64,000 bases of DNA from Citrobacter youngae ATCC 29220 (GTDB lineage Bacteria; Pseudomonadota; Gammaproteobacteria; Enterobacterales; Enterobacteriaceae). Below are positions 1-64,000 of the stretch, piece by piece. Each line of letters begins with the position of its first letter. Positions within the stretch are counted from its first letter, which is position 1. The notes beneath the pieces were generated by a model, which did no database searches, was not told where the DNA came from, and was given only the letters and a program-made list of their open reading frames with translations. Position numbers and translations under genes: made by a program. The stretch lies in assembly GCF_000155975.1 (NCBI RefSeq), contig NZ_GG730299.1:620305-684304 (forward strand), given 5' to 3'.

Positions 1-1887
1 ATGGCGGCAATAAAAGCGCAGCATGGTCCCGAGGGCATTGTATTCTCTTCCAAATCCGGTTCGCTTTCTGGTCATTTATTTCACCTTGCAACGGCTTTTG
101 GATCGCCGAACACCTTTACTCACGCGTCGACATGCCCTGCCGGAAAAGCCATTGCCGCGAAAGTGATGATGGGCGGCGACTTGGCTATGGATATCGCCAA
201 TACCCGTTATATGGTCTCTTTTGGCCATAACCTCTATGAAGGCATTGAGGTTGCCGACACCCATGAGCTGATGACCGCGCAGGAGAAGGGCGCGAAGATG
301 GTCAGCTTCGATCCCCGTTTGTCCATCTTCTCCAGCAAAGCGGGTGAATGGCATGCGCTCAAGCCGGGCGGCGATCTGCCGGTGTTGATGGCCATGTGCC
401 ACGTCATGATCAATGAAAATCTGTATGACGCGGACTTTGTTGCGCGCTACACCACAGGGTTTGACCAACTGACTGAAGCGGTACAAGAGACCACGCCGGA
501 ATGGGCGCAAAAGCAAGCGGACGTGCCTGCTGATGTCATTGTTCGGGTCACCCGCGAAATGGCCGCCTGCGCGCCTCATGCTATCGTCAGCCCGGGCCAC
601 CGCGCGACGTTTTCGCAAGAAGAAATTGATATGCGGCGTATGATTTTTACCCTTAATGCGCTACTGGGAAATATTGAGCGTGAAGGCGGCTTGTATCAGA
701 AAAAAGCGGCGGCAACCTACAATAAGTTGGCCGGAGAGAAGGTCGCTCCGGTGCTGGCCAAACCCGATGTTAAATTACCCAAACCGACGGCGCAGCGCAT
801 CGATCTGGTGGCCCCACAGTTCAAGTACATCGCGGCGGGCGGCGGCGTGGTACAGAGCATCATCGACGCCGTGTTAAACCAGACGCCGTATCCGGTGAAG
901 GGATGGATTATGTCCCGCCACAACCCTTTTCAGACCGTGACCTGTCGACCAGATCTGGTCAAAACCGTTGAACAGCTCGATCTGGTCGTCAGTTGCGATG
1001 TCTATTTAAGCGAAAGCGCGGCGTATGCCGATTATCTTTTGCCAGAGTGCACCTACCTTGAACGCGATGAAGAAGTCTCTGACATGTCGGGCCTGAATCC
1101 CGCCTATGCCCTGCGCCAGCAGGTTGTTGAACCCATAGGGGAGGCGCGTCCGAGCTGGCAAATCTGGAAAGAGCTGGCCGTGCAGTTAGGCCTTGGACAG
1201 TTCTATCCCTGGCAGGATATGCAGACGCGGCAGCTGTATCAACTGAATGGCGATCATGCGTTATCTGCAGAGCTGCGTCAGAAAGGATACCGTGAATGGG
1301 GCGTTCCGCTGCTGCTGCGCGAACCTGAATCGGTGCGCCAGTTTGCGACGCGTTATCCGGGGGCGGCGGCGGTTGACGGCGATGGCACCTATGGCGAGCA
1401 ACTGCGCTTTAAATCCCCATCCGGAAAAATCGAACTCTATTCTGAAGAGCTGGACACACTCCTGCCGGGCTACGGCATTCCTCGCGCCCGCAATTTTGCG
1501 CTCAAAGGTGACAATGAACTCTATTTTATTCAGGGGAAAGTGGCGGTTCACACCAATGGCGCGACGCAATATGTGCCGCTGCTGAGTGAGCTGATGTGGG
1601 ACAACGCGGTGTGGATCCACCCGCAAACGGCCCGTGAAAAAGGCATCAAAAGCGGCGATGACATCTGGCTGGAAAATGCAACCGGTAAGGAAAAAGGCAA
1701 AGCGCTGGTCACCGCCGGGATTCGACCCGATACGCTATTCGTTTATATGGGATTTGGCGCCAAGGCAGGAGCCAAAACAGCAGCGACGACGCACGGCATT
1801 CATTGCGGTAATTTGCTTCCGCATGTCACCAGTCCGGTGTCCGGTACGGTGGTCCACACCGCTGGCGTTACGCTTCGTCGGGCGTGA
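1..1887 (+). CDS. phsA: Thiosulfate/polysulfide reductase molybdopterin subunit PhsA (5' end cut off by window)
   Basis: This is the catalytic subunit of the periplasmic thiosulfate reductase, which reduces thiosulfate to sulfide and sulfite during anaerobic respiration. The frame is already open at base 1. About 628 residues are visible, whereas the family is about 758 long, so roughly 130 N-terminal residues (Tat signal and the first 4Fe-4S motif) lie outside the window. The ATG at base 1 is an internal methionine. The visible part has the molybdopterin-oxidoreductase fold and the C-terminal dinucleotide-binding domain, with stretches such as STCPAGKA and SRHNPFQTV typical of the family. 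phsB follows after 14 bases with its own ribosome binding site, giving a phsABC operon. The identification rests on family similarity and on the two partner genes. Confidence 0.93.
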
Positions 1888-1901
1888 GAAAGGAGAACAT
1901 C

Positions 1902-2480
1902 ATGAATCAGTCTACAAACCCTTATGTCATGCTGCATGACGAGAAACGCTGTATTGGCTGTCAGGCGTGTACGGTTGCCTGCAAGGTACTGAATGACGTG
2001 CCAGAAGGATACAGCCGCTTACAGGTGCAGATCCGTTCACCGGAACAGGAACCCGAGGTGCTGTCCCACTTCCAGTTTGTTCGCGTTTCCTGCCAGCATT
2101 GTGAAGATGCGCCGTGCGTCAGCGTTTGTCCTACCGGCGCTTCATTTCGCGACGAAAATGGCGTTGTGCAGGTGGATAAATCTCGCTGCATTGGCTGCGA
2201 CTACTGCGTTGCCGCTTGTCCGTTCCACGTCCGTTATCTCAATCCACAAACGGGAATTGCGGACAAATGCAATTTCTGCGCGGATACCCGCCTGAATGTA
2301 GGGCAGTCACCCGCCTGCGTTTTCGTTTGTCCGACGGATGCACTGAAATTTGGTCGGCGAGATGATCCGGAAATAGAGCACTGGATCAACCAAAAAGAGG
2401 TTTATCGCCAGCAGGATACGCGTAGCGGCCCGGTCAGTATTTATCGCCGGAAAGAGATCCATCAGGAGGGTAAGGTATGA
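1902..2480 (+). CDS. phsB: Thiosulfate reductase electron-transfer iron-sulfur subunit PhsB
   Basis: A 192-residue ferredoxin-like protein that passes electrons from the membrane subunit PhsC to PhsA. Four cysteine clusters are visible: [11 protein letters not shown] near residue 20, [13 protein letters not shown] near 65, [11 protein letters not shown] near 97, and a fourth set beginning CNFC near 120. This is the layout for four 4Fe-4S clusters. The ATG at 1902 was chosen over an in-frame ATG at 1884, because AAAGGAG lies at the right distance and the length matches the 192 residues known for Salmonella PhsB. Its TGA overlaps the phsC ATG by four bases (ATGA), which points to translational coupling. 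Confidence 0.94.
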
Positions 2481-3244
2481 ATTCTATCTGGGGAGCGGAG
2501 CTTAACTATGCGCCAGACTACTGGCCGCTGTGGCTCATTTATGCAGGCGTCGTTATTGTGCTGATGATTGCGGGCCTGGTCACGCACGCGCTGTTACGTC
2601 GGATGCTGGCGCCCAAAACGGCAACCGGAGAAGAACATCGCGACTACCTCTATTCGTTGGCGGTCCGCCGCTGGCACTGGGGCAACGCGCTGCTGTTTAT
2701 CCTGCTTCTGCTGAGCGGCCTGTTTGGTCACTTCTCTGTCGGACCGGTGGCGTTGATGGTGCAAATCCATACCTGGTGCGGCTTCGCATTGCTGGCCTTC
2801 TGGATTGGCTTTGTGTTAATAAACGCAACCAGCGGCAACGGCTGCCATTACCGTGTCAAATTTAGCGGGTTGATATCACGCTGTCTGCTGCAAACGCGTT
2901 TTTATCTGTATGGCATCATGAAAGGGGAGCCGCATCCGTTTGCCGCAACGGCGAAGGATAAATTTAACCCGCTGCAACAACTGGCCTATCTGGCCATCAT
3001 GTATGCGCTGGTTCCCCTGCTGATCGTCACTGGATTGTTATGTCTCTACCCGCAGGCGATTGGGGCGGGGCCGGTGATGCTGGTGCTGCATATGGCATTA
3101 GCGATAGTGGGCTTACTGTTCATCTGCGCGCATATTTACCTGTGCACGCTGGGCGACACGCCAGGGCAAATTTTTCGCAGTATGATCGATGGTTACCACC
3201 GCCATCGTAGCCATCACGCAGAGGCCGCGCCGCGTAAAGGGTAG
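2477..3244 (+). CDS. phsC: Thiosulfate reductase membrane cytochrome b subunit PhsC
   Basis: A 255-residue integral membrane protein that anchors PhsAB at the inner membrane and oxidises menaquinol. Several hydrophobic spans are clear, at roughly residues 13-37, 68-90, 100-118, 165-187 and 195-220. Histidines in or beside them (for example in RRWHWGN and in the LHMALAIVG span) are candidate haem b ligands. AGGAGGG lies just upstream of the start, inside phsB. It is the last gene of phsABC; 132 bases separate it from dacD and I see no strong terminator there. The membrane subunit family also serves formate and Ni/Fe hydrogenase enzymes, but the PhsA and PhsB partners settle the assignment. Confidence 0.92.
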
Positions 3245-3376
3245 TCCCGGGCGTCCCTGAAATCCTTTCCTGACAGCAAGAAAATGTGCCTTATGTCACA
3301 TTTTCTTGCAATTTATCCATGTTTGTTCGGCAGAACTTCCGTAAAAAGAACGGCTATTTCTCCATTACATGAGGAC

Positions 3377-4549
3377 ATGCTGTTGAAACGCCGTTTGTTT
3401 ATTGCCGCTTCACTATTTGCGATGAGTTTTTCGCCCGCTTGGGCGACCAACGTCGCAAGCTTTGCCCCACAACCGCCTGCGATTAATGCCGGGGCGTGGG
3501 TATTAATGGATTACACCACGGGTCAAATCCTGACAGCCGGTAATGAACACCAGCAGCGCAATCCTGCCAGCCTGACCAAGCTGATGACCGGCTACGTTGT
3601 CGATCGCGCAATCGACAGTAAGCGTATTAGTCCGACAGATATTGTGACCGTCGGGCGCGATGCATGGGCGAAAGACAATCCGGTATTCGTTGGTTCATCT
3701 TTGATGTTCCTGAAACAAGGCGATCGCGTTTCGGTACGCGACCTCAGCCGTGGGTTGATTGTTGATTCTGGTAATGATGCCTGCGTGGCGCTGGCGGATT
3801 ACATCGCCGGAGGACAGCCGCAGTTTGTCGCGATGATGAACAACTATGCGCAAAAGCTGAACCTGCAGGACACCCATTTTGAAACGGTACATGGTCTGGA
3901 TGCGCCGGGTCAACATAGCTCCGCTTACGACCTGGCCGTGCTGTCCCGCGCTATCATCCACGGGGAACCGGATTTCTACCACATGTACAGTGAGAAAAGC
4001 CTGACCTGGAACGGAATCACGCAGCAAAACCGAAATGGCCTGTTATGGGATAAAACCATGAACGTTGATGGCCTGAAAACGGGGCATACGTCCGGGGCCG
4101 GGTTTAACCTGATCGCTTCCGCCGTTGATGGGCAGCGCCGCCTGATTGCGGTTGTCATGGGGGCGGAGAGTGCGAAGGGGCGCGAAGACCAGGCGCGTAA
4201 GCTGCTGCAATGGGGGCAACAAAACTTCGATACGGTGCAAGTTCTGCGTAGCGGTAAGCAGGTTGGTACCGAGCGGATCTGGTATGGCGATAAAGAAAAA
4301 ATTAGCCTGGGTACCGAGCAAGATTTCTGGATGGCCCTGCCTAAAGCAGAAGTCGCTAACATTAAAGCAAAGTATGTCCTCGATAAGAAAGAACTGGTCG
4401 CGCCAATCGCAGCGCATCAACGCGTAGGGGAAATTGAACTCTACGATCGGGATAAGCTGGTGGCGCAGTGGCCTCTGGTTACGCTGGAGTCTGTCAGTGA
4501 AGGCGGCGTTTTCTCGCGTCTGAGCGATTATTTCCACCACAAGGCGTAG
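3377..4549 (+). CDS. dacD: D-alanyl-D-alanine carboxypeptidase DacD (PBP6b)
   Basis: A low-molecular-weight penicillin-binding protein of 390 residues that trims the terminal D-Ala from peptidoglycan pentapeptides in the periplasm. All three catalytic motifs of the family are present: SLTK (SxxK, near residue 65), SGN (near residue 130) and KTG (near residue 235). The N-terminus MLLKRRLFIAASLFAMSF, ending at AWA, is a good signal peptide. A C-terminal PBP5-type domain and an amphipathic tail follow. The ATG at 3377 was chosen because it gives the known length and places the signal peptide at the start; the frame is open 93 bases further upstream from an ATG at 3284. The neighbour order dacD-sbmC-yeeA is the one in E. 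coli. Confidence 0.95.
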   Translation: MLLKRRLFIAASLFAMSFSPAWATNVASFAPQPPAINAGAWVLMDYTTGQILTAGNEHQQRNPASLTKLMTGYVVDRAIDSKRISPTDIVTVGRDAWAKDNPVFVGSSLMFLKQGDRVSVRDLSRGLIVDSGNDACVALADYIAGGQPQFVAMMNNYAQKLNLQDTHFETVHGLDAPGQHSSAYDLAVLSRAIIHGEPDFYHMYSEKSLTWNGITQQNRNGLLWDKTMNVDGLKTGHTSGAGFNLIASAVDGQRRLIAVVMGAESAKGREDQARKLLQWGQQNFDTVQVLRSGKQVGTERIWYGDKEKISLGTEQDFWMALPKAEVANIKAKYVLDKKELVAPIAAHQRVGEIELYDRDKLVAQWPLVTLESVSEGGVFSRLSDYFHHKA

Positions 4550-4633
4550 TTATTACCTGTTATGCCTGACTGGCAAGAGTGCGAATCTGCTCACATAATA
4601 ATCACTATTCGCTTGTGGCCGTAATACCTAAAA

Positions 4634-4661
4634 ATTACACTGTATATAAATACAGTGTAAT
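4634..4661 (+). promoter_or_regulatory. LexA (SOS) box upstream of sbmC
   Basis: CTGTATATAAATACAG at 4640-4655 fits the SOS box consensus CTG-N10-CAG. It sits inside a longer perfect palindrome with 12-base arms, ATTACACTGTAT and ATACAGTGTAAT, around a 4-base centre. It lies 12 bases before the sbmC start codon, so bound LexA would block transcription. E. coli sbmC is a known SOS gene, which supports the reading. Confidence 0.88.
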
Positions 4662-4673
4662 CGCGGAGGTTAT

Positions 4674-5141
4674 ATGGAGTACGAGATAAAGCAGGTTGAT
4701 AAACGCAGGGTTGCCGGTTTCCATATGGTAGGGCCGTGGGAACAAACGGTTAAGCAGGGTTTTGAGCAGTTAATGAAATGGGTCGACGGTAAGCACGTTG
4801 TTCCGCTGGAATGGATAGCGGTTTATTACGACAATCCTGACGTTGTTCCTGCGGAAAAACTGCGCTGTGACACCGTGGTGTCCGTGCCTGCTGACTTTGC
4901 TATCCCGGAAAACAGCGAAGGGGTGATCCTCACCGAGGTGGCGGGTGGCGACTATGCTGTTGCCGTTGCGCGCGTTGAAAATCATGATTTTGCGACGCCG
5001 TGGTACCAGTTTTTTGACCGCCTGACGCAGGACGCGACTCATGAAATAGCGGCTAAACCCTGCTTTGAAGTGTATATGAACAATGGCATGGAGGACGGTT
5101 ACTGGGACATTGAAATGTACGTGCCGGTGCAGTCGAAGTAA
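4674..5141 (+). CDS. sbmC: DNA gyrase inhibitor SbmC/GyrI
   Basis: A 155-residue cytoplasmic protein of the GyrI-like (effector-binding SHV2) family. In E. coli it binds gyrase and protects against microcin B17 and other gyrase poisons. The sequence opens [22 protein letters not shown], typical of the family, and has the usual length. The start is supported by GCGGAGGT three bases before the ATG. The gene follows a strong LexA box, so it should be induced by DNA damage. It appears monocistronic: yeeA starts 86 bases later with its own promoter-like region. Confidence 0.93.
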
Positions 5142-5227
5142 CGGTTTTTGGTGTCAATCAGGATGATATTTTCACGCAAAAAACGAGTACAATTCTGTTC
5201 TTTGCTATTCGCTGACGGAGTGCATGA

Positions 5228-6286
5228 GTGCGTGCCGATAAGTCACTGAGTCCTTTTGAAATTCGCTTGTATCGCCATTATCGTGTGGTGCATGGTATTC
5301 GCATTGCGTTGGCGTTTCTCCTTACATTTCTGTTGGTACGCCTGTTAAACATTCCTGAAGGAACATGGCCTCTGATCACGCTGGTGGTGATCATGGGGCC
5401 TATTTCTTTTTGGGGGAACGTTGTTCCCAGAGCTTTTGAACGTATTGGCGGCACGATCCTGGGATCGGTGCTTGGGCTGGTGGCCCTGCGTCTGGAGCTT
5501 TTTTCGCTTCCGCTAATGCTGATATGGTGCGCGGTGGCAATGTTTCTCTGCGGCTGGCTGGCGCTGGGCAAAAAGCCGTATCAGGCGCTGCTGATTGGTA
5601 TCACGCTTGCTGTCGTTGTGGGCGCGCCCGCCGGGGATATGAATACGGCATTATGGCGCGGGGGCGATGTTATTCTCGGTTCATTACTGGCGATGCTGTT
5701 TACCGGCATCTGGCCACAGCGGGCATTTATACACTGGCGTATTCAGCTGGCGCATTGTGTGACGGGATACAATCGGGTGTATCAGGCGGCGCTTTCCCCC
5801 AATCTGCTCGAACAACCGCGCCTGGAGAAGCATTTACAACAGTTGTTGAGCGAAGTTGTCAAAATGCGCGGACTTATCGTCCCTGCCAGTAAAGAAACAC
5901 ACATTCAAAAATCCATTTTTGAGGCTATTCAGACGGTTAATCGTAACCTCGTCTGCATGCTGGAGCTGCAAATTAATGCGCTCTGGGCCAGCCGTACCAG
6001 CCATTTTGTTATGCTGAACGCGCATACTCTGCGTGAAACCCAGCTCAGGACGCAGCAGGCGCTACTGACGATCACCCATGCCTTGTATGAAGGTAATCCG
6101 CAGCCGGTGCTGGCGAATACGGAGAAGCTCAATGATACCGTGGAGGAGCTGCGTCAGCTTATCGCAGAGCATAAAGGCGATAATGTCGCAGAAACGCCTA
6201 TTCACGGCTACGTTTGGTTGAATATGGAGATGGCGCGACAGCTGGAGCTGCTTTCGCATTTAATTTGTCGCGCGCTGCGCAAATAA
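5228..6286 (+). CDS. yeeA: FUSC-family inner membrane protein YeeA
   Basis: A 352-residue membrane protein of the fusaric-acid-resistance/aromatic exporter-like (FUSC) family; its physiological role is unknown. Residues 20-165 hold about six hydrophobic spans, followed by a long soluble C-terminal half rich in Leu, Glu and Arg. The start is GTG at 5228: the ATG at 5224 is in another frame and stops after five codons, and the E. coli protein also begins MRADKSLSPFEIR from a GTG. It lies between sbmC and yeeX as in E. coli, so orthology is very likely. Confidence 0.92.
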   Translation: MRADKSLSPFEIRLYRHYRVVHGIRIALAFLLTFLLVRLLNIPEGTWPLITLVVIMGPISFWGNVVPRAFERIGGTILGSVLGLVALRLELFSLPLMLIWCAVAMFLCGWLALGKKPYQALLIGITLAVVVGAPAGDMNTALWRGGDVILGSLLAMLFTGIWPQRAFIHWRIQLAHCVTGYNRVYQAALSPNLLEQPRLEKHLQQLLSEVVKMRGLIVPASKETHIQKSIFEAIQTVNRNLVCMLELQINALWASRTSHFVMLNAHTLRETQLRTQQALLTITHALYEGNPQPVLANTEKLNDTVEELRQLIAEHKGDNVAETPIHGYVWLNMEMARQLELLSHLICRALRK

Positions 6287-6524
6287 AAAGCAGATGAGGG
6301 GATTGGGTCTACTGCTGCTTCGATTCAGCAACGATTAGAGGTATGATACTGAAAAAGGCTAAAACCATTGGTAACTGCAATGGCTTTACCCTCGATAATT
6401 CAGGTTTCAACCATGCATTGTCGATGCAGATGCAACTTGAAGTATGGCGGGCATGAAAGTAATGTTGACCCACTTTAGCCGTTGTTTAAACGAATCCGAA
6501 TCTCACATTATCAGGGGTGTAAAA

Positions 6525-6860
6525 ATGGAAACTACCAAGCCTTCTTTCCAGGACGTGCTGGAATTTGTTCGTCTGTTCCGTCGTAAAAACAAACTGCAAC
6601 GTGAAATCCAGGACGTTGAGAAAAAGATCCGTGACAACCAGAAACGCGTTCTGCTGTTGGACAACCTGAGCGACTACATCAAGCCTGGCATGAGCGTGGA
6701 AGCGATTCAGGGCATCATTGCCAGCATGAAAAGCGATTACGAAGATCGCGTTGATGATTACATCATCAAAAATGCTGAGATCTCTAAAGAACGCCGCGAT
6801 ATTTCTAAGAAGCTGAAAGCCATGGGCGAACTGAAAAACGGCGAAGCGAAAGCTGAGTAA
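6525..6860 (+). CDS. yeeX: DUF496 family protein YeeX
   Basis: A small, highly charged cytoplasmic protein of 111 residues, predicted to be almost entirely helical and coiled coil (for example the run of Lys, Arg and Glu at residues 15-45). It belongs to the conserved gammaproteobacterial DUF496 family, whose function is not established. The ATG at 6525 was chosen over an upstream in-frame ATG at 6444 because AGGGGTG lies at a proper distance and the family begins METTKPSF. The 238 bases between yeeA and this gene hold a TATGAT promoter-like hexamer near 6341 but no other clear feature. Confidence 0.92.
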
Positions 6861-6876
6861 CGATTTACGCTTGTCC

Positions 6877-6899
6877 GGGTCGCTGCTGCGCGGCGACCC
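6877..6899 (+). terminator. Hairpin after yeeX, between convergent yeeX and pduX
   Basis: GGGTCGC (6877-6883) pairs with GCGACCC (6893-6899) around a 9-base loop, and a short T-containing stretch follows on the plus strand. It sits between the 3' ends of yeeX and the minus-strand pduX and overlaps no gene. The T-tract is weak, so the call is moderate. Confidence 0.5.
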
Positions 6900-7829
6900 T
6901 TATTGCAGTTCAACCCCGCCTGCGACCATCCGTAATAAATGCTGTTCCGGCCAGTGGGTCGTCAGTTTTTTCTGCGTCAGCATCCATTTAATGTAATCCA
7001 CATCATGACGTGTTCTGTCCAGCATCAGGCCGACAACGCTGCCGCTGTGCGCGACGTTAACGCCGTATAAATCACATTCCTCTACCAGCGCTAAGAGCAA
7101 ATCAAAATCTGGCTTCGGTAACAGCAACTGGCTGGCGACTGCGCTAAGCGTAGCGGCTTCGCCCAACCGGTAAGGGTTTTGGCTGATACAGGCATCCTGT
7201 ACTTTTTCCCATGCCTGTTTGAGGGCCGGAGCGCCTGCCTGTAACCCGGCATGACGGGGAATACGGTGATAATCCGCAGTACGCAAGGTCTCCGGGCTTT
7301 CGAGAACCAGCAGATCGAGTTGGGGCTGGGCTTCGCAGGAAATCTGTGTGGAGGCGTCGTTATGATCGAAAAGGGTAAGCTTACGAAAAACGGTGCTGTC
7401 GGTCGGTTCCAGCTCCACGCAAAGTTGCGCCAGCGTAGGCTCGTCCAGTTGATGACCCAGATGATGCGCCGTGGCGACCGCGGTGGCGGCAATATCGGCA
7501 GTGCTGCTGGCCATTCCTTTGGCGACAGGGATCGTTGACTGGATATCGATTCGGATATCCTTACTCATCTGCGCCGGGTATTGCCAGAGTTGCAATAGCC
7601 GATCAACCATCGCCCGTGACAGTGAACGTTCTTCTGCCAGCGGTGAGCCTGAAGTGACCTCAACGGTGCTATACCATTCGACCGGGCAGGAGACCAATTT
7701 CTCACTGCCCAGAATCCAGCCCTGGATAAGTTCTCCGCACGATGCGGGACATTGCGCAACAGCCACGTCTTCACCTTTGTGATCAGCATTCTTCGGCGCA
7801 TAGTGGCATGGCGATCGCGCTATTACCAT
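6900..7829 (-). CDS. pduX: L-threonine kinase PduX
   Basis: A GHMP-family kinase that phosphorylates L-threonine to L-threonine phosphate, the precursor of the aminopropanol linker of cobalamin. It therefore links the diol operon to B12 synthesis. The GHMP ATP loop is visible as PVAKGMASSTADIAA near residue 105, preceded by the family N-terminal motif CPASCGELIQGW. The ATG at 7829 gives 309 residues; a TTG four codons upstream (7841) is also possible. It is the last gene of the pdu operon, 29 bases after pduW. Confidence 0.92.
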   Translation of the reverse strand: MVIARSPCHYAPKNADHKGEDVAVAQCPASCGELIQGWILGSEKLVSCPVEWYSTVEVTSGSPLAEERSLSRAMVDRLLQLWQYPAQMSKDIRIDIQSTIPVAKGMASSTADIAATAVATAHHLGHQLDEPTLAQLCVELEPTDSTVFRKLTLFDHNDASTQISCEAQPQLDLLVLESPETLRTADYHRIPRHAGLQAGAPALKQAWEKVQDACISQNPYRLGEAATLSAVASQLLLPKPDFDLLLALVEECDLYGVNVAHSGSVVGLMLDRTRHDVDYIKWMLTQKKLTTHWPEQHLLRMVAGGVELQ

Positions 7830-7858
7830 GATTTGCCGCAATTTGCGGTGCGGCAGCG

Positions 7859-9510
<1,652 letters not shown>

Positions 9511-9514
9511 GAGA

Positions 9515-9865
9515 TTACGTCCGGGTAATGGGACACGCGGTAAAACGCATCATTTCACCCAGCGTTCGGGTTACCTGTTTCAGCGCGTACTCAACGGCGG
9601 AGACATCGCCCGTCAGTACCACTGCGCCGGTAAATCGGTCGAGAAAACCAATCTCTACCGCCCCGGATTTAGTGGCGATATCGCAGGCGATGATAGAGGC
9701 TTCGCTGGGGGTAATCGTCAAAATCCCGATCGCGGAGACTGAATCCTGTAGCCCCAGCTTCTTGAACAAATCCTTACCTGGGTTGGCGATAAGATGCGCC
9801 AGCGTGACCTGCTTGCCAGGAACATATTCCTGGATCATACGATCCGTTGTGGGCTGCCTTTCCAT
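9515..9865 (-). CDS. pduU: Circularly permuted microcompartment shell protein PduU
   Basis: A 116-residue BMC-domain shell protein with a permuted fold and an N-terminal extension that forms a small beta barrel over the hexamer pore. The sequence [19 protein letters not shown] is characteristic of PduU/EutS proteins. The ATG at 9865 was chosen over an in-frame ATG at 9889, because it shares one base with the pduT stop (TGATG) and gives the family length of 116. Confidence 0.93.
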
Positions 9866-10419
9866 CATCCCTCCACCATCTGCCGCCACATGCTTTCATG
9901 CGGGCGAGGTATAACGGAGCGATAAACCAACAGGCCTTTTTCACCCGCGCTTTCGCTGGCGACCGTCACGGCGTTATTCACATCGGATACATCGCCAGCA
10001 ACGACCATGTAGCACTTGCCGCCAATACCAAATGCCATGTGCACGCGTACCAGCGTAACATTGGACGCTTTAACTGCGCGGTCGGCGGCGCAAATGCAGG
10101 CCGCCACGCTCCACGTTTCAACAATCCCGACGGCCTGACGCTTATCCACGCTGTTTAATCCGCTGATTGCGGGGAGTACGCTGGCATGAATATTAGGCAG
10201 TACCAGACTGTCGACGAGCATATCGCCAGCAAGAGAAGTCCCGGTGGCAATGGCCTGCTGCACGGCGCCTACGTCACCGCCGAGCATGAGCAGAAATTTC
10301 CCCGGACAGATGGTCTTGCTGACCAGCAAATTCACATTTGCGCTTTTTAGCATGGCATCGCCAGCTTCCATCCCTTTGGCAATGCTGGTGAGCTCTAAAA
10401 TCCCTATAGCCTGAGACAT
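9865..10419 (-). CDS. pduT: Iron-sulfur-binding trimeric shell protein PduT
   Basis: A 184-residue shell protein made of two tandem BMC domains (about residues 1-90 and 95-184) that forms trimers with a 4Fe-4S cluster at the central pore. The cluster ligand known from Salmonella, Cys38, is present in TICPGKF. It is thought to pass electrons across the shell to or from PduS, encoded immediately upstream with a 2-base gap. Confidence 0.94.
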
Positions 10420-10421
10420 GA

Positions 10422-11777
10422 TTAACCTCTTATTACCGTGATGGATTGCTCAGTGATTTCGCTGACAATGCCGTCAATACTGGCGTGGACTGGCGCACCT
10501 AATGCGCCTGCCGGCACATCGGCAACGCATTGACCGCGAACAACGTGTTCGCCTTGCTGTACGCATGGGATGGCGCTGGCGCCAATATGTTGGCGTAGCA
10601 ACAGCGTCGTTTTGCTTGTGGGATAATCCGTTTCAACCAGCGGCGCATCGTGATACCAGTCGCTAAGGCCCAGTTTGGCAATCAGTCGCTTAACCGGGAT
10701 GAGTCGGTACTTCGCCATTTCATCCTCCGGGTTCAGCGGTCCTTCATAACGATGGTTGAGCGCGCGTAGTTCGCGTTTAAGCATGCGGTTGATTCGCATC
10801 GGCGATATGCCAACCGGACAGGCCACGCTTTCACAGACATTGCATTCTGAACAGGTCAGTGCCGTGAGCAGCAGCTGCGGTGTGGCCGCCTGCTGATAAT
10901 TAACCGCGCGAACCAGCAGATGCGGTGACAGTTCATGGCCGATCAGATGTCTTGGGCACAAATCCGTACATAAACGGCACTGTTCGCATACGGTTTTTGC
11001 CACTGAAAGCACGGTGCGTTCATCCTGCATTCGCCGCTGAATCAGCGCATGAGATTTTGGTAACACCAGCAGCCCCCCGGTGGTTTTGCTGACGGGGGTA
11101 TCCAGTGAGGTAATCAGACCGCCCATCATCGGACCACCGTTAATAAAACCAGGATCGTCAACGGTTGCGCCACCCGCCAGCGCCAGCACCTCGCGCAGCG
11201 ACATCCCGACAGGAACGGAGAGCGTTACTGGTTTGGCGACTGCCCCGTTGACGGTCAGCGTACGACGGGTAACGGGGTATTGCTGTTCAACCACTCTGGC
11301 GATGTTGAGCACGGTCTGGACGTTATTGACTACCACGCCGACGCTGACCGGCAGCGCGGCAGGCGGAACCCTTCGGCCTGTTGCCATCCAGATAGTCAGA
11401 ACCTCGTCACCCGCCGGGTAGACGTCAGGCAAAATATGTAAGCGAATCCCGGCAGGCAGCAAGGGGGTTAACGCATTGATAGCCTTCTGGTATTTTTCTT
11501 TGAGCGCAATAATACCGGCACTGGCCCCGGTTGCGGTCATGGCATATTGCACGCCGCGAATAAGTCGATCTGCCTGAACGCTCATCAGTTGCTGGTCAAC
11601 TTTAAGCATCGGTTCACATTCCGCTGCATTCACCAGAAACGTATCGACCTGAGCCTGTAATTTTACATGGGCAGGAAAGCCGGCACCGCCGGCCCCAACA
11701 ACGCCAGCAGCCCGAACGCGTTCGCGTATCGTCTGCGCATCATACAGCGTGGGCTCTGCCGTTATAGCTGTCTTCAT
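10422..11777 (-). CDS. pduS: Cobalamin reductase PduS
   Basis: A 451-residue flavoprotein of the RnfC-like family that reduces cob(III)/cob(II)alamin so that PduO can attach the adenosyl group. Two cysteine sets for 4Fe-4S clusters are visible near residues 265 ([12 protein letters not shown]) and 310 ([13 protein letters not shown]). A glycine-rich nucleotide site ([11 protein letters not shown]) lies near residue 28, and a C-terminal SLBB/biotinyl-like region follows. Its ATG overlaps the pduQ stop by four bases. Its neighbour PduT probably exchanges electrons with it. Confidence 0.94.
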
Positions 11778-12886
11778 AATAATTCCTCAAGCAGTTCCTG
11801 CACGGCGCTGGCGTCGGCAACGCGAGGATTGGTTTGCAGCGTGACATCAGCCAGCGCGGCCTGAACCATCGACGGTATTCGTTGTGACCACGCTTGCTTT
11901 GCGTCTTTGAGTGCGTCTACCAAAGAAGGTATCGCACACTGTTTTTTGAGAAGCTCAATGTGATGAACCAGCGCATTCAGCGCAGCCGTATCGTTCGCGT
12001 TATCCGGACATAAATGGCAGGCTTTAGCGAATCGGGCATACCGCTTCGCAGCCCGAGGGTCGCGGGCATTAAAATGAATGACATGGGTCAGAAGCAGCGC
12101 ATTAGCAAGCCCGTGCGGCAGATGAAACTGACCGCCCAATTGATGGGCGATCGCATGGTTTATACCCAATCCCGCCTGGCTAAATGCCATTCCAGCCAGC
12201 GTTGATGCGTTGTGCATTTTCCCCCTGGTTGCCAGACAGTCTCCTTTGCTTACGGCGACGGGCAGATACTGGAAGACGATTTGTGCCGCTTTTTCCGCCA
12301 ACGCATCGGTAAAGTCGCTGGCCTTCGTGGACACATAAGCCTCCAGCGCATGCGTCAGGACGTCCATGCCGGTATTCGCGGTTATGGCTGGCGGTACGCT
12401 GACAACCAGCGTTGGATCAAGAATGGCCATATCCGGGTAAAGCGCATTATTAAATAAGGGATATTTAATGCCTTTATCCGGATCGCTAATTACGCAGGCG
12501 CTGGTCACTTCCGAGCCGGTGCCGCTGGTGGTGGGGATTGCCACGCAGGTTTCGATTTCTATCCCGAACTGTCGGCTGAACCAGACGATGGCTTTTGCGG
12601 CGTCCAGCGCTGAACCACCGCCAAAACCAATGACGACATCCGGTCGCAGGGACTGCATTTGCGCAATCCCTTGCACCACCGTGCTAATGGTGGGATCGGG
12701 GGTAATATCGCTGAAAATGCTAATGCGATTATCCGCAGGAAGCGCGTTGCGCAGCTTTTCAATCAGAGGAGAACGCGCGAGAAATCCATCGCAGATAATC
12801 CAGATATGCTTATTCGTGAAACGCTTAAGCACATCCAGACTTCCCTGGCCGCTGTACAATCGAGTTTGCAGTGAAAAGCTTTTCAT
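11774..12886 (-). CDS. pduQ: 1-Propanol dehydrogenase PduQ
   Basis: A 370-residue iron-dependent (group III) alcohol dehydrogenase that reduces propionaldehyde to 1-propanol and regenerates NAD+ inside the microcompartment. The nucleotide motif GGGSALDAAKA lies near residue 95. The metal-binding histidine region NHAIAHQLGG, followed by HLPHGLANA, lies near residue 245. It sits directly after pduP, the other NAD-linked enzyme of the pathway, so the two recycle NADH and NAD+ locally. Confidence 0.94.
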   Translation of the reverse strand: MKSFSLQTRLYSGQGSLDVLKRFTNKHIWIICDGFLARSPLIEKLRNALPADNRISIFSDITPDPTISTVVQGIAQMQSLRPDVVIGFGGGSALDAAKAIVWFSRQFGIEIETCVAIPTTSGTGSEVTSACVISDPDKGIKYPLFNNALYPDMAILDPTLVVSVPPAITANTGMDVLTHALEAYVSTKASDFTDALAEKAAQIVFQYLPVAVSKGDCLATRGKMHNASTLAGMAFSQAGLGINHAIAHQLGGQFHLPHGLANALLLTHVIHFNARDPRAAKRYARFAKACHLCPDNANDTAALNALVHHIELLKKQCAIPSLVDALKDAKQAWSQRIPSMVQAALADVTLQTNPRVADASAVQELLEELL

Positions 12887-12896
12887 AACGGCTCCA

Positions 12897-14282
12897 TTAG
12901 CGAATAGAAAAACCGTTTGTCAGCACGCAACGACGAGAGCGTGCAAAAGTGCGTGCTGATGTTGTTCCTTCACCGGTCGGCGTCGCGATCGTGAAGGTGG
13001 TAAAGCCTTCGCCACCCACGCCAATCCCGGCGTAAGAGGGGCCGTTTTTCACAAAAATGGAGGTCTGAAGCGTGCGTGCGGCAAGATTCAAACGCGACAC
13101 ATTTTGCGAATGCATAATGGCGGTGTGATGTAGTCCCTCTTCAACTTTCAGGGCCAACGTTAACGCACTGTCAAAATCGCTCACGGTTACGACGGGAAGC
13201 ATAGGCATCAGCTGCTCGCTGGTGACCCATGGATCGTCTGCATTAACGATGCCTATCAACAAGCGCGGCGCTTTTGCCGGAACAGGTATGCCCGCGGCTT
13301 CCAGTAGGGTTGCCGGGCTTTTTCCTACCAGTTTTTTATTGGCCATGCCTTCGGGCAGACAGACTGCGCGTAGTTTGTCTACCTCTTCGCTATTGAGAAG
13401 CAGCGCGCCAAAAGACTGCATTTGTTGAACCAGGCGTTCGGCAACGGCATTGACAACAATCAGGCTCTTCTCTGCAATGCAGGGGAGGTTGTAATCAAAG
13501 GATGCGCCGTTGATGATATCTTCCGCCGCCTTAACCAGGTCGGCTGTTTCATCAACAATGCAGGGGGGATTGCCTGCGCCTGCGCCAATGACTTTTTTCC
13601 CGCTTTTCATGCCCATAGCAACAATGCCAGGACCACCGGTAATCGCCATAACTGCGATTTTAGGGTGCGCCATCATCTGCTGGGTAGCCTCAAAAGTGGG
13701 TTCTGTGACCGTGACGACAAGATTCCGAATGCCGCAGCAGCGAAAAGCAATATCCTCAATCATGGCAATCAACTTCAGCGACACCGCTTTAGCACCCGGA
13801 TGCGGGCTAAAATAAACGCTATTTCCTGCCGCCAGCATACTGATGCTGTTGTTAATAATGGTTTCCGTCGGGTTGGTACTGGGGGCGACAGAGCCAATCA
13901 CGCCAAACGGTGAATATTCAAACAACACCATGCCGCCGTCGCCGGTTAGCGCCGTGGTGGTGAGATCTTCGATTCCCGGGGTGTTATCCAGCGCGGCTTT
14001 ATTTTTGAGAAACTTATCCTCTTTGTTGCCCATTCCCGTTTCGGTTGCGCTCTCCGCGGCCAATGAAGCAAGGTGAGGCGTCAGTTCTTCTCGCAGGGCG
14101 CTAATGATGGCGCTGCGGGTTTTCAATGGACATTGCTGATAACGCAGAAAAGCCTGATGAGCGGCGTCGATCGCTTCGCCAACGGACGGAAAAATCCCGT
14201 TACCCTTAACTTCTGCTTTTGCCGGGGCGAGCTGCTCGCTCAAAATGTTACGAATAAGGGTTTCAAGTTCTGAAGTATTCAT
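12897..14282 (-). CDS. pduP: CoA-acylating propionaldehyde dehydrogenase PduP
   Basis: A 461-residue aldehyde dehydrogenase that converts propionaldehyde, CoA and NAD+ into propionyl-CoA. The catalytic cysteine lies in NLPCIAEKS near residue 275, and the glycine-rich stretch ITGGPGIV is near residue 215. The first 18 residues (MNTSELETLIRNILSEQL) form the amphipathic encapsulation helix known to target PduP into the shell. The ATG overlaps the pduO stop by four bases. Confidence 0.95.
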   Translation of the reverse strand: MNTSELETLIRNILSEQLAPAKAEVKGNGIFPSVGEAIDAAHQAFLRYQQCPLKTRSAIISALREELTPHLASLAAESATETGMGNKEDKFLKNKAALDNTPGIEDLTTTALTGDGGMVLFEYSPFGVIGSVAPSTNPTETIINNSISMLAAGNSVYFSPHPGAKAVSLKLIAMIEDIAFRCCGIRNLVVTVTEPTFEATQQMMAHPKIAVMAITGGPGIVAMGMKSGKKVIGAGAGNPPCIVDETADLVKAAEDIINGASFDYNLPCIAEKSLIVVNAVAERLVQQMQSFGALLLNSEEVDKLRAVCLPEGMANKKLVGKSPATLLEAAGIPVPAKAPRLLIGIVNADDPWVTSEQLMPMLPVVTVSDFDSALTLALKVEEGLHHTAIMHSQNVSRLNLAARTLQTSIFVKNGPSYAGIGVGGEGFTTFTIATPTGEGTTSARTFARSRRCVLTNGFSIR

Positions 14283-15286
14283 TGATGTGTTCTCACGTTA
14301 ATCGCCGCAATGGCGGTTTCTGCAATGTCCATATCCTGCTCAACGCTTCCCCCGCTGATGCCAAGACCCCCAAGGAGTACGCCCTCGCGCCATAATGCGT
14401 ATCCGCCACCGAAGGTGACGACTTTTCCCTGCATATGGCTTTCCAGACCGTAAAGCTCGGCGCCGGGTTGCACCGCGGGCGTTAATTCATGCGTGGCGGT
14501 TTTCATCGCCACCGCAGTCCAGGCTTTTTTCGGCGCCAGTTCGCTACTGACCAGTAATGCGTCAGGCATACGCCAGGTCACCGTTTGGGTTCCGTTCGCA
14601 TCAACAATGCTGATGACGACCGGAATCTGAAGTTCTTCTGCTCTCGTCACCGCCGCGCGAGTCAGTTGGTGGAGTTCCTGAAAAGAAAGAGACATAGCCG
14701 ATTCCCCGGTGGCTGATGTACGAATGGCGGCGAGATAGCGCTCTGCCACTTTGCCAATGATGTCGTTTTGATGGGCGTCATGATCTTCTGCTCGCGCAAG
14801 CGCATATAAGCAGTCAGACAGGCGATTGATATAACGCATAAGTACGTGTCTGACGGCAATATCGGTAGAGAGTTCGACCAGTCTTCTCTCTGCGCGGCGA
14901 GCCAGCGTGCGGGCAAAGTGCAGACGGCTGGCGGCTTCGCTGCGGCCGGGCAAAATAAAGCTGTGCAGCGGCGGCACTCTACCCATCGCGGTATCGATAG
15001 CGGCTTCCAGCGCGGCAATTTCTTCTGAGCTGATGTAGCGCTGCTCTGGGTTTGGTTGTTCGCTCTCGCTGGCGAGTTCGGCGCTGAACCAAAAAAGCTG
15101 CAGTTGAATGTTTTCAAGTAGCTGGCGGTGCTGTGGGTTTTTCGCCACACAAACGCACAGGCTAAGCGCCGCATTGAGCTCGTCCAGCGTCCCGTAAGCT
15201 TCGACGCGCGGATGCGTTTTGCTTACGCGTTGCCCGGTAAAGAGGGCCGTTGTGCCTGCATCGCCAGTGCGGGTATAAATCGCCAT
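14279..15286 (-). CDS. pduO: ATP:cob(I)alamin adenosyltransferase PduO
   Basis: A 335-residue two-domain protein that makes adenosylcobalamin from cob(I)alamin and ATP inside the organelle. The N-terminal domain (about 1-190) has the adenosyltransferase opening IYTRTGDAGTT and the later segment RAEDHDAHQ. The C-terminal domain (about 195-335) is the GlcG/DUF336 type, which binds haem in the Salmonella protein. It starts 8 bases after pduN. Confidence 0.94.
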   Translation of the reverse strand: MAIYTRTGDAGTTALFTGQRVSKTHPRVEAYGTLDELNAALSLCVCVAKNPQHRQLLENIQLQLFWFSAELASESEQPNPEQRYISSEEIAALEAAIDTAMGRVPPLHSFILPGRSEAASRLHFARTLARRAERRLVELSTDIAVRHVLMRYINRLSDCLYALARAEDHDAHQNDIIGKVAERYLAAIRTSATGESAMSLSFQELHQLTRAAVTRAEELQIPVVISIVDANGTQTVTWRMPDALLVSSELAPKKAWTAVAMKTATHELTPAVQPGAELYGLESHMQGKVVTFGGGYALWREGVLLGGLGISGGSVEQDMDIAETAIAAINVRTHQ

Positions 15287-15294
15287 AGTTCCCC

Positions 15295-15570
15295 CTAACG
15301 AGAAAGCGTGTCGACAATGCCGACAATAGCCAGATCGATGGCCTCATTAGGGCCGGAAAAAACGTGTCTGGCGCTGGAGCCGCTGCTAAGCAGCACCAGT
15401 TCGCCAGTGCCTGCGCCGACGGAATCAACGGCGACTTCATCGCCACTCGCAGGGGATGCGGGAAGCTCTCCATCCGCACTCACCCGACGTACCAGCAACA
15501 GCTTCTTCCCCACCAGTGAGGGGGACTTTTGTGTGGAAACCACAACGCCTGTAACCCGTGCCAGATGCAT
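15295..15570 (-). CDS. pduN: Microcompartment vertex protein PduN
   Basis: A 91-residue protein of the EutN/CcmL family, whose pentamers close the vertices of the polyhedral shell. The start [19 protein letters not shown] and the motif [13 protein letters not shown] are family hallmarks. Its length matches the family, and it follows pduM after three bases. Confidence 0.94.
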
Positions 15571-15573
15571 AGC

Positions 15574-16065
15574 TCACTCCTGCTTGATTAATTGGATATT
15601 TCGCCTGCTGACCGCGTCCTGAGCCAGAGCCGTCACGACACATCGACGGCGTAGCACCATAACGCCCCCCTGCAATTGGGCGACGTCGGCATAGCTGAGA
15701 AGTTTGTCAGGATGCAAAACGATGATTCGCCCCAACTCGTCACTGAATTCCAGCGGCAGACGCGCGAGTTTTTTCACGGGGATTGCTGGTAACAACCGGT
15801 GCTGTAGCGAAATGTTCACGCGGACACCGCATGCCAGCGCTTCATGGATCGTTACCACCGACACGTCGGTTGGGCAGCCCTCGGCAATTTGCGCCAGCAA
15901 TGGCAGGTCCGCCTGCAGGATGTACAGCGAAGAATACCGGCAGCACAGCGTCCGTGGATCGGCTTCCCGTAACTGCGCGACGCTAAGAGTGAGCGTGTTT
16001 TCCGCGCGTTTTTTTAATCGGGAAACAACCTCCTCGATAATGCGTTGCAGCAGTTCGTTGTTCAT
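15574..16065 (-). CDS. pduM: Microcompartment assembly protein PduM
   Basis: A 163-residue protein required in Salmonella for correct assembly of the propanediol microcompartment; no enzymatic activity is known. The N-terminus MNNELLQRIIEEVVSRLKK is an amphipathic helix much like the encapsulation helices of PduD, PduE and PduP, which suggests contact with the shell or core. The ATG overlaps the pduL stop by four bases (ATGA). Confidence 0.9.
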   Translation of the reverse strand: MNNELLQRIIEEVVSRLKKRAENTLTLSVAQLREADPRTLCCRYSSLYILQADLPLLAQIAEGCPTDVSVVTIHEALACGVRVNISLQHRLLPAIPVKKLARLPLEFSDELGRIIVLHPDKLLSYADVAQLQGGVMVLRRRCVVTALAQDAVSRRNIQLIKQE

Positions 16066-16694
16066 CGTGAAGTCACCAATGTGGCGAATGCCTGCGGATT
16101 ATCAGCGCCCGCGGCATTGGCTTCGTCTGTATCGATATGCATCTCAAGGCGCATATCCGGTGATACGCGTACGGCGACGTTATCGAAAATCAGTCGACGT
16201 TCATCGCCATTAATGGCGACAGAGACTTTATCGCCATGGGAAACGCGCAGGATCAGGGCATCGAGCGGCGACATATGGATATGCCGTTGGGCGACGATGA
16301 CGCCGGAGGTTAAGTCCAGTTCAGCGAATGGACTGACAAGGCGAATACCCGGTGTGCCCTGGATATTGCCCGACATCCTCAGCGGGGCAGCGATACCCAG
16401 CGTGCGGGCGTCGGTACGGGATATTTCTACCTGGCTGGTGCTACGCAGTGGACCAAGCAGGCGCACATTTTTTAACTGGCCTTTAGGCCCCACAAGCGTG
16501 ACGGTCTGCTCTGCAGCGTATTGCCCCGGCTGCAACAGACCTTTTTTCTCGCTGATGGGGTGGTTGGGAAACAGGCGGTTATAATCTTCAGCGCAAAGAT
16601 GAATATGACGATTGGAGATCCCCAGAGGGATCGGGCGTTCGCGCATTTCATCCAGAACCTTAGCGACCGTTGTTTCCAACTGCTGTTTATCCAT
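16062..16694 (-). CDS. pduL: Phosphate propanoyltransferase PduL
   Basis: A 210-residue phosphotransacylase that converts propionyl-CoA and phosphate to propionyl phosphate and recycles CoA within the organelle. The metal-binding histidine motifs NRHIHL (near residue 28) and QRHIHMSP (near residue 158) are both present. The N-terminal 18 residues form an amphipathic targeting helix. The ATG at 16694 was chosen over a GTG three bases upstream because it shares one base with the pduK stop (TGATG) and gives the known length. Confidence 0.95.
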   Translation of the reverse strand: MDKQQLETTVAKVLDEMRERPIPLGISNRHIHLCAEDYNRLFPNHPISEKKGLLQPGQYAAEQTVTLVGPKGQLKNVRLLGPLRSTSQVEISRTDARTLGIAAPLRMSGNIQGTPGIRLVSPFAELDLTSGVIVAQRHIHMSPLDALILRVSHGDKVSVAINGDERRLIFDNVAVRVSPDMRLEMHIDTDEANAAGADNPQAFATLVTSR

Positions 16695-17158
16695 CACGCT
16701 TCCCCTCGTTTACCAGAGTGCAGGCAGAGAGAGCGTGGTTCGCCCTTTTGACGGGGACAGGCTGGGTCAAGACACAGATTGCAGCTAATCAGCTCAGCAT
16801 GTTGTGGTGCTTCCGGTGATGAACTTTCCACAGACGTCTCTTCTTGCGGCACTGCTGGTATAGATTCGGATACTGGCTCTGGCTGGACGGTGACGCTGTG
16901 GGAAAGAATGCCCTCCCCAGGTCTGGAGATGACTTTCTGCGCCACCAGACCATTTTTTTGATCGGCCAAACTCGCACCGGTGGAAATGGCCGCCTGCACG
17001 GAGGCCACATCCCCGATAATCTTGATCACCGTCCAGCCTGAGCCGTTGGTTTTTTCGAGGCCCACCAGCGTGATGGAGGCGGCTTTCGCCATGACGTCCG
17101 CGCAACTGATGGCTAATGCCAGACCACTAACTTCGAGTAATCCCAGTGATTGCTTCAC
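16694..17158 (-). CDS. pduK: Minor microcompartment shell protein PduK
   Basis: A 154-residue shell protein with one N-terminal BMC domain (about 1-90), then a Pro/Glu/Ser-rich linker and a cysteine-containing tail, CNLCLDPACPRQKGEPRSLC. The tail looks like a metal or iron-sulfur site and is a known oddity of PduK whose role is unclear. The start at 17158 gives a normal BMC opening (KQSLGLLEVSGLALAI). It lies 24 bases after pduJ. Confidence 0.92.
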   Translation of the reverse strand: MKQSLGLLEVSGLALAISCADVMAKAASITLVGLEKTNGSGWTVIKIIGDVASVQAAISTGASLADQKNGLVAQKVISRPGEGILSHSVTVQPEPVSESIPAVPQEETSVESSSPEAPQHAELISCNLCLDPACPRQKGEPRSLCLHSGKRGEA

Positions 17159-17182
17159 GCTGTGCTCCTTGGTTGCAACGAC

Positions 17183-17458
17183 TTATGCGGATTTAGGTAA
17201 AATGGCTTCAACGTCGCTGTGCGGACGCGGGATAACGTGGCAGGATTTCACCTCGCCAACGGCGCTTGCCGCTGCGCTTCCTGCATCTACTGCGGCTTTC
17301 ACCGCGCCGACATCACCACGAACCATAACGGTGATCAGGCCTGAGCCGATTTTTTCGTAACCGACCAACTGCACGTTTGCGGATTTCACCATGGCATCAG
17401 CGGCTTCAATAGCGCCGACAAGCCCTTTTGTTTCAACCAGTCCCAGTGCGTTATTCAT
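17183..17458 (-). CDS. pduJ: Major microcompartment shell protein PduJ
   Basis: A 91-residue BMC-domain hexamer protein, very similar to PduA at the opposite end of the operon. It forms the flat faces and small pores of the shell. The ATG at 17458 was chosen because GGAGACAAG precedes it and the protein then begins [15 protein letters not shown], as the family does. The longer in-frame extension upstream overlaps pduH and is not supported. Confidence 0.95.
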
Positions 17459-17477
17459 ACTGCTTGTCTCCTGTGGG

Positions 17478-17828
17478 TTATGAACGGCATTCCCGGAATG
17501 GAATGCCTTTAACCAGCCGCGCAGCGTTATTACCAATGCTGCGGCGAGCGTGGCTATCTTGTTGATACGTCAGCGTAAAAAGTGGCGCTGATGTGGGTAA
17601 GTTTTTGTAGTGCACGACCAGTTTTTCGCGACTGCAGCCAATGCCAACCAGCAGCGGCGATTGGCAGGCTGCCAGCCATGCGTTGTGGATGACGTCAGAG
17701 GATTGGCTCTGCAGAATCACAAACGGGATCCCTTCTTCTTCAATACCCAGCAGCACGTCATTCCAGGCGTCAGCGCAGTCACCGATGGTGAAGATAACGA
17801 TGGCGGGCGTGGTGAGATTACTTTCCAT
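17478..17828 (-). CDS. pduH: Diol dehydratase reactivase small subunit PduH
   Basis: A 116-residue protein that works with PduG to release damaged cobalamin from inactive diol dehydratase. The fold is the DdrB family, similar to the dehydratase medium subunit. Its length and sequence match the family. It overlaps the end of pduG by 11 bases, a tight coupling that suits a two-subunit complex. Confidence 0.93.
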
Positions 17829-19650
17829 GAGCGAACGCCTTGTACCAGGAGAGAATCAGCCCGGTCGCGACCGCGTTTCGCGGACCTTCGGTGCCACGAA
17901 TGTTGCCGCGCCCGGCAACCAGGCGATAATGCGCCAGTGCATCGGTAACCAACTGTGGAACTTCGAAGTCCAGGGATGAGCCGCCAACCAACACCACAAA
18001 GGGAATATCCCGAATGTTCCCGGTCGGACTCACCTGACGTAGCGCTCTGAGCGCGTTGGTGACGAAAACGCGCTCCTTGGCGCTGCGGCGAATGGCGCGG
18101 ACTTTCTCCAGCGCCAGTTCGCCTGGCAGTGGCACCAGCTCATCGGGTTTTACTACGCATACGCGGGCAAAAACCGTTGGCGGGAGAGGCGCAGGGAAGA
18201 ACTGAACGCTGCCATCTTCGTGGCGAAGATGGAACAAGCTCTCGACTTTCGCCAGCGGGTACTTTTTGATTTCTTCGGCGAGATAGCGGTCATCCAGTCC
18301 CAGTTCGCGGGCAATAATCATCGTGACCATATCGCCCGCGCCCGCCAGGTGGGTGGCAATAATTTCGCCTTTCGGGTTGATGATGGAGGCGTCGGTCGAT
18401 CCCGCGCCGAGGTCCAGAATAGCCAGTGGTCGCGTCGTGCCCGGGGTGGTTAAGGCTCCCAGAATGGCAGCTTCTGCCTCGGCGCCGCCAACTTGGACGT
18501 CAATGTTGAGCTTTTGCGTGATTTCCTGGGCAATCATCGCCATTTGCAGGCGATCTGATTTCACCATCGAGGCAATACCCACAGCCTGCTCCAGCGAAAA
18601 TTCACCGGCAAGCCCACCCGTCACGCTGACGGGAACTGAAGTATCAACCGCCAGTAGATCCTGAATAAAGATTTCCTGACTGGGTTTGTTGGTTAATTCA
18701 GCCATTGTCTGGCGCACATGCTCCAGCATGCCGCCAATATTGGTCCCCGCTTCGCCGGTGACGTTATCCAGTTTCGGGCACTCACCAACCGCTTTCATAA
18801 TCGCGTCAGCGCCCGCTGCGACATCGACACGTACGGTACGCCCTTGTGACTGTAGCTCCAGATTTCCGGCAGGAATGGCCCGTGCTTTGACATCCCCTGA
18901 CGGCGTTTTCACGACCACGGCAGAACGGTTGCCGATCAGCGCCCGCGCCATCGGGACAATGTTTTTAGTCTCGTCGGCATTGAGGCCAAAAACGGTCGCA
19001 ATCCCGTAGGGGTTAGAAAGCGTTTCAATGACCTTTCCGGGAACCGCCACCTCAATGGCCGCCAGCATACCCAACGGGATGCGGTCGATATGAAGGACTT
19101 CATCGACGATGGGCAGGGGATGAGTCAGACGATTACTGACCAATACGCCATCGTCCTGCTGTAAAATAACGCCAGTCAGCTGGTATCCGGCGCGTACGGA
19201 GGCGTTAATCATCGTGGCGACATCGGCGAAATCAAATGCCGATGACACCACCAGAATATAGGGCGTATCCGCCGGGCGACTGAGCAAGTCTTCCGGCGTA
19301 ATCGTGATGCCCACGCCTAACCCGACGCCGCCCGGCGTTTTAGGGTTATGGCCGATCATCGTGGACTCGGTGATGATGGTTTCGGTGATCGTTTCCATCG
19401 CCACGTCGCCAATGACCGGTGTGGCTTCGTTAATACGGATGAGTGAAATATTGCTGACATTGATGCCGGCGTTTTTTGCCGCCAGCGTAAGTGCCTCCTG
19501 AATGCCAAACACATTACGCAATGTGCCCTTGATCCCGGTGGTTTCCGCCAGCGCGCTGTTGATAATGTTCAGCGTGCCAGCCTCATCCAGGGTAGCCAGA
19601 GCGACCTCCGTCGATGAGTTGCCTATGTCAATGCCAGCTATATATCGCAT
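17818..19650 (-). CDS. pduG: Diol dehydratase reactivase large subunit PduG
   Basis: A 610-residue ATPase-like chaperone (DdrA family) that, with PduH, swaps inactivated B12 on the diol dehydratase for fresh coenzyme. The N-terminus MRYIAGIDIGNSSTEVAL is an actin/Hsp70-type phosphate-binding motif. A second one, ILDLGAGSTDASII, lies near residue 415, as expected for the ASKHA fold. It starts 15 bases after pduE. Confidence 0.95.
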   Translation of the reverse strand: MRYIAGIDIGNSSTEVALATLDEAGTLNIINSALAETTGIKGTLRNVFGIQEALTLAAKNAGINVSNISLIRINEATPVIGDVAMETITETIITESTMIGHNPKTPGGVGLGVGITITPEDLLSRPADTPYILVVSSAFDFADVATMINASVRAGYQLTGVILQQDDGVLVSNRLTHPLPIVDEVLHIDRIPLGMLAAIEVAVPGKVIETLSNPYGIATVFGLNADETKNIVPMARALIGNRSAVVVKTPSGDVKARAIPAGNLELQSQGRTVRVDVAAGADAIMKAVGECPKLDNVTGEAGTNIGGMLEHVRQTMAELTNKPSQEIFIQDLLAVDTSVPVSVTGGLAGEFSLEQAVGIASMVKSDRLQMAMIAQEITQKLNIDVQVGGAEAEAAILGALTTPGTTRPLAILDLGAGSTDASIINPKGEIIATHLAGAGDMVTMIIARELGLDDRYLAEEIKKYPLAKVESLFHLRHEDGSVQFFPAPLPPTVFARVCVVKPDELVPLPGELALEKVRAIRRSAKERVFVTNALRALRQVSPTGNIRDIPFVVLVGGSSLDFEVPQLVTDALAHYRLVAGRGNIRGTEGPRNAVATGLILSWYKAFAHGK

Positions 19651-19665
19651 GATCCCGTCCTGGAG

Positions 19666-20184
19666 TTAGTCGTCGCCTTTGAGTTTTTTACGCTCTACAT
19701 ACAGCGCTGCCGCTTCGCGAACGAAAGCCGCACAGATCTTTGCCTGATAACGATGTTCGAGGTCGTCGGCGATGGCCATCAGCTCGTCTTTCGTTGAACG
19801 GTATGGGCGCAGCGCGTTGTAGATCTCAAGAATGCGATCGTCAGGCACCGCGGTTAGCTCAGCGGCGCGCTCGAAGTTCATCGCCAGCCTGTCGCGCCCG
19901 GCATCTTTGGCGATTTCCGCCTGCAGGCGCAGCGTTTCAGGGGTGATGCGCATGTCCTGCGCGGTGACTTTGTTGCTCAGAACATTTTCGAGCGTGAAGT
20001 CATCCAGAGTTTTATTGGTCGCGGTTTTAACCCACTCAGGATGTTTATTCGCGAGAGGGTAATCCGTGATTTTCGCGGAACGTACTGATGAACTCGCCGT
20101 GGCCGGAGTCGCGGACTCGCCTTGCAGGCTGTTCATCCGGCTTAGCACATCCCGAACCATCGATTCAATTGCGTCGGTATTCAT
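19666..20184 (-). CDS. pduE: Propanediol dehydratase small subunit PduE
   Basis: A 172-residue small subunit of the adenosylcobalamin-dependent diol dehydratase. The first 18 residues (MNTDAIESMVRDVLSRM) form an amphipathic helix of the encapsulation type. The ATG at 20184 was chosen over one six codons upstream because AAAGGA lies at the right distance and the family begins MNTDAIE. A 14-base gap separates it from pduD. Confidence 0.94.
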   Translation of the reverse strand: MNTDAIESMVRDVLSRMNSLQGESATPATASSSVRSAKITDYPLANKHPEWVKTATNKTLDDFTLENVLSNKVTAQDMRITPETLRLQAEIAKDAGRDRLAMNFERAAELTAVPDDRILEIYNALRPYRSTKDELMAIADDLEHRYQAKICAAFVREAAALYVERKKLKGDD

Positions 20185-20198
20185 GGAGTTATCCTTTA

Positions 20199-20873
20199 TC
20201 AAAGCGCCACGCGCAGTTCCTGCGGGTTTTTGCCCGTCACGACGTATTTGGTCTCTTTAATATGCAGAATGGCCGATTTCGCCTGGTACTTAGGACGCGC
20301 CATCTGATCGTTCAGAGTAGGGACCGGTTGCGGCGATTCACGCTTGGCATAACGCGCGGCGTTTTTACCGATCTGACGATAGGTTTCCAGCGTCAGGAGC
20401 GGCGCCTGTGGGAACAGCTCCAGGTTAGAAAGCGGCGGTAAGCCCTGCTGGTGAATAACCGTGGTGCCTTTTGACTGGATGCCGATAGAGATCCCGGAAC
20501 CGCTCAGACGGTTGCCTTCCACGGCGACAAACGCGACATCGGAGGATTTAAAGCAGCGGATTACACGCGCTTTAATGCCTTCTTCTTCGATCCCGGCAAT
20601 CACTTCACGCAGGATATTTTTATGCGGGATCCCGACGATATTGACGGTTTGTGAAAGCCCAAACGCCGGCCCTACGGCAATAATCACTTCGTCCTGCTGC
20701 TGGCCTTGTTTAGCTTCGCCAATCTCGGTCAGAAAGCTGTCGCCCTGTACCGCAGCGGCCTGCGGCGCGCTTGCCGCTGCCGATGCGCGGAATGAGACGG
20801 GTTTGTCGCTGGTCTGCATTTCAGACAGCACATCTTCAATTATCTGGCGCAGCAGCTTTTCATTGATTTCCAT
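20199..20873 (-). CDS. pduD: Propanediol dehydratase medium subunit PduD
   Basis: The 224-residue medium subunit of diol dehydratase, which helps hold the corrin ring. Its N-terminal helix ([19 protein letters not shown]) is the one shown in Salmonella to direct the whole dehydratase into the microcompartment. A low-complexity Ala-rich linker (about residues 28-42) joins it to the core domain. Confidence 0.95.
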
Positions 20874-20883
20874 TTTTCACCCC

Positions 20884-22548
20884 TTAGCCAAGTTCGTTGG
20901 GATCAAGTGCGCCAGGGATGTTTTTGATCTCTTCCCAGCGTTCGCCTTGCAGGCGATAACCTGTTGCCGGACCGGCATAGTCATTGACGTCATTGACCGC
21001 GGATAACACCTGTCCGTCGCCAACGATAATGGCGGAGGTATGCAGATAATCCCCGGTTAACTTGGCTTTTTGGATGTTGAGCATGTCCTGGGCCACGTCG
21101 GTAAACCCGCCCTGAGCAAGCGCTTTTACGACTTCCAGGCCGTTGCGGTTTTTATTGATGATCTCTTGTGCAAATTTGATGTCTTCCACGATGTTGCGCT
21201 CCGGCATATCTTTCGAACCGTGAGCGTAGGTCGCAGCTTCCACTTCTTCGTCGGTGATTGGCGGTAATCCCATCCCGGCAAACACGGCCTGCAGCGCGCG
21301 GGCCGCTTTGTTGCGAATGGCGATAACATCTTCTTCCCGAACCGGACGCAGGCCGCCGTCCACTTTCAGGTCGCGCTGGATAACGTTGTAGTCGTCAAAG
21401 TCTTCAGCATCTTCGTTGGAACCGGCGAACATGTTGTCGTAGTTCGGCACCGCGGAATAACCGGAAGAGATGAAGTCAGTACCCGGCAGGAACTGCATCA
21501 GCAGGCGCGCGGTGCGACGCATATCCGAGTGGGTAAAGGTCTGGTCGTTGCTGGAGGCGCATTCCAGATCCAGAGAAGAACAGATCAGGTTTTCCGCCAG
21601 CACGGCACGAATGCCTGACGGCACGGCAGACGGTACGCCAATGCAGCTTACTGAACCGTTTTGCAAGCCCTGTACGCCAGCGGCTTTGGTGATGTAAATG
21701 CAGCGGGCTTCCAGATACAGCATGGATTTGCCTTCGGCGTAGCCCATCTGTACTTCAGAGCCGGAGCCGGAGGTAAAGCGCATTTTCAGACCGCGTGAGG
21801 CGTAGGACGAGGCGAGGAAGCCTTTCGACCATGGCGTGTCGTCACCGTCGGTAAAGACAGGTTCTGTACCATAGACGGAGATAGTTTCCGCGTAGCAGGT
21901 GTGGCCTAACATGCCGAGCTTAAGTTCGGTGGCTTCTTCCAGCGAGCACTGGGTTAATACGCCCGGGCGTCCGACCTGTGAACCGACTAACAGGGCAATG
22001 GCGTTAAATGGCGCGTAGCGCGCGACGGCAACGGTCGTTTCCTGTTCGTCAAATCCGCGCCATGCGCCTTCTGCGGCGTCGGCGGCAATCTGTACCGGAT
22101 TATCTTTGACGTTGGTGACGTGCGCCTGTTGAGACGGAGTACGACGAGCGCGCATTTTCTGCATCGCCATCATCATCTCGACGACGTTCATATGGGAAAC
22201 CACTTCGACAATTTTTGCCGGGGTCATTGCGGTGGTCAGCGGCACAATGTCTTTGCGTTTGACGTTAGGGTCGCAAAGCATATTGGCCAGTTTGACCGAG
22301 TCCATCGCCATAACTTCTTCTGCGCGCGCCAGGTTAATACCGTAGCGGGCAATGAAGTGGTCGATGAGATCAAATTCACTGGCGGATTTACCGTCCAGTT
22401 CAGTGACCATGCCGTTGACGATTTTAATCGATGGTTTTGGGTCGTTCGGGCTTTCCATTGCAATGAAGCCTTCTTCGATCCACTCCTTGACGAAACCATC
22501 CTGATTCACAGGGCGCTTCGCCAGTGCTTCAAATCTTTTCGATCTCAT
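20884..22548 (-). CDS. pduC: Propanediol dehydratase large subunit PduC
   Basis: The 554-residue catalytic subunit, a TIM-barrel enzyme that uses the adenosylcobalamin radical to convert 1,2-propanediol to propionaldehyde. It begins MRSKRFEALAKRPVNQDGF and matches the family length exactly. It lies between the shell genes pduAB and the other two subunits. The very similar glycerol dehydratase is an alternative in isolation, but the pdu context decides. Confidence 0.96.
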   Translation of the reverse strand: MRSKRFEALAKRPVNQDGFVKEWIEEGFIAMESPNDPKPSIKIVNGMVTELDGKSASEFDLIDHFIARYGINLARAEEVMAMDSVKLANMLCDPNVKRKDIVPLTTAMTPAKIVEVVSHMNVVEMMMAMQKMRARRTPSQQAHVTNVKDNPVQIAADAAEGAWRGFDEQETTVAVARYAPFNAIALLVGSQVGRPGVLTQCSLEEATELKLGMLGHTCYAETISVYGTEPVFTDGDDTPWSKGFLASSYASRGLKMRFTSGSGSEVQMGYAEGKSMLYLEARCIYITKAAGVQGLQNGSVSCIGVPSAVPSGIRAVLAENLICSSLDLECASSNDQTFTHSDMRRTARLLMQFLPGTDFISSGYSAVPNYDNMFAGSNEDAEDFDDYNVIQRDLKVDGGLRPVREEDVIAIRNKAARALQAVFAGMGLPPITDEEVEAATYAHGSKDMPERNIVEDIKFAQEIINKNRNGLEVVKALAQGGFTDVAQDMLNIQKAKLTGDYLHTSAIIVGDGQVLSAVNDVNDYAGPATGYRLQGERWEEIKNIPGALDPNELG

Positions 22549-22566
22549 GAATCAGCCTCACTGATA

Positions 22567-23379
22567 TCAGATGTAGGACGGACGATCGTTTTTCGGCTCT
22601 GAGCCGAGGGTCCCGAGCACGGTTTTACCGATTTCACGGGCGGAGATAACGGCCTGACGAACGGCGCCGGAATCACCGGAAATGACCAGAATGGCTTCGT
22701 TACTGAAGCTGGTGCCATGGGCAGGTGAGCTGTAGGCTACGACTTCCACATTGGCGGATTTCAGCGCAGTATCAGCCATCAGGACACCAACGGAAGCTGG
22801 CGCGCCAACGATGACGCCGCAGGCTCGGCCAATCGGTGCGCCAAAGGCTTTTTCCAGCGCGTAGCTGGCGCGTGCGGTGTATTGCATCTCGATGTGACCG
22901 GCTTCATTGGCATAAACATCGCCAAAGGTGCGATCCAGCTCTTTCAGCGCGACCTCGATTCCGCGCTTCACGTCGGAAACATCGTTGCCGCCGAGAATAA
23001 TCAACGAGCCGTGACCCGCGCCGCCTTTGGTATCACGTGGCAATTCAATACTGACGACTTCCGTATTTGTTGCTTTTACCGCTTCATCGGCGGCCATGAT
23101 GTGCGGACCCGCGCCGGTACGGGCGCCAAGGATGCCAATGGAGCGATAGCGCTTTTCAAGCTTCATCGCGTCCAGTAAGGCGCTGTCTACGTTGGCGATT
23201 ACCAAACCGACGGTATCGCCAATTGCAGTGCCGACAAACTCCGTTAAACTGCAGCTTTTCTCTGCCATAGCCGTTTCTCGTGTTGGATGATTATTTTCAG
23301 GGATAGCCTGCTGTTCCGGTGTCGCCACGCGAGCAATCACCTGCGCCATGATCTGTTCAACCAGTTCATTGCTGCTCAT
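22567..23379 (-). CDS. pduB: Major shell protein PduB (with internal start for PduB')
   Basis: A 270-residue protein with two tandem BMC domains that forms trimeric shell tiles. In Salmonella two forms are made from one gene: full-length PduB and PduB', which starts at Met38. A methionine is present at exactly residue 38 here (MAEKSCSLTEF, codon at 23266-23268). The extra N-terminal segment (SSNELVEQIMAQVIARV) resembles the encapsulation helices of the enzymes, in line with its role in tying shell to core. The ATG overlaps the pduA stop by one base (TAATG). Confidence 0.95.
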   Translation of the reverse strand: MSSNELVEQIMAQVIARVATPEQQAIPENNHPTRETAMAEKSCSLTEFVGTAIGDTVGLVIANVDSALLDAMKLEKRYRSIGILGARTGAGPHIMAADEAVKATNTEVVSIELPRDTKGGAGHGSLIILGGNDVSDVKRGIEVALKELDRTFGDVYANEAGHIEMQYTARASYALEKAFGAPIGRACGVIVGAPASVGVLMADTALKSANVEVVAYSSPAHGTSFSNEAILVISGDSGAVRQAVISAREIGKTVLGTLGSEPKNDRPSYI

Positions 23380-23660
23380 TAGCTAATTCCCTTCGGTAAG
23401 ATTTTTTCTACATCGGTATGAGGGCGTGGGATAACGTGTACGGCTTTCACTTCTCCCACGTTACGTGCTGCGGCAGCACCGGCATCCGTTGCTGCTTTAA
23501 CGGCGCCGACATCGCCGCGAACAATGACTGTTACCAGCCCTGAACCAATTTTTTCGTAGCCGACCAGCATCACATTGGCTGACTTCACCATTGCATCTGC
23601 GGCCTCTATGGCTGCAGTTAAGCCTTTGGTTTCTACCATTCCTAACGCTTCTTGTTGCAT
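23379..23660 (-). CDS. pduA: Major microcompartment shell protein PduA
   Basis: A 93-residue BMC-domain hexamer whose pore admits 1,2-propanediol. It opens [19 protein letters not shown] and carries the pore-forming KIGSGL motif near residue 40. GAGGTC precedes the ATG. It is the first gene of the 21-gene pdu operon, so the operon promoter lies in the 524 bases between it and pduF. Confidence 0.96.
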
Positions 23661-24184
23661 AAAGACCTCGCCTGGGTTGTCCCGATTTTCATGACTATAA
23701 AAAGAAGCGAGGAAAAAGAATGGCTGAGTTGAAAGTAAGCGAGAAAAAATAGTGAGGATACGGTGATATAAAATTGCTGTTGTTTATTTTATCTTTTTGT
23801 TTTTGTTGATATTTTAAAATGTCATTAATATGAATATTTGGTTATGTTAATTCCATATTTACACTTTTGTTCGTGACATTAAAAATAGCATTTGTTATGC
23901 GGAGAAATGAAATTGTGATGGTTGTCGGAAAACATAATTCTGCCAGTCGCAATATTTTATTATTTTGCAAACGTGCTTGTAATAGTGAATGCCCTCGTAT
24001 TCCCGCCTGTTTTAATAAAGGGGATAGCAAGAATTTGCTATCCCAACACGATTTTGAAGAGCATTCCGCCCGTAGATTGCCAACAATTTGCCGGTGCGGC
24101 TTTTTATAGTAAGCCTTGAAGTATTCTACTTGCCAGCAAGGAGTCCGCTGGTAAAGACACGAACTCTGCTTAGAAGGTGTCACA
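23661..24184. promoter_or_regulatory. Divergent control region between pduA and pduF
   Basis: This 524-base stretch separates the divergent pduA and pduF genes and should hold both promoters and the PocR and global-regulator sites known from the Salmonella pdu/cob system. It is AT-rich near pduA. What I can see directly is the perfect palindrome at 24021-24044 and a separate ATAGCA/TGTTAT pair near 23885-23898. I could not place promoter hexamers with confidence, and I see no convincing gene in it. Confidence 0.7.
24021..24044. repeat. Perfect 10-base inverted repeat in the pdu control region
   Basis: GGGATAGCAA (24021-24030) and TTGCTATCCC (24035-24044) are perfect inverted copies around GAAT. 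The inner part, ATAGCAA-N4-TTGCTAT, recurs at 26110-26127 after pocR. It is a candidate operator or a structured RNA element; no T-tract follows directly, so it is not a typical terminator. Confidence 0.75.
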
Positions 24185-24994
24185 ATGAACGATTCACTAA
24201 AAGCGCAATGCATTGCTGAGTTTTTGGGTACCGGGCTGTTTTTGTTTTTTGGCATCGGATGCCTGAGCGCACTTAAAGTCGCGGGTGCCAGTTTGGGATT
24301 GTGGGAGATCTGCATCATATGGGGGCTGGGGATCTCGCTTGCCGTTTACCTGACTGCGGGGATTTCTGGCGCGCATCTCAATCCTGCTATCACCATTGCT
24401 CTGTGGTTATTTGCCTGTTTTCCGGGGCGCAAAGTGTTGCCATACACCGTAGCGCAGGTTGCGGGTGCCTTTGGCGGCGCGTTGCTGGCCTATCTGCTGT
24501 ACGGAAGTTTATTTACCGAGTATGAGTCGGCCCACCAAATGGTGCGCGGCAGCCTTGAAAGCCTGCAACTGGCCAGTATTTTTAGTACTTATCCAGCGGC
24601 GGCGCTCAGCGTCTGGCAGGCTGCGCTGGTCGAAGTGGTGATCACTTCCATTCTGATGGGCATGATTATGGCGCTTACCGATGACGGTAATGGCGTCCCC
24701 AGAGGGCCGTTGGCGCCTTTACTGATTGGCATTCTGGTGGCTGTTCTCGGTGCATCTACCGGGCCGCTCACGGGATTTGCCATGAATCCGGCACGTGATT
24801 TTGGTCCAAAATTGTTCGCATGGATGGCCGGATGGGGTGACGTGGCGATGACCGGGGGACGTGATATTCCTTACTTCATCGTACCGATTGTGGCCCCCAT
24901 TATCGGCGCTTGCGCAGGCGCAGCAATTTATCGTTATTTTATTGGCAAAAATTTACCGTGTAATACGTGTAAGCTGGAGGAAAATGAGAGCTAG
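24185..24994 (+). CDS. pduF: Propanediol diffusion facilitator PduF
   Basis: A 269-residue inner-membrane channel of the aquaporin/GlpF (MIP) family that lets 1,2-propanediol into the cell. Six hydrophobic spans are visible, along with the two pore signatures NPAIT (near residue 67) and NPARD (near residue 200). Those Asp/Arg-type residues at the second motif are as in glycerol facilitators. The start lies seven bases after an AGAAGGTG site. It is divergent from pduA and followed by a strong terminator before pocR. Confidence 0.95.
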   Translation: MNDSLKAQCIAEFLGTGLFLFFGIGCLSALKVAGASLGLWEICIIWGLGISLAVYLTAGISGAHLNPAITIALWLFACFPGRKVLPYTVAQVAGAFGGALLAYLLYGSLFTEYESAHQMVRGSLESLQLASIFSTYPAAALSVWQAALVEVVITSILMGMIMALTDDGNGVPRGPLAPLLIGILVAVLGASTGPLTGFAMNPARDFGPKLFAWMAGWGDVAMTGGRDIPYFIVPIVAPIIGACAGAAIYRYFIGKNLPCNTCKLEENES

Positions 24995-25061
24995 CTTCAC
25001 GAAGTAAGTTTATTTTTGAACAGTAAAAACTGTTTTCGTGATCCGGTTTCCTGAACCGTCC

Positions 25062-25091
25062 AAAAAGTCTCCCAAGAATGGGAGACTTTTG
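25062..25091 (+). terminator. Rho-independent terminator after pduF
   Basis: AAAAAGTCTCCC pairs with GGGAGACTTTT (25080-25090) around the loop AAGAAT. The hairpin has a GC-rich top, an A-run before it and a T-run after it, so it may work in both directions. It sits 68 bases after the pduF stop. Confidence 0.85.
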
Positions 25092-25101
25092 TTATGTTCA
25101 A

Positions 25102-25116
25102 TGATGACTTTCATCA
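25102..25116. promoter_or_regulatory. Small palindrome upstream of pocR
   Basis: TGATGA and TCATCA form a perfect inverted repeat with a 3-base spacer, about 80 bases before the pocR start. Its position fits an operator for the pocR promoter, but I do not recognise the binding protein. Confidence 0.35.
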
Positions 25117-25197
25117 GTGCTCAGGAAAGCGAGATGAAAACGAATGTGTAAATAATATGTTTTATTTATAACAATAAATTAACTGAGAGGTTTTATC

Positions 25198-26109
25198 ATG
25201 ATTTCTGCGAGTGCCCTGAACTCAGAACTCATTAATAAAATCGCACAGGATTTTGCACAGGCCACCAGTCTGGCTGTTGTGGTTGTCAATATTCACGGTG
25301 ATGAAATTTCTGAGCTTTTTAATTTCACCCCTTTTTGTCAGTTGATGCGTCAGCATCCTCAGCACAGTACGCGTTGCCGTATGAGCGACCGGTGCGGCGG
25401 GTTGGAAGCTTCAAAATCCGATCAACCCTGTATCTATCGCTGCCACGCGGGGCTTACCGACTTCTCAATTCCGCTGGTCATAGCGGGTCACCTGGTTGGG
25501 TTCGTATTGTGCGGTCAGGTACGCTTAAGTAACGATGTCGGCCTGGTTGATATTCTGAACGTTGACGACCGCTGGCAGGCCGATCCCGAACTGCTAAGTG
25601 AATTTCGTAATGTGCCGGAGATGGACTATTCGCGGGTCATCGCCTCGGCGGATCTCCTGAAGCTCATCGTAGAGAATTGCCTTAAAAAACAACTCAATTT
25701 TGTGGTTATCAAAGACAACCCACAGCAGGCAGAGCCGGTACGCGCTAACCGAACGCCGAATCCTCACGACAGCAAAATGAAAAAAGCCCTGCGCTATATA
25801 GACGCGCATTTGTCAGACGAGCTGCGTCTGGAGGATGTTGCCTCGCACGTTTACCTTAGCCCTTACTATTTCAGTAAGTTGTTCAAAAAATATCAGGGTA
25901 TCGGGTTTAATGCCTGGGTAAATCAGCAGCGAATGGCGAGTGCCAAAGAGTTGCTCTGTCATAGCGACTGGAGTATAGCCAGCATTGCGCGTAATTTAGG
26001 CTTTTCGCAAACCAGTTATTTTTGCAAAGTGTTCCGCCAGACGTATCAGGTTACGCCGCAGGCTTTTCGCCAGCAAATAAATGTCATTTCACGCGGTGAG
26101 TCCGCTTAA
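25198..26109 (+). CDS. pocR: AraC-family activator PocR of the pdu and cob operons
   Basis: A 303-residue transcription activator that responds to 1,2-propanediol and switches on both the pdu and cob operons in Salmonella. The N-terminal sensory (PocR) domain, about residues 8-165, carries several cysteines (CQLMR, CRMSDRCGG, CIYRCHAG). The C-terminal part, about 195-297, is a double helix-turn-helix AraC domain (LEDVASHVYLSPYYFSKLFKK, then IARNLGFSQTSYFCKVF). ACTGAGAGG precedes the start. It stands between the two operons it controls. Confidence 0.95.
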   Translation: MISASALNSELINKIAQDFAQATSLAVVVVNIHGDEISELFNFTPFCQLMRQHPQHSTRCRMSDRCGGLEASKSDQPCIYRCHAGLTDFSIPLVIAGHLVGFVLCGQVRLSNDVGLVDILNVDDRWQADPELLSEFRNVPEMDYSRVIASADLLKLIVENCLKKQLNFVVIKDNPQQAEPVRANRTPNPHDSKMKKALRYIDAHLSDELRLEDVASHVYLSPYYFSKLFKKYQGIGFNAWVNQQRMASAKELLCHSDWSIASIARNLGFSQTSYFCKVFRQTYQVTPQAFRQQINVISRGESA

Positions 26110-26128
26110 ATAGCAATATTTTGCTATT
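26109..26128. repeat. Second copy of the ATAGCAA palindrome, just after pocR
   Basis: AATAGCAA (26109-26116) and TTGCTATT (26121-26128) are perfect inverted copies around TATT, beginning at the last base of the pocR stop codon. The core matches the palindrome at 24021-24044. ATTTTT follows five bases later, so a weak pocR terminator is an alternative reading. Confidence 0.7.
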
Positions 26129-26424
26129 GCCGATTTTTGATATCGGGCGTTATGTCAGAACAGCAGTCAATAAATTGTCATAGCGCAACAAAATAATAGT
26201 ATTAGAGGGATAAACTGCACCAGTTTTTATTTTTGTGATGAGATACAGTGTCTGTGTGAATGACTTTCTTTATTCTTTACTGACACTTTCATTCAAAATG
26301 CAAAGATATGAATAAGTGGGGTTATGGCCAGAGAATTGGCTACATAAACCCGGAAAATTATTAAATTGAATTTTTGTCATGAGGTTGTGAATTTACCTCA
26401 TAACAGAGAGCTTAATTAATCGGC
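26129..26424 (+). promoter_or_regulatory. Upstream control region of the cob operon
   Basis: About 300 AT-rich bases between pocR and the riboswitch. In Salmonella the cob promoter and its PocR and CRP sites lie here. A short inverted repeat, CCGAT/ATCGG (26130-26146), is visible. I could not place the promoter hexamers reliably, and I see no gene in it. Confidence 0.55.
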
Positions 26425-26590
26425 TCTTGAGCTGACAGGTTTGCCACATTTGTGGCAGGGAAGGGGGTGAGAATCCCCCGCAGCCCCCGCTGCTGTGATG
26501 CTGACGACCCCGTATTGACCACTGATCGCAAGATTGGGAAGGACGGGTGAGGATGACGCTAAGCCAGAAGACCTGCCTGTCAGTGACTAC
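26425..26590 (+). promoter_or_regulatory. Cobalamin (adenosylcobalamin) riboswitch
   Basis: The conserved B12 box is present as AAGCCAGAAGACCTGCC (26561-26577). The closing stem P1 is formed by CTGACAGG (26432-26439) and CCTGTCAG (26576-26583). Between them are the expected landmarks, including GCCACATTTGTGGCAGGGAA and a GGGGGTG/CCCCC hairpin. It lies in the leader of cbiA and should turn down the whole B12 operon when coenzyme is plentiful. Confidence 0.95.
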
Positions 26591-26663
26591 CAACAACTTC
26601 GGTGGGAAGTGGGTTGCTCAGATGCATACAGTCGGGAGACTGGGTATCTCTACACCCCTACCA

Positions 26664-26681
26664 CCCTGAACAGGATCAGGG
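26664..26681 (+). promoter_or_regulatory. Hairpin covering the cbiA ribosome binding site
   Basis: CCCTGA (26664-26669) pairs with TCAGGG (26676-26681) around ACAGGA, one base before the cbiA ATG. The loop and 3' arm contain the Shine-Dalgarno-like bases, so the stem would mask translation initiation. A ribosome-binding-site hairpin acting with the riboswitch is known for the Salmonella cob leader. Confidence 0.8.
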
Positions 26682-26682
26682 T

Positions 26683-28062
26683 ATGGCGGCCAATTTTCAC
26701 GCATTTGTTCTTGCAGGTACCGGGAGCGGCTGTGGTAAAACCACGGTGACGCTGGGCTTGTTGAGCTTGTTGAAAAAGCGCGGTTTACGCGTTCAGCCCT
26801 GCAAAGTCGGTCCTGATTATCTGGATACCGGCTGGCATACCGCGGTATGCGGTACCGCTTCCCGCAATCTTGATAGCTTCATGCTTCCCGCCCCCACGCT
26901 GAACGCGCTGTTTCGCGAGCAGATGCAGCATGCGGATATCGCCGTGATTGAGGGCGTTATGGGGCTGTATGACGGATACGGCACCGATCCAAATTACTGC
27001 AGCACCGCCGCGATGGCCGAACAGTTAGGTTGCCCGGTCATCCTATTGGTTGATGGCAAAGCGGTTTCCACCTCGATTGCCGCAACGGTAATGGGGTTTC
27101 AGCATTTTGATCCCACTCTGAATATCGCTGGTGTGATTGTTAATCGGGTCAACAGCGAAACGCATTACCAACTGCTGAAGGTTGCCATTGAGCGTTACTG
27201 CTCCGTTCCTGTTTTAGGTTACGTTCCCCGTATGGACGGCGTTGCGCTTCCTGAGCGTCACCTGGGACTGGTTACTGCGCGTGAGTCTGTTATCAATCAG
27301 CAGCCGTGGCAGGCCTTTGCCGCGACGCTGGAGCAAACCCTTGATATCGACGCGCTGCTGACATTAAGCCAGTTAACCCATTTTCCTGCTGGCGAATGGC
27401 CCGCGCTTCCCGCTACAGATGCCGGGGAAGGGCTAACGCTTGCTATCGCTGATGACGAAGCGTTCAATTTTTATTACCCGGACAATATTACTTTGCTTGA
27501 ACGCACTGGGCTTAAGATTGTCCGTTTTAGCCCGCTGCACGATACCTGTTTACCCGATTGTCAGATGATCTGGCTGGGGGGCGGATATCCTGAATTACAT
27601 GCTGCGGCTCTGGCCCGCAATGTCTCGATGCTTAAGCAACTGCGAGCCGCACATCAACGTGGCGTGGCGATTTACGCCGAGTGCGGCGGACTAATGTATC
27701 TCGGCAGCTCGCTGGAGGACAGCCACGGTGATAGCTGGCTGATGGCGGATATCATTCCCGGTCACAGCAAAATGGGGAAACGTCTGACCCGATTTGGCTA
27801 CTGCGAGGCGCAGGCCGCGCAGCAAACCTTGTTAGCTGCAGCAGGCGAAGTGCTGCGCGGGCATGAATTTCACTACTCCGATTTTACCCCAGAAACTCCC
27901 GCGGTGATGCACTGTCGCAAAGTGCGCGATGGCAAAACGTTGCAGGCCTGGTCTGGCGGCTGGCAGGTGGGTAACACTTTCGCCAGCTATCTGCACGTTC
28001 ATTTTGCTCAACGCCCGCAGATGCTTAATCACTGGCTGGCAGCCGCGAGGAGCGCGCTATGA
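26683..28062 (+). CDS. cbiA: Cobyrinate a,c-diamide synthase CbiA
   Basis: A 459-residue ATP- and glutamine-dependent enzyme that amidates side chains a and c of cobyrinic acid. The P-loop GTGSGCGKTT lies at residues 12-21. The glutaminase-type domain carries its cysteine in YAECGGLMYLG (Cys near 334) and a C-terminal histidine region (LHVHF). The ATG at 26683 was chosen over an in-frame ATG at 26602 because it sits right after the masking hairpin and gives the family length. It is the first of 20 genes on one strand, most touching or overlapping. Confidence 0.95.
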   Translation: MAANFHAFVLAGTGSGCGKTTVTLGLLSLLKKRGLRVQPCKVGPDYLDTGWHTAVCGTASRNLDSFMLPAPTLNALFREQMQHADIAVIEGVMGLYDGYGTDPNYCSTAAMAEQLGCPVILLVDGKAVSTSIAATVMGFQHFDPTLNIAGVIVNRVNSETHYQLLKVAIERYCSVPVLGYVPRMDGVALPERHLGLVTARESVINQQPWQAFAATLEQTLDIDALLTLSQLTHFPAGEWPALPATDAGEGLTLAIADDEAFNFYYPDNITLLERTGLKIVRFSPLHDTCLPDCQMIWLGGGYPELHAAALARNVSMLKQLRAAHQRGVAIYAECGGLMYLGSSLEDSHGDSWLMADIIPGHSKMGKRLTRFGYCEAQAAQQTLLAAAGEVLRGHEFHYSDFTPETPAVMHCRKVRDGKTLQAWSGGWQVGNTFASYLHVHFAQRPQMLNHWLAAARSAL

Positions 28063-29018
28063 CGATCCTCGCGTGGTGTGTTGCCTGGCTGCTTGATTTT
28101 ATCATCGGCGACCCGCAGAACTGGCCGCATCCGGTGCGCTGGATTGGCAATCTGATTTCTGCCATACAGCGAGTCGTGCGGCGCTACTGCCATAGCGATC
28201 GTGCGCTGCGCATCGGCGGCGCGGCGATGTGGGTCGTGGTGGTTGGTCTGACCTGGGCGGTGTCCTGGGGCGTACTGACGCTGGCGACAGCTATTCATCC
28301 CTGGTTGGGTTGGGTGGTGGAGGTTTGGATGATCTTTACCGTGTTGGCCGGGCGCTGTCTGGCGAACGCCGCGCTGGATGTCGAGCGCCCGCTACGCGCC
28401 GGTAATCTTGCTGCAAGTCGGGAAAAGCTGTCATGGATTGTGGGTCGCGATACTTCGCAATTACAACCGCAGCAGATCAATCGCGCCGTGGTGGAAACCG
28501 TGGCTGAAAACACCGTTGACGGCATCATCGCGCCGCTGTTTTTCCTGCTTCTCGGCGGCGCGCCTCTGGCGATGGCCTACAAAGCGGTAAATACCCTTGA
28601 CTCCATGGTGGGTTACAAACACGAAAAATACCGCGCTATTGGTATGGTCAGCGCGCGTCTGGACGATGTCGCAAATTATATTCCGGCGAGACTGAGCTGG
28701 CTGTTGCTGGGCATGGCGGCATTTTTATGTCGCAAAGACGGCTCGCGTGCTTTGCAGATCGGCTGGCGCGATCGCTACAACCATAGCAGCCCAAACTGTG
28801 CGTGGTCGGAGGCCTCCGTTGCCGGGGCGTTAGGTATTCGTCTGGGTGGTCCTAATGATTACTTTGGCGAGCGCGTTGAGAAACCGTGGATTGGTGATGC
28901 CCAACGCGATATTTCGGTAGACGACATTTCCCATACGATTCGATTGATGTGGGTGGCATCGACGCTGGCACTGGCGCTGTTTATTGCGCTGCGGTGGCTG
29001 TTAGTCGGTGTAGCCTGA
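28059..29018 (+). CDS. cbiB: Adenosylcobinamide-phosphate synthase CbiB
   Basis: A 319-residue inner-membrane enzyme that attaches the (R)-1-amino-2-propanol (phosphate) side chain to adenosylcobyric acid. Several hydrophobic spans are visible, at about residues 1-20, 50-75, 80-100, 160-180, 205-225 and 295-315. The family motif ENTVDGIIAPLFF lies near residue 153. Its ATG overlaps the cbiA stop by four bases. Confidence 0.94.
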   Translation: MTILAWCVAWLLDFIIGDPQNWPHPVRWIGNLISAIQRVVRRYCHSDRALRIGGAAMWVVVVGLTWAVSWGVLTLATAIHPWLGWVVEVWMIFTVLAGRCLANAALDVERPLRAGNLAASREKLSWIVGRDTSQLQPQQINRAVVETVAENTVDGIIAPLFFLLLGGAPLAMAYKAVNTLDSMVGYKHEKYRAIGMVSARLDDVANYIPARLSWLLLGMAAFLCRKDGSRALQIGWRDRYNHSSPNCAWSEASVAGALGIRLGGPNDYFGERVEKPWIGDAQRDISVDDISHTIRLMWVASTLALALFIALRWLLVGVA

Positions 29019-29028
29019 GGACAACACA

Positions 29029-29661
29029 ATGCAATACATCCAGCAACCCCAGGCGATTGAGGCCAAAAGTTTCGACATTATTGGTGAGATTATCCGTGAA
29101 ACCCGCCCGGACTATCAGTTCGCCAGTCCGCTGCATGAAGCCATTATCAAGCGGGTCATTCACACCACGGCGGATTTCGACTGGCTGGACATTCTGTGGT
29201 TTTCCAGTGATGTGCTGGAGCAGTTCTGCGCGGCGCTTAGCCGTTCGAGCGTGATTTATACCGACACCACAATGGCCCTTTCCGGGATCAATAAAACGCT
29301 GCTGGCAAAATTTGGCGGCGAGTGCCGCTGCTATATCAGCGATCCGCGGGTCGTACGAACGGCAAAAGAGCAGGGTATTACCCGGTCTATGGCGGCCGTT
29401 GATATTGCGGTGAAGGAAGAGGGGGAAAAGCTGTTTGTCTTTGGCAACGCGCCCACTGCGCTGTTCCGCCTGCTTGAGCATGATGTTGCCGTCAGCGGTG
29501 TGGTTGGCGTACCGGTTGGGTTCGTTGGCGCACAAGAGTCGAAAGATGCGCTGACCCAAAGCAATCAGCCCGCCATTGCTGCGTTAGGTCGCAAAGGGGG
29601 AAGTAACGTCGCCGCCGCTATCGTCAACGCCATGCTTTATCACATGCAGGGGGCGCGATGA
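29029..29661 (+). CDS. cbiC: Cobalt-precorrin-8 methylmutase CbiC
   Basis: A 210-residue enzyme that moves the methyl group from C-11 to C-12 to give cobyrinic acid. The motif [11 protein letters not shown] near residue 42 contains the catalytic histidine of the CobH/CbiC family (His45 here). It follows cbiB by 10 bases with a GAGGACAA site. Confidence 0.95.
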
Positions 29662-30794
29662 GCGAGGCCTTCGATACGCCGGTGTGGCACAACGGTAAAG
29701 CGCTGCGAAAAGGATATACCACCGGGTCGTGCGCGACGGCGGCTGCAAAAGTGGCGGCGCTGATGGTACTGCGCCAGCACCTGATCCATCAGGTTTCTAT
29801 CGTGACGCCTTCCGGGGTAACGCTCTGTCTTAACGTGGAGTCGCCGCATATCGAAGGGCAGCAGGCGATTGCCGCGATCCGCAAAGACGGCGGCGATGAC
29901 GTGGATGCCACCCACGGCATGCTGATTTTTGCCCGCGTGACGTTAGACGATACTGGCGTGATCGCCTTACAGGGCGGTGAAGGGGTCGGTACGGTAACCC
30001 GCAAAGGGATCGGCCTGCCAGTCGGAAGTTCGGCGATTAACCGCACACCTCGCCAGACCATTGAGTCTGCGGTACGCGAGGCGATTGGTCCGAATCGTGG
30101 GGCGCAGATTGAAATCTTCGCCCCGGAAGGCGAAGAGCGGGCGCAAAAAACCTACAACTCGCGTCTTGGCATTCTGGGCGGCATTTCGATTATCGGCACC
30201 ACGGGGATCGTCACGCCAATGTCGGAGGAGAGCTGGAAACGTTCACTGTCGCTGGAGCTGGAAATTAAACGCGCAGCGGGGCTGGAGCGTGTGGTACTGG
30301 TGCCGGGAAACCACGGCGAACGTTTTGTGCGCGAGCAGATGGGGATCGACACCCAGGTGGTGGTCACCATGAGCAACTTCGTCGGCTACATGATTGAAGA
30401 AGCCGTCCGTCTGGGATTCCGGCAAATTGTGCTGGTGGGACATCCCGGCAAACTTATCAAAATCGCGGCGGGGATCTTCCATACCCACAGCCATATTGCC
30501 GATGCCCGCATGGAAACGCTGGTGGCCCATCTCGCATTGCTTGGCGCCCCGCTGGAACTGCTGACGCTGGTCAGCGACTGCGATACCACCGAAGCGGCGA
30601 TGGAACACATAGAAGCGTACGGCTTTCAGCACATTTATAACCATCTGGCGAAGCGTATCTGTATGCGCGTTCTGCAAACGTTGCGCTTTACCAAAAATCC
30701 CCCGACCTGCGACGCGATCATGTTCTCTTTTGATAATCAGGTGCTTGGGAGCAACCGTCCGGTCGCAGAGATTGCTGAGGAGATGCAATGTTAA
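29658..30794 (+). CDS. cbiD: Cobalt-precorrin-5B C1-methyltransferase CbiD
   Basis: A 378-residue S-adenosylmethionine-dependent enzyme that methylates C-1 during the anaerobic B12 pathway. The opening [20 protein letters not shown] is the hallmark of CbiD and is not shared with the other methyltransferases. It overlaps cbiC by four bases and cbiE by seven. Confidence 0.95.
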
Positions 30795-31393
30795 CCGTTG
30801 TGGGGATGGGACCGGCGGGTTTGCATTTGATGACGCCAGCGGCGCGTGACGCGGTGGTATCGGCTGATGTGCTGGTCGGTGGAAAGCGTCATTTGCAGCA
30901 GTTCCCGGACTTTACCGGTGAGCAGTTTGCGCTGGGAGCCAATATTCCTGAACTCCTGAACTGGATTAGCGCGCACCAGCAACAGCGCGTTGTGGTGCTG
31001 GCGTCTGGGGATCCGCTGTTTTACGGCATCGGGACGCGCATGGTGGCGCACTTTGGCATCGGGAAGGTACGCATTATTCCCGGTATTAGCGCGGTGCAGT
31101 ACCTGTGCGCGCAGTCCGGTATTGATATGAACGATATGTGGCTGACCAGTAGCCATGGGCGCAGCGTCTGTTTCGATGAACTGGCCCGCCATCACAAGGT
31201 GGGGATGGTAACCGATGCGCTGTGCGGCCCACGCGAAATCGCGCAGCAGCTAATCACACGAGGCAAGGGGCATCGCTGGATGGTCATCGGCGAAAACCTG
31301 GCGATGGAAAACGAGCGGATCCATTTCCTGCCTGTGAGCGAAATTAACGCCGACTATGACATGAATGCAGTGGTGATCCTTGATGAAAGATGA
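30788..31393 (+). CDS. cbiE: Cobalt-precorrin-7 C5-methyltransferase CbiE
   Basis: A 201-residue tetrapyrrole-methylase-family enzyme. The N-terminal SAM motif reads [13 protein letters not shown], and the second conserved site, [12 protein letters not shown], lies near residue 70. In many bacteria it is fused to CbiT; here cbiE and cbiT are separate genes that overlap by 11 bases. Confidence 0.94.
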
Positions 31394-31952
31394 GCTGTTT
31401 CTGCGTGGAGAGAAGGTGCCGATGACCAAAGAAGCGGTACGCGCACTTGCCCTCTCAAAACTTGAACTACATCGCGCCAGTCACCTGATTGATATTGGTG
31501 CAGGAACCGGCAGCGTGTCGATAGAGGCGGCGCTGCAATATCCGGGACTGCGCGTGACGGCAATCGAACGTAACCCGGCGGCGCTGAGGTTGCTGGATGA
31601 AAATCGCCAGCATTTTGCCTGCGCAAATATCGACATTTTTCCCGGCGTTGCGCCGATGACCATCACGGAAAAAGCCGATGCCATTTTTATGGGCGGTAGC
31701 GGCGGGCATCTGACCGATCTCATTGACTGGTCGATGCGTCAACTGCATCCCGCCGGTCGGCTGGTGATGACGTTTATCCTCCAGGAAAACCTCAATACCG
31801 CGCTGTCGCATCTGGACCATCTTGGCGTACAGGGAGTGGATTGCCTGCAGCTACAGGTTTCCTCGCTTACCACGCTTGGCAGTGGTCATTACTTCAAACC
31901 GAATAACCCCGTATTTGTTATCGCCTGTCAGAAGGAAGGAAACCATGTCTGA
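31383..31952 (+). CDS. cbiT: Cobalt-precorrin-6B C15-methyltransferase (decarboxylating) CbiT
   Basis: A 189-residue Rossmann-fold methyltransferase that methylates C-15 and removes the acetate carboxyl at C-12. The SAM motif [15 protein letters not shown] lies near residue 37. The ATG at 31383 was chosen; a TTG one codon earlier also exists. It partly overlaps cbiE and cbiF. Confidence 0.94.
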
Positions 31953-32718
31953 GATTTTTGATCCCCGTAGCGTGTGGTTTGTTGGCGCAGGTCCTGGCGA
32001 TCGCGAGCTGATTACCCTCAAAGGTTACCGGTTGCTACAGCAGGCGCAGGTGGTTATCTACGCCGGATCGCTGATTAACACCGAACTACTGGAATATTGC
32101 CCCGCTGGCGCTGAATGTCACGACAGCGCTGAACTGCATCTGGAGCAGATCCTCGATCTGATGGAAGCCGGAGTGAAAGCGGGTAAGACCGTGGTGCGTC
32201 TGCAAACTGGCGATGTTTCGCTGTACGGTTCCGTGCGCGAGCAGGGCGAGGAGCTGACCAAGCGCGGGATCGACTGGCAGGTGGTGCCCGGCGTCAGCGC
32301 GTTCCTCGGTGCGGCGGCGGAACTCGGCGTGGAGTACACCGTGCCAGAGGTCTCACAGAGCCTGATCATTACCCGCCTGGAAGGGCGCACGCCGGTTCCG
32401 GAGCGCGAACAGCTGGAGTCGTTTGCCAGCCACCGGACTTCAATGGCGATTTATCTTTCCGTCCAGCGTATTCATCGGGTGGCGGAGCGTCTGATTGACG
32501 GCGGTTATCCGGCAACCACGCCGGTCGCGGTGATCTACAAGGCGACCTGGCCGGAAAGCCAGACCGTGCGCGGTACGCTGGCGGATATTGGCGACAAGGT
32601 GCGCGAGGCGGGCATCCGCAAAACGGCCCTGATTCTGGTCGGTGATTTCCTGGGCTCGGAGTATCACTACTCCAAACTCTATGCGGCGGACTTTAGTCAT
32701 GAATACCGTAAAGCCTGA
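31945..32718 (+). CDS. cbiF: Cobalt-precorrin-4 C11-methyltransferase CbiF
   Basis: A 257-residue tetrapyrrole methylase that adds the C-11 methyl group. The motifs [16 protein letters not shown] (near residue 10) and [12 protein letters not shown] (near residue 88) are typical of the family. The ATG at 31945 was chosen over an upstream in-frame ATG at 31822 because AAGGAAGG precedes it and the length is right. It overlaps cbiT by eight bases. Confidence 0.95.
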
Positions 32719-33754
32719 GTCAATTGCGCTTTTTTGCCTGACGCCAGGCGGCGTTGCGCTGGCGAAACGTCTGGCGGCTATGTTGCCGGTCACCTGTTTT
32801 ACCAGTGAAAAGCTGCTGGAGGAGGGGTTTATTCCCTTTGAAAACGGCTTTGCCAATACCGCCCGTGATGCGTTTATGAATTACTCGGCGCTGATTTTTA
32901 TCGGGGCGACGGGGATCGCGGTTCGCGTGCTGGCTCCGCTGGTGAACGATAAATTTTGCGATCCGGCGGTGGTGGTCATTGATGAGCGTGCCCAGCATGT
33001 CATCAGCCTGCTCTCCGGTCACGCGGGGGGCGCGAATGCGCTGGCGCGTTATCTGGCGGGCATGCTGGGGGCCGACCCGGTAATCACCACGGCGACGGAT
33101 GTCAACGATATGGCGGCTCTGGATACGCTAGCATTCCAGTTGAATGCCCGGATGAGTGATTTCCGTTCGGCGGTGAAGATCGTTAATCAGATGCTGGTCA
33201 GCAACAAGCGGGTTGGCCTGTGGTGGGATAACGAACTGACGCAGGATGTCAGCCATTGCGACCGGCGCGGTTTTATCACGGTAACCGATCTCAATCAGCT
33301 TCCCGAACTGGATGCGCTGGTGTGTATCACCTTACGCACCAATTTACCCGATCTGCCTGTTCCGCACTGGAAGCTGGTGCCGCAGCGGGTGGTGGCCGGA
33401 ATAGGCTGTCGCCGCGACACGCCGTTCCCGCTGCTGGCTGCGCTGCTTGCCCGCCAACTTGAAGCCCAGCAGCTCGATCCGTTGGCGTTAAAAGCCATTG
33501 GCAGTATCACGCTGAAAAAAGATGAGCAGGGACTCATCCAGTTGGCCTCGTGCTGCCGTGTGCCTTTCGAAACCTTTACCGCTGACGCGCTGCGTGAGCA
33601 CGAACACCGTTTTCCGGCCTCATCGTTTGTTCGTAAAACGGTGGGGACAGGAAGCGTTTCTGGTCCTGCAGCCTGGCTGCTGAGCCACGGACAACTGTTA
33701 GGTGAGACCCTGCGCGAACAGGGCGTCACTATCACTTTGGGAGTTTCACACTGA
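32699..33754 (+). CDS. cbiG: Cobalt-precorrin-5A hydrolase CbiG
   Basis: A 351-residue enzyme that opens the delta-lactone ring of cobalt-precorrin-5A and releases acetaldehyde, the step that sets the anaerobic route apart. The segments [15 protein letters not shown] and [15 protein letters not shown] (N-terminal domain) and GIGCRRDTP (C-terminal domain) are family hallmarks. The ATG at 32699 lies inside the end of cbiF (20-base overlap). Confidence 0.94.
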
Positions 33755-34479
33755 TGTTAACCGTAATTGGAATTGGTCCTGGCTCGCAGGCAATGATGAC
33801 CATGGAAGCCGTTGAAGCTTTGCAGGCAGCGGAAATCATCGTTGGCTATAAAACCTACACCCATCTGGTAAAGGCTTTCACAGGCGATAAGCAGGTGATC
33901 AAAACCGGAATGTGCAAAGAGATTGAACGCTGTCATGCGGCGATCGAACTGGCGCAGGCGGGTCACAACGTGGCGCTGATCAGCAGCGGTGACGCGGGGA
34001 TTTACGGTATGGCCGGGCTGGTGCTGGAGCTGGTCAGTAAGCAAAAGCTGGACGTTGAGGTCAGACTTATCCCTGGCATGACCGCCAGCATTGCCGCCGC
34101 CTCCTTGCTGGGCGCGCCGCTGATGCACGACTTCTGCCACATTAGCTTAAGCGACCTGTTAACGCCGTGGCCGGTTATCGAAAAACGCATTGTTGCCGCT
34201 GGCGAAGCAGACTTTGTTATCTGTTTCTATAACCCGCGCAGCCGGGGGCGCGAAGGGCATCTGGCGCGTGCATTTGAGCTGCTTTCAGCCAGCAAGAGCG
34301 CGCAAACGCCGGTGGGTATTGTGAAATCAGCCGGACGTAAAAAGCAGGAAAAATGGCTGACCACCCTGGGTGAAATGGACTTTGAACCGGTTGATATGAC
34401 CAGTCTGGTGATCGTTGGCAACAAAACAACCTATGTGCAGGACGGCCTGATGATTACGCCACGAGGTTATGTGCTGTGA
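33754..34479 (+). CDS. cbiH: Cobalt-precorrin-3 C17-methyltransferase CbiH
   Basis: A 241-residue tetrapyrrole methylase that methylates C-17 and helps contract the ring. The opening LTVIGIGPGSQAMMT and the motif LISSGDAGIYGMAG are typical, and the segment CFYNPRSRGR is conserved in CbiH/CobJ. The ATG overlaps the cbiG stop by one base. Confidence 0.95.
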   Translation: MLTVIGIGPGSQAMMTMEAVEALQAAEIIVGYKTYTHLVKAFTGDKQVIKTGMCKEIERCHAAIELAQAGHNVALISSGDAGIYGMAGLVLELVSKQKLDVEVRLIPGMTASIAAASLLGAPLMHDFCHISLSDLLTPWPVIEKRIVAAGEADFVICFYNPRSRGREGHLARAFELLSASKSAQTPVGIVKSAGRKKQEKWLTTLGEMDFEPVDMTSLVIVGNKTTYVQDGLMITPRGYVL

Positions 34480-35261
34480 ATTACGGTGATGTGTTGGTCA
34501 TGGGCGGTACCAGCGATGCGCGCATGCTGTGCCAGCAACTGGACGCGGCAAACGTGGCCTACACCCTGTCAGTGGCGACCCCAACGGGGAAGCAGCTGGC
34601 GGGAGACATCAAAGGTCAGGTGCGCTGCGGGCGTCTGGAGCGCGAACAAATGATTGCCTGGCTGCAGGAAAACCGGACGCGCTGGGTGATCGACGCCTCT
34701 CATCCGTATGCCGAGGTGGTAAGCCGCAACATCATGAGCGCCTGCGCAGCGGCGGGCGTGTTGTTGAGCCGCTACCAGCGTCCTGAGCAGTTGAGTGGTT
34801 TAACCCACCCGCATCTGCATACCGTGCAGAGTATTCAGCAGGCCTGCGAGGTTGCGCGACGCTTCGGTAAACGCGTGTTGCTTACCACCGGCAGTAAAGA
34901 TTTAGCCATCTGGCGTGAAGGATTAGCGGAAAAAACGCTGCTGGCGCGCGTCCTGCCTGTTCCCGATGTTATCCAGCAGTGCGCGGATCTCGGCTTTGGC
35001 GTCGGTGAAATCTTTGCGTTGTGCGGGCCGTTTAGCGCCGAGTTCAACGCCGCGTTTTACCGCCAGTGTCAGGCTGATGTGGTGATTACCAAAGCATCCG
35101 GCGCGGAAGGTGGCTATCAGGAAAAAGTTCAACCCTGTCTGGATGCCGGGATCCCCTGCATCGTGATTACACGTCCGGCACCGTTGGTGACGGGAGAAGA
35201 GTTACTGGAAAGTCAGGCCGCATTTGGGGCGCGTTTAACGCGCTGGCTGGCCGCTGCTTAA
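34476..35261 (+). CDS. cbiJ: Cobalt-precorrin-6A reductase CbiJ
   Basis: A 261-residue NAD(P)H-dependent reductase of the CobK/CbiJ family that reduces the C18-C19 double bond. The N-terminal glycine-rich motif VMGGTSDARML and the segment VIDASHPYAEVVS (near residue 70) are family hallmarks. It overlaps cbiH by four bases. Confidence 0.94.
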   Translation: MNYGDVLVMGGTSDARMLCQQLDAANVAYTLSVATPTGKQLAGDIKGQVRCGRLEREQMIAWLQENRTRWVIDASHPYAEVVSRNIMSACAAAGVLLSRYQRPEQLSGLTHPHLHTVQSIQQACEVARRFGKRVLLTTGSKDLAIWREGLAEKTLLARVLPVPDVIQQCADLGFGVGEIFALCGPFSAEFNAAFYRQCQADVVITKASGAEGGYQEKVQPCLDAGIPCIVITRPAPLVTGEELLESQAAFGARLTRWLAAA

Positions 35262-35271
35262 GGAGTTTGAG

Positions 35272-36066
35272 ATGAAAAAGGCGCTTCTGGTGGTCAGCTT
35301 TGGCACCAGCTATCACGACACCTGTGAAAAGAATATTGTGGCCTGTGAGCGCGATCTCGCAGCCAGTTGCCCGGATCGCGACCTGTTTCGGGCGTTTACC
35401 TCCGGGATGATTATCCGCAAGCTCAAGCAGCGCGACGGTATTGATATCGACACGCCGCTGCAGGCGCTGCAAAAGCTGGCGGAGCAGGGATATCAGGATG
35501 TGGCTATTCAGTCGCTGCACATCATCAACGGCGATGAATACGAAAAAATTGTTCGCGAAGTGCAAAGTATGCGTCCGCTGTTTTCTCGCCTGACGCTCGG
35601 CGTACCGCTGCTGAGCAGCCATGAAGATTACGCCCAACTGATGCAGGCGCTGCAACAGCAGATGCCAGCGCTTGGCGAAAATGAAAAAGTGGTGTTTATG
35701 GGGCACGGCGCCAGCCATCATGCCTTTGCGGCTTATGCCTGTCTCGACCACATGATGACGGCGCAGCGTTTCCCGGCGCGGGTCGGGGCGGTGGAGAGTT
35801 ATCCGGAAGTGGATGTACTGATTGAAAGTTTAGCGCAGGAGGGGGTGACGGCGGTGCATCTGATGCCGCTGATGTTAGTTGCTGGCGATCATGCCATCAA
35901 TGATATGGCCTCCGACGAAGACGATTCGTGGAAGACATTGTTCAACGCCGCGGGTATACCGGCTACGCCGTGGCTTAGCGGCCTGGGTGAGAACCCGGCA
36001 GTTCGCGCCATGTTTGTGGCACATCTACAGCAGGCGCTGAATGTGACGCTGGAGGAAGCGGCATGA
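35272..36066 (+). CDS. cbiK: Sirohydrochlorin cobaltochelatase CbiK
   Basis: A 264-residue type II chelatase that inserts cobalt into sirohydrochlorin, the entry to the anaerobic B12 branch. The metal-binding histidines are visible in FMGHGASHHAF (near residue 145) and in LVAGDHAINDM (near residue 207). AAGGAG precedes the start. The presence of cbiK and not cobNST marks the early-cobalt pathway. Confidence 0.95.
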   Translation: MKKALLVVSFGTSYHDTCEKNIVACERDLAASCPDRDLFRAFTSGMIIRKLKQRDGIDIDTPLQALQKLAEQGYQDVAIQSLHIINGDEYEKIVREVQSMRPLFSRLTLGVPLLSSHEDYAQLMQALQQQMPALGENEKVVFMGHGASHHAFAAYACLDHMMTAQRFPARVGAVESYPEVDVLIESLAQEGVTAVHLMPLMLVAGDHAINDMASDEDDSWKTLFNAAGIPATPWLSGLGENPAVRAMFVAHLQQALNVTLEEAA

Positions 36067-36776
36067 ACGGAAAACTGTACGCGTTAAGCACCGGCCCAGG
36101 CGCTGCCGATCTCATCACCGTGCGGGCCGCGCGCACGCTGGGTAATCTCGATATTCTCTATGCGCCTGCCGGACGGAAAGGCGGCGACAGCCTGGCGCTG
36201 TCGATCGTGCGTGAGTATATCGGCGAGCAGACCGAAGTCCGCTGCTGCCATTTTCCTATGAGTGCCGACAGCGCTGAAAAAGAGGCGGTGTGGGATGAGG
36301 TCGCTGCCGCGCTGGTTCAGGAAGTGGAGGCCGGTAAACAGGTTGGCTTTATCACGCTCGGCGACGCCATGCTGTTCAGTACCTGGGTCTTTTTACTCCA
36401 GCGTATTGGCAACCCTGACTGGTTAGAAATTGTTCCGGGTGTGACCTCTTTCGCCGCCATTGCCGCACGTTCAAAAACGCCGCTCGCCATGGAGCAGCAG
36501 TCGCTGGCGGTGGTCTCCTGCACCGCGCCGGAAGCCGAAATCCAGCAGGCGTTAAAGCAGCATGACAGCCTGGTGCTGATGAAAGTGTACGGTCGTTTTG
36601 CGCGCATTAAAGCCCTGTTGCAACAAGAAGGTTTACTGGACTGCGCGTTAATGATGTCTGAAGCCACATTGCCGGGTGAGCAGTGCTGGCGTCATCTCAA
36701 CGAAGTCAGCGACGACCAGCCGCTGCCTTATTTCTCGACCATTCTGATCAATAAACAGTGGGAGTATGCACAATGA
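36063..36776 (+). CDS. cbiL: Cobalt-precorrin-2 C20-methyltransferase CbiL
   Basis: A 237-residue tetrapyrrole methylase. The N-terminal motif ALSTGPGAADLITVRAA and the second motif ITLGDAMLFSTW are visible, and VPGVTSFAAIAA is conserved in the CobI/CbiL group. It overlaps cbiK and cbiM by four bases each. Confidence 0.95.
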   Translation: MNGKLYALSTGPGAADLITVRAARTLGNLDILYAPAGRKGGDSLALSIVREYIGEQTEVRCCHFPMSADSAEKEAVWDEVAAALVQEVEAGKQVGFITLGDAMLFSTWVFLLQRIGNPDWLEIVPGVTSFAAIAARSKTPLAMEQQSLAVVSCTAPEAEIQQALKQHDSLVLMKVYGRFARIKALLQQEGLLDCALMMSEATLPGEQCWRHLNEVSDDQPLPYFSTILINKQWEYAQ

Positions 36777-37510
36777 AGCTTGAACAACAGCTTAAACAGC
36801 TGTCTTTCAGCGGGTTGGCTGCGGCGCTATTACTGATAATTGTCCCTGAAAAAGCGTTCGCCATGCACATTATGGAAGGCTTCTTGCCGCCAATGTGGGC
36901 GCTGGCCTGGTGGCTGCTGTTTTTACCCTGTCTGTGGTACGGACTGGTGCGCCTGCGTCAAATCGTGCAGGAAGACAGCCACCAGAAAGTGTTACTGGCC
37001 CTGTGCGGCGCGTTTATTTTTGTGCTGTCGGCGCTGAAAATTCCTTCCGTTACCGGAAGCTGCTCGCATCCGACCGGCGTCGGCCTGGCTGTTATCCTGT
37101 TCGGACCGGGGGTAGTGGCCATCCTTGGGGCAATCGTTCTGCTGTTCCAGGCTCTGCTGCTGGCGCACGGTGGTTTGACGACGCTTGGCGCTAACGGCAT
37201 GTCGATGGCGGTGATTGGTCCTGTCGTGGGCTACATGGTGTGGAAAATGGCCTGCCGTGCGGGGTTGCGTCGTGATGTTTGCGTTTTCCTGTGCGCGATG
37301 CTGGCGGATCTTGTCACCTATTTCGTGACCTCTGTGCAACTGGGCGTTGCGTTCCCGGATCCGTCCGCAGGCGCAATGGGGTCGATTGTAAAATTCATGG
37401 GCATTTTCTGCCTGACGCAGATCCCCATCGCGATTGCGGAAGGTCTGCTGACCGTAATGATTTATGACCAGCTAACCAAACGCCAGTTGATAACCGCACA
37501 AGGACATTAA
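36773..37510 (+). CDS. cbiM: Cobalt ECF transporter substrate-specificity subunit CbiM
   Basis: A 245-residue multi-spanning membrane protein that binds Co2+ for uptake. After an N-terminal signal-like span comes MHIMEGFLP near residue 31, where the new N-terminal Met-His-Ile-Met forms the metal site in CbiM proteins. About six further spans follow. The ATG at 36773 overlaps the cbiL stop (ATGA). Confidence 0.95.
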   Translation: MKLEQQLKQLSFSGLAAALLLIIVPEKAFAMHIMEGFLPPMWALAWWLLFLPCLWYGLVRLRQIVQEDSHQKVLLALCGAFIFVLSALKIPSVTGSCSHPTGVGLAVILFGPGVVAILGAIVLLFQALLLAHGGLTTLGANGMSMAVIGPVVGYMVWKMACRAGLRRDVCVFLCAMLADLVTYFVTSVQLGVAFPDPSAGAMGSIVKFMGIFCLTQIPIAIAEGLLTVMIYDQLTKRQLITAQGH

Positions 37511-37512
37511 CG

Positions 37513-37794
37513 ATGAAAAAGACGCTGATTTTGTTAGGCATGGTCGTGGCGCTGGTGATCCTGCCGTTCTTTATCAACCACGGTGGCGAATACGGCGGTT
37601 CAGACGGTGAGGCCGAGAGCCAGATCCAGGCTATCGCCCCGCATTATGAGCCGTGGTTCCAGCCGTTGTATGAACCGGCAAGCGGTGAGATTGAAAGCCT
37701 GCTGTTTACGCTCCAGGGATCGCTGGGCGCTGCCGTGATTTTCTACATTCTGGGCTATACCAAGGGCAGGCAGCGCCGTGATGACCGGGCTTGA
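37513..37794 (+). CDS. cbiN: Cobalt transporter accessory subunit CbiN
   Basis: A 93-residue membrane protein with two hydrophobic spans (about residues 4-22 and 66-85) joined by a periplasmic loop rich in Gly, Glu and Pro. It supports metal loading of CbiM. It starts two bases after cbiM and overlaps cbiQ. Confidence 0.93.
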   Translation: MKKTLILLGMVVALVILPFFINHGGEYGGSDGEAESQIQAIAPHYEPWFQPLYEPASGEIESLLFTLQGSLGAAVIFYILGYTKGRQRRDDRA

Positions 37795-38458
37795 CAGGCT
37801 GAGCTATCAAAGCCGTTGGTTTCATGTTTCACCGGTGCGGAAATTTGTGCTCTGGCTGGTGATGATGCTGCTGGCGTTTACTCTGCCCCCGTTGGGGCAG
37901 GGTATCGAGCTGTTACTGATTGCCGCGCTGAGCTGCTGGCTGCTGCGTATTTCCTTCAGGCGCTGGTGCCGCTGGATGGCATTGCCGTTTGGTTTTCTGA
38001 CGGTTGGCGTGGTGACCATTGTGTTTAGTTTTAGCCGCGATCCGCAAACCCTGCTGGCCAGCATCCCCGTAGGAAGCTATTGGTTAGGCGTGAGCGCGCC
38101 AGGTCTGGTCACCGCTAATGAAACCTTCTGGCGCAGCCTGGCCGCGCTGGCGGCAACCTTCTGGCTGGTACTGAATCTGCCGTTTCCGCAATTGATTATT
38201 TTGCTCAAACGCGCGCACGTTCCCCGCCTGCTGACAGAACAGATTTTGCTGACCTGGCGGTTTATTTTTATCCTGTTAGACGAGGCGCTAGCTATTCATC
38301 GGGCGCAAACGCTGCGTTTTGGTTATCGTAGCTTGCCGCTGGGCTATCGTTCGCTGGCGATGCTGGTGGGATTGCTGTTTACCCGCGTGCTGATCCGCTA
38401 CCAGCAAATGACCACCACACTGGATATCAAACTGTATCAGGGTGATTTTCACCTGTAA
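37781..38458 (+). CDS. cbiQ: Cobalt ECF transporter transmembrane subunit CbiQ
   Basis: A 225-residue energy-coupling membrane protein with four to five hydrophobic spans. Its cytoplasmic coupling helices near residues 165-195 (EALAIHRAQTLRFGYRSL) contact the ATPase CbiO. The ATG at 37781 was chosen over a GTG one codon earlier. It overlaps cbiN by 14 bases. Confidence 0.94.
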   Translation: MTGLDRLSYQSRWFHVSPVRKFVLWLVMMLLAFTLPPLGQGIELLLIAALSCWLLRISFRRWCRWMALPFGFLTVGVVTIVFSFSRDPQTLLASIPVGSYWLGVSAPGLVTANETFWRSLAALAATFWLVLNLPFPQLIILLKRAHVPRLLTEQILLTWRFIFILLDEALAIHRAQTLRFGYRSLPLGYRSLAMLVGLLFTRVLIRYQQMTTTLDIKLYQGDFHL

Positions 38459-38466
38459 GGAAAAGT

Positions 38467-39282
38467 ATGCTTGCCACTTCAGCGCTTTGGTTTCGCTATC
38501 AGGATGACCCGATCCTCAAAGGGCTAACGCTGGACTTTTCTACGCATGCCGTCACCGGGCTGGTAGGGGCCAATGGCTGCGGGAAGTCCACGCTGTTTAT
38601 GAACCTGAGCGGTTTGCTGCGCCCGCAGCAAGGCGCGGTAATGTGGCAAGGAAAACCGCTGGATTACAGCAAGCGCGGGCTGCTGGCGCTACGTCAACAG
38701 GTGGCAACGGTATTTCAGGATCCCGACCAGCAGATCTTTTACACCGATATCGACAGCGATATCGCCTTCAGCCTGCGCAATCTTGGCGTGGATGAAGCTG
38801 AAATCGCCCGTCGGGTGGAGGATGCCCTTACGCTGGTTGATGCCCGGCATTTTCGCCATCAGCCGATTCAGTGTTTAAGCCACGGGCAAAAAAAACGCGT
38901 GGCGATTGCCGGAGCGTTGGTGTTGCAGGCGCAGTATCTGCTGCTGGATGAACCCACTGCGGGCCTTGATCCATCCGGGCGTACGCAGATGATTGAGATA
39001 ATCAAGCGCATTGTGGCGCAGGGAAATCACGTGGTGATCTCCAGCCATGATATTGACCTCATCTATGAAGTTAGCGACGCGGTGTTCGTTTTACGCCGGG
39101 GTGAAGTGCTGACGCATGGCACACCGGGTGAGGTTTTCGCCCGGACGGATCTTATTGAACAAGCTGGATTAACGCAGCCCTGGCTGGTGAAGCTGCATAC
39201 AGAGCTGGGCTTGCCGCTGTGTAAAACAGAGGCTGAATTTTTTAGTTGTATGCGAGAGAACGCACTAAAGGAGGCGTCATGA
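38467..39282 (+). CDS. cbiO: Cobalt ECF transporter ATPase CbiO
   Basis: A 271-residue ABC ATPase that powers cobalt uptake with CbiM, CbiN and CbiQ. Walker [10 protein letters not shown] lies near residue 34, the signature is LSHGQKK near residue 138, Walker [13 protein letters not shown] is near 158, and the H-loop is VVISSHD near 190. The signature LSHGQ is the form usual for ECF ATPases. Confidence 0.95.
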
Positions 39283-40799
39283 CGCAGGCAATAATGTTGC
39301 AAGGAACGGCATCTGATGTAGGTAAAAGCGTGTTGGTCGCCGGGCTGTGTCGCATTTTTTATCAGGATGGACTGCGTACCGCGCCGTTCAAATCGCAGAA
39401 TATGGCGCTGAATTCCGGCATTACGCCAGAGGGCAAAGAGATGGGCCGGGCGCAAATTTTTCAGGCTGAAGCCGCCGGTATTACGCCGGACGTGCGTATG
39501 AATCCGGTGCTGCTTAAACCGACCAGCGATCGTAAAGCACAGGTTGTGCTGATGGGCAAAGTGGCGACCGATATGGATGCGGTGAGTTATCACGAGTATA
39601 AGCCGCGCCTGCGGGAGCAGATCCTGTCAGTGTATAACAGTCTGGCGCAGGAGTTCGATGTGCTGGTGCTGGAAGGCGCGGGCAGCCCCGCTGAGATTAA
39701 CCTGCGCGATCGCGATATCGTCAATATGGGGATGGCTGAGATGGCGCAATGTCCGGTCGTTCTGGTGGCGGATATCGATCGTGGCGGCGTGTTTGCCTCT
39801 ATTTACGGTACGCTGGCGCTGCTGCATGATCATGAACGCGCCCGGGTAAAAGGGGTGATCATCAATAAGTTTCGCGGTGACGTGGCGCTGTTGTACTCCG
39901 GTATCGAGCAAATTGAAGCGCTGACCGGCGTTCCGGTACTGGGCGTCATGCCATGGCTGGACGTTGATCTGGAAGATGAAGACGGCGTTGCGCTGCAAAG
40001 GGGTAAGTATTTGCGCACTGACAAACGCGACATCGACATCGCCGTTGTTCAACTCCCGCATATCTCTAATTTTACTGATTTCAATGCGCTCGCCGCACAG
40101 CCCGATGTGCGCGTGCGCTATGTCCGTCAGCCTGAAGATCTGGCGGGCGCCGATCTGGTGATTTTGCCGGGCAGCAAAAATACGCTGGGCGATCTGGTCT
40201 GGCTGCGTGAGAGCGGTATGGCGCATGGTGTTGTGCAATTGCAGCGTAATAACGTGCCGGTGGTGGGGATTTGCGGTGGCTATCAAATGCTCGGCGATAC
40301 CATTATTGATGAGGTGGAGTCAGGGCTCGGTACGCTGCCGGGTCTGGGGTTGCTCAATACGGTGACCCATTTTGCCCAGCATAAAACCACCACCCTGGTG
40401 GAGGGACAAATGTCTTCCTCGCTGCCTGACTGGCTGGCGGGCGCGGCAGGGTTATCCGTTCGCGGTTACGAAATTCATATGGGCGAAACGGAATTCACTG
40501 CGCAATGCCAGTCGGTGATGACGCTGCGCAAAGACGGCGGCAACGTGGCTGACGGCGCGGTAACGCCGGATGGCCTGGCGTTCGGCACCTATCTTCACGG
40601 TCTGTTCGACAGCGATGAATTCACCCGTGCGCTGGTCAATGGCCTGCGTGTGCGTAAAGGTTTAGCGCCGCTGGATCCCACCTTCCATTACGCGCAATAT
40701 AAATCGCAGCAGTTTGATCTGCTGGCGGATGCGATGCGGCAACACATCGATATTGAGAAGATTTATACCATCATGCAGCAACACCGGGAGCCGGTATGA
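39279..40799 (+). CDS. cbiP: Adenosylcobyric acid synthase CbiP
   Basis: A 506-residue glutamine-dependent enzyme that amidates side chains b, d, e and g. The N-terminal ATP motif reads [12 protein letters not shown], and the glutaminase domain carries [10 protein letters not shown] near residue 330. The ATG at 39279 was chosen over one at 39246 because it overlaps the cbiO stop by four bases and gives the family length. Confidence 0.95.
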
Positions 40800-41341
40800 T
40801 GATTCTGGTTACTGGCGGCGCGCGAAGCGGCAAGAGTCGGCATGCGGAAGCGCTGATCGCTGATTCCCCAAACGTTCTGTATATCGCGACTTCGCAGATT
40901 TTTGATGAGGAGATGGCGGCGCGAATTCAGCACCATCGCGATGGACGCCCTGCGCACTGGCGTACTGCCGAGCGCTGGCAGCATCTTGATGAACTGATCG
41001 CGGCGGCAAACGATCCCCAGGAAGCTATTCTGTTGGAGTGCATCACCACCATGGTGACCAACCTGCTGTTTGCGCTGGGCGGCGACAGCGACCCAGATAG
41101 CTGGGATTACGCGGCGATGGAGCAGTCCATCGAGGATGAGATCCGTGCGCTGATTGCTGCGTGTCAGCAATGCCCGGCAACGGTGGTGCTGGTGACTAAC
41201 GAGGTGGGGATGGGGATTGTTCCGGAGAACCGTCTGGCCCGGCATTTTCGCGATATCGCAGGGCGCGTGAACCAGCGACTGGCGGCGGCAGCCGATGAGG
41301 TCTGGCTGGTGGTATCAGGCATTGGAGTCAAAATTAAATGA
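40796..41341 (+). CDS. cobU: Adenosylcobinamide kinase/guanylyltransferase CobU
   Basis: A 181-residue bifunctional enzyme that phosphorylates adenosylcobinamide and activates it with GTP for nucleotide-loop assembly. The P-loop [13 protein letters not shown] lies at residues 6-18, and the segment [13 protein letters not shown] is conserved. It overlaps cbiP and cobS by four bases. Confidence 0.95.
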
Positions 41342-42081
41342 GTAAGTTGTTCTGGGCAATGCTCTCTTTTATCAGTCGCTTGCCCGTTCCTGCTCGCTGG
41401 TCGCAAGGACTGGATTTCGAGCACTATTCGCGCGGTATTGTGATGTTCCCCCTGATTGGCGTGGTGCTGGGAGGGCTGACGGGGCTGGTCTTTATGGCGC
41501 TTCAGCCCTGGTGCGGAGTGCCGTTGGCGGCCCTGTTTGCGATATTGACGCTGGCGCTGCTGACCGGAGGTTTTCATCTCGATGGGCTGGCGGATACCTG
41601 TGACGGCATTTTTTCAGCCCGTCGACGTGAGCGGATGCTGGAAATCATGCGCGACAGCCGCCTGGGAACCCACGGCGGACTGGCGTTAATTTTCGTGTTG
41701 CTGGCGAAGGTGCTGGTGGTGAGCGAACTGGCTTTGCGGGGTACGCCGATGCTGGCGGCGCTTGCTGCGGCCTGTGTCGCCGGGCGGGGCACCGCTGTTT
41801 TGCTGATGTATCGACATCGCTACGCCCGCGAAGAAGGGCTGGGCAATGTATTCATCGGTAAAGTCACCGGGCGTCAAACCTGCGTCACACTGGGGTTGGC
41901 GGCGATCCTGGCCGCCGTTCTTCTTCCCGGTATGCGCGGCGTGGCTGCGCTGGTTGTCACGATGGTGGCGATTTTCATTCTTGGGCAGTTATTAAAACGC
42001 ACGTTGGGTGGGCAGACCGGCGATACGCTGGGCGCGGCCATTGAACTTGGCGAGTTGATTTTCCTGCTGGCTTTGCTTTGA
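41338..42081 (+). CDS. cobS: Cobalamin 5'-phosphate synthase CobS
   Basis: A 247-residue inner-membrane enzyme that joins adenosyl-GDP-cobinamide and alpha-ribazole phosphate. The motif [17 protein letters not shown] near residue 80 is the conserved acidic active-site region, and six or so hydrophobic spans are visible. It overlaps cobU by four bases. Confidence 0.95.
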
Positions 42082-42105
42082 GCCAGCCAACATACTGGAA
42101 CCCTT

Positions 42106-43170
42106 ATGCAGACTTTAACTTCTTTACTCCACGCGATCCCTTCACCTGACAGTGCCGCGATGCTGCGTGCTCAGCAGCATATTGATGGCTTACTAAAGCC
42201 GCCTGGAAGTCTTGGGCGGCTCGAATCTCTCGCCGTGCAACTGGCTGGTATGCCGGGTCTGAAAGGTATGCCGCATGTGAAGGATAAAGCGATGCTGGTG
42301 ATGTGCGCCGACCACGGCGTGTGGGATGAAGGGGTTGCCGTTTCGCCTAAAGTGGTCACGGCTATTCAGGCCGCCAACATGACGCGTGGAACCACCGGCG
42401 TTTGCGTCCTGGCCGCGCAGGCAGGGGCAAAGGTGCATGTAATAGATGTAGGTATTGATGCTGACCCCATTCCCGGCGTGGTGAATATGCGTGTGGCGCG
42501 CGGCTGCGGCAATATTGCACAAGGTCCGGCAATGAGCCGTTCGCAGGCCGAGGAACTGCTGCTGGAAGTGATGCGTTATACCCGGGAGCTGGCTAAAGAC
42601 GGCGTAACGCTGTTTGGCGTCGGGGAACTTGGTATGGCAAATACGACTCCCGCAGCGGCAATCGTCAGCGTGTTGACCGGCAGCGATGCTGAGGATGTGG
42701 TGGGCATTGGCGCTAACCTGCCGCTTTCCCGGGTAGGCAATAAAGTAGACGTTGTGCGGCGAGCAATAGCCGTCAATCAGCCGGATCGCAATGACGGTAT
42801 CGATGTGCTGGCTAAGGTTGGCGGGTTTGATCTTGTCGGCATGACGGGGGTGATGTTGGGGGCAGCCTCTTGTGGTCTGCCGGTCGTGCTGGACGGTTTT
42901 CTCTCTTATTCTGCTGCGCTGGCGGCCTGCCAGATTGCACCGCAGATTAAACCCTACCTGATTCCGTCTCATTTCTCTGCCGAGAAGGGGGCCCGTACTG
43001 CGTTGGCGCATCTGGAGCTGGATCCGTATCTCAACATGGGGATGCGTTTAGGTGAAGGCAGCGGGGCCGCGCTGGCGATGCCGATTATTGAGGCAGCCTG
43101 CGCGATGTACCACAATATGGGGCAGTTAGCCGCCAGCAACATTGTGCTACCGGATGGGAATCAAGCCTAA
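42106..43170 (+). CDS. cobT: Nicotinate-nucleotide:dimethylbenzimidazole phosphoribosyltransferase CobT
   Basis: A 354-residue enzyme that makes alpha-ribazole phosphate, the lower ligand precursor. The opening includes PPGSLGRLE near residue 36, and the catalytic glutamate motif [13 protein letters not shown] is near residue 313. It is the last gene of the operon and is followed by a terminator. The 24-base gap after cobS is wider than most gaps upstream. Confidence 0.95.
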
Positions 43171-43190
43171 TTATACGTCCACGCTGAACC

Positions 43191-43214
43191 TCGCCGCATG
43201 GCGGGTTTTTTTTA
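43191..43214 (+). terminator. Rho-independent terminator of the cob operon
   Basis: CGCC and GGCG form a short GC stem around GCAT, followed by GGTTTTTTTT, 22 bases after the cobT stop. The T-tract is strong. Confidence 0.8.
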
Positions 43215-43255
43215 TGCACATTCAGTCGTAACCCACTAAAACAGATAATAAAAGC

Positions 43256-43261
43256 TATAAT
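43256..43261 (+). promoter_or_regulatory. Likely -10 element of the erfK promoter
   Basis: TATAAT lies 36 bases before the erfK start and after the cob terminator. The matching -35 is weak (no clear TTGACA at 17 bases). Confidence 0.45.
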
Positions 43262-43297
43262 TAACGGATATCTGCTGCGGCAACGGAAAGGAAAAAA

Positions 43298-44227
43298 ATG
43301 CGTCGTGTAAAACTGCTTTGTTCACTCATCATGCTGCTTGCGAGTCAGGGAGCGCAGGCGGTGAGCTATCCGCTGCCGCCTGAAGGTAGCCGTCTGGTGG
43401 GGAGTCCTCTGACTATTACCATCCCGCCGGGAAACACCCAGCCGCTGGAGACCTTTGCCGCGCAGTACGGGCAGGGGTTGAGCAACATGCTGGAGGCCAA
43501 CCCCGGCGTAGATGTTTTTCTGCCTAAGTCCGGCTCCACGCTGGTTGTGCCGCAACAACTGATATTGCCAGATACCGTGCGTGAGGGGATTGTTATCAAC
43601 GTCGCAGAAATGCGTCTTTACTACTATCCTCCGGGCACAAACACGGTTGAAGTTTTGCCGATTGGCATTGGACAGGCGGGGAGGGAAACGCCGCGTAACT
43701 GGGTGACGGCGGTCGAACGTAAGCAGGAAGCGCCGAGCTGGACGCCGACGCCGAACACCCGACGGGAATATGCCGCGCGTGGGGAAACCTTACCCGCATT
43801 TGTGCCTGCCGGACCAGATAACCCGATGGGCCTGTATGCGATTTATATCGGCAGGCTTTATGCCATTCACGGCACTAATGCTAACTTCGGTATTGGTCTG
43901 CGGGTGAGCCAGGGCTGCATCCGTTTGCGTAATGACGATATTAAGTATTTGTTTGACACGGTGCCGGTTGGGACGCGTGTGCAACTCATAGACCGGCCGG
44001 TGAAATACAGCGTTGAGCCAGACGGCAGTCGCTGGATAGAAGTGCATGAGCCACTGTCACGCAATCGTTCGGAGTACGAGTCTGACAGAAAGGTTCCATT
44101 GCCAGTGACTCCCGCGCTGCGCACCTTTATTAACGGCAATGAGGTGGATGTGAACCGCGGGAATCAGGCGCTGGAAAGACGCTCCGGCATGCCGGTGAAC
44201 ATCAGCCTGGTTCAGCAGCATTACTAG
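43298..44227 (+). CDS. erfK: L,D-transpeptidase ErfK
   Basis: A 309-residue periplasmic enzyme that anchors Braun lipoprotein to peptidoglycan. It has a signal peptide ([21 protein letters not shown]), then a LysM-like region (about 40-85), then the YkuD catalytic domain with its cysteine in [11 protein letters not shown] near residue 209 and a histidine in YAIHGTN near residue 190. AAGGA precedes the start. It follows cobT as in E. coli, where cobT and erfK are also neighbours. Confidence 0.94.
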
Positions 44228-44234
44228 TTTTTAA

Positions 44235-44276
44235 AGCGACCCTGGTTTACCGTCAGGTAAGGTGGGGCGTTTTTTT
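44235..44276. terminator. Imperfect hairpin between convergent erfK and the iron ABC operon
   Basis: GCGACCCTGGTTTACC and GGTAAGGTGGGGCG can pair imperfectly around GTCA, followed by TTTTTTT on the plus strand. It ends just inside the 3' end of the minus-strand ATPase gene. It suits termination of erfK. Confidence 0.6.
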
Positions 44277-44936
44277 AATTTGATACTGGCCCATTTTCAC
44301 CACACCAATATGGTCTGCCATCAGTTGCGCTTCGTGTTCGCTGTGGGTGACCAGCAGTGCCGTTTGCCCGGCAGCGCGCAAAATATCCCGCACCTCGTTG
44401 CCAAGGCGTTCACGCGTACGTTTATCAAGGCTGGAGAAGGGTTCATCCAGTAACAGGATTTCCGGATGCGGCGCCAGCGCACGCGCAAGGGCAATGCGCT
44501 GCTGTTGACCGCCGGAAAGTTCATGAGGATAGCGGCTGGCATGGCTGTGTAACTCCACCATTTTTAACAGCTCCGCCACCCGAACCTGTTGCTCCTCGCG
44601 CGGAATACGCCGTAATCCAAAGGCGACATTTTGTTGCGCAGTCAGATGCGGAAATAACGCATATTCCTGAAAGACCATGCCGACATGCCGTTTTTCCGGC
44701 GGCAGATGAATACCGGGCCCGGCAACGCGACGCCGGGAGACATAGATCTCTCCGCGTTGCAGTCGCTCAAATCCGGCAACGGCGCGTAGCACCGTGGTTT
44801 TCCCACAGCCTGACGCGCCCAGTAGACAAGCTATTTCCCCTTTACGTACCGACATTGAAAATCCGTTCAATACCGATTGCTGGCTGTTGCCGTAGGCGAC
44901 GTGCACATCCTGGAGGTGTAATGCAATCTCTGACAT
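44253..44936 (-). CDS. Ferric-iron type ABC transporter ATP-binding protein
   Basis: A 227-residue ABC ATPase. Walker A is GASGCGKTT (near residue 40), the signature is LSGGQQQ (near residue 139), Walker B is EILLLDEPFSSLD (near residue 158), and the H-loop is LLVTHSEHE. It most resembles FbpC/SfuC-type proteins, which are about 350 residues long; this one ends after the ATPase core and lacks the C-terminal regulatory (TOBE) domain. It follows the permease gene by 10 bases and is the last gene of the operon. The substrate is inferred from the binding protein. Confidence 0.85.
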   Translation of the reverse strand: MSEIALHLQDVHVAYGNSQQSVLNGFSMSVRKGEIACLLGASGCGKTTVLRAVAGFERLQRGEIYVSRRRVAGPGIHLPPEKRHVGMVFQEYALFPHLTAQQNVAFGLRRIPREEQQVRVAELLKMVELHSHASRYPHELSGGQQQRIALARALAPHPEILLLDEPFSSLDKRTRERLGNEVRDILRAAGQTALLVTHSEHEAQLMADHIGVVKMGQYQIKKTPHLT

Positions 44937-44946
44937 TGTTACTCTC

Positions 44947-46635
44947 TTAACCCCGGCGAGTCATCTGGTGACGCACCAATAAAATAACCGGTAGCGTGCC
45001 AGCTAAAACAATCATTAGCGCGGCGATAGCGCCTTCTTCATAGGTTCCGCGAGCGGCTTCCGCATACAGCAATGTTGCCAGCGTTTCGAAGTTTACCGGA
45101 CGCAAAAGCAAGGTTGTGGGCAGTTCTTTCATCGCGTCGGCAAAAACCAGCAGAGCACTGCTTACTATGGCCGGGCGCAGTAACGGGAGATGGACCCGTG
45201 CAAATGTCCCTGCACCATTCTCACCCAACAGGCGAGAAGCCTGCTCCAGCGAAGGCGGAATGCGCCCCAGACCGGAATCCAGCGCGCCGATGGCAATCGC
45301 CTGAAAACGCATGGCGCAACAAATTACCAGCAGGATCCCGGCTGACATTAGCGGCAGGCCGCGAACATCCAGCAAATCTGCCAGCCAGCGGTCGACCGCC
45401 ATGGCGGGCGTTAAAAAACCAATCGCCAGGATCGTACCGGGAACCGCATAACCTAAAGAGGCCAGACGCATCACGCCACGACGAAAACCCGGCATCGCGT
45501 TGTCTGCAGCGCTGTGACGCGCGCTCCAGGCCACCAACATACTGACGCAAACCACCACCAGCGTGGTGCCTGCCGCCAGGGATAGCGTATTTTGTAATGC
45601 TGACAGTAACGAGGGGGAGAGGAGATTGTTATCACCGATACGTTTGGCGCTTTCCCACATTAAAAACAGTACCGGGGCCAGAAAACCCAGCACAACCGGC
45701 AGTGAAATAACGGCGCCGAGCAGCCAGCCACGCCAGCCCTGCACGCGGGTGGGTTGAATTTCCCGCAGGCTGCGGCTGCTGAAGCCCTGTTTTCTGCGGC
45801 CATAAAATTCCAGCGTCAGAATCAAGAAGATAAACATCAGCATCATGCAGGCGATTTGCGCCGCGGCGGATAAATCCGAGCGAGAGATCCACGTGGTATA
45901 CACGGTAACGGTTAACGTCTGCACCCCAAGAAATTCCGATGCGCCAATGTCGTTTAGCGTTTCCAGCAGCGCCAGACTGATCCCCACGGCCAGTGCCGGA
46001 CGCGCCATGGGAAGCGCGACGCGAAAAAAGGTTCCGGTCGCACTGCATCCCAGCGTACGTGCGGCTTCCAGTAAATGAGCCGGCTGGCTGATAAACATGG
46101 CGCGGGTCGTCAGATACACGTAAGGATAAAGTACTAATCCGAGCAGAATTATTGCGCCGGAAAGGGAACGCAAATCTGGCAGACGAAACTGTCGTGGGCT
46201 GTCAAAGCCCAGTAAGAAACGGATAAAGGTTTGCAGGGGACCAATCGGATGCAGCAGATCGAGCCAGGCAAAGGCGACGATGTAGGTCGGCATCGCCAGC
46301 GGCAACAACAGCGCCCAACTGAGAATTTTTCGTCCAGGGAAATCCCATGCCGTCATCGCCCATGCGCTGCCTACGCCAATGACGCCGACCATTACCGCGA
46401 CACCTGCCAGCAGCAGCACGGTGTTTTTTAACGCTGCGGGCAGGACATAGGTCATGAGATTATCCCAGTGGGATAAATCGGCCTGGGAGGCCTGCCAGAT
46501 CAGCGCAACGACGGGGGTCAGGACGCCAAGTGCCACGCACAGCGCGCCAAGATGCAACGGCGTTAATAATGACTGCGGCCCGGAAACCAGGCCGCGTAAC
46601 GTCGGAAATTGCAGCGGTTTATTGATCGAATCCAA
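44947..46635 (-). CDS. Ferric-iron type ABC transporter permease (fused two-domain)
   Basis: A 562-residue inner-membrane protein with about twelve hydrophobic spans arranged as two repeats, each with an EAA-type coupling loop (EAARTLGCSATGTFFRVALP near residue 195, EQASRLLGENGAG near residue 465). This is the FbpB/SfuB layout. No ATG fits the start. A TTG at 46635 gives MDSINKPLQ and overlaps the binding-protein gene by 17 bases; a later GTG is also possible, so the exact N-terminus is open. Confidence 0.86.
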   Translation of the reverse strand: MDSINKPLQFPTLRGLVSGPQSLLTPLHLGALCVALGVLTPVVALIWQASQADLSHWDNLMTYVLPAALKNTVLLLAGVAVMVGVIGVGSAWAMTAWDFPGRKILSWALLLPLAMPTYIVAFAWLDLLHPIGPLQTFIRFLLGFDSPRQFRLPDLRSLSGAIILLGLVLYPYVYLTTRAMFISQPAHLLEAARTLGCSATGTFFRVALPMARPALAVGISLALLETLNDIGASEFLGVQTLTVTVYTTWISRSDLSAAAQIACMMLMFIFLILTLEFYGRRKQGFSSRSLREIQPTRVQGWRGWLLGAVISLPVVLGFLAPVLFLMWESAKRIGDNNLLSPSLLSALQNTLSLAAGTTLVVVCVSMLVAWSARHSAADNAMPGFRRGVMRLASLGYAVPGTILAIGFLTPAMAVDRWLADLLDVRGLPLMSAGILLVICCAMRFQAIAIGALDSGLGRIPPSLEQASRLLGENGAGTFARVHLPLLRPAIVSSALLVFADAMKELPTTLLLRPVNFETLATLLYAEAARGTYEEGAIAALMIVLAGTLPVILLVRHQMTRRG

Positions 46636-47656
46636 CTTTATCTACCAGCAGACTAGCTTGTTTACGATACTTCACGATTTCAGTTAACGGGGTTTTATCG
46701 ACATCGATGTCGCCGATAGTGGCGCTGATAACCGGGTCAAGCGTCACGCCTTTCAGTACCGGATATTCGAAGTTCGCTTTCGCATACTGCTGCTGGGCAG
46801 GCGCGGAAACCAGATATTCCATCAGTTTAACGGCATCGGCTTTATTTGGCGCATAGCGGGCAACGGCAGCGCCGCTGATGTTGACGTGCGTACCGCCATT
46901 TTCAAAGGTCGGTTTTACGACTTTAATGGCATCGCCCCACTGGCGGGCATCGCTGCCTTCTTTGGCATTTTTCATATGCCCAACGTAGTAGGAGTTGGCT
47001 AAACCAATGTCGCAAATTCCACCAAGGATATCGCGGGCAACGTCGCGGTCGCCGCCGGTGGCTTTACGTGCCAGGTTTGCCTTCACGCCGCGCAGCCATT
47101 CTTCCGTTTTGGCTTCACCGTGATGAGCAATCATCGCGGCGATTAGCGCCGTGTTATACGGGTGCTGCCCGGAGCGGATACAGACTTTACCTTTATACTC
47201 CGGGCTGGCGAGTTGTTCGTAATGCCAGTTATCAATTGGCAGTGATTTCTCGGCATATAGCACACGCGCGCGCATAGAAAGTGCAAACCACTGATTATCC
47301 GCGCCACGCAGGTTGGCGGGAATAGCGGTTTTCAGCGCTTCTGACTCTACCGGCTGGGTCACTCCGGCTTCCACTAAATCGATGAGATTACCGGCATCGA
47401 CGGTCATCAGCAGGTCGGCAGGGGAGTTTTTGCCTTCCGCTTTAACACGCTCAAGCATACCGTCTTTGATATAGACCGTACTCACTTTGATACCGCTGGT
47501 TTTTGTCCAGCTATCAAGTAACGGCTGAATCAGGCCCGGTTCACGGGTGGTGTAAAGCGTTAACGTTTCCTGAGCGAAAGCCGGCAGGCTAACAGAGAAG
47601 ACCAGGGCAGAGGCAAGCGTGATACGGCGCAGTCCGGTGCGGGGCAGAGCATTCAT
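46619..47656 (-). CDS. Periplasmic ferric-iron binding protein of the ABC transporter
   Basis: A 345-residue extracellular solute-binding protein. The signal peptide ends near AFA (residue 28) and is followed by ETLTLYTTREPGLIQPLL, the usual start of FbpA/FutA iron-binding proteins. The paired tyrosines in LANSYYVGHM near residue 220 are the expected Fe3+ ligands. A Fur-like box lies upstream, so iron-repressed uptake is likely. Other metals or small ligands are not excluded. Confidence 0.86.
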   Translation of the reverse strand: MNALPRTGLRRITLASALVFSVSLPAFAQETLTLYTTREPGLIQPLLDSWTKTSGIKVSTVYIKDGMLERVKAEGKNSPADLLMTVDAGNLIDLVEAGVTQPVESEALKTAIPANLRGADNQWFALSMRARVLYAEKSLPIDNWHYEQLASPEYKGKVCIRSGQHPYNTALIAAMIAHHGEAKTEEWLRGVKANLARKATGGDRDVARDILGGICDIGLANSYYVGHMKNAKEGSDARQWGDAIKVVKPTFENGGTHVNISGAAVARYAPNKADAVKLMEYLVSAPAQQQYAKANFEYPVLKGVTLDPVISATIGDIDVDKTPLTEIVKYRKQASLLVDKVGFDQ

Positions 47657-47728
47657 CGTTTATATCCCAGAGTAATTGGAACGTACAGTGAACCGAGCAG
47701 AGCTCGTTCTTTTGGCTTGCGTACAATA

Positions 47729-47747
47729 AATGATAATCACTAGCACT
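47729..47747 (-). promoter_or_regulatory. Fur-box-like site upstream of the iron ABC operon
   Basis: The centre TGATAATCA (47731-47739) matches the core of the 19-base Fur consensus, and I count 14 of 19 matches overall. It lies about 75 bases before the binding-protein start, in promoter position. Confidence 0.6.
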
Positions 47748-47756
47748 TACAAGAAT

Positions 47757-48612
47757 TGCAAAGTTTAAACGATTTACATTTACACAACTTTAATCAACGG
47801 TGTGATACGACTTGTAATGAAGGCGGTACAAGCAGGCAGGACGCGGATGCGGGGGGCTTTTACGCAGCTCTGAAAAGTAAGAAGCCCGCTTCGTTTCCAT
47901 CGTTTTTTGGCTAACATGATAAGAGCAGCAGGATGACTTCATCTATCATATGAATAAAGGCTGCATATTATTGATGACAAGGCAATGCTCCGCGACACCG
48001 TTTCTGAACCGTTATAAATTTCTGGCACAAAGTTATTGATGGCTATGTTTATGCCGGAGGAAATTACAGGACAGGAGTGCGGGTATTAAAGATATGGTAG
48101 ATTTACTTTCTGACCGTATATCTTTTTATCTTTCATTTTATTAACTCCAGGTATTTTGGGTTTATTAAGTCGTTATACAGGAATGAAATCATTATTTAAT
48201 GCCTTAAAGCCCGCAGCATGGATCTCTGTACCTGTGCGGCACAACAGCATCAGACAACCTCGTTCAGAGCGAACCGGTGGCGATATTGCCCGTCTAAAAC
48301 GTCAACTGGCTGTGTAGCCCACGGTTAGCTGGCATTCATGGCGCACAGCCATTGCTATGATTCTAAAGGTTTATATTCTGTTGCGTGCCGAGGGGGTAAC
48401 TGGAGTTATACGGGGTGTCTGTTTCATTTTGCATTATCCAATTTAGGACAAAGAAACCGGGTGCCTGTCTTCGTGTTTCATGTATTATTCTCGCCTAATA
48501 ATATTTACCTGCATATTCCTCTAATTCTCCTACTCTTATTGCTATAACTCTAACCCATAATGTTATTGCTCTTGCGGTGTTATCCACTGCAGAGCTAGCG
48601 AGTGCGTGCTCA
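47757..48612. other. Long intergenic region upstream of the adhesin
   Basis: Together with the iron-operon leader, about 950 bases lie between the ABC operon and the adhesin gene without a convincing intact gene. I see a hairpin-like pair (47853-47862 with 47877-47887, one bulge) and a decayed IS3-family fragment (described separately). The last 200 bases are AT-rich and probably hold the adhesin promoter. Confidence 0.6.
48183..48317 (+). mobile_element. Remnant of an IS3-family orfA transposase gene
   Basis: Read in one frame this stretch ends SERTGGDIARLKRQLAV and a stop. IARLKRQLA, preceded by SER, is the signature near the end of IS3-type OrfA proteins (leucine zipper before the ILKKA motif). 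Just upstream, another frame reads AAQQHQTTS, as in the same proteins. The two pieces join if one base is removed near 48265, so the fragment is frameshifted and cut short. No intact insertion sequence or terminal repeats are visible. Confidence 0.55.
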
Positions 48613-51600
48613 ATGATGAAATCGTCCATAAAAAACAATAATAGTTTTTTTCTTAGCCTGAAAAGTAAGCTGATTATCTGGAGTCAGATTGTCCTTCAGA
48701 TTCTGTTCCCGCTTTTTACCGTATTCCCGGTTCACGCCGCCCCTGCGACGACGACAAAAGAGACCACGGTAGCCATGCCGTATTCTCAGGAGCTGAGCAC
48801 GCTCGCCAGCAGCACAGCCAGCGGTACGGACGGGGCAAAAAGCGCCGCAACCGGCATGGCGACCAGCGCTGCGGCCTCGTCGGTACAGCAATGGCTGAGC
48901 CAGTTTGGTACCGCGCGGGTGCAGCTTAACGTCGATGACAACGGCAACTGGGATGACAGCGCCGTCGACCTGCTCGCCCCTCTCTACGACAACAAAAAAG
49001 CCGTGCTCTTCACCCAGCTTGGCCTGCGGGCCCCGGACGGGCGCACCACCGGCAACCTGGGCATGGGCGTGCGCACCTTTTACCTCGAAAACTGGATGTT
49101 TGGCGGCAACGTCTTTTTTGATGACGACTTCACCGGGAAGAACCGGCGGGTGGGTTTTGGCGCAGAGGCCTGGACCAACTACCTGAAACTGTCTGCCAAC
49201 ACCTATGTCGGCACCACCAACTGGCACAGCTCGCGCGACTTTACTGATTACAACGAAAAACCGGCGGACGGCTATGACATCCGCGCCGAGGGCTATCTCC
49301 CGGCTTATCCGCAGCTGGGCGCGAAGCTGATGTATGAGCAGTATTATGGCGATAAGGTGGCCCTGTTCGACACCGACCACCTGCAGAGCAACCCGTCGGC
49401 GGTCACCACCGGCATCAGCTATACCCCGGTACCGCTGGTCCAGCTGGCGGTGGACTACAAACGCGGACAGGATTCGATGGACGACACGCAGTTCCAGGTG
49501 AACTTCCGCTATGACTTTGGTCACGACTGGCGTTACCAGATTGACCCGGAGAACGTGAAAGCGGAGCGCAGCCTGGCGGGCAGCCGCTACGACCTGGTGG
49601 AGCGTAACAACCAGATTGTGCTGCAGTACAAGAAAAAAGACGAGCAGGGCGTCAGTAAGCTGACGTTGCAGACTGTCGCCGATAATGCCCCCGCCGACGG
49701 ACTTACACCAAACACGCTGCAGGTACTGGCCACGAACAGCAGCAATGAGCCGGTACGCAATGCTTCTATAGCGTGGTCAACATCGGGCGATGCGAAACTT
49801 GACTCGTTGACAGCGGTGACTAACGCTCAGGGGATCGCCGTGGTGAATCTCACCAACACCAGCCCGGCAACGGTGCAGGTGACGGCGAAAAGCGGCAACG
49901 TCTCGGCGATGCAGGACAGCCACTTTAACAGTGTCACCGTCAGCCATCTGATTCTGGCTCTGGACAAAGACGGCAGCGTGGCGGATGGCGTTACGCCAAA
50001 CAGTGCGATTGCCACTGTCACCGACATCAACAACCGTCCCATCACCAACGGCAAAATCGTGTGGTCTGTGGATACGCCTGCCACGTTGAAAAATGCGCAA
50101 ACTACCACCGATGCGAACGGGCAGGCGCACATGCAATATGTGTCCACCCAGGCGGGAACAGTAACCATAAAGGCGAGTGCCGGGGATCTGAGCGCCACTC
50201 AGCAGGGCTCGTTTGTTTCGAACGCCGTGAATGCGCAGATAACCGAGTTTACCGTCACGACCAACAACAGCCCGGCAGATGGCGCGACGCCCAATAAAGC
50301 GCTGGTGACGGTTAAGGACAACAACGGCAACCCGGTTAGCGGCGCCAGTGTTGCTGTCAGTTCGGATAAGAGCACCGTTTCTTTTGTTGCACTCAAGCGC
50401 GCGCGCACTGGCACAGCGTCGCAGACCGACGCCAACGGTCAGCTAACGGTCTATTTCACCGATACCGTGGCTGAAACGACCACGCTGACGGCTACGCTGG
50501 ATAACGGCAACACGAAAAATGCGAATGCGGTCTTTACCGCCAACAGCGCTACCGCCCAGCTTCAGGACTTAACGCTCACCAGAGACGGCAGCTACGCAGA
50601 TGGTTCGACGGCCAACACCGCTGAAGTGACGGTGAAAGATGTGAATGGTAATCCGGTCACGGGTCTGAATGTGTCCTGGAGCGCCGACAAAGCCACCGTC
50701 AAATTTGCCTCTGCGGCCGTCACGGACGGTACCGGTAAGGCCGTGATCTCGTTTACTGATACCGTTGCCGAAACGTTGACGCTAAAAGCCCAACTGGATA
50801 ACGGCAACAATCTGACGGCGCAGAGCAGGTTTGTCGCCAATGCCGGCACCGCGACGTTACAGAATCTTAAAGTGACCAAAGACGGCAGCGTCGCCAACGG
50901 CAGCGATGCGAATACCGCTGAAGTGTATGTGAAGGACGCGACGGGCAACCCGGTGGTTGATCAGGATGTCACCTGGTCCACGGATAAATCCGGTATTACC
51001 CTGACGCCCGGCGGAAAGACTGACGGCACCGGCAAAACGACCGTCAGCTACACCAGCCTGACAGCGCAATCCTTCCAGTTAACGGCCAGACTGGGTAACG
51101 GGCAAAATGCCAGTGCGGCGTCGCTGTTTGTGCCCGATACAGCCAGCGAAAGAATTAGCGCATTTACCGTAACCACTGGCGCCGTTGCCAACGGGACGGC
51201 GACCAACACCGCTACCGTTACGGTTGTTGATGCGCAAAACAACGCGGTGCCAGATGCGGATATTACCTGGAGCGTTGACGGTACGGCAAAACTGGCCAGC
51301 ACGAGCGGGAAAACCGGCCCGGATGGATCGCTGAACGTCACCCTGACCGATATCAAGGCCGAAACGGTTAATGTTAAAGTGCAGCTGGCGTCAGGAAGCA
51401 GCCAGACTCAGCCCAGTACCTTTGTGGCGGACGCCACTACCGCAAAAATCGGTAGCTACACGGTAACGACTGATGCGCTTGCCGACGGCATTGCGACCAA
51501 CACAGGTACGGTGATTGTGGTGGATGCGAACAGTAACCCGCTCTCTGGTGTCAACGTCAAATGGAGCGTTACTGGCAACGCGAAATTACCGGACACAACC

Positions 51601-53229
51601 GGCACCACCGGAAGTGATGGTGTCGCCACCGTAAACCTTAGCGACACCACGGCTGAGACGGTCACGCTGACGGTGGACACAGGCAGTGAATCTCAGGGAC
51701 TGCCCGTGCGGTTTATCCCCGACACCAATACCGCCGTCATTCAGACGCTGACGCTGGATACCACCGGCAGCCTTGCCAACGGCAGCGCGGCCAATAAAGT
51801 GACGGCCACCGTGGTGGACGGCAAAGGCAATATTCTGCCCGATCAGGCCATTACCTGGACTGCCGATAAGAGCACGGTACGCCTGACACCGTCGGGCAAC
51901 ACCGGTAGCGACGGCAGGGCGTCGGTGACGTTCACCGATACCGTGGCGGAAACCGTTATCCTGAAGGCGCAGCTTGCCAACGGCAACAATAAAATCCAGT
52001 CCAGTCAGTTTGTTGCAGATGCGTCTACTGCCGTGATTACCGACCTGGTGGTCTCGCCGGACAACAGCAGGGCAGATGGCATCCAGACTAACGTTGCCAC
52101 CGCAACGGTGAAAGACGGTACCGGCAACATCCTGGCAAATCAGAATGTGCGCTGGACCGCCAGCCGCAGCTCGGTTGTGCTGACGCCATCGGGGATTACC
52201 GATGCTAACGGCCAGGCCAGCGTCAGCATGATGGATACCGAGGGCGGCACGGTGGATGTGACCGCCACGCTGGATAACACGAATGCCATGAAGCGCACGG
52301 CGACGTTCCTGAGCCTGAATGTGGTCTCTCTGACGTCGGATGTGGACAGCCAAAAAGCCAACAACGGCGATGTGATTACCTTTACCGCAACGGTGAAAGA
52401 CAGTGCCGGAGTGGCAGTTGCCAATACGCCCGTGACGTTCACGACGACCGGCAGCGCCACGCTCAGCGCCGCCTCCGTCCAGACCGACGGCGCTGGTCAG
52501 GCGGTGGTAACGCTGAAGGATGGCGTCGGGGAATCTGTCACCGTGAAGGCGGTTGCAGGCATAAACGCTGCAGATAACGGGCAGACGAAACCGGTGACGT
52601 TTGTCGCTGCGAAGATAACGGGAGTGACCGCCTATGGGCAGACGTTTGCCCCCGATAGCGGGTTCCCTCAGACCGGGCTTTATGGAGCGGAATTCCAGCT
52701 TGTGATCGATGACGATGCGGCGAATGCCAGTAATTACACATGGAGCGTTGATAGCGGCGCCAGTGGTTGGCTCTTTGTCACCTCGCCTGGCGTTCTGGCG
52801 ATGCGGGGGACGCCTGCGAACAGTGCAACCGTTACCATCACAGCAACCCCAACCGCGGGCGGGCAGCCGCTGACCTATACCTTTACCCTTAAGCACTGGT
52901 TTACTTCGGAAGGCACCGGTTCTGCAGATCCTGCCGATGCCGATACGCTCTGTCAGTCCCGGGGGCGCGAATTGCCGGGCTACAGTGATTTCTCGAACGG
53001 TGCGCCGAGTTCTTATGGAACCCGGGCAGTAGGGACGATGCTGGGCGAGTGGGGAAACCCGTCGCAATATCCTTTCTGGAGTCACGTAGGCGACGTGGAG
53101 GGGATGTGGACTAAAGACACTTCGGCAAGTACGGGGCAAAGAATTTACGTACTGTGGAATAACTTCGTTGATGAGAAGGTTCTGACGTCAGCCTCCGGTG
53201 AGGTGGATATAGTGTGTAAAGCGTTTTAA
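48613..53229 (+). CDS. Inverse autotransporter adhesin, intimin/invasin family
   Basis: A 1538-residue outer-membrane adhesin. An extended signal sequence (about residues 1-42, hydrophobic core near 18-40) is followed by the inverse-autotransporter beta barrel (about 90-320, opening QQWLSQFGTARVQLNVDD). Then come ten Ig-like Big_1 repeats of about 98 residues (354-1330), each starting with an ADG- or ANG-type motif. A further Ig-like domain follows, then a C-terminal C-type-lectin-like domain (about 1427-1538) with Cys near both ends (ADTLCQSRGRELPGYSDF and DIVCKAF). No LysM domain is seen before the barrel. The ATG at 48613 was chosen; a GTG at 48577 is in frame but has no binding site. Binding to a host or bacterial surface is inferred from the family. 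Confidence 0.9.
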   Translation: MMKSSIKNNNSFFLSLKSKLIIWSQIVLQILFPLFTVFPVHAAPATTTKETTVAMPYSQELSTLASSTASGTDGAKSAATGMATSAAASSVQQWLSQFGTARVQLNVDDNGNWDDSAVDLLAPLYDNKKAVLFTQLGLRAPDGRTTGNLGMGVRTFYLENWMFGGNVFFDDDFTGKNRRVGFGAEAWTNYLKLSANTYVGTTNWHSSRDFTDYNEKPADGYDIRAEGYLPAYPQLGAKLMYEQYYGDKVALFDTDHLQSNPSAVTTGISYTPVPLVQLAVDYKRGQDSMDDTQFQVNFRYDFGHDWRYQIDPENVKAERSLAGSRYDLVERNNQIVLQYKKKDEQGVSKLTLQTVADNAPADGLTPNTLQVLATNSSNEPVRNASIAWSTSGDAKLDSLTAVTNAQGIAVVNLTNTSPATVQVTAKSGNVSAMQDSHFNSVTVSHLILALDKDGSVADGVTPNSAIATVTDINNRPITNGKIVWSVDTPATLKNAQTTTDANGQAHMQYVSTQAGTVTIKASAGDLSATQQGSFVSNAVNAQITEFTVTTNNSPADGATPNKALVTVKDNNGNPVSGASVAVSSDKSTVSFVALKRARTGTASQTDANGQLTVYFTDTVAETTTLTATLDNGNTKNANAVFTANSATAQLQDLTLTRDGSYADGSTANTAEVTVKDVNGNPVTGLNVSWSADKATVKFASAAVTDGTGKAVISFTDTVAETLTLKAQLDNGNNLTAQSRFVANAGTATLQNLKVTKDGSVANGSDANTAEVYVKDATGNPVVDQDVTWSTDKSGITLTPGGKTDGTGKTTVSYTSLTAQSFQLTARLGNGQNASAASLFVPDTASERISAFTVTTGAVANGTATNTATVTVVDAQNNAVPDADITWSVDGTAKLASTSGKTGPDGSLNVTLTDIKAETVNVKVQLASGSSQTQPSTFVADATTAKIGSYTVTTDALADGIATNTGTVIVVDANSNPLSGVNVKWSVTGNAKLPDTTGTTGSDGVATVNLSDTTAETVTLTVDTGSESQGLPVRFIPDTNTAVIQTLTLDTTGSLANGSAANKVTATVVDGKGNILPDQAITWTADKSTVRLTPSGNTGSDGRASVTFTDTVAETVILKAQLANGNNKIQSSQFVADASTAVITDLVVSPDNSRADGIQTNVATATVKDGTGNILANQNVRWTASRSSVVLTPSGITDANGQASVSMMDTEGGTVDVTATLDNTNAMKRTATFLSLNVVSLTSDVDSQKANNGDVITFTATVKDSAGVAVANTPVTFTTTGSATLSAASVQTDGAGQAVVTLKDGVGESVTVKAVAGINAADNGQTKPVTFVAAKITGVTAYGQTFAPDSGFPQTGLYGAEFQLVIDDDAANASNYTWSVDSGASGWLFVTSPGVLAMRGTPANSATVTITATPTAGGQPLTYTFTLKHWFTSEGTGSADPADADTLCQSRGRELPGYSDFSNGAPSSYGTRAVGTMLGEWGNPSQYPFWSHVGDVEGMWTKDTSASTGQRIYVLWNNFVDEKVLTSASGEVDIVCKAF

Positions 53230-53261
53230 AAAAACAGGCTCGCTTTCACAAGGGCGGTTGT

Positions 53262-53296
53262 TATCAGGAGGCACTGTTTGCCTCCTGATTTTTTTG
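53262..53296 (+). terminator. Rho-independent terminator after the adhesin gene
   Basis: ATCAGGAGGCA (53263-53273) pairs perfectly with TGCCTCCTGAT (53279-53289), followed by TTTTTTT. It lies 33 bases after the stop codon. Confidence 0.92.
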
Positions 53297-53903
53297 TGTG
53301 AATACATCAACTGAATTCTGTTGCATTGGGGGCCTGGATGAGGCGTCTGCGGACGCCTTCGCATTGCTGCCTGGCTGCCGGGCATCGAAAAGGGAGGCGG
53401 GGGGATACGGACCTAATGCAATGCGGGTTCTTTACTGAGATCGTCTTTGCCAGTAACTGGATAATAAGCAAGCTGGCCGGAATCTTAAGAAGTAAGTGAC
53501 ACTAAAACATGGCTATTTACAATATCACCTGGAATCAGGAGGTCAATTTTACGATGATACGACAGAATAACTATTCACCGATTGGTTAATCAGTAGTGTT
53601 CTGCTGGCATTAAAATATAACAGGAGCGTCCTCCTTTTAATACAGGCCTAAGTTCCTTCAATTTCCGACATTAAAGCACATATCGCTTACATTTGGATAT
53701 TATTAAATCTCTTGACGTTAATTAACTGGAAGAACTATCTGATATTGATAACTGTACCTAACGGGTAAATATAAGACTGTTATATTAAATCAGTAACAGA
53801 TTGCGTTTAACATATTTTATGGATATGTTCATAACGTGAGCACAATGCAAGAATTTGGGCATTAACGCTTAGAATTATTCTTCCAGTTGAATGGGTGGAT
53901 GAT
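53297..53903. other. Gene-poor gap between the adhesin and the regulator
   Basis: About 600 bases with no convincing gene. A perfect hairpin GGCGTC-TGCG-GACGCC lies at 53342-53357. A 26-codon open frame from 53508 has no binding site and I do not support it. The second half is AT-rich, like other horizontally acquired stretches. Confidence 0.5.
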
Positions 53904-54599
53904 TTAGTATGATAAAGGCAGTTTAGTAACAGACGTGAGTCTTCCTTTGACGATATTTATGTATCCGCCGATTTTAAGGTCAAGAAGAATTTTCATAATT
54001 CTGCTTCGCGATAATCCTGATTTTTTCTGAATGAAATGGGGCAGGCTGATGTGTGTGCGGTAGTTCTCTGGATAAAGCCAAACTTCCTCAATGATTGATT
54101 TTATGATGGTATAAGAGTCCATTCCAATATACGTTTTCTCTTTATTAACCATCGTTATTATTCGATGTGCTAAGATTCTGGCGACGTGATGCCATAGCTC
54201 TTCTTTATCCGCGACGTCAACAAACCTTTGTAATGGGATAAAAAATAAAGATACATCAGTCTCAGCATGTAGCGTGCTTCTGATTCTTCCAGGAACATTA
54301 TAAAATGCACTGTACCCATGACATAACCCTAGCAGGCTGGGAGGATAAAGTGTAGAAACGAAATGTCCTGTATCTGAATTGATAGCAGAAACCAGGCCAT
54401 CTGTAATTAATACCAGACCAATACCGTCCTGCTCCTCATTAAGTCGATAGCATTTGTTTTTTTTAAGCAAGATTTTCCTTCCATAAGGTAACAAGTGCAA
54501 AAACAATGCCTCAATAGCCTTCATCGGTTTAGAACTAACTGCATAACTAAAATAATGATCAAATACATTATTATCATCTATTTGAGTTTTTGTTTTCAT
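53904..54599 (-). CDS. IprA/YaiV-like transcriptional regulator
   Basis: A 231-residue protein with a cNMP-binding-like N-terminal domain (about 35-150) and a C-terminal winged helix-turn-helix (about 165-231). The ending YINIVKGRLTSVTKLPLSY closely parallels that of E. coli YaiV (IprA), whose family lacks clear cAMP-binding residues. The gene is AT-rich and carries many rare-type codons, unlike the metabolic genes here. It is divergent from tssB with 278 bases between, so control of the T6SS is plausible but unproven. GGAG precedes the ATG. Confidence 0.78.
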   Translation of the reverse strand: MKTKTQIDDNNVFDHYFSYAVSSKPMKAIEALFLHLLPYGRKILLKKNKCYRLNEEQDGIGLVLITDGLVSAINSDTGHFVSTLYPPSLLGLCHGYSAFYNVPGRIRSTLHAETDVSLFFIPLQRFVDVADKEELWHHVARILAHRIITMVNKEKTYIGMDSYTIIKSIIEEVWLYPENYRTHISLPHFIQKKSGLSRSRIMKILLDLKIGGYINIVKGRLTSVTKLPLSY

Positions 54600-54877
54600 C
54601 TCTAAGTCTCCATACTTAATTAATAATACTTAATTTTCATATTATATTATGTTGTATTTTTGTCAATACCATACGCTTCATTTATTAATGGTTGATTTTT
54701 CTCTAAATATAATAGAGGGGTTTTCTTAAACCTAAAAATGTCGATGAGAAGGCATTGACATGCAATATTTATTAGTGTCTTTTCCAGTACATTTGTTGTC
54801 TGCGAAAATTGAGTGATACTCGTTGAAGCGAAAACTGAAATTCTCAGCAGTTTATTATTTGCGAATTGGACGGGCCA
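54600..54877. promoter_or_regulatory. Divergent promoter region between the regulator and tssB
   Basis: AT-rich, 278 bases. TTGACA occurs at 54755-54760 in plus orientation, but no good TATAAT lies 17 bases on, so the tssB promoter is uncertain. The short open frame on the minus strand here lacks support. Confidence 0.45.
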
Positions 54878-55366
54878 ATGAGTAATACTCAGCATAAATT
54901 AGATAAAGTACGACCACCTCGGGTGCAGATTACTTACGACGTTGAAATAGGTGATGCTCAGGCGGCGAAGGAGCTGCCTTTGGTTGTTGGCGTAATGGGA
55001 GATTTTACGCAACCAGAAGACAACCTGCGCGATCGTAAGTTTCTCAATGTCAATAAAGATAATTTCAACGAGATTATGTCGTCAATGAAGCCAGAGGCTG
55101 AATTCATGGTGGACAGCGTATTGCCAGGTACGACGGGCAAGTTAGCGGTCTCGTTAACATTTAACAGCATGGACGCTTTTTCTCCAGATAATATCGTGCA
55201 ACAGGTTGAACCGCTGAAAAAATTGATGGAACTACGCGAGCAACTGAGTGATTTGCGTAACCGGGCAGCCAGCAATGAATTGTTAAAACTCAAACTTGGC
55301 GAGTTGGCTCGACAACAATTTCCCGGAACGGATGAGAATGCCAGTCAGAGTGAGGATGACGCATGA
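54878..55366 (+). CDS. tssB: Type VI secretion sheath small subunit TssB
   Basis: A 162-residue protein that forms the contractile T6SS sheath with TssC. The opening contains DKVRPPRVQITYDVE and the segment ELPLVVGVMGDF, both highly conserved in TssB/VipA. The ATG at 54878 was chosen over a TTG four codons upstream; the binding site is weak. Its stop overlaps the tssC start (ATGA). It is the first gene of a plus-strand cluster reaching past the window edge. Confidence 0.94.
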   Translation: MSNTQHKLDKVRPPRVQITYDVEIGDAQAAKELPLVVGVMGDFTQPEDNLRDRKFLNVNKDNFNEIMSSMKPEAEFMVDSVLPGTTGKLAVSLTFNSMDAFSPDNIVQQVEPLKKLMELREQLSDLRNRAASNELLKLKLGELARQQFPGTDENASQSEDDA

Positions 55367-56844
55367 GCAGCGAATTGATGCCAAATGTCGTTGGTACTAC
55401 ATCCTTGAGTAATGAGCTTCTGGATCAGGTCATTGATAATACCCAGGCCATCCGCCGGGAATCAGACAGGGACAGAATGAAGGCGCAGCTGAACAACTTC
55501 TTGGCTGAAGTCGTTTCGGGTGCGGTTACTATTTCCAGTGATTTAATTGGTAGCATTGAGCAGCGTATTACAGCAATCGATGAGTTATTGTCTCAACAAG
55601 TCAGCCTGATTATTCACTCATCTGAGTTTCAAAAAAGGGAATCATCGTGGCGTGGTCTGCACAAACTGGTACAGTCCAGCGTAACGGAGAATACACAAAT
55701 TCGCCTGTTGCAGTGTACCAAACAGGAATTGATTAAAGATTTCAAAGAAGCCAGTGATTTTGACCAGTCGCTGCTGTTTAAGAGCATTTACGAAAGCGAG
55801 TACGGTACTTTTGGTGGGGTACCTTTTTCAGCCTTTGTAGGTGATTTCCAGTTTGATAATACCCCGCAAGATATTTCCCTACTGGAGCAAATCTCACATG
55901 TTGCTGCAGCTGCACATGCTCCGTTCCTGAGCGCTATTGCGCCGGGCATGTTGTCGATGAACGATTTTTCTGAACTTCCGCGACCGCGTGATTTGGCAAA
56001 GATGTTCGAGACAACCGATTACGCTCGCTGGCGTTCTTTTCGCCAGAATGACGACAGCCGGTATATCGGACTGACGTTGCCGCGAGTTTTAGGCAGACTT
56101 CCCTACGGTGGTAAGACGATTCCTGCTGAAACCTTTGCTTTTGAAGAAATTATCAGCGAAAACGATACGGGCAGCGATTATCTATGGGTTAATTCTGCGT
56201 GGGAATTGGCTGGGCGGATCATTGAGTCATTTGAAGAATATGGTTGGTGTGCGTCAATTCGAGGTGTAGAAGGTGGCGGTCTTGTTAAATCGCTCCCCGC
56301 TTATAACTATGTTTCGAGTAATGGCGAAAGGGTCATGCAATGCCCCACGCAGATTGCTATTTCTGACCGTCGAGAAAAAGAGCTATCTGAGCTGGGATTT
56401 ATACCTTTAGTCCACTGCAAAGGCAGCGATTATGCCGCTTTTTTTGCTGTGCAATCGATCAACAAACCTCGGTTATATAATTCCGACCAAGCGAATGCTA
56501 ACGCACGGTTGTCCAGTCAGTTGCCCTATATCCTCGCAACATCACGCTTTGCGCATTATCTAAAATCAATTGTCCGTGACAAGATAGGCAGTTTTATGTC
56601 TCGTGCGGAATGTGAAGAGTATTTGCAAAAATGGATTATGCAATATGTTGTCGCCTCTGATAATGCCGGGCCTGAAACTAAAGCACGTTATCCTCTACGT
56701 GAAGCAAAAATTGATGTCGTGGAAGTTCCCGGTTTCCCCGGAACCTATCGGGCGATTGCGTGGTTAAAACCACATTTTCAGCTTGAAGGACTAAGCATGT
56801 CTCTGCGCCTTGTTGCGGATTTACCTGCCGCAGCGGGAGCGTAA
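55363..56844 (+). CDS. tssC: Type VI secretion sheath large subunit TssC
   Basis: A 493-residue sheath protein (VipB/IglB). Hallmarks include SSWRGLHKLVQ near residue 90, the segment YGTFGGVPFSAFVGDF near 147, and LPRVLGRLPYG near 240. The C-terminal domain follows. It overlaps tssB by four bases, the usual coupling for a 1:1 sheath pair. Confidence 0.95.
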   Translation: MSSELMPNVVGTTSLSNELLDQVIDNTQAIRRESDRDRMKAQLNNFLAEVVSGAVTISSDLIGSIEQRITAIDELLSQQVSLIIHSSEFQKRESSWRGLHKLVQSSVTENTQIRLLQCTKQELIKDFKEASDFDQSLLFKSIYESEYGTFGGVPFSAFVGDFQFDNTPQDISLLEQISHVAAAAHAPFLSAIAPGMLSMNDFSELPRPRDLAKMFETTDYARWRSFRQNDDSRYIGLTLPRVLGRLPYGGKTIPAETFAFEEIISENDTGSDYLWVNSAWELAGRIIESFEEYGWCASIRGVEGGGLVKSLPAYNYVSSNGERVMQCPTQIAISDRREKELSELGFIPLVHCKGSDYAAFFAVQSINKPRLYNSDQANANARLSSQLPYILATSRFAHYLKSIVRDKIGSFMSRAECEEYLQKWIMQYVVASDNAGPETKARYPLREAKIDVVEVPGFPGTYRAIAWLKPHFQLEGLSMSLRLVADLPAAAGA

Positions 56845-56873
56845 TATCCCTCGTTAATTAAAGGAGTACTATA

Positions 56874-57356
56874 ATGGCTAAATTGAAGGATTGTCAGTTC
56901 ATTGAGATTAAAATTGACAACAAAGTAATTTCAGGCTCATCAGAAGAGAAAAAATACAGTAAATGGATGGAAGGCTATGTGCCTGCCGGGTTGAATACGG
57001 TTGCTGGACCTGATGGTACGTACTTTGATGCTATTCAGATGTCTATTATGGTCACAAAGGAAACCAGCAGTTTGTATGAACAGTATTTAAAACGTGGTTA
57101 TAAAGAAATCGTTATTACTACGGTGCATCGTGGTTCCGATCAGTATGACCCAGATTATGAAATTCAACGTTCTGTCTTTAATAACTGTAAGATCCAAAGC
57201 CTGAATTTTGAAATGCGGGATAAACTGTTCATGGATCTTTCCTTCATTTTCGAAGGCATGGTCGAAGTTACCTTTAATGTGCCTAATGCTGCCGAAACTG
57301 GTCTGGATAAGGTTGGGCCAATTAAATACGATATCCCAGAGAAGACATTGAAATAG
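56874..57356 (+). CDS. hcp: Type VI secretion tube protein Hcp
   Basis: A 160-residue Hcp-family protein whose hexamers stack into the inner tube and can carry small effectors. It lies between tssC and tssE with AAGGAG before the ATG. It has no C-terminal extension, so it is not an evolved effector Hcp. As the tube subunit it is probably the most abundant product of the cluster. Confidence 0.92.
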   Translation: MAKLKDCQFIEIKIDNKVISGSSEEKKYSKWMEGYVPAGLNTVAGPDGTYFDAIQMSIMVTKETSSLYEQYLKRGYKEIVITTVHRGSDQYDPDYEIQRSVFNNCKIQSLNFEMRDKLFMDLSFIFEGMVEVTFNVPNAAETGLDKVGPIKYDIPEKTLK

Positions 57357-57401
57357 AAAAATATCCGGGTGCAACATATGCATCCGGGTTTAAGGTAATG
57401 A

Positions 57402-57827
57402 ATGATGAATCCATCACTACTTTCTCGTCTCAGTGATAATCACCCTCTCAGCGAAGAGGATGATTATCACTGGAGTTCCAGTGGACGAGATGTATTGCTC
57501 CAGGAATTAAAAATGTTATTTAACTCCCGTTCACGACTTCCTGATATCGAAGAAATAGAATTTGTGAATGCTTCAATAATTAATTATGGGTTTAATGAGT
57601 CATTTGGCCAGATAGTAGAAGTTAGTGCACGTCGCCAGGAATTGGAAGAGCGCTTAAAAAATACAATCGCCCGCTTCGAACCACGGTTGACGCAGGTGTC
57701 GTTGACCGCAATTGCTGAGCCCTCTAATTCTATTTCGTTCAGACTTCAGGCTATGTACCTGCAGGAACCTATCGCTCTGGAATTAAAATGGGATGATTAT
57801 ACAGGGAGATTCTATTTCAATGAATAG
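57402..57827 (+). CDS. tssE: Type VI secretion baseplate protein TssE
   Basis: A 141-residue gp25-like wedge protein of the T6SS baseplate. The opening PSLLSRLSD and the central NYGFNE segment are typical of the family. The ATG at 57402 follows TAAGGT; an ATG one codon later is also possible. Its end overlaps the tssF start. Confidence 0.9.
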   Translation: MMNPSLLSRLSDNHPLSEEDDYHWSSSGRDVLLQELKMLFNSRSRLPDIEEIEFVNASIINYGFNESFGQIVEVSARRQELEERLKNTIARFEPRLTQVSLTAIAEPSNSISFRLQAMYLQEPIALELKWDDYTGRFYFNE

Positions 57828-59619
57828 ATTATTATCTTATTACCAGAAAGAATTAGGGTTTCTCAAGCAACATGGAAAGATATTCGCCAGCCGCTTTCCT
57901 AAAATCGCTCGTCGTCTGGGAATCGTTGAAGGTGAATCGGAAGACCCGCATATCAGTCGGCTTATTGAGTCCTTTGCTCTTTTGACCTCGCGTATTCATC
58001 AGCGACTTGATGATGATATGCCAGAGGTTATCGAGGCGTTATTGTCGGTTCTGGCGCCACAATTTTTAAGACCGTTACCGTCCACCTGCATTGTGAATAT
58101 TGCCGCCGACCCATTGCGGAGTGGAATTTCAGGTAAAAACATATTACCGGCGGGAAGTTCATTATTTTCGCGTCAGAGTACGCCTGTTGCCTGTCAGTTT
58201 CGGACTGTCTATCCGGTGAACCTTCTCCCGTTATCGCTGCATGAGGCCGAATTACTCTTTGATACCGATGAACTTAATTGGCGATTGCGCCTGTGTTTTA
58301 CGCTATGGCCTGGTGCCCGTTTGTCCGATGAGACGGTTAGATTATATTTGCATGGCCCCAGGAATGCCGTTAGTACCCTTTATACTCTGCTTTGCTCGGA
58401 GGTTGATACGCTGACTCTGCGTAAAAATGGCGAGACATTCATGCTTTCTGCTGACGCGTTGTCACCTGCTGGCTTTGAGGCTGAAGAGGTATTACTGGCT
58501 CACGATCTGCGCATTGATCCTATTCATATTCTTTTGATGGATTATTTCTATTTTCCACAAAAATTTTCGTTTATCGATCTTAAACTTCCTGTCGGCTTTA
58601 GCGCGAAGGGCGGTGAATCGATTGAAGTTTTGATTGTTTTTCAGCGCAATAGTTTAGTCGGGAACCTGGAAAGAATGACCGGGTTAGTTGATGTTGATTT
58701 TTTCCGTTTACATTGTACGCCAGCGGTCAATCTTTTCTCAATGCGAGCGGAGCCCATTTCTCTGAGTGACGCAACGGCTGAATATCCGGTTATTCCTGAC
58801 ACGCGTCATCAGGCGATGATGGATGTCTGGGCTATTAATCAGGTTTATGTTCAGCGTAAAACAGAAAATCGCATTGAACAGATTCCGGTTGCGCCATTAC
58901 TGGAACAACAAACCAGCCCTCATAGCGGGACAGAGTCCGGACTGCGTTGGCAAAGTTTTTACCGCAAAATGGTCGGGAAACAGCATGTAGAACGAAAACA
59001 GTTTATCGCGTTTAGCATGCATAAAAACCGTCCGCCTTCAGCCAGTTCGGAAATCGTGACGCTCGATATTCTCTGTACCAATCATACCGTCCCATACCAG
59101 ATGCAATATGGCCATCCTGACGGCGATTTTGATATTGAGGCACCCGTTGCGGGGCTGAAAATTACTGCCCTCACGCATCCGACGCAACCGATCAATCCGC
59201 CTGAAAAAAGCGACGTTCGTTGGCGTTTCCTCTCCCAGCTGTCGCTTAACTATCAGTTGCTTGATGGCGAGCGTGGGGTGCAACGGCTGAAAGATATGCT
59301 GGCTTTATACAATTTTGATGAGAGCCCGGATAATATCCGCCAGTTTAATTTGATTCAGTCGATTGATTATCAGCCGGTGACCGCCAGGTTGATTCAGAGC
59401 GATCCGCATTCACTGGTGCGAGGCCTGGAGTTGACTGTCGCTTTTCATCAGGATGCGCTGCATGAGCCAGACTATTACCTGCTGTGTTCCTTTCTGGATC
59501 GGCTATTAGCGTTATACGCCCCAGTTAACAGCTTTACCCGCCTGACAACGTGTATCGATCGGGAGATGCAAACACGTCGCGTATGGCCAATTCGTGCAGG
59601 TAAGTTGTCATGGCTTTGA
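57820..59619 (+). CDS. tssF: Type VI secretion baseplate protein TssF
   Basis: A 599-residue baseplate component (VasA/ImpG family). It begins MNRLLSYYQKELGFLKQHG and carries the conserved segments DPHISRLIESFALLTSRI and ALLSVLAPQFLRPLPS. The ATG at 57820 was chosen over an upstream in-frame start because AGGGAG precedes it and the family begins this way. It overlaps tssE by eight bases and tssG by ten. Confidence 0.94.
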   Translation: MNRLLSYYQKELGFLKQHGKIFASRFPKIARRLGIVEGESEDPHISRLIESFALLTSRIHQRLDDDMPEVIEALLSVLAPQFLRPLPSTCIVNIAADPLRSGISGKNILPAGSSLFSRQSTPVACQFRTVYPVNLLPLSLHEAELLFDTDELNWRLRLCFTLWPGARLSDETVRLYLHGPRNAVSTLYTLLCSEVDTLTLRKNGETFMLSADALSPAGFEAEEVLLAHDLRIDPIHILLMDYFYFPQKFSFIDLKLPVGFSAKGGESIEVLIVFQRNSLVGNLERMTGLVDVDFFRLHCTPAVNLFSMRAEPISLSDATAEYPVIPDTRHQAMMDVWAINQVYVQRKTENRIEQIPVAPLLEQQTSPHSGTESGLRWQSFYRKMVGKQHVERKQFIAFSMHKNRPPSASSEIVTLDILCTNHTVPYQMQYGHPDGDFDIEAPVAGLKITALTHPTQPINPPEKSDVRWRFLSQLSLNYQLLDGERGVQRLKDMLALYNFDESPDNIRQFNLIQSIDYQPVTARLIQSDPHSLVRGLELTVAFHQDALHEPDYYLLCSFLDRLLALYAPVNSFTRLTTCIDREMQTRRVWPIRAGKLSWL

Positions 59620-60548
59620 TGGCAATCGTCAGCAAATATAATTTGCATCAGCAGATACGCGTGTTGCTGCGCAAATTGCGCGATGGAAAAGCGCAAGATG
59701 CGACGTTATTAGATGAAAAACTGTTTATTTCATCAGCATTGTCGCTGGACGCTCCGCAGGGAGAAGTTGAACGTCTGGAACAGTCGCATCCTGATACGCC
59801 GATTACCCTGACCACCGGATATAACGGTTTAACCGGCGCGCTGGGCGCGCTGCCGACGGCCTATACCGAATGGATGATCGATCGCCATTATCGCTATGGC
59901 GATCGGGGTGCAAAAGCGTTTATTGATATTTTCGGTCATCGATTGTATTGCCTGGATCACCTAGCCTGGCAAAAACATCATCTCTATGCCCTGGCCGAGT
60001 CACAGGCTCAAAGCCCCTTACATACCGCCGTTCTCGCACTGACGGGATTGCTGGATGCAACACCCTCAGCCACGCGGATGCAGTATACGCCTCCGTTTAT
60101 ATCCTCAGCGCATTCGATGCTCAGTCTTGAGCGTTTCCTGAGCCAGAAATTTGGCGTACCAGCACAAATAACGCCTTTTACTGGAGGGTGGCGTGAGGTT
60201 GCGGGATATGAGTGTTGTCAGCTAGGAGGAACTTCATCCTCGTTGGCGAACGCACCGATGTTGGGTCGGCAGCGGATTGAAGTTAGCTCATGTTTTGACG
60301 TGATATTTGGCCCCATGTCGGTAGAAGAATCTCGCCGGTTTGTCTCTATGGGAGAGACCGTGAGGGATATTTGGACATCTATCCGCAGATATACGGGTTC
60401 CGTAATGGACTTCTCTGTATCTCTCACGATCGACAGCACTGACACGCCTGTTCGTTCTCTGGGCGAGAGTGCGTTAGGGCTGAATCTGTGCCTGGGCAGC
60501 CATCCGCATCAGTATCAGGTGCGCCTGGCTGACCCTGTCTTTAACTAA
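59610..60548 (+). CDS. tssG: Type VI secretion baseplate protein TssG
   Basis: A 312-residue baseplate component (VasB/ImpH family), the partner of TssF in the wedge complex. The segments GYNGLTGALGALPTAYTEW near residue 70 and FIDIFGHRLYCL near 105 are conserved. The ATG at 59610 lies within tssF; an ATG three codons later is an alternative. Confidence 0.93.
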   Translation: MALMAIVSKYNLHQQIRVLLRKLRDGKAQDATLLDEKLFISSALSLDAPQGEVERLEQSHPDTPITLTTGYNGLTGALGALPTAYTEWMIDRHYRYGDRGAKAFIDIFGHRLYCLDHLAWQKHHLYALAESQAQSPLHTAVLALTGLLDATPSATRMQYTPPFISSAHSMLSLERFLSQKFGVPAQITPFTGGWREVAGYECCQLGGTSSSLANAPMLGRQRIEVSSCFDVIFGPMSVEESRRFVSMGETVRDIWTSIRRYTGSVMDFSVSLTIDSTDTPVRSLGESALGLNLCLGSHPHQYQVRLADPVFN

Positions 60549-60558
60549 GGTGAAACGC

Positions 60559-62496
60559 ATGCCACTTATTGATGAACTCAAAAAGCATCAGCAACAACAC
60601 CTGTTGTGCTGGAATGGTGATATTGCCAACGACCTGTTGCTTGTCGCTTTACAGGGCCGTGAAGCGATTTCGTCTGCGTACCGTTACGAGATCCGTTCGC
60701 TAACCCGGATGACGGAAACGCAATTACTGCGCTGGCACGGCGAAAACGTTTCTTGTCGAATGGGTGATGGTAGTCAACAGCAGCCACAGCGATACTTGCA
60801 TGGTGTCGTTACGCGCGTGGGCTTTGCGCAGCGAACGCAGGATGAGGCCGAATGCATTCTGACGCTGGAGCCCGCGTTATCGTTGTTGAAAATGGGACGC
60901 GATATGCGCGTCTGGCAAAACGTTAGCGTACCTGATCTGGTCACGACGTTGCTCAGCGAACATGGTATCGCCCAACCGGACAGACAACTGCACGGAGACT
61001 ACCCGAAACGAGAATACTGTATCCAGTATCGGGAATCCGCATTTGATTTTATCCAGCGCCTGCTGGAAGAAGAGGGTATTTACTATTTCTTCCGCCATAG
61101 CGCAACAGAGCATACCCTGGTTTTGGCCGATCATCCGGCCAGCCACGAACCTGTGAAGGGCGATAACCTTGCCTGGCACCATCATGGAAAGATCCTGACT
61201 CCGGGAGCGATTGATCGTTGGGAGTCAACCTGCACTTTGCTGCCGGGCAGCGTGTCGCTGCAGGGGTTTAATACCTTCCAGGCGGCCCCGGTTAGCGACG
61301 AGCAAAGCGCCAGTGGAGCTGAAGGGCATGTAGAAAATGTTTCTTTTATTGATATCACTCCGCAAGAAGACAGGGGGATGGTTTCCAGACAGTCGCAGCG
61401 GGTTATGAATGCGCAGGAAGCCAATGCCAGTTGTTTTACTGGTTCGGTCAATGCTCACTGGCTTTGTTGCGGTGAGGTATTCACCTTTACAGGGCATCCT
61501 TCCGGCAACAAACCATACCGCATTCAGGCGTTGAACATAGATGCCGTGAATAATTTTGATGACCATCTGAGCCAGTGTCAGTGCCAGATTCAGGCAATGA
61601 ACAATGAGCAGCCCTGGCTTCCTCCCATCCAACATTTGCCACCGCAAGTTCCGGGGTTGCTGACCGCGAGCGTTGTCGGCCCGTCGTCGGAAGAGATCCA
61701 CACGGATGAATTAGGCCGCATAAAAATTCAATTCCCATGGGACAGCGAAAACCCCCATGACGATACCAGCTCCTGTTGGGTACAGGTCGTGCAGCCATGG
61801 GCTGGCAGTAAATTTGGCGCACAGTTTCTCCCTCGTGTTGGTAGTCAGGTGTTAGTGAGTTTTATCCAGGGACACCCGGATTTCCCGCTGGTCACCGGCA
61901 TGGTTTACAACGGCCAGAACAAGCCGCCTTTCTCGTTGCCCGAAGAGAAAAATGAGAGTGGCTTTATGACCCGCAGTAGCCCGAGCGGTAGCGTTGATGA
62001 GGGGCACCGACTGAGTTTCAACGACAAAAAAGGGGAAGAGCTACTGACGATCGTCGCGCAAAAAGACCTGTCCCTTGCGGTAAGAAATAATGCAACGAGC
62101 ACGATAGCGGCGAATCGCAGTACGGAACTGACGAAAGGAGACGACAGATTGACCCTGAAGCAAGGGGGCTTGTTCGTCACGCTGGAAAACGGCGACCTCC
62201 AGCAAAAGATTGCGGGGGATGCCGTTACGGAGTTGAACAACGGCAACTATGTACTGAGCGTTGTGGGGGGCAGCGGGACCATGAAGACAGATAAGGCATT
62301 GATCCTTGAGTCAACACAGTCAATTGAGCTGAAAGTAGGCAGCAATAAGATCAGCCTGTCATCCAGTGGTATCTCAATCAACGGGATGACTATTGCGGTT
62401 GAAGCCAGCGCAACCGCTGAGCTGAAAGGGGCAATGACCACGGTTTCCGGTAGCGGAATGACGCAGGTTAGCGGCGGCATTATTAACATCGGCTAA
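60559..62496 (+). CDS. vgrG: Type VI secretion spike protein VgrG
   Basis: A 645-residue spike protein. The N-terminal gp27-like part runs to about residue 370. It is followed by the gp5-like OB fold (DELGRIKIQFPWDSENP near residue 385, then SCWVQVVQPWAGSKFG) and a C-terminal beta-helix rich in short repeats, ending VSGGIINIG. There is no extra effector domain after the helix. The ATG at 60559 follows AAGGTG; a GTG at 60550 is in frame but lacks a binding site. Confidence 0.95.
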   Translation: MPLIDELKKHQQQHLLCWNGDIANDLLLVALQGREAISSAYRYEIRSLTRMTETQLLRWHGENVSCRMGDGSQQQPQRYLHGVVTRVGFAQRTQDEAECILTLEPALSLLKMGRDMRVWQNVSVPDLVTTLLSEHGIAQPDRQLHGDYPKREYCIQYRESAFDFIQRLLEEEGIYYFFRHSATEHTLVLADHPASHEPVKGDNLAWHHHGKILTPGAIDRWESTCTLLPGSVSLQGFNTFQAAPVSDEQSASGAEGHVENVSFIDITPQEDRGMVSRQSQRVMNAQEANASCFTGSVNAHWLCCGEVFTFTGHPSGNKPYRIQALNIDAVNNFDDHLSQCQCQIQAMNNEQPWLPPIQHLPPQVPGLLTASVVGPSSEEIHTDELGRIKIQFPWDSENPHDDTSSCWVQVVQPWAGSKFGAQFLPRVGSQVLVSFIQGHPDFPLVTGMVYNGQNKPPFSLPEEKNESGFMTRSSPSGSVDEGHRLSFNDKKGEELLTIVAQKDLSLAVRNNATSTIAANRSTELTKGDDRLTLKQGGLFVTLENGDLQQKIAGDAVTELNNGNYVLSVVGGSGTMKTDKALILESTQSIELKVGSNKISLSSSGISINGMTIAVEASATAELKGAMTTVSGSGMTQVSGGIINIG

Positions 62497-62505
62497 GGAG
62501 TCAGT

Positions 62506-62955
62506 ATGGCGCAACATCAAAGCCACGTTCAGCAATTGCTGGCATCAGGGGAGTGGGAGGCGGCGCTACAACAATGGGTGCAAGCGTTTCCCCTCAAGGT
62601 TGTGGGAATACAGCTCGCCGCGTTTATGCGGGAGGCGATGCCAGCGGCCGGCAGTGCGCTGCTGGAGGCTATCGAACGTGGATTCCAGCAGCCGGACGAT
62701 GGTGTCCGTTGGCAGGTTTTTGAACAGGCGAAGAAGGTGGGGTTTAGCACGCCGGTGGGGGCTTTGGGGCTCTCATTATTCTGGGCTTACGGCAGCATGA
62801 CGCCTGCGGAACAAGAGCCGGTTTACCCAGACCCTGCGCTCAGCCCCCGGCTTATGTACTGTGCGCTGGTTATGTTGGCGGTTCAACTGGTGGAAGACCC
62901 GGTTGAGGGCGCGACGCTCCTTTTTAGCCGCTGCTCTGCTGGGGAGGGGGCGTAA
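62506..62955 (+). CDS. Unrecognised T6SS-associated protein between VgrG and PAAR
   Basis: A 149-residue mostly helical protein, rich in Ala, Leu and Gln, with no signal peptide. I do not recognise its family with confidence. Two features stand out: a hydrophobic stretch near residues 75-93 and another near 118-132 (YCALVMLAVQLVEDP). It starts after AAGGAG, nine bases after vgrG, and its stop overlaps the PAAR start by one base. That tight packing between spike and tip genes suggests a loading adaptor or accessory protein. It could also be an effector or immunity protein. Confidence 0.75.
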   Translation: MAQHQSHVQQLLASGEWEAALQQWVQAFPLKVVGIQLAAFMREAMPAAGSALLEAIERGFQQPDDGVRWQVFEQAKKVGFSTPVGALGLSLFWAYGSMTPAEQEPVYPDPALSPRLMYCALVMLAVQLVEDPVEGATLLFSRCSAGEGA

Positions 62956-63254
62956 TGGGTCAGCCTGCCGCACGTGTTTCCGATATGCATATTTGTCCGA
63001 TGGTCACTCCAGGGGTTCCGCCAGTACCTCATGTTGGTGGGCCGATTTTGCCGCCAGGTGTTCCTACCGTGCTGATTGGTGGATTGCCTGCCGCTACCGT
63101 GGGAGCGATGGCCACCTGCGTTGGTCCAGTCGACAGCATTGTCATGGGCAGCACGAAAGTGTTCATCGCCAATAAACCAGCTGCCCGAATGGGCGATAGC
63201 TGTGCCCATGGGGGCACTATCGTCACCGGTTGCCCCACGGTATTGATTGGATAA
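62955..63254 (+). CDS. PAAR-domain spike tip protein
   Basis: A 99-residue protein that sharpens the tip of the VgrG spike. The name-giving PAAR motif occurs twice (GQPAARVSD at the start, NKPAARMGD near residue 75), along with conserved histidines and cysteines (MHICPM, DSCAHGG, TGCPTV) for the zinc site. There is no added toxin domain, so it is a simple tip. Confidence 0.93.
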   Translation: MGQPAARVSDMHICPMVTPGVPPVPHVGGPILPPGVPTVLIGGLPAATVGAMATCVGPVDSIVMGSTKVFIANKPAARMGDSCAHGGTIVTGCPTVLIG

Positions 63255-63260
63255 CCAAAG

Positions 63261-64000
63261 ATGATCACATTGCCAGACTTTGCCACCCTTTTAAGGCCGA
63301 TAACGTTAGATAACCCTGCCGGGGATAATCTGGAATATGACAGCATCTTTGATGAGATTCGCCTGGCGCGTGAAAGCGACCCGTCGTTTCTACCTCAGGA
63401 CGATTGGGCGGTGAGCGATCCTAAAAAAGCTGACTGGGGGCGGGTATGTAGCCTGAGCGAACAGGCTTTGCGCGAGAAGAGTAAAGATCTGCAACTCGCC
63501 TGTTGGCTTGTCGAAGCGCTTGCTCATCGGCACGGTGTGCCGGGGCTGATTGCGGGGATAGATTTTTTAAACGCATTTATTACGCAGTTCTGGTTTCACT
63601 GCTGGCCATCCCTTGAGGATGACGGACTGACTATTCGGCGCGCACGCCTGGTACGGCTTGATCGCGATGTCAGCCAGCTATTGTTCTGTCTGCCTTTGCT
63701 GGAACAGGAAATTAGCTCGCTTGCTCACTGGAAGCAGACTCAGGCTTTTGAACACAAGATAAGCGTCGCTCCGGAGCGTCGTGACGAGCTAATAAGCCAG
63801 GAAGGGGATCTGACGGTAGCAACGTTCGAAAGCCAGGCGTCATCATTCTCTGCTCGCGAGATAGACCAGCAGGCAGCGCAGGTAAAAACGCTGACGGCAG
63901 CCCTCGCCCAGTTAAATGCTCATTATCTTTCACTGAGTCAGGATCCGGAGGGGGAGTTGTTCACTCATTCTCGCCAGATGGTAAAGGATATCGCTGATTA
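63261..64000 (+). CDS. tssA: Type VI secretion protein TssA (3' end cut off by window)
   Basis: The frame opens at ATG 63261 (ITLPDFATLLRPITLDNPAGDN) and stays open for 246 codons to the window edge. It contains the ImpA N-terminal domain, with landmarks GDNLEYDSIFDEI near residue 22 and LQLACWLVEALA near 78, where TssA proteins recruit the sheath machinery. CAAAG precedes the start, six bases after PAAR. The class of TssA cannot be judged, because the C-terminus is missing. Confidence 0.9.
   Translation, partial: MITLPDFATLLRPITLDNPAGDNLEYDSIFDEIRLARESDPSFLPQDDWAVSDPKKADWGRVCSLSEQALREKSKDLQLACWLVEALAHRHGVPGLIAGIDFLNAFITQFWFHCWPSLEDDGLTIRRARLVRLDRDVSQLLFCLPLLEQEISSLAHWKQTQAFEHKISVAPERRDELISQEGDLTVATFESQASSFSAREIDQQAAQVKTLTAALAQLNAHYLSLSQDPEGELFTHSRQMVKDIAD

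Follow-up and report, generated by a model that had tools for sequence, protein, structure and literature searches.

Matching palindromes on either side of pduF-pocR in Citrobacter youngae as probable operator sites of the activator PocR

The palindrome ATAGCAA-N4-TTGCTAT occurs in the Citrobacter youngae genome in the control region of the divergent genes pduA and pduF and again in the control region between pocR and the cbi/cob genes. Between the copies lies the gene for PocR, an activator of the AraC family; both are very probably its operators and would constitute the distal box I of Ppdu and of Pcob, respectively. The window analyzed here is a stretch of 64,000 nucleotides, to which all coordinates refer (Table 1). 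An earlier note, made from the letters of the window, had described two palindromes with identical arms and had proposed a shared operator, perhaps for PocR. Both palindromes were confirmed at the positions it had given, and the open reading frames together with the cobalamin riboswitch show that their placement, between pduA and pduF and between pocR and the cob leader, had been read correctly. The proposal of a shared operator is supported by conservation of the arms in relatives, by the confinement of exact copies to the two control regions, and by agreement with published PocR boxes. Binding of PocR at the Citrobacter copies themselves is predicted from these comparisons.

Table 1. Coordinates of genes and of known or putative control elements around pocR in the window
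Feature	Position	Strand	Basis
Distal pdu PocR site (pdu box I, probable), ATAGCAAGAATTTGCTAT	24024..24041	.	Exact motif
Distal cob PocR site (cob box I, probable), ATAGCAATATTTTGCTAT	26110..26127	.	Exact motif
Second cob site (putative box II core), CAGTCAATAAATTGTCAT, 11/14	26164..26181	.	Spacing in relatives
Predicted span of the 48-bp cob box II	26158..26205	+	Placement transferred by homology via the second site
Proximal pdu site (putative, degenerate), GTGATATAAAATTGCTGT, 10/14	23763..23780	.	Inside expected pdu box II
Middle pdu site (putative, degenerate), GTCGCAATATTTTATTAT, 11/14	23946..23963	.	78 bp from distal site
pocR, PocR sensory domain and AraC-type DNA-binding domain	25198..26109	+	Pfam PF10114, PF00165 (two stretches), PF12833
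pduF	24185..24994	+	Open reading frame; conserved neighbor in relatives
pduA	23379..23660	-	Open reading frame; conserved neighbor in relatives
Cobalamin riboswitch, cbi/cob leader	26420..26594	+	Rfam RF00174, 108.2 bits

Position and rarity of the palindromes

The pdu copy with its flanks reads GGGATAGCAAGAATTTGCTATCCC (24021-24044), and its core is 143 bp away from the ATG of pduF, which we take to encode the propanediol diffusion facilitator, and 363 bp away from that of pduA, presumably the first gene of the pdu operon. The cob copy with its flanks reads AATAGCAATATTTTGCTATT (26109-26128). Its initial A is the final base of the pocR stop codon; the core starts immediately 3' of that codon and precedes the cbi/cob leader. 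A scan of the whole genome (5,154,159 bases), which the earlier note had put forward as a check, returned these two exact copies, no place with one mismatch, and 10 places with two; with independent bases at the G+C content of the window, about 0.012 exact copies would be expected in 5.15 Mb. When up to two mismatches were accepted, the genome held 12 places versus 21 for the reversed control, so that no genome-wide enrichment over this control was found, and within the window up to three mismatches gave 5 matches versus 2.76 expected, an excess that was not significant. Since the loosened pattern has no excess over its controls, only the exact pattern, or one relaxed to purines and pyrimidines at particular positions, is informative.

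Conservation of the palindrome at pocR loci

Relatives of PocR were collected as 71 named loci, of which 57 (L035 to L091) were analyzed by gene position. The remaining 14 (L092 to L105) were left out as distant, being 26 to 46% identical and from outside the Enterobacterales; two of them, L098 and L105, carry one match each with two mismatches. With up to two mismatches, the palindrome is found around pocR in Citrobacter, Salmonella, Escherichia, Kosakonia, Phytobacter, Yersinia, part of Klebsiella, and others. Across the 57 loci it takes the relaxed form ATRRCAA-N4-TTGYYAT, a symmetric 18-bp element with an A/T-rich center, which was scored over 14 positions (a full match being 14/14). Matches were counted in 55 pduA-pduF regions (L086 and L091 are without pduA-pduF) and in 49 pocR-cbiA regions, the loci excluded from the latter being those in which cbiA was absent within 1,200 bases of pocR (L062, L064, L065, L070, L071, L074, L082, and L083).

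Full matches numbered 47 in the 55 pduA-pduF regions (36 loci) and 37 in the 49 pocR-cbiA regions (35 loci), giving 84 in the two control regions together, and none was found in the 55 gaps between pduF and pocR or in 581,280 bases of other sequence at these loci. The motif read backwards gave no full match in the control regions, in the gaps, or in the other locus sequence. A site scoring at least 12 was present in 54 of 55 pduA-pduF regions (reversed control, 2/55) and in 44 of 49 pocR-cbiA regions (reversed control, 1/49); the other locus sequence held 12 matches of this grade versus 7 for the reversed control. Because the relaxed motif was derived from the same loci in which it was counted, the argument rests on these controls and not on the raw counts. 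The distal pdu site also keeps its place, with a score of at least 12 at 346 to 373 bp upstream of pduA in 38 of the 55 regions and farther away in others. There were exceptions: two Tolumonas loci (L082 and L083) have a pdu region without a site scoring at least 13, and five of the 49 pocR-cbiA regions lack a site of at least 12, namely, those of the partial locus L091 and of L046, L047, L063, and L084, which have cbiA yet no such site on the cob side.

An alignment made with MAFFT, which was blind to the motif, likewise showed arms that are conserved while the flanks drift, as the earlier note had anticipated for an operator. Mean identity of the arms to the window was 0.83 at the pdu palindrome versus 0.39 and 0.57 in the adjoining 18-base flanks (48 loci, after removal of near duplicates) and 0.80 at the cob palindrome versus 0.45 and 0.56 (30 loci). 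The pdu palindrome ranks 23rd of 507 placements in its region by conservation; the cob palindrome ranks only 137th of 589, because the riboswitch in that region is conserved still better.

Correspondence with the PocR boxes of Salmonella

Published PocR boxes were located on a comparison genome that we take to be that of Salmonella enterica serovar Typhimurium LT2 (S. Typhimurium LT2). These boxes concern the same regulator and the same place as the palindromes described here, at the same promoters, Pcob and Ppdu. The accessible part of Teng et al. 2024 (PMC11264322) recounts how Rondon and Escalante-Semerena, in work on LT2 from 1996, placed PocR boxes of 20 and 48 bp at Pcob with 52 bp between them; it gives potential Ppdu boxes with similarities of 80% and 56% to their cob counterparts and a separation of 215 bp. 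The same part of that source reports, for S. Typhimurium sequences, that PocR binds the Pcob boxes (in vitro, in the 1996 work) and that both boxes are needed, that removal of box I causes a significant loss of promoter function, and that a constitutive promoter followed by box I alone can be repressed by PocR in Escherichia coli (PMC11264322).

Near the palindromes of the comparison genome, both sets of boxes were tried at 320 by 300 start positions, which makes 96,000 placements. Nine placements reached 75% and 52% similarity, all within 5 bases of the palindromes, and a single one of the 96,000, falling on both palindromes, gave exactly 16/20 and 27/48 at the published gaps. At that placement each deduced 20-bp box I, that of cob and that of pdu, consists of the palindrome with 2 additional bp. 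The 48-mer of Ppdu that is closest to cob box II lies exactly 215 bp from the pdu box (27/48, with a next best of 26/48). A fully symmetric 20-mer yields 85% (17/20) between pdu and cob and not the published 80%, which requires a shift by one base; the letters of box I, deduced and not quoted, are thus predicted to be GAATAGCAATATTTTGCTAT or to lie within a few bases of it. The cob 20-mer is identical in the window and in the comparison genome, where the geometry of 20, 52, and 48 bp is consistent; the gap in the window is 22 bp shorter. The published description of the operator puts a −35 element 9 bp after box II, and the bases found there after the deduced box II of the comparison genome, CTGCAC, are unlike a clear or strong −35. 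On the placement match together with the published effects of box I, the palindromes are taken as PocR box I.

The earlier note had named no published motif of this form. The site itself is already known, as PocR box I, and what stands of that remark concerns the palindromic description: a palindromic PocR consensus, extra copies, and their spacing were not found among titles and abstract openings in the literature, a scope that leaves most subscription papers and supplements outside and is weak evidence of absence. The symmetric consensus and the extra copies are also not described for the LT2 boxes in the accessible part of PMC11264322, where the DNA pattern of PocR is called distinct from that of other AraC-family activators. 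The consensus and the array are a refinement of a known system.

Further copies and their spacing

The two palindromes had been presented in the earlier note as a lone pair, which does not hold, as both belong to longer arrays whose further copies appear in relatives. On the cob side, a CAA-N4-TTG site lies 75 to 78 bp beyond the first site in 36 of the 44 loci that have the first site, and no second site at 40 to 109 bp was found in 8 of the 44. Both cob copies are full matches in Yersinia (L078 and L079). The starts of the two cob sites, box I and the box II core, are 54 bp apart in this genome versus 76 bp in the comparison genome and in the other 16 of the 17 genomes of the genus; relative to L035, the window carries a deletion of 22 bp in the stretch that separates the two, which is near two helical turns. 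Beyond the second cob site, the conserved CAACAAAATAATA may represent one more copy, now decayed, at a distance of 18 or 21 bp; the candidate copies score 9, which is weak, and the reversed control has similarly conserved positions.

The pdu region holds up to three good copies in relatives, as in L066 and L068, where pduA is preceded by full matches at 167, 290, and 368 bp; the distal copy alone is strong in the window. For the proximal site, 23 of 36 loci show a match of at least 10 at 103 bp upstream of pduA, and scores of 13 to 14 are reached at 101 to 119 bp in L063, L072, L080, L081, L084, L085, and L088. The pdu box II would be expected at about 23761-23808. For the middle site, 20 of 36 loci show a match of at least 10 at 287 bp upstream of pduA, with scores of 13 to 14 at 286 to 291 bp in L035, L056, L061, L066 to L069, and L089. 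A score of 11/14 is reached at 28 places on the + strand of the window, so that the degenerate copies are inconspicuous from the window alone, and it is only the relatives that reveal them as sites. No site is claimed in the window at 168 or 221 bp upstream of pduA, positions that show mostly weak matches of the kind that the reversed control gives elsewhere. The gap between pduF and pocR contains 24 matches scoring exactly 12, in 21 of 55 loci (1 for the reversed control), and none of 13; nearly all are one terminator-like sequence, ATGGGAGACTTTTGYTAT, found in the window at 25078-25095 within the hairpin at 25063-25090. It was not counted as a PocR site.

Co-occurrence with pocR and alternative readings

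A PocR match (E value of 1e-60 or better) was present in 33 of 295 family genomes, in one of them with internal stops. The relaxed motif, strictly matched, was found in 31 of these 33 genomes, at 65 places versus 12 for the reversed control; it was found in 65 of the 262 genomes without a PocR match, at 88 places versus 92. By this comparison, the excess exists only where pocR is present. The cob-side site is missing from three Escherichia loci (L062, L064, and L065) that have no cbiA match: the best score there is 10 to 11, and a full pdu-side site is retained. The genes that follow pocR in these loci are presumably cobU-cobS-cobT. L070 is similar, with a score of 13 on the pdu side and at best 10 on the cob side.

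These counts bear on the reading, very unlikely in our view, that the sites belong to another regulator, be it IHF, CRP, ArcA, Fis, or an unknown symmetric repressor. IHF has been described as acting on this regulon, and the motif comes close to its consensus, WATCAANNNNTTR, the CAA-N4-TT core being common to both. The motif differs from that consensus in its dyad symmetry and in having R, not T, before CAA; the IHF T is absent in 126 of 127 sites, which is a weak point because the score itself demands R there. The IHF reading was rejected, as neither window region contains an exact match to the consensus. Fis activates pocR in LT2 from a binding site inside the gene, according to the accessible part of PMC3662779. 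Against a global regulator stands the expectation that its sites would be spread genome-wide, where genomes without pocR show no excess, and PocR has been reported to act on the matching box (PMC11264322, in its accessible part).

Occurrences away from pocR were followed in nine genomes that were searched again. Eight of them have pocR and were chosen partly for high counts; 18 of their 29 strict motif places are at pocR and 11 are elsewhere, and with G179, which is without a PocR match, 18 of 31 are at pocR and 13 elsewhere. Eight of the 13 off-pocR places were inspected: five overlap an open reading frame of at least 90 residues, and three (L110, L115, and L118) overlap none. By eye, no shared neighbor gene and no convincing further PocR target were seen at these 8 of 13 places. 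The single extra place in G000 (L124) overlaps no open reading frame. This genome also has a PocR paralogue of 43% identity (L123); no site of at least 13 was found in the 19 kb surrounding it, where the best score was 12.

It is highly improbable that both palindromes function as RNA hairpins, either as terminators or as leader structures. The + strand of the two window copies does fold stably (−16.2 kcal/mol with a z score of −4.92 and −14.7 kcal/mol with a z score of −2.27), and the first copy, read on the minus strand and then continuing into CTTTATTAAA, passes a crude terminator scan, which found 3 in the region versus 4.0 expected in shuffles. Among 71 distinct sites, pairs 3-16 and 4-15 can form in 58 and 61, respectively, if G-U is allowed; however, pair 3-16 is unpaired in 13 sites and G-U only in 27 more, and pair 4-15 is unpaired in 10 and G-U only in 18 more, which is what an independent choice of R or Y on each arm gives. 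Pair 4-15 favors symmetric combinations (22 A-T and 21 G-C versus 9 A-C and 18 G-T), a lean that might reflect the preference of a symmetric reader. The outer GGG/CCC stem extension of the first copy is not conserved in relatives, no U run directly follows either stem on the + strand, a terminator on the minus strand would face no known transcript, and several copies of the site recur within one region. An intrinsic terminator was rejected on the pairing broken in part of the relatives, the unconserved GGG/CCC, and the lack of an immediate + strand U run; two unrelated hairpins acting as terminators were the alternative that the earlier note had named.

Coincidence of two unrelated short palindromes has next to no chance of being correct: the window shows no significant excess when three mismatches are allowed, but two exact copies stand 2.1 kb apart where a small fraction of one is expected in the genome, the motif recurs at fixed places in many loci, and the match counts in the control regions together with the alignment of arms and flanks refute it.

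Proposed mechanism and significance

As operator sites of PocR, the palindromes would fit the account in the accessible part of PMC11264322, in which propanediol is sensed by PocR, whose binding at both boxes brings RNA polymerase to Pcob and Ppdu. In the presence of propanediol, PocR would switch on Ppdu and Pcob, with pduF lying on the other side of Ppdu. It would occupy the distal box I and the promoter-proximal box II, where a second, less perfect version of the element lies, and occupation of both boxes would lead to recruitment of RNA polymerase. The fixed spacing would hold the boxes on one helical face, and it is compatible with looping between them.

AraC-family operators such as araI1-I2 and the marbox likewise present two boxes per promoter, and PocR has the two-helix AraC DNA-binding domain. 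Those operators are built as direct repeats of an asymmetric half-site, whereas the PocR element is a symmetric 18-bp palindrome, and to our knowledge a single symmetric 18-bp site is not usually credited to AraC-family proteins. The symmetry suggests two like DNA-reading units per site. Equivalent units could be those of a PocR dimer or, alternatively, the two helix-turn-helix units of one monomer. It is possible, and we propose it tentatively, that PocR reads the 18-bp palindrome as a unit, that such units form arrays of two or three at held spacings, that a DNA loop joins PocR bound far upstream to PocR at the promoter, and that the 22-bp deletion is tolerated; this deletion of about two turns would then be tolerated because the helical face is kept.

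PocR couples the synthesis of vitamin B12 to the use of propanediol. A simple symmetric consensus with support across genera would explain why box I is alike at cob and pdu and box II seemingly dissimilar. It can be tested directly by mutation, and it permits PocR targets to be called in other genomes.

Variation around the probable PocR boxes

The spacer separating the cob-side palindrome, which is read as a PocR box I, from the weaker box II core has been shortened by a 22-bp deletion relative to locus L035, through which the stretch TATAAAATGAAA, kept in six of the eight relatives compared, was lost. The short spacing occurs in only 1 of 17 genomes of the genus, that of the window itself. 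Both palindromes are followed by CGATTTT(T)GA, a possible second contact. In the copy next to the pdu site, the CGATTTT portion shows strong conservation at most of its bases. The STnc230 match overlaps a terminator-like hairpin at 25063-25090.

Features of the window and of the paralogue locus L123 (G000:C10:2120000-2139000)
Feature	Location	Strand	Remarks
CGATTTT(T)GA	window 24049-24057	+	7 bases past pdu-side palindrome
STnc230 sRNA	window 25054-25137	-	Rfam match, 86.6 bits; in pduF-pocR gap
22-bp deletion vs L035	window 26129-26163		between box I and box II core
CGATTTT(T)GA	window 26131-26140	+	3 bases past cob-side palindrome
PocR paralogue	L123, 9710-10450	-	43% identical to PocR

Other PocR loci

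In three relatives' loci (L046, L047, and L063), cbiA is present, yet the pocR-cbiA region contains no recognisable box I. Directly 3' of the pocR match in L046 and L047 lies ATATCAATATCTGGCAAT (11 of 14 matches to the relaxed motif ATRRCAA-N4-TTGYYAT), possibly a decayed remnant of box I. The paralogue at L123 is adjoined by genes recognised by eye as resembling a cobA-type methyltransferase, cobO/btuR, and fumarase, and no PocR-type sites scoring at least 13 were found at this locus. At L086 (Aeromonas sp. RU39B), cbiA adjoins the PocR gene, and pduA, pduB, and pduF had no match within the locus sequence searched. This locus carries two sites scoring 12 that are 75 bp apart, the same spacing as in the cob array of other loci.
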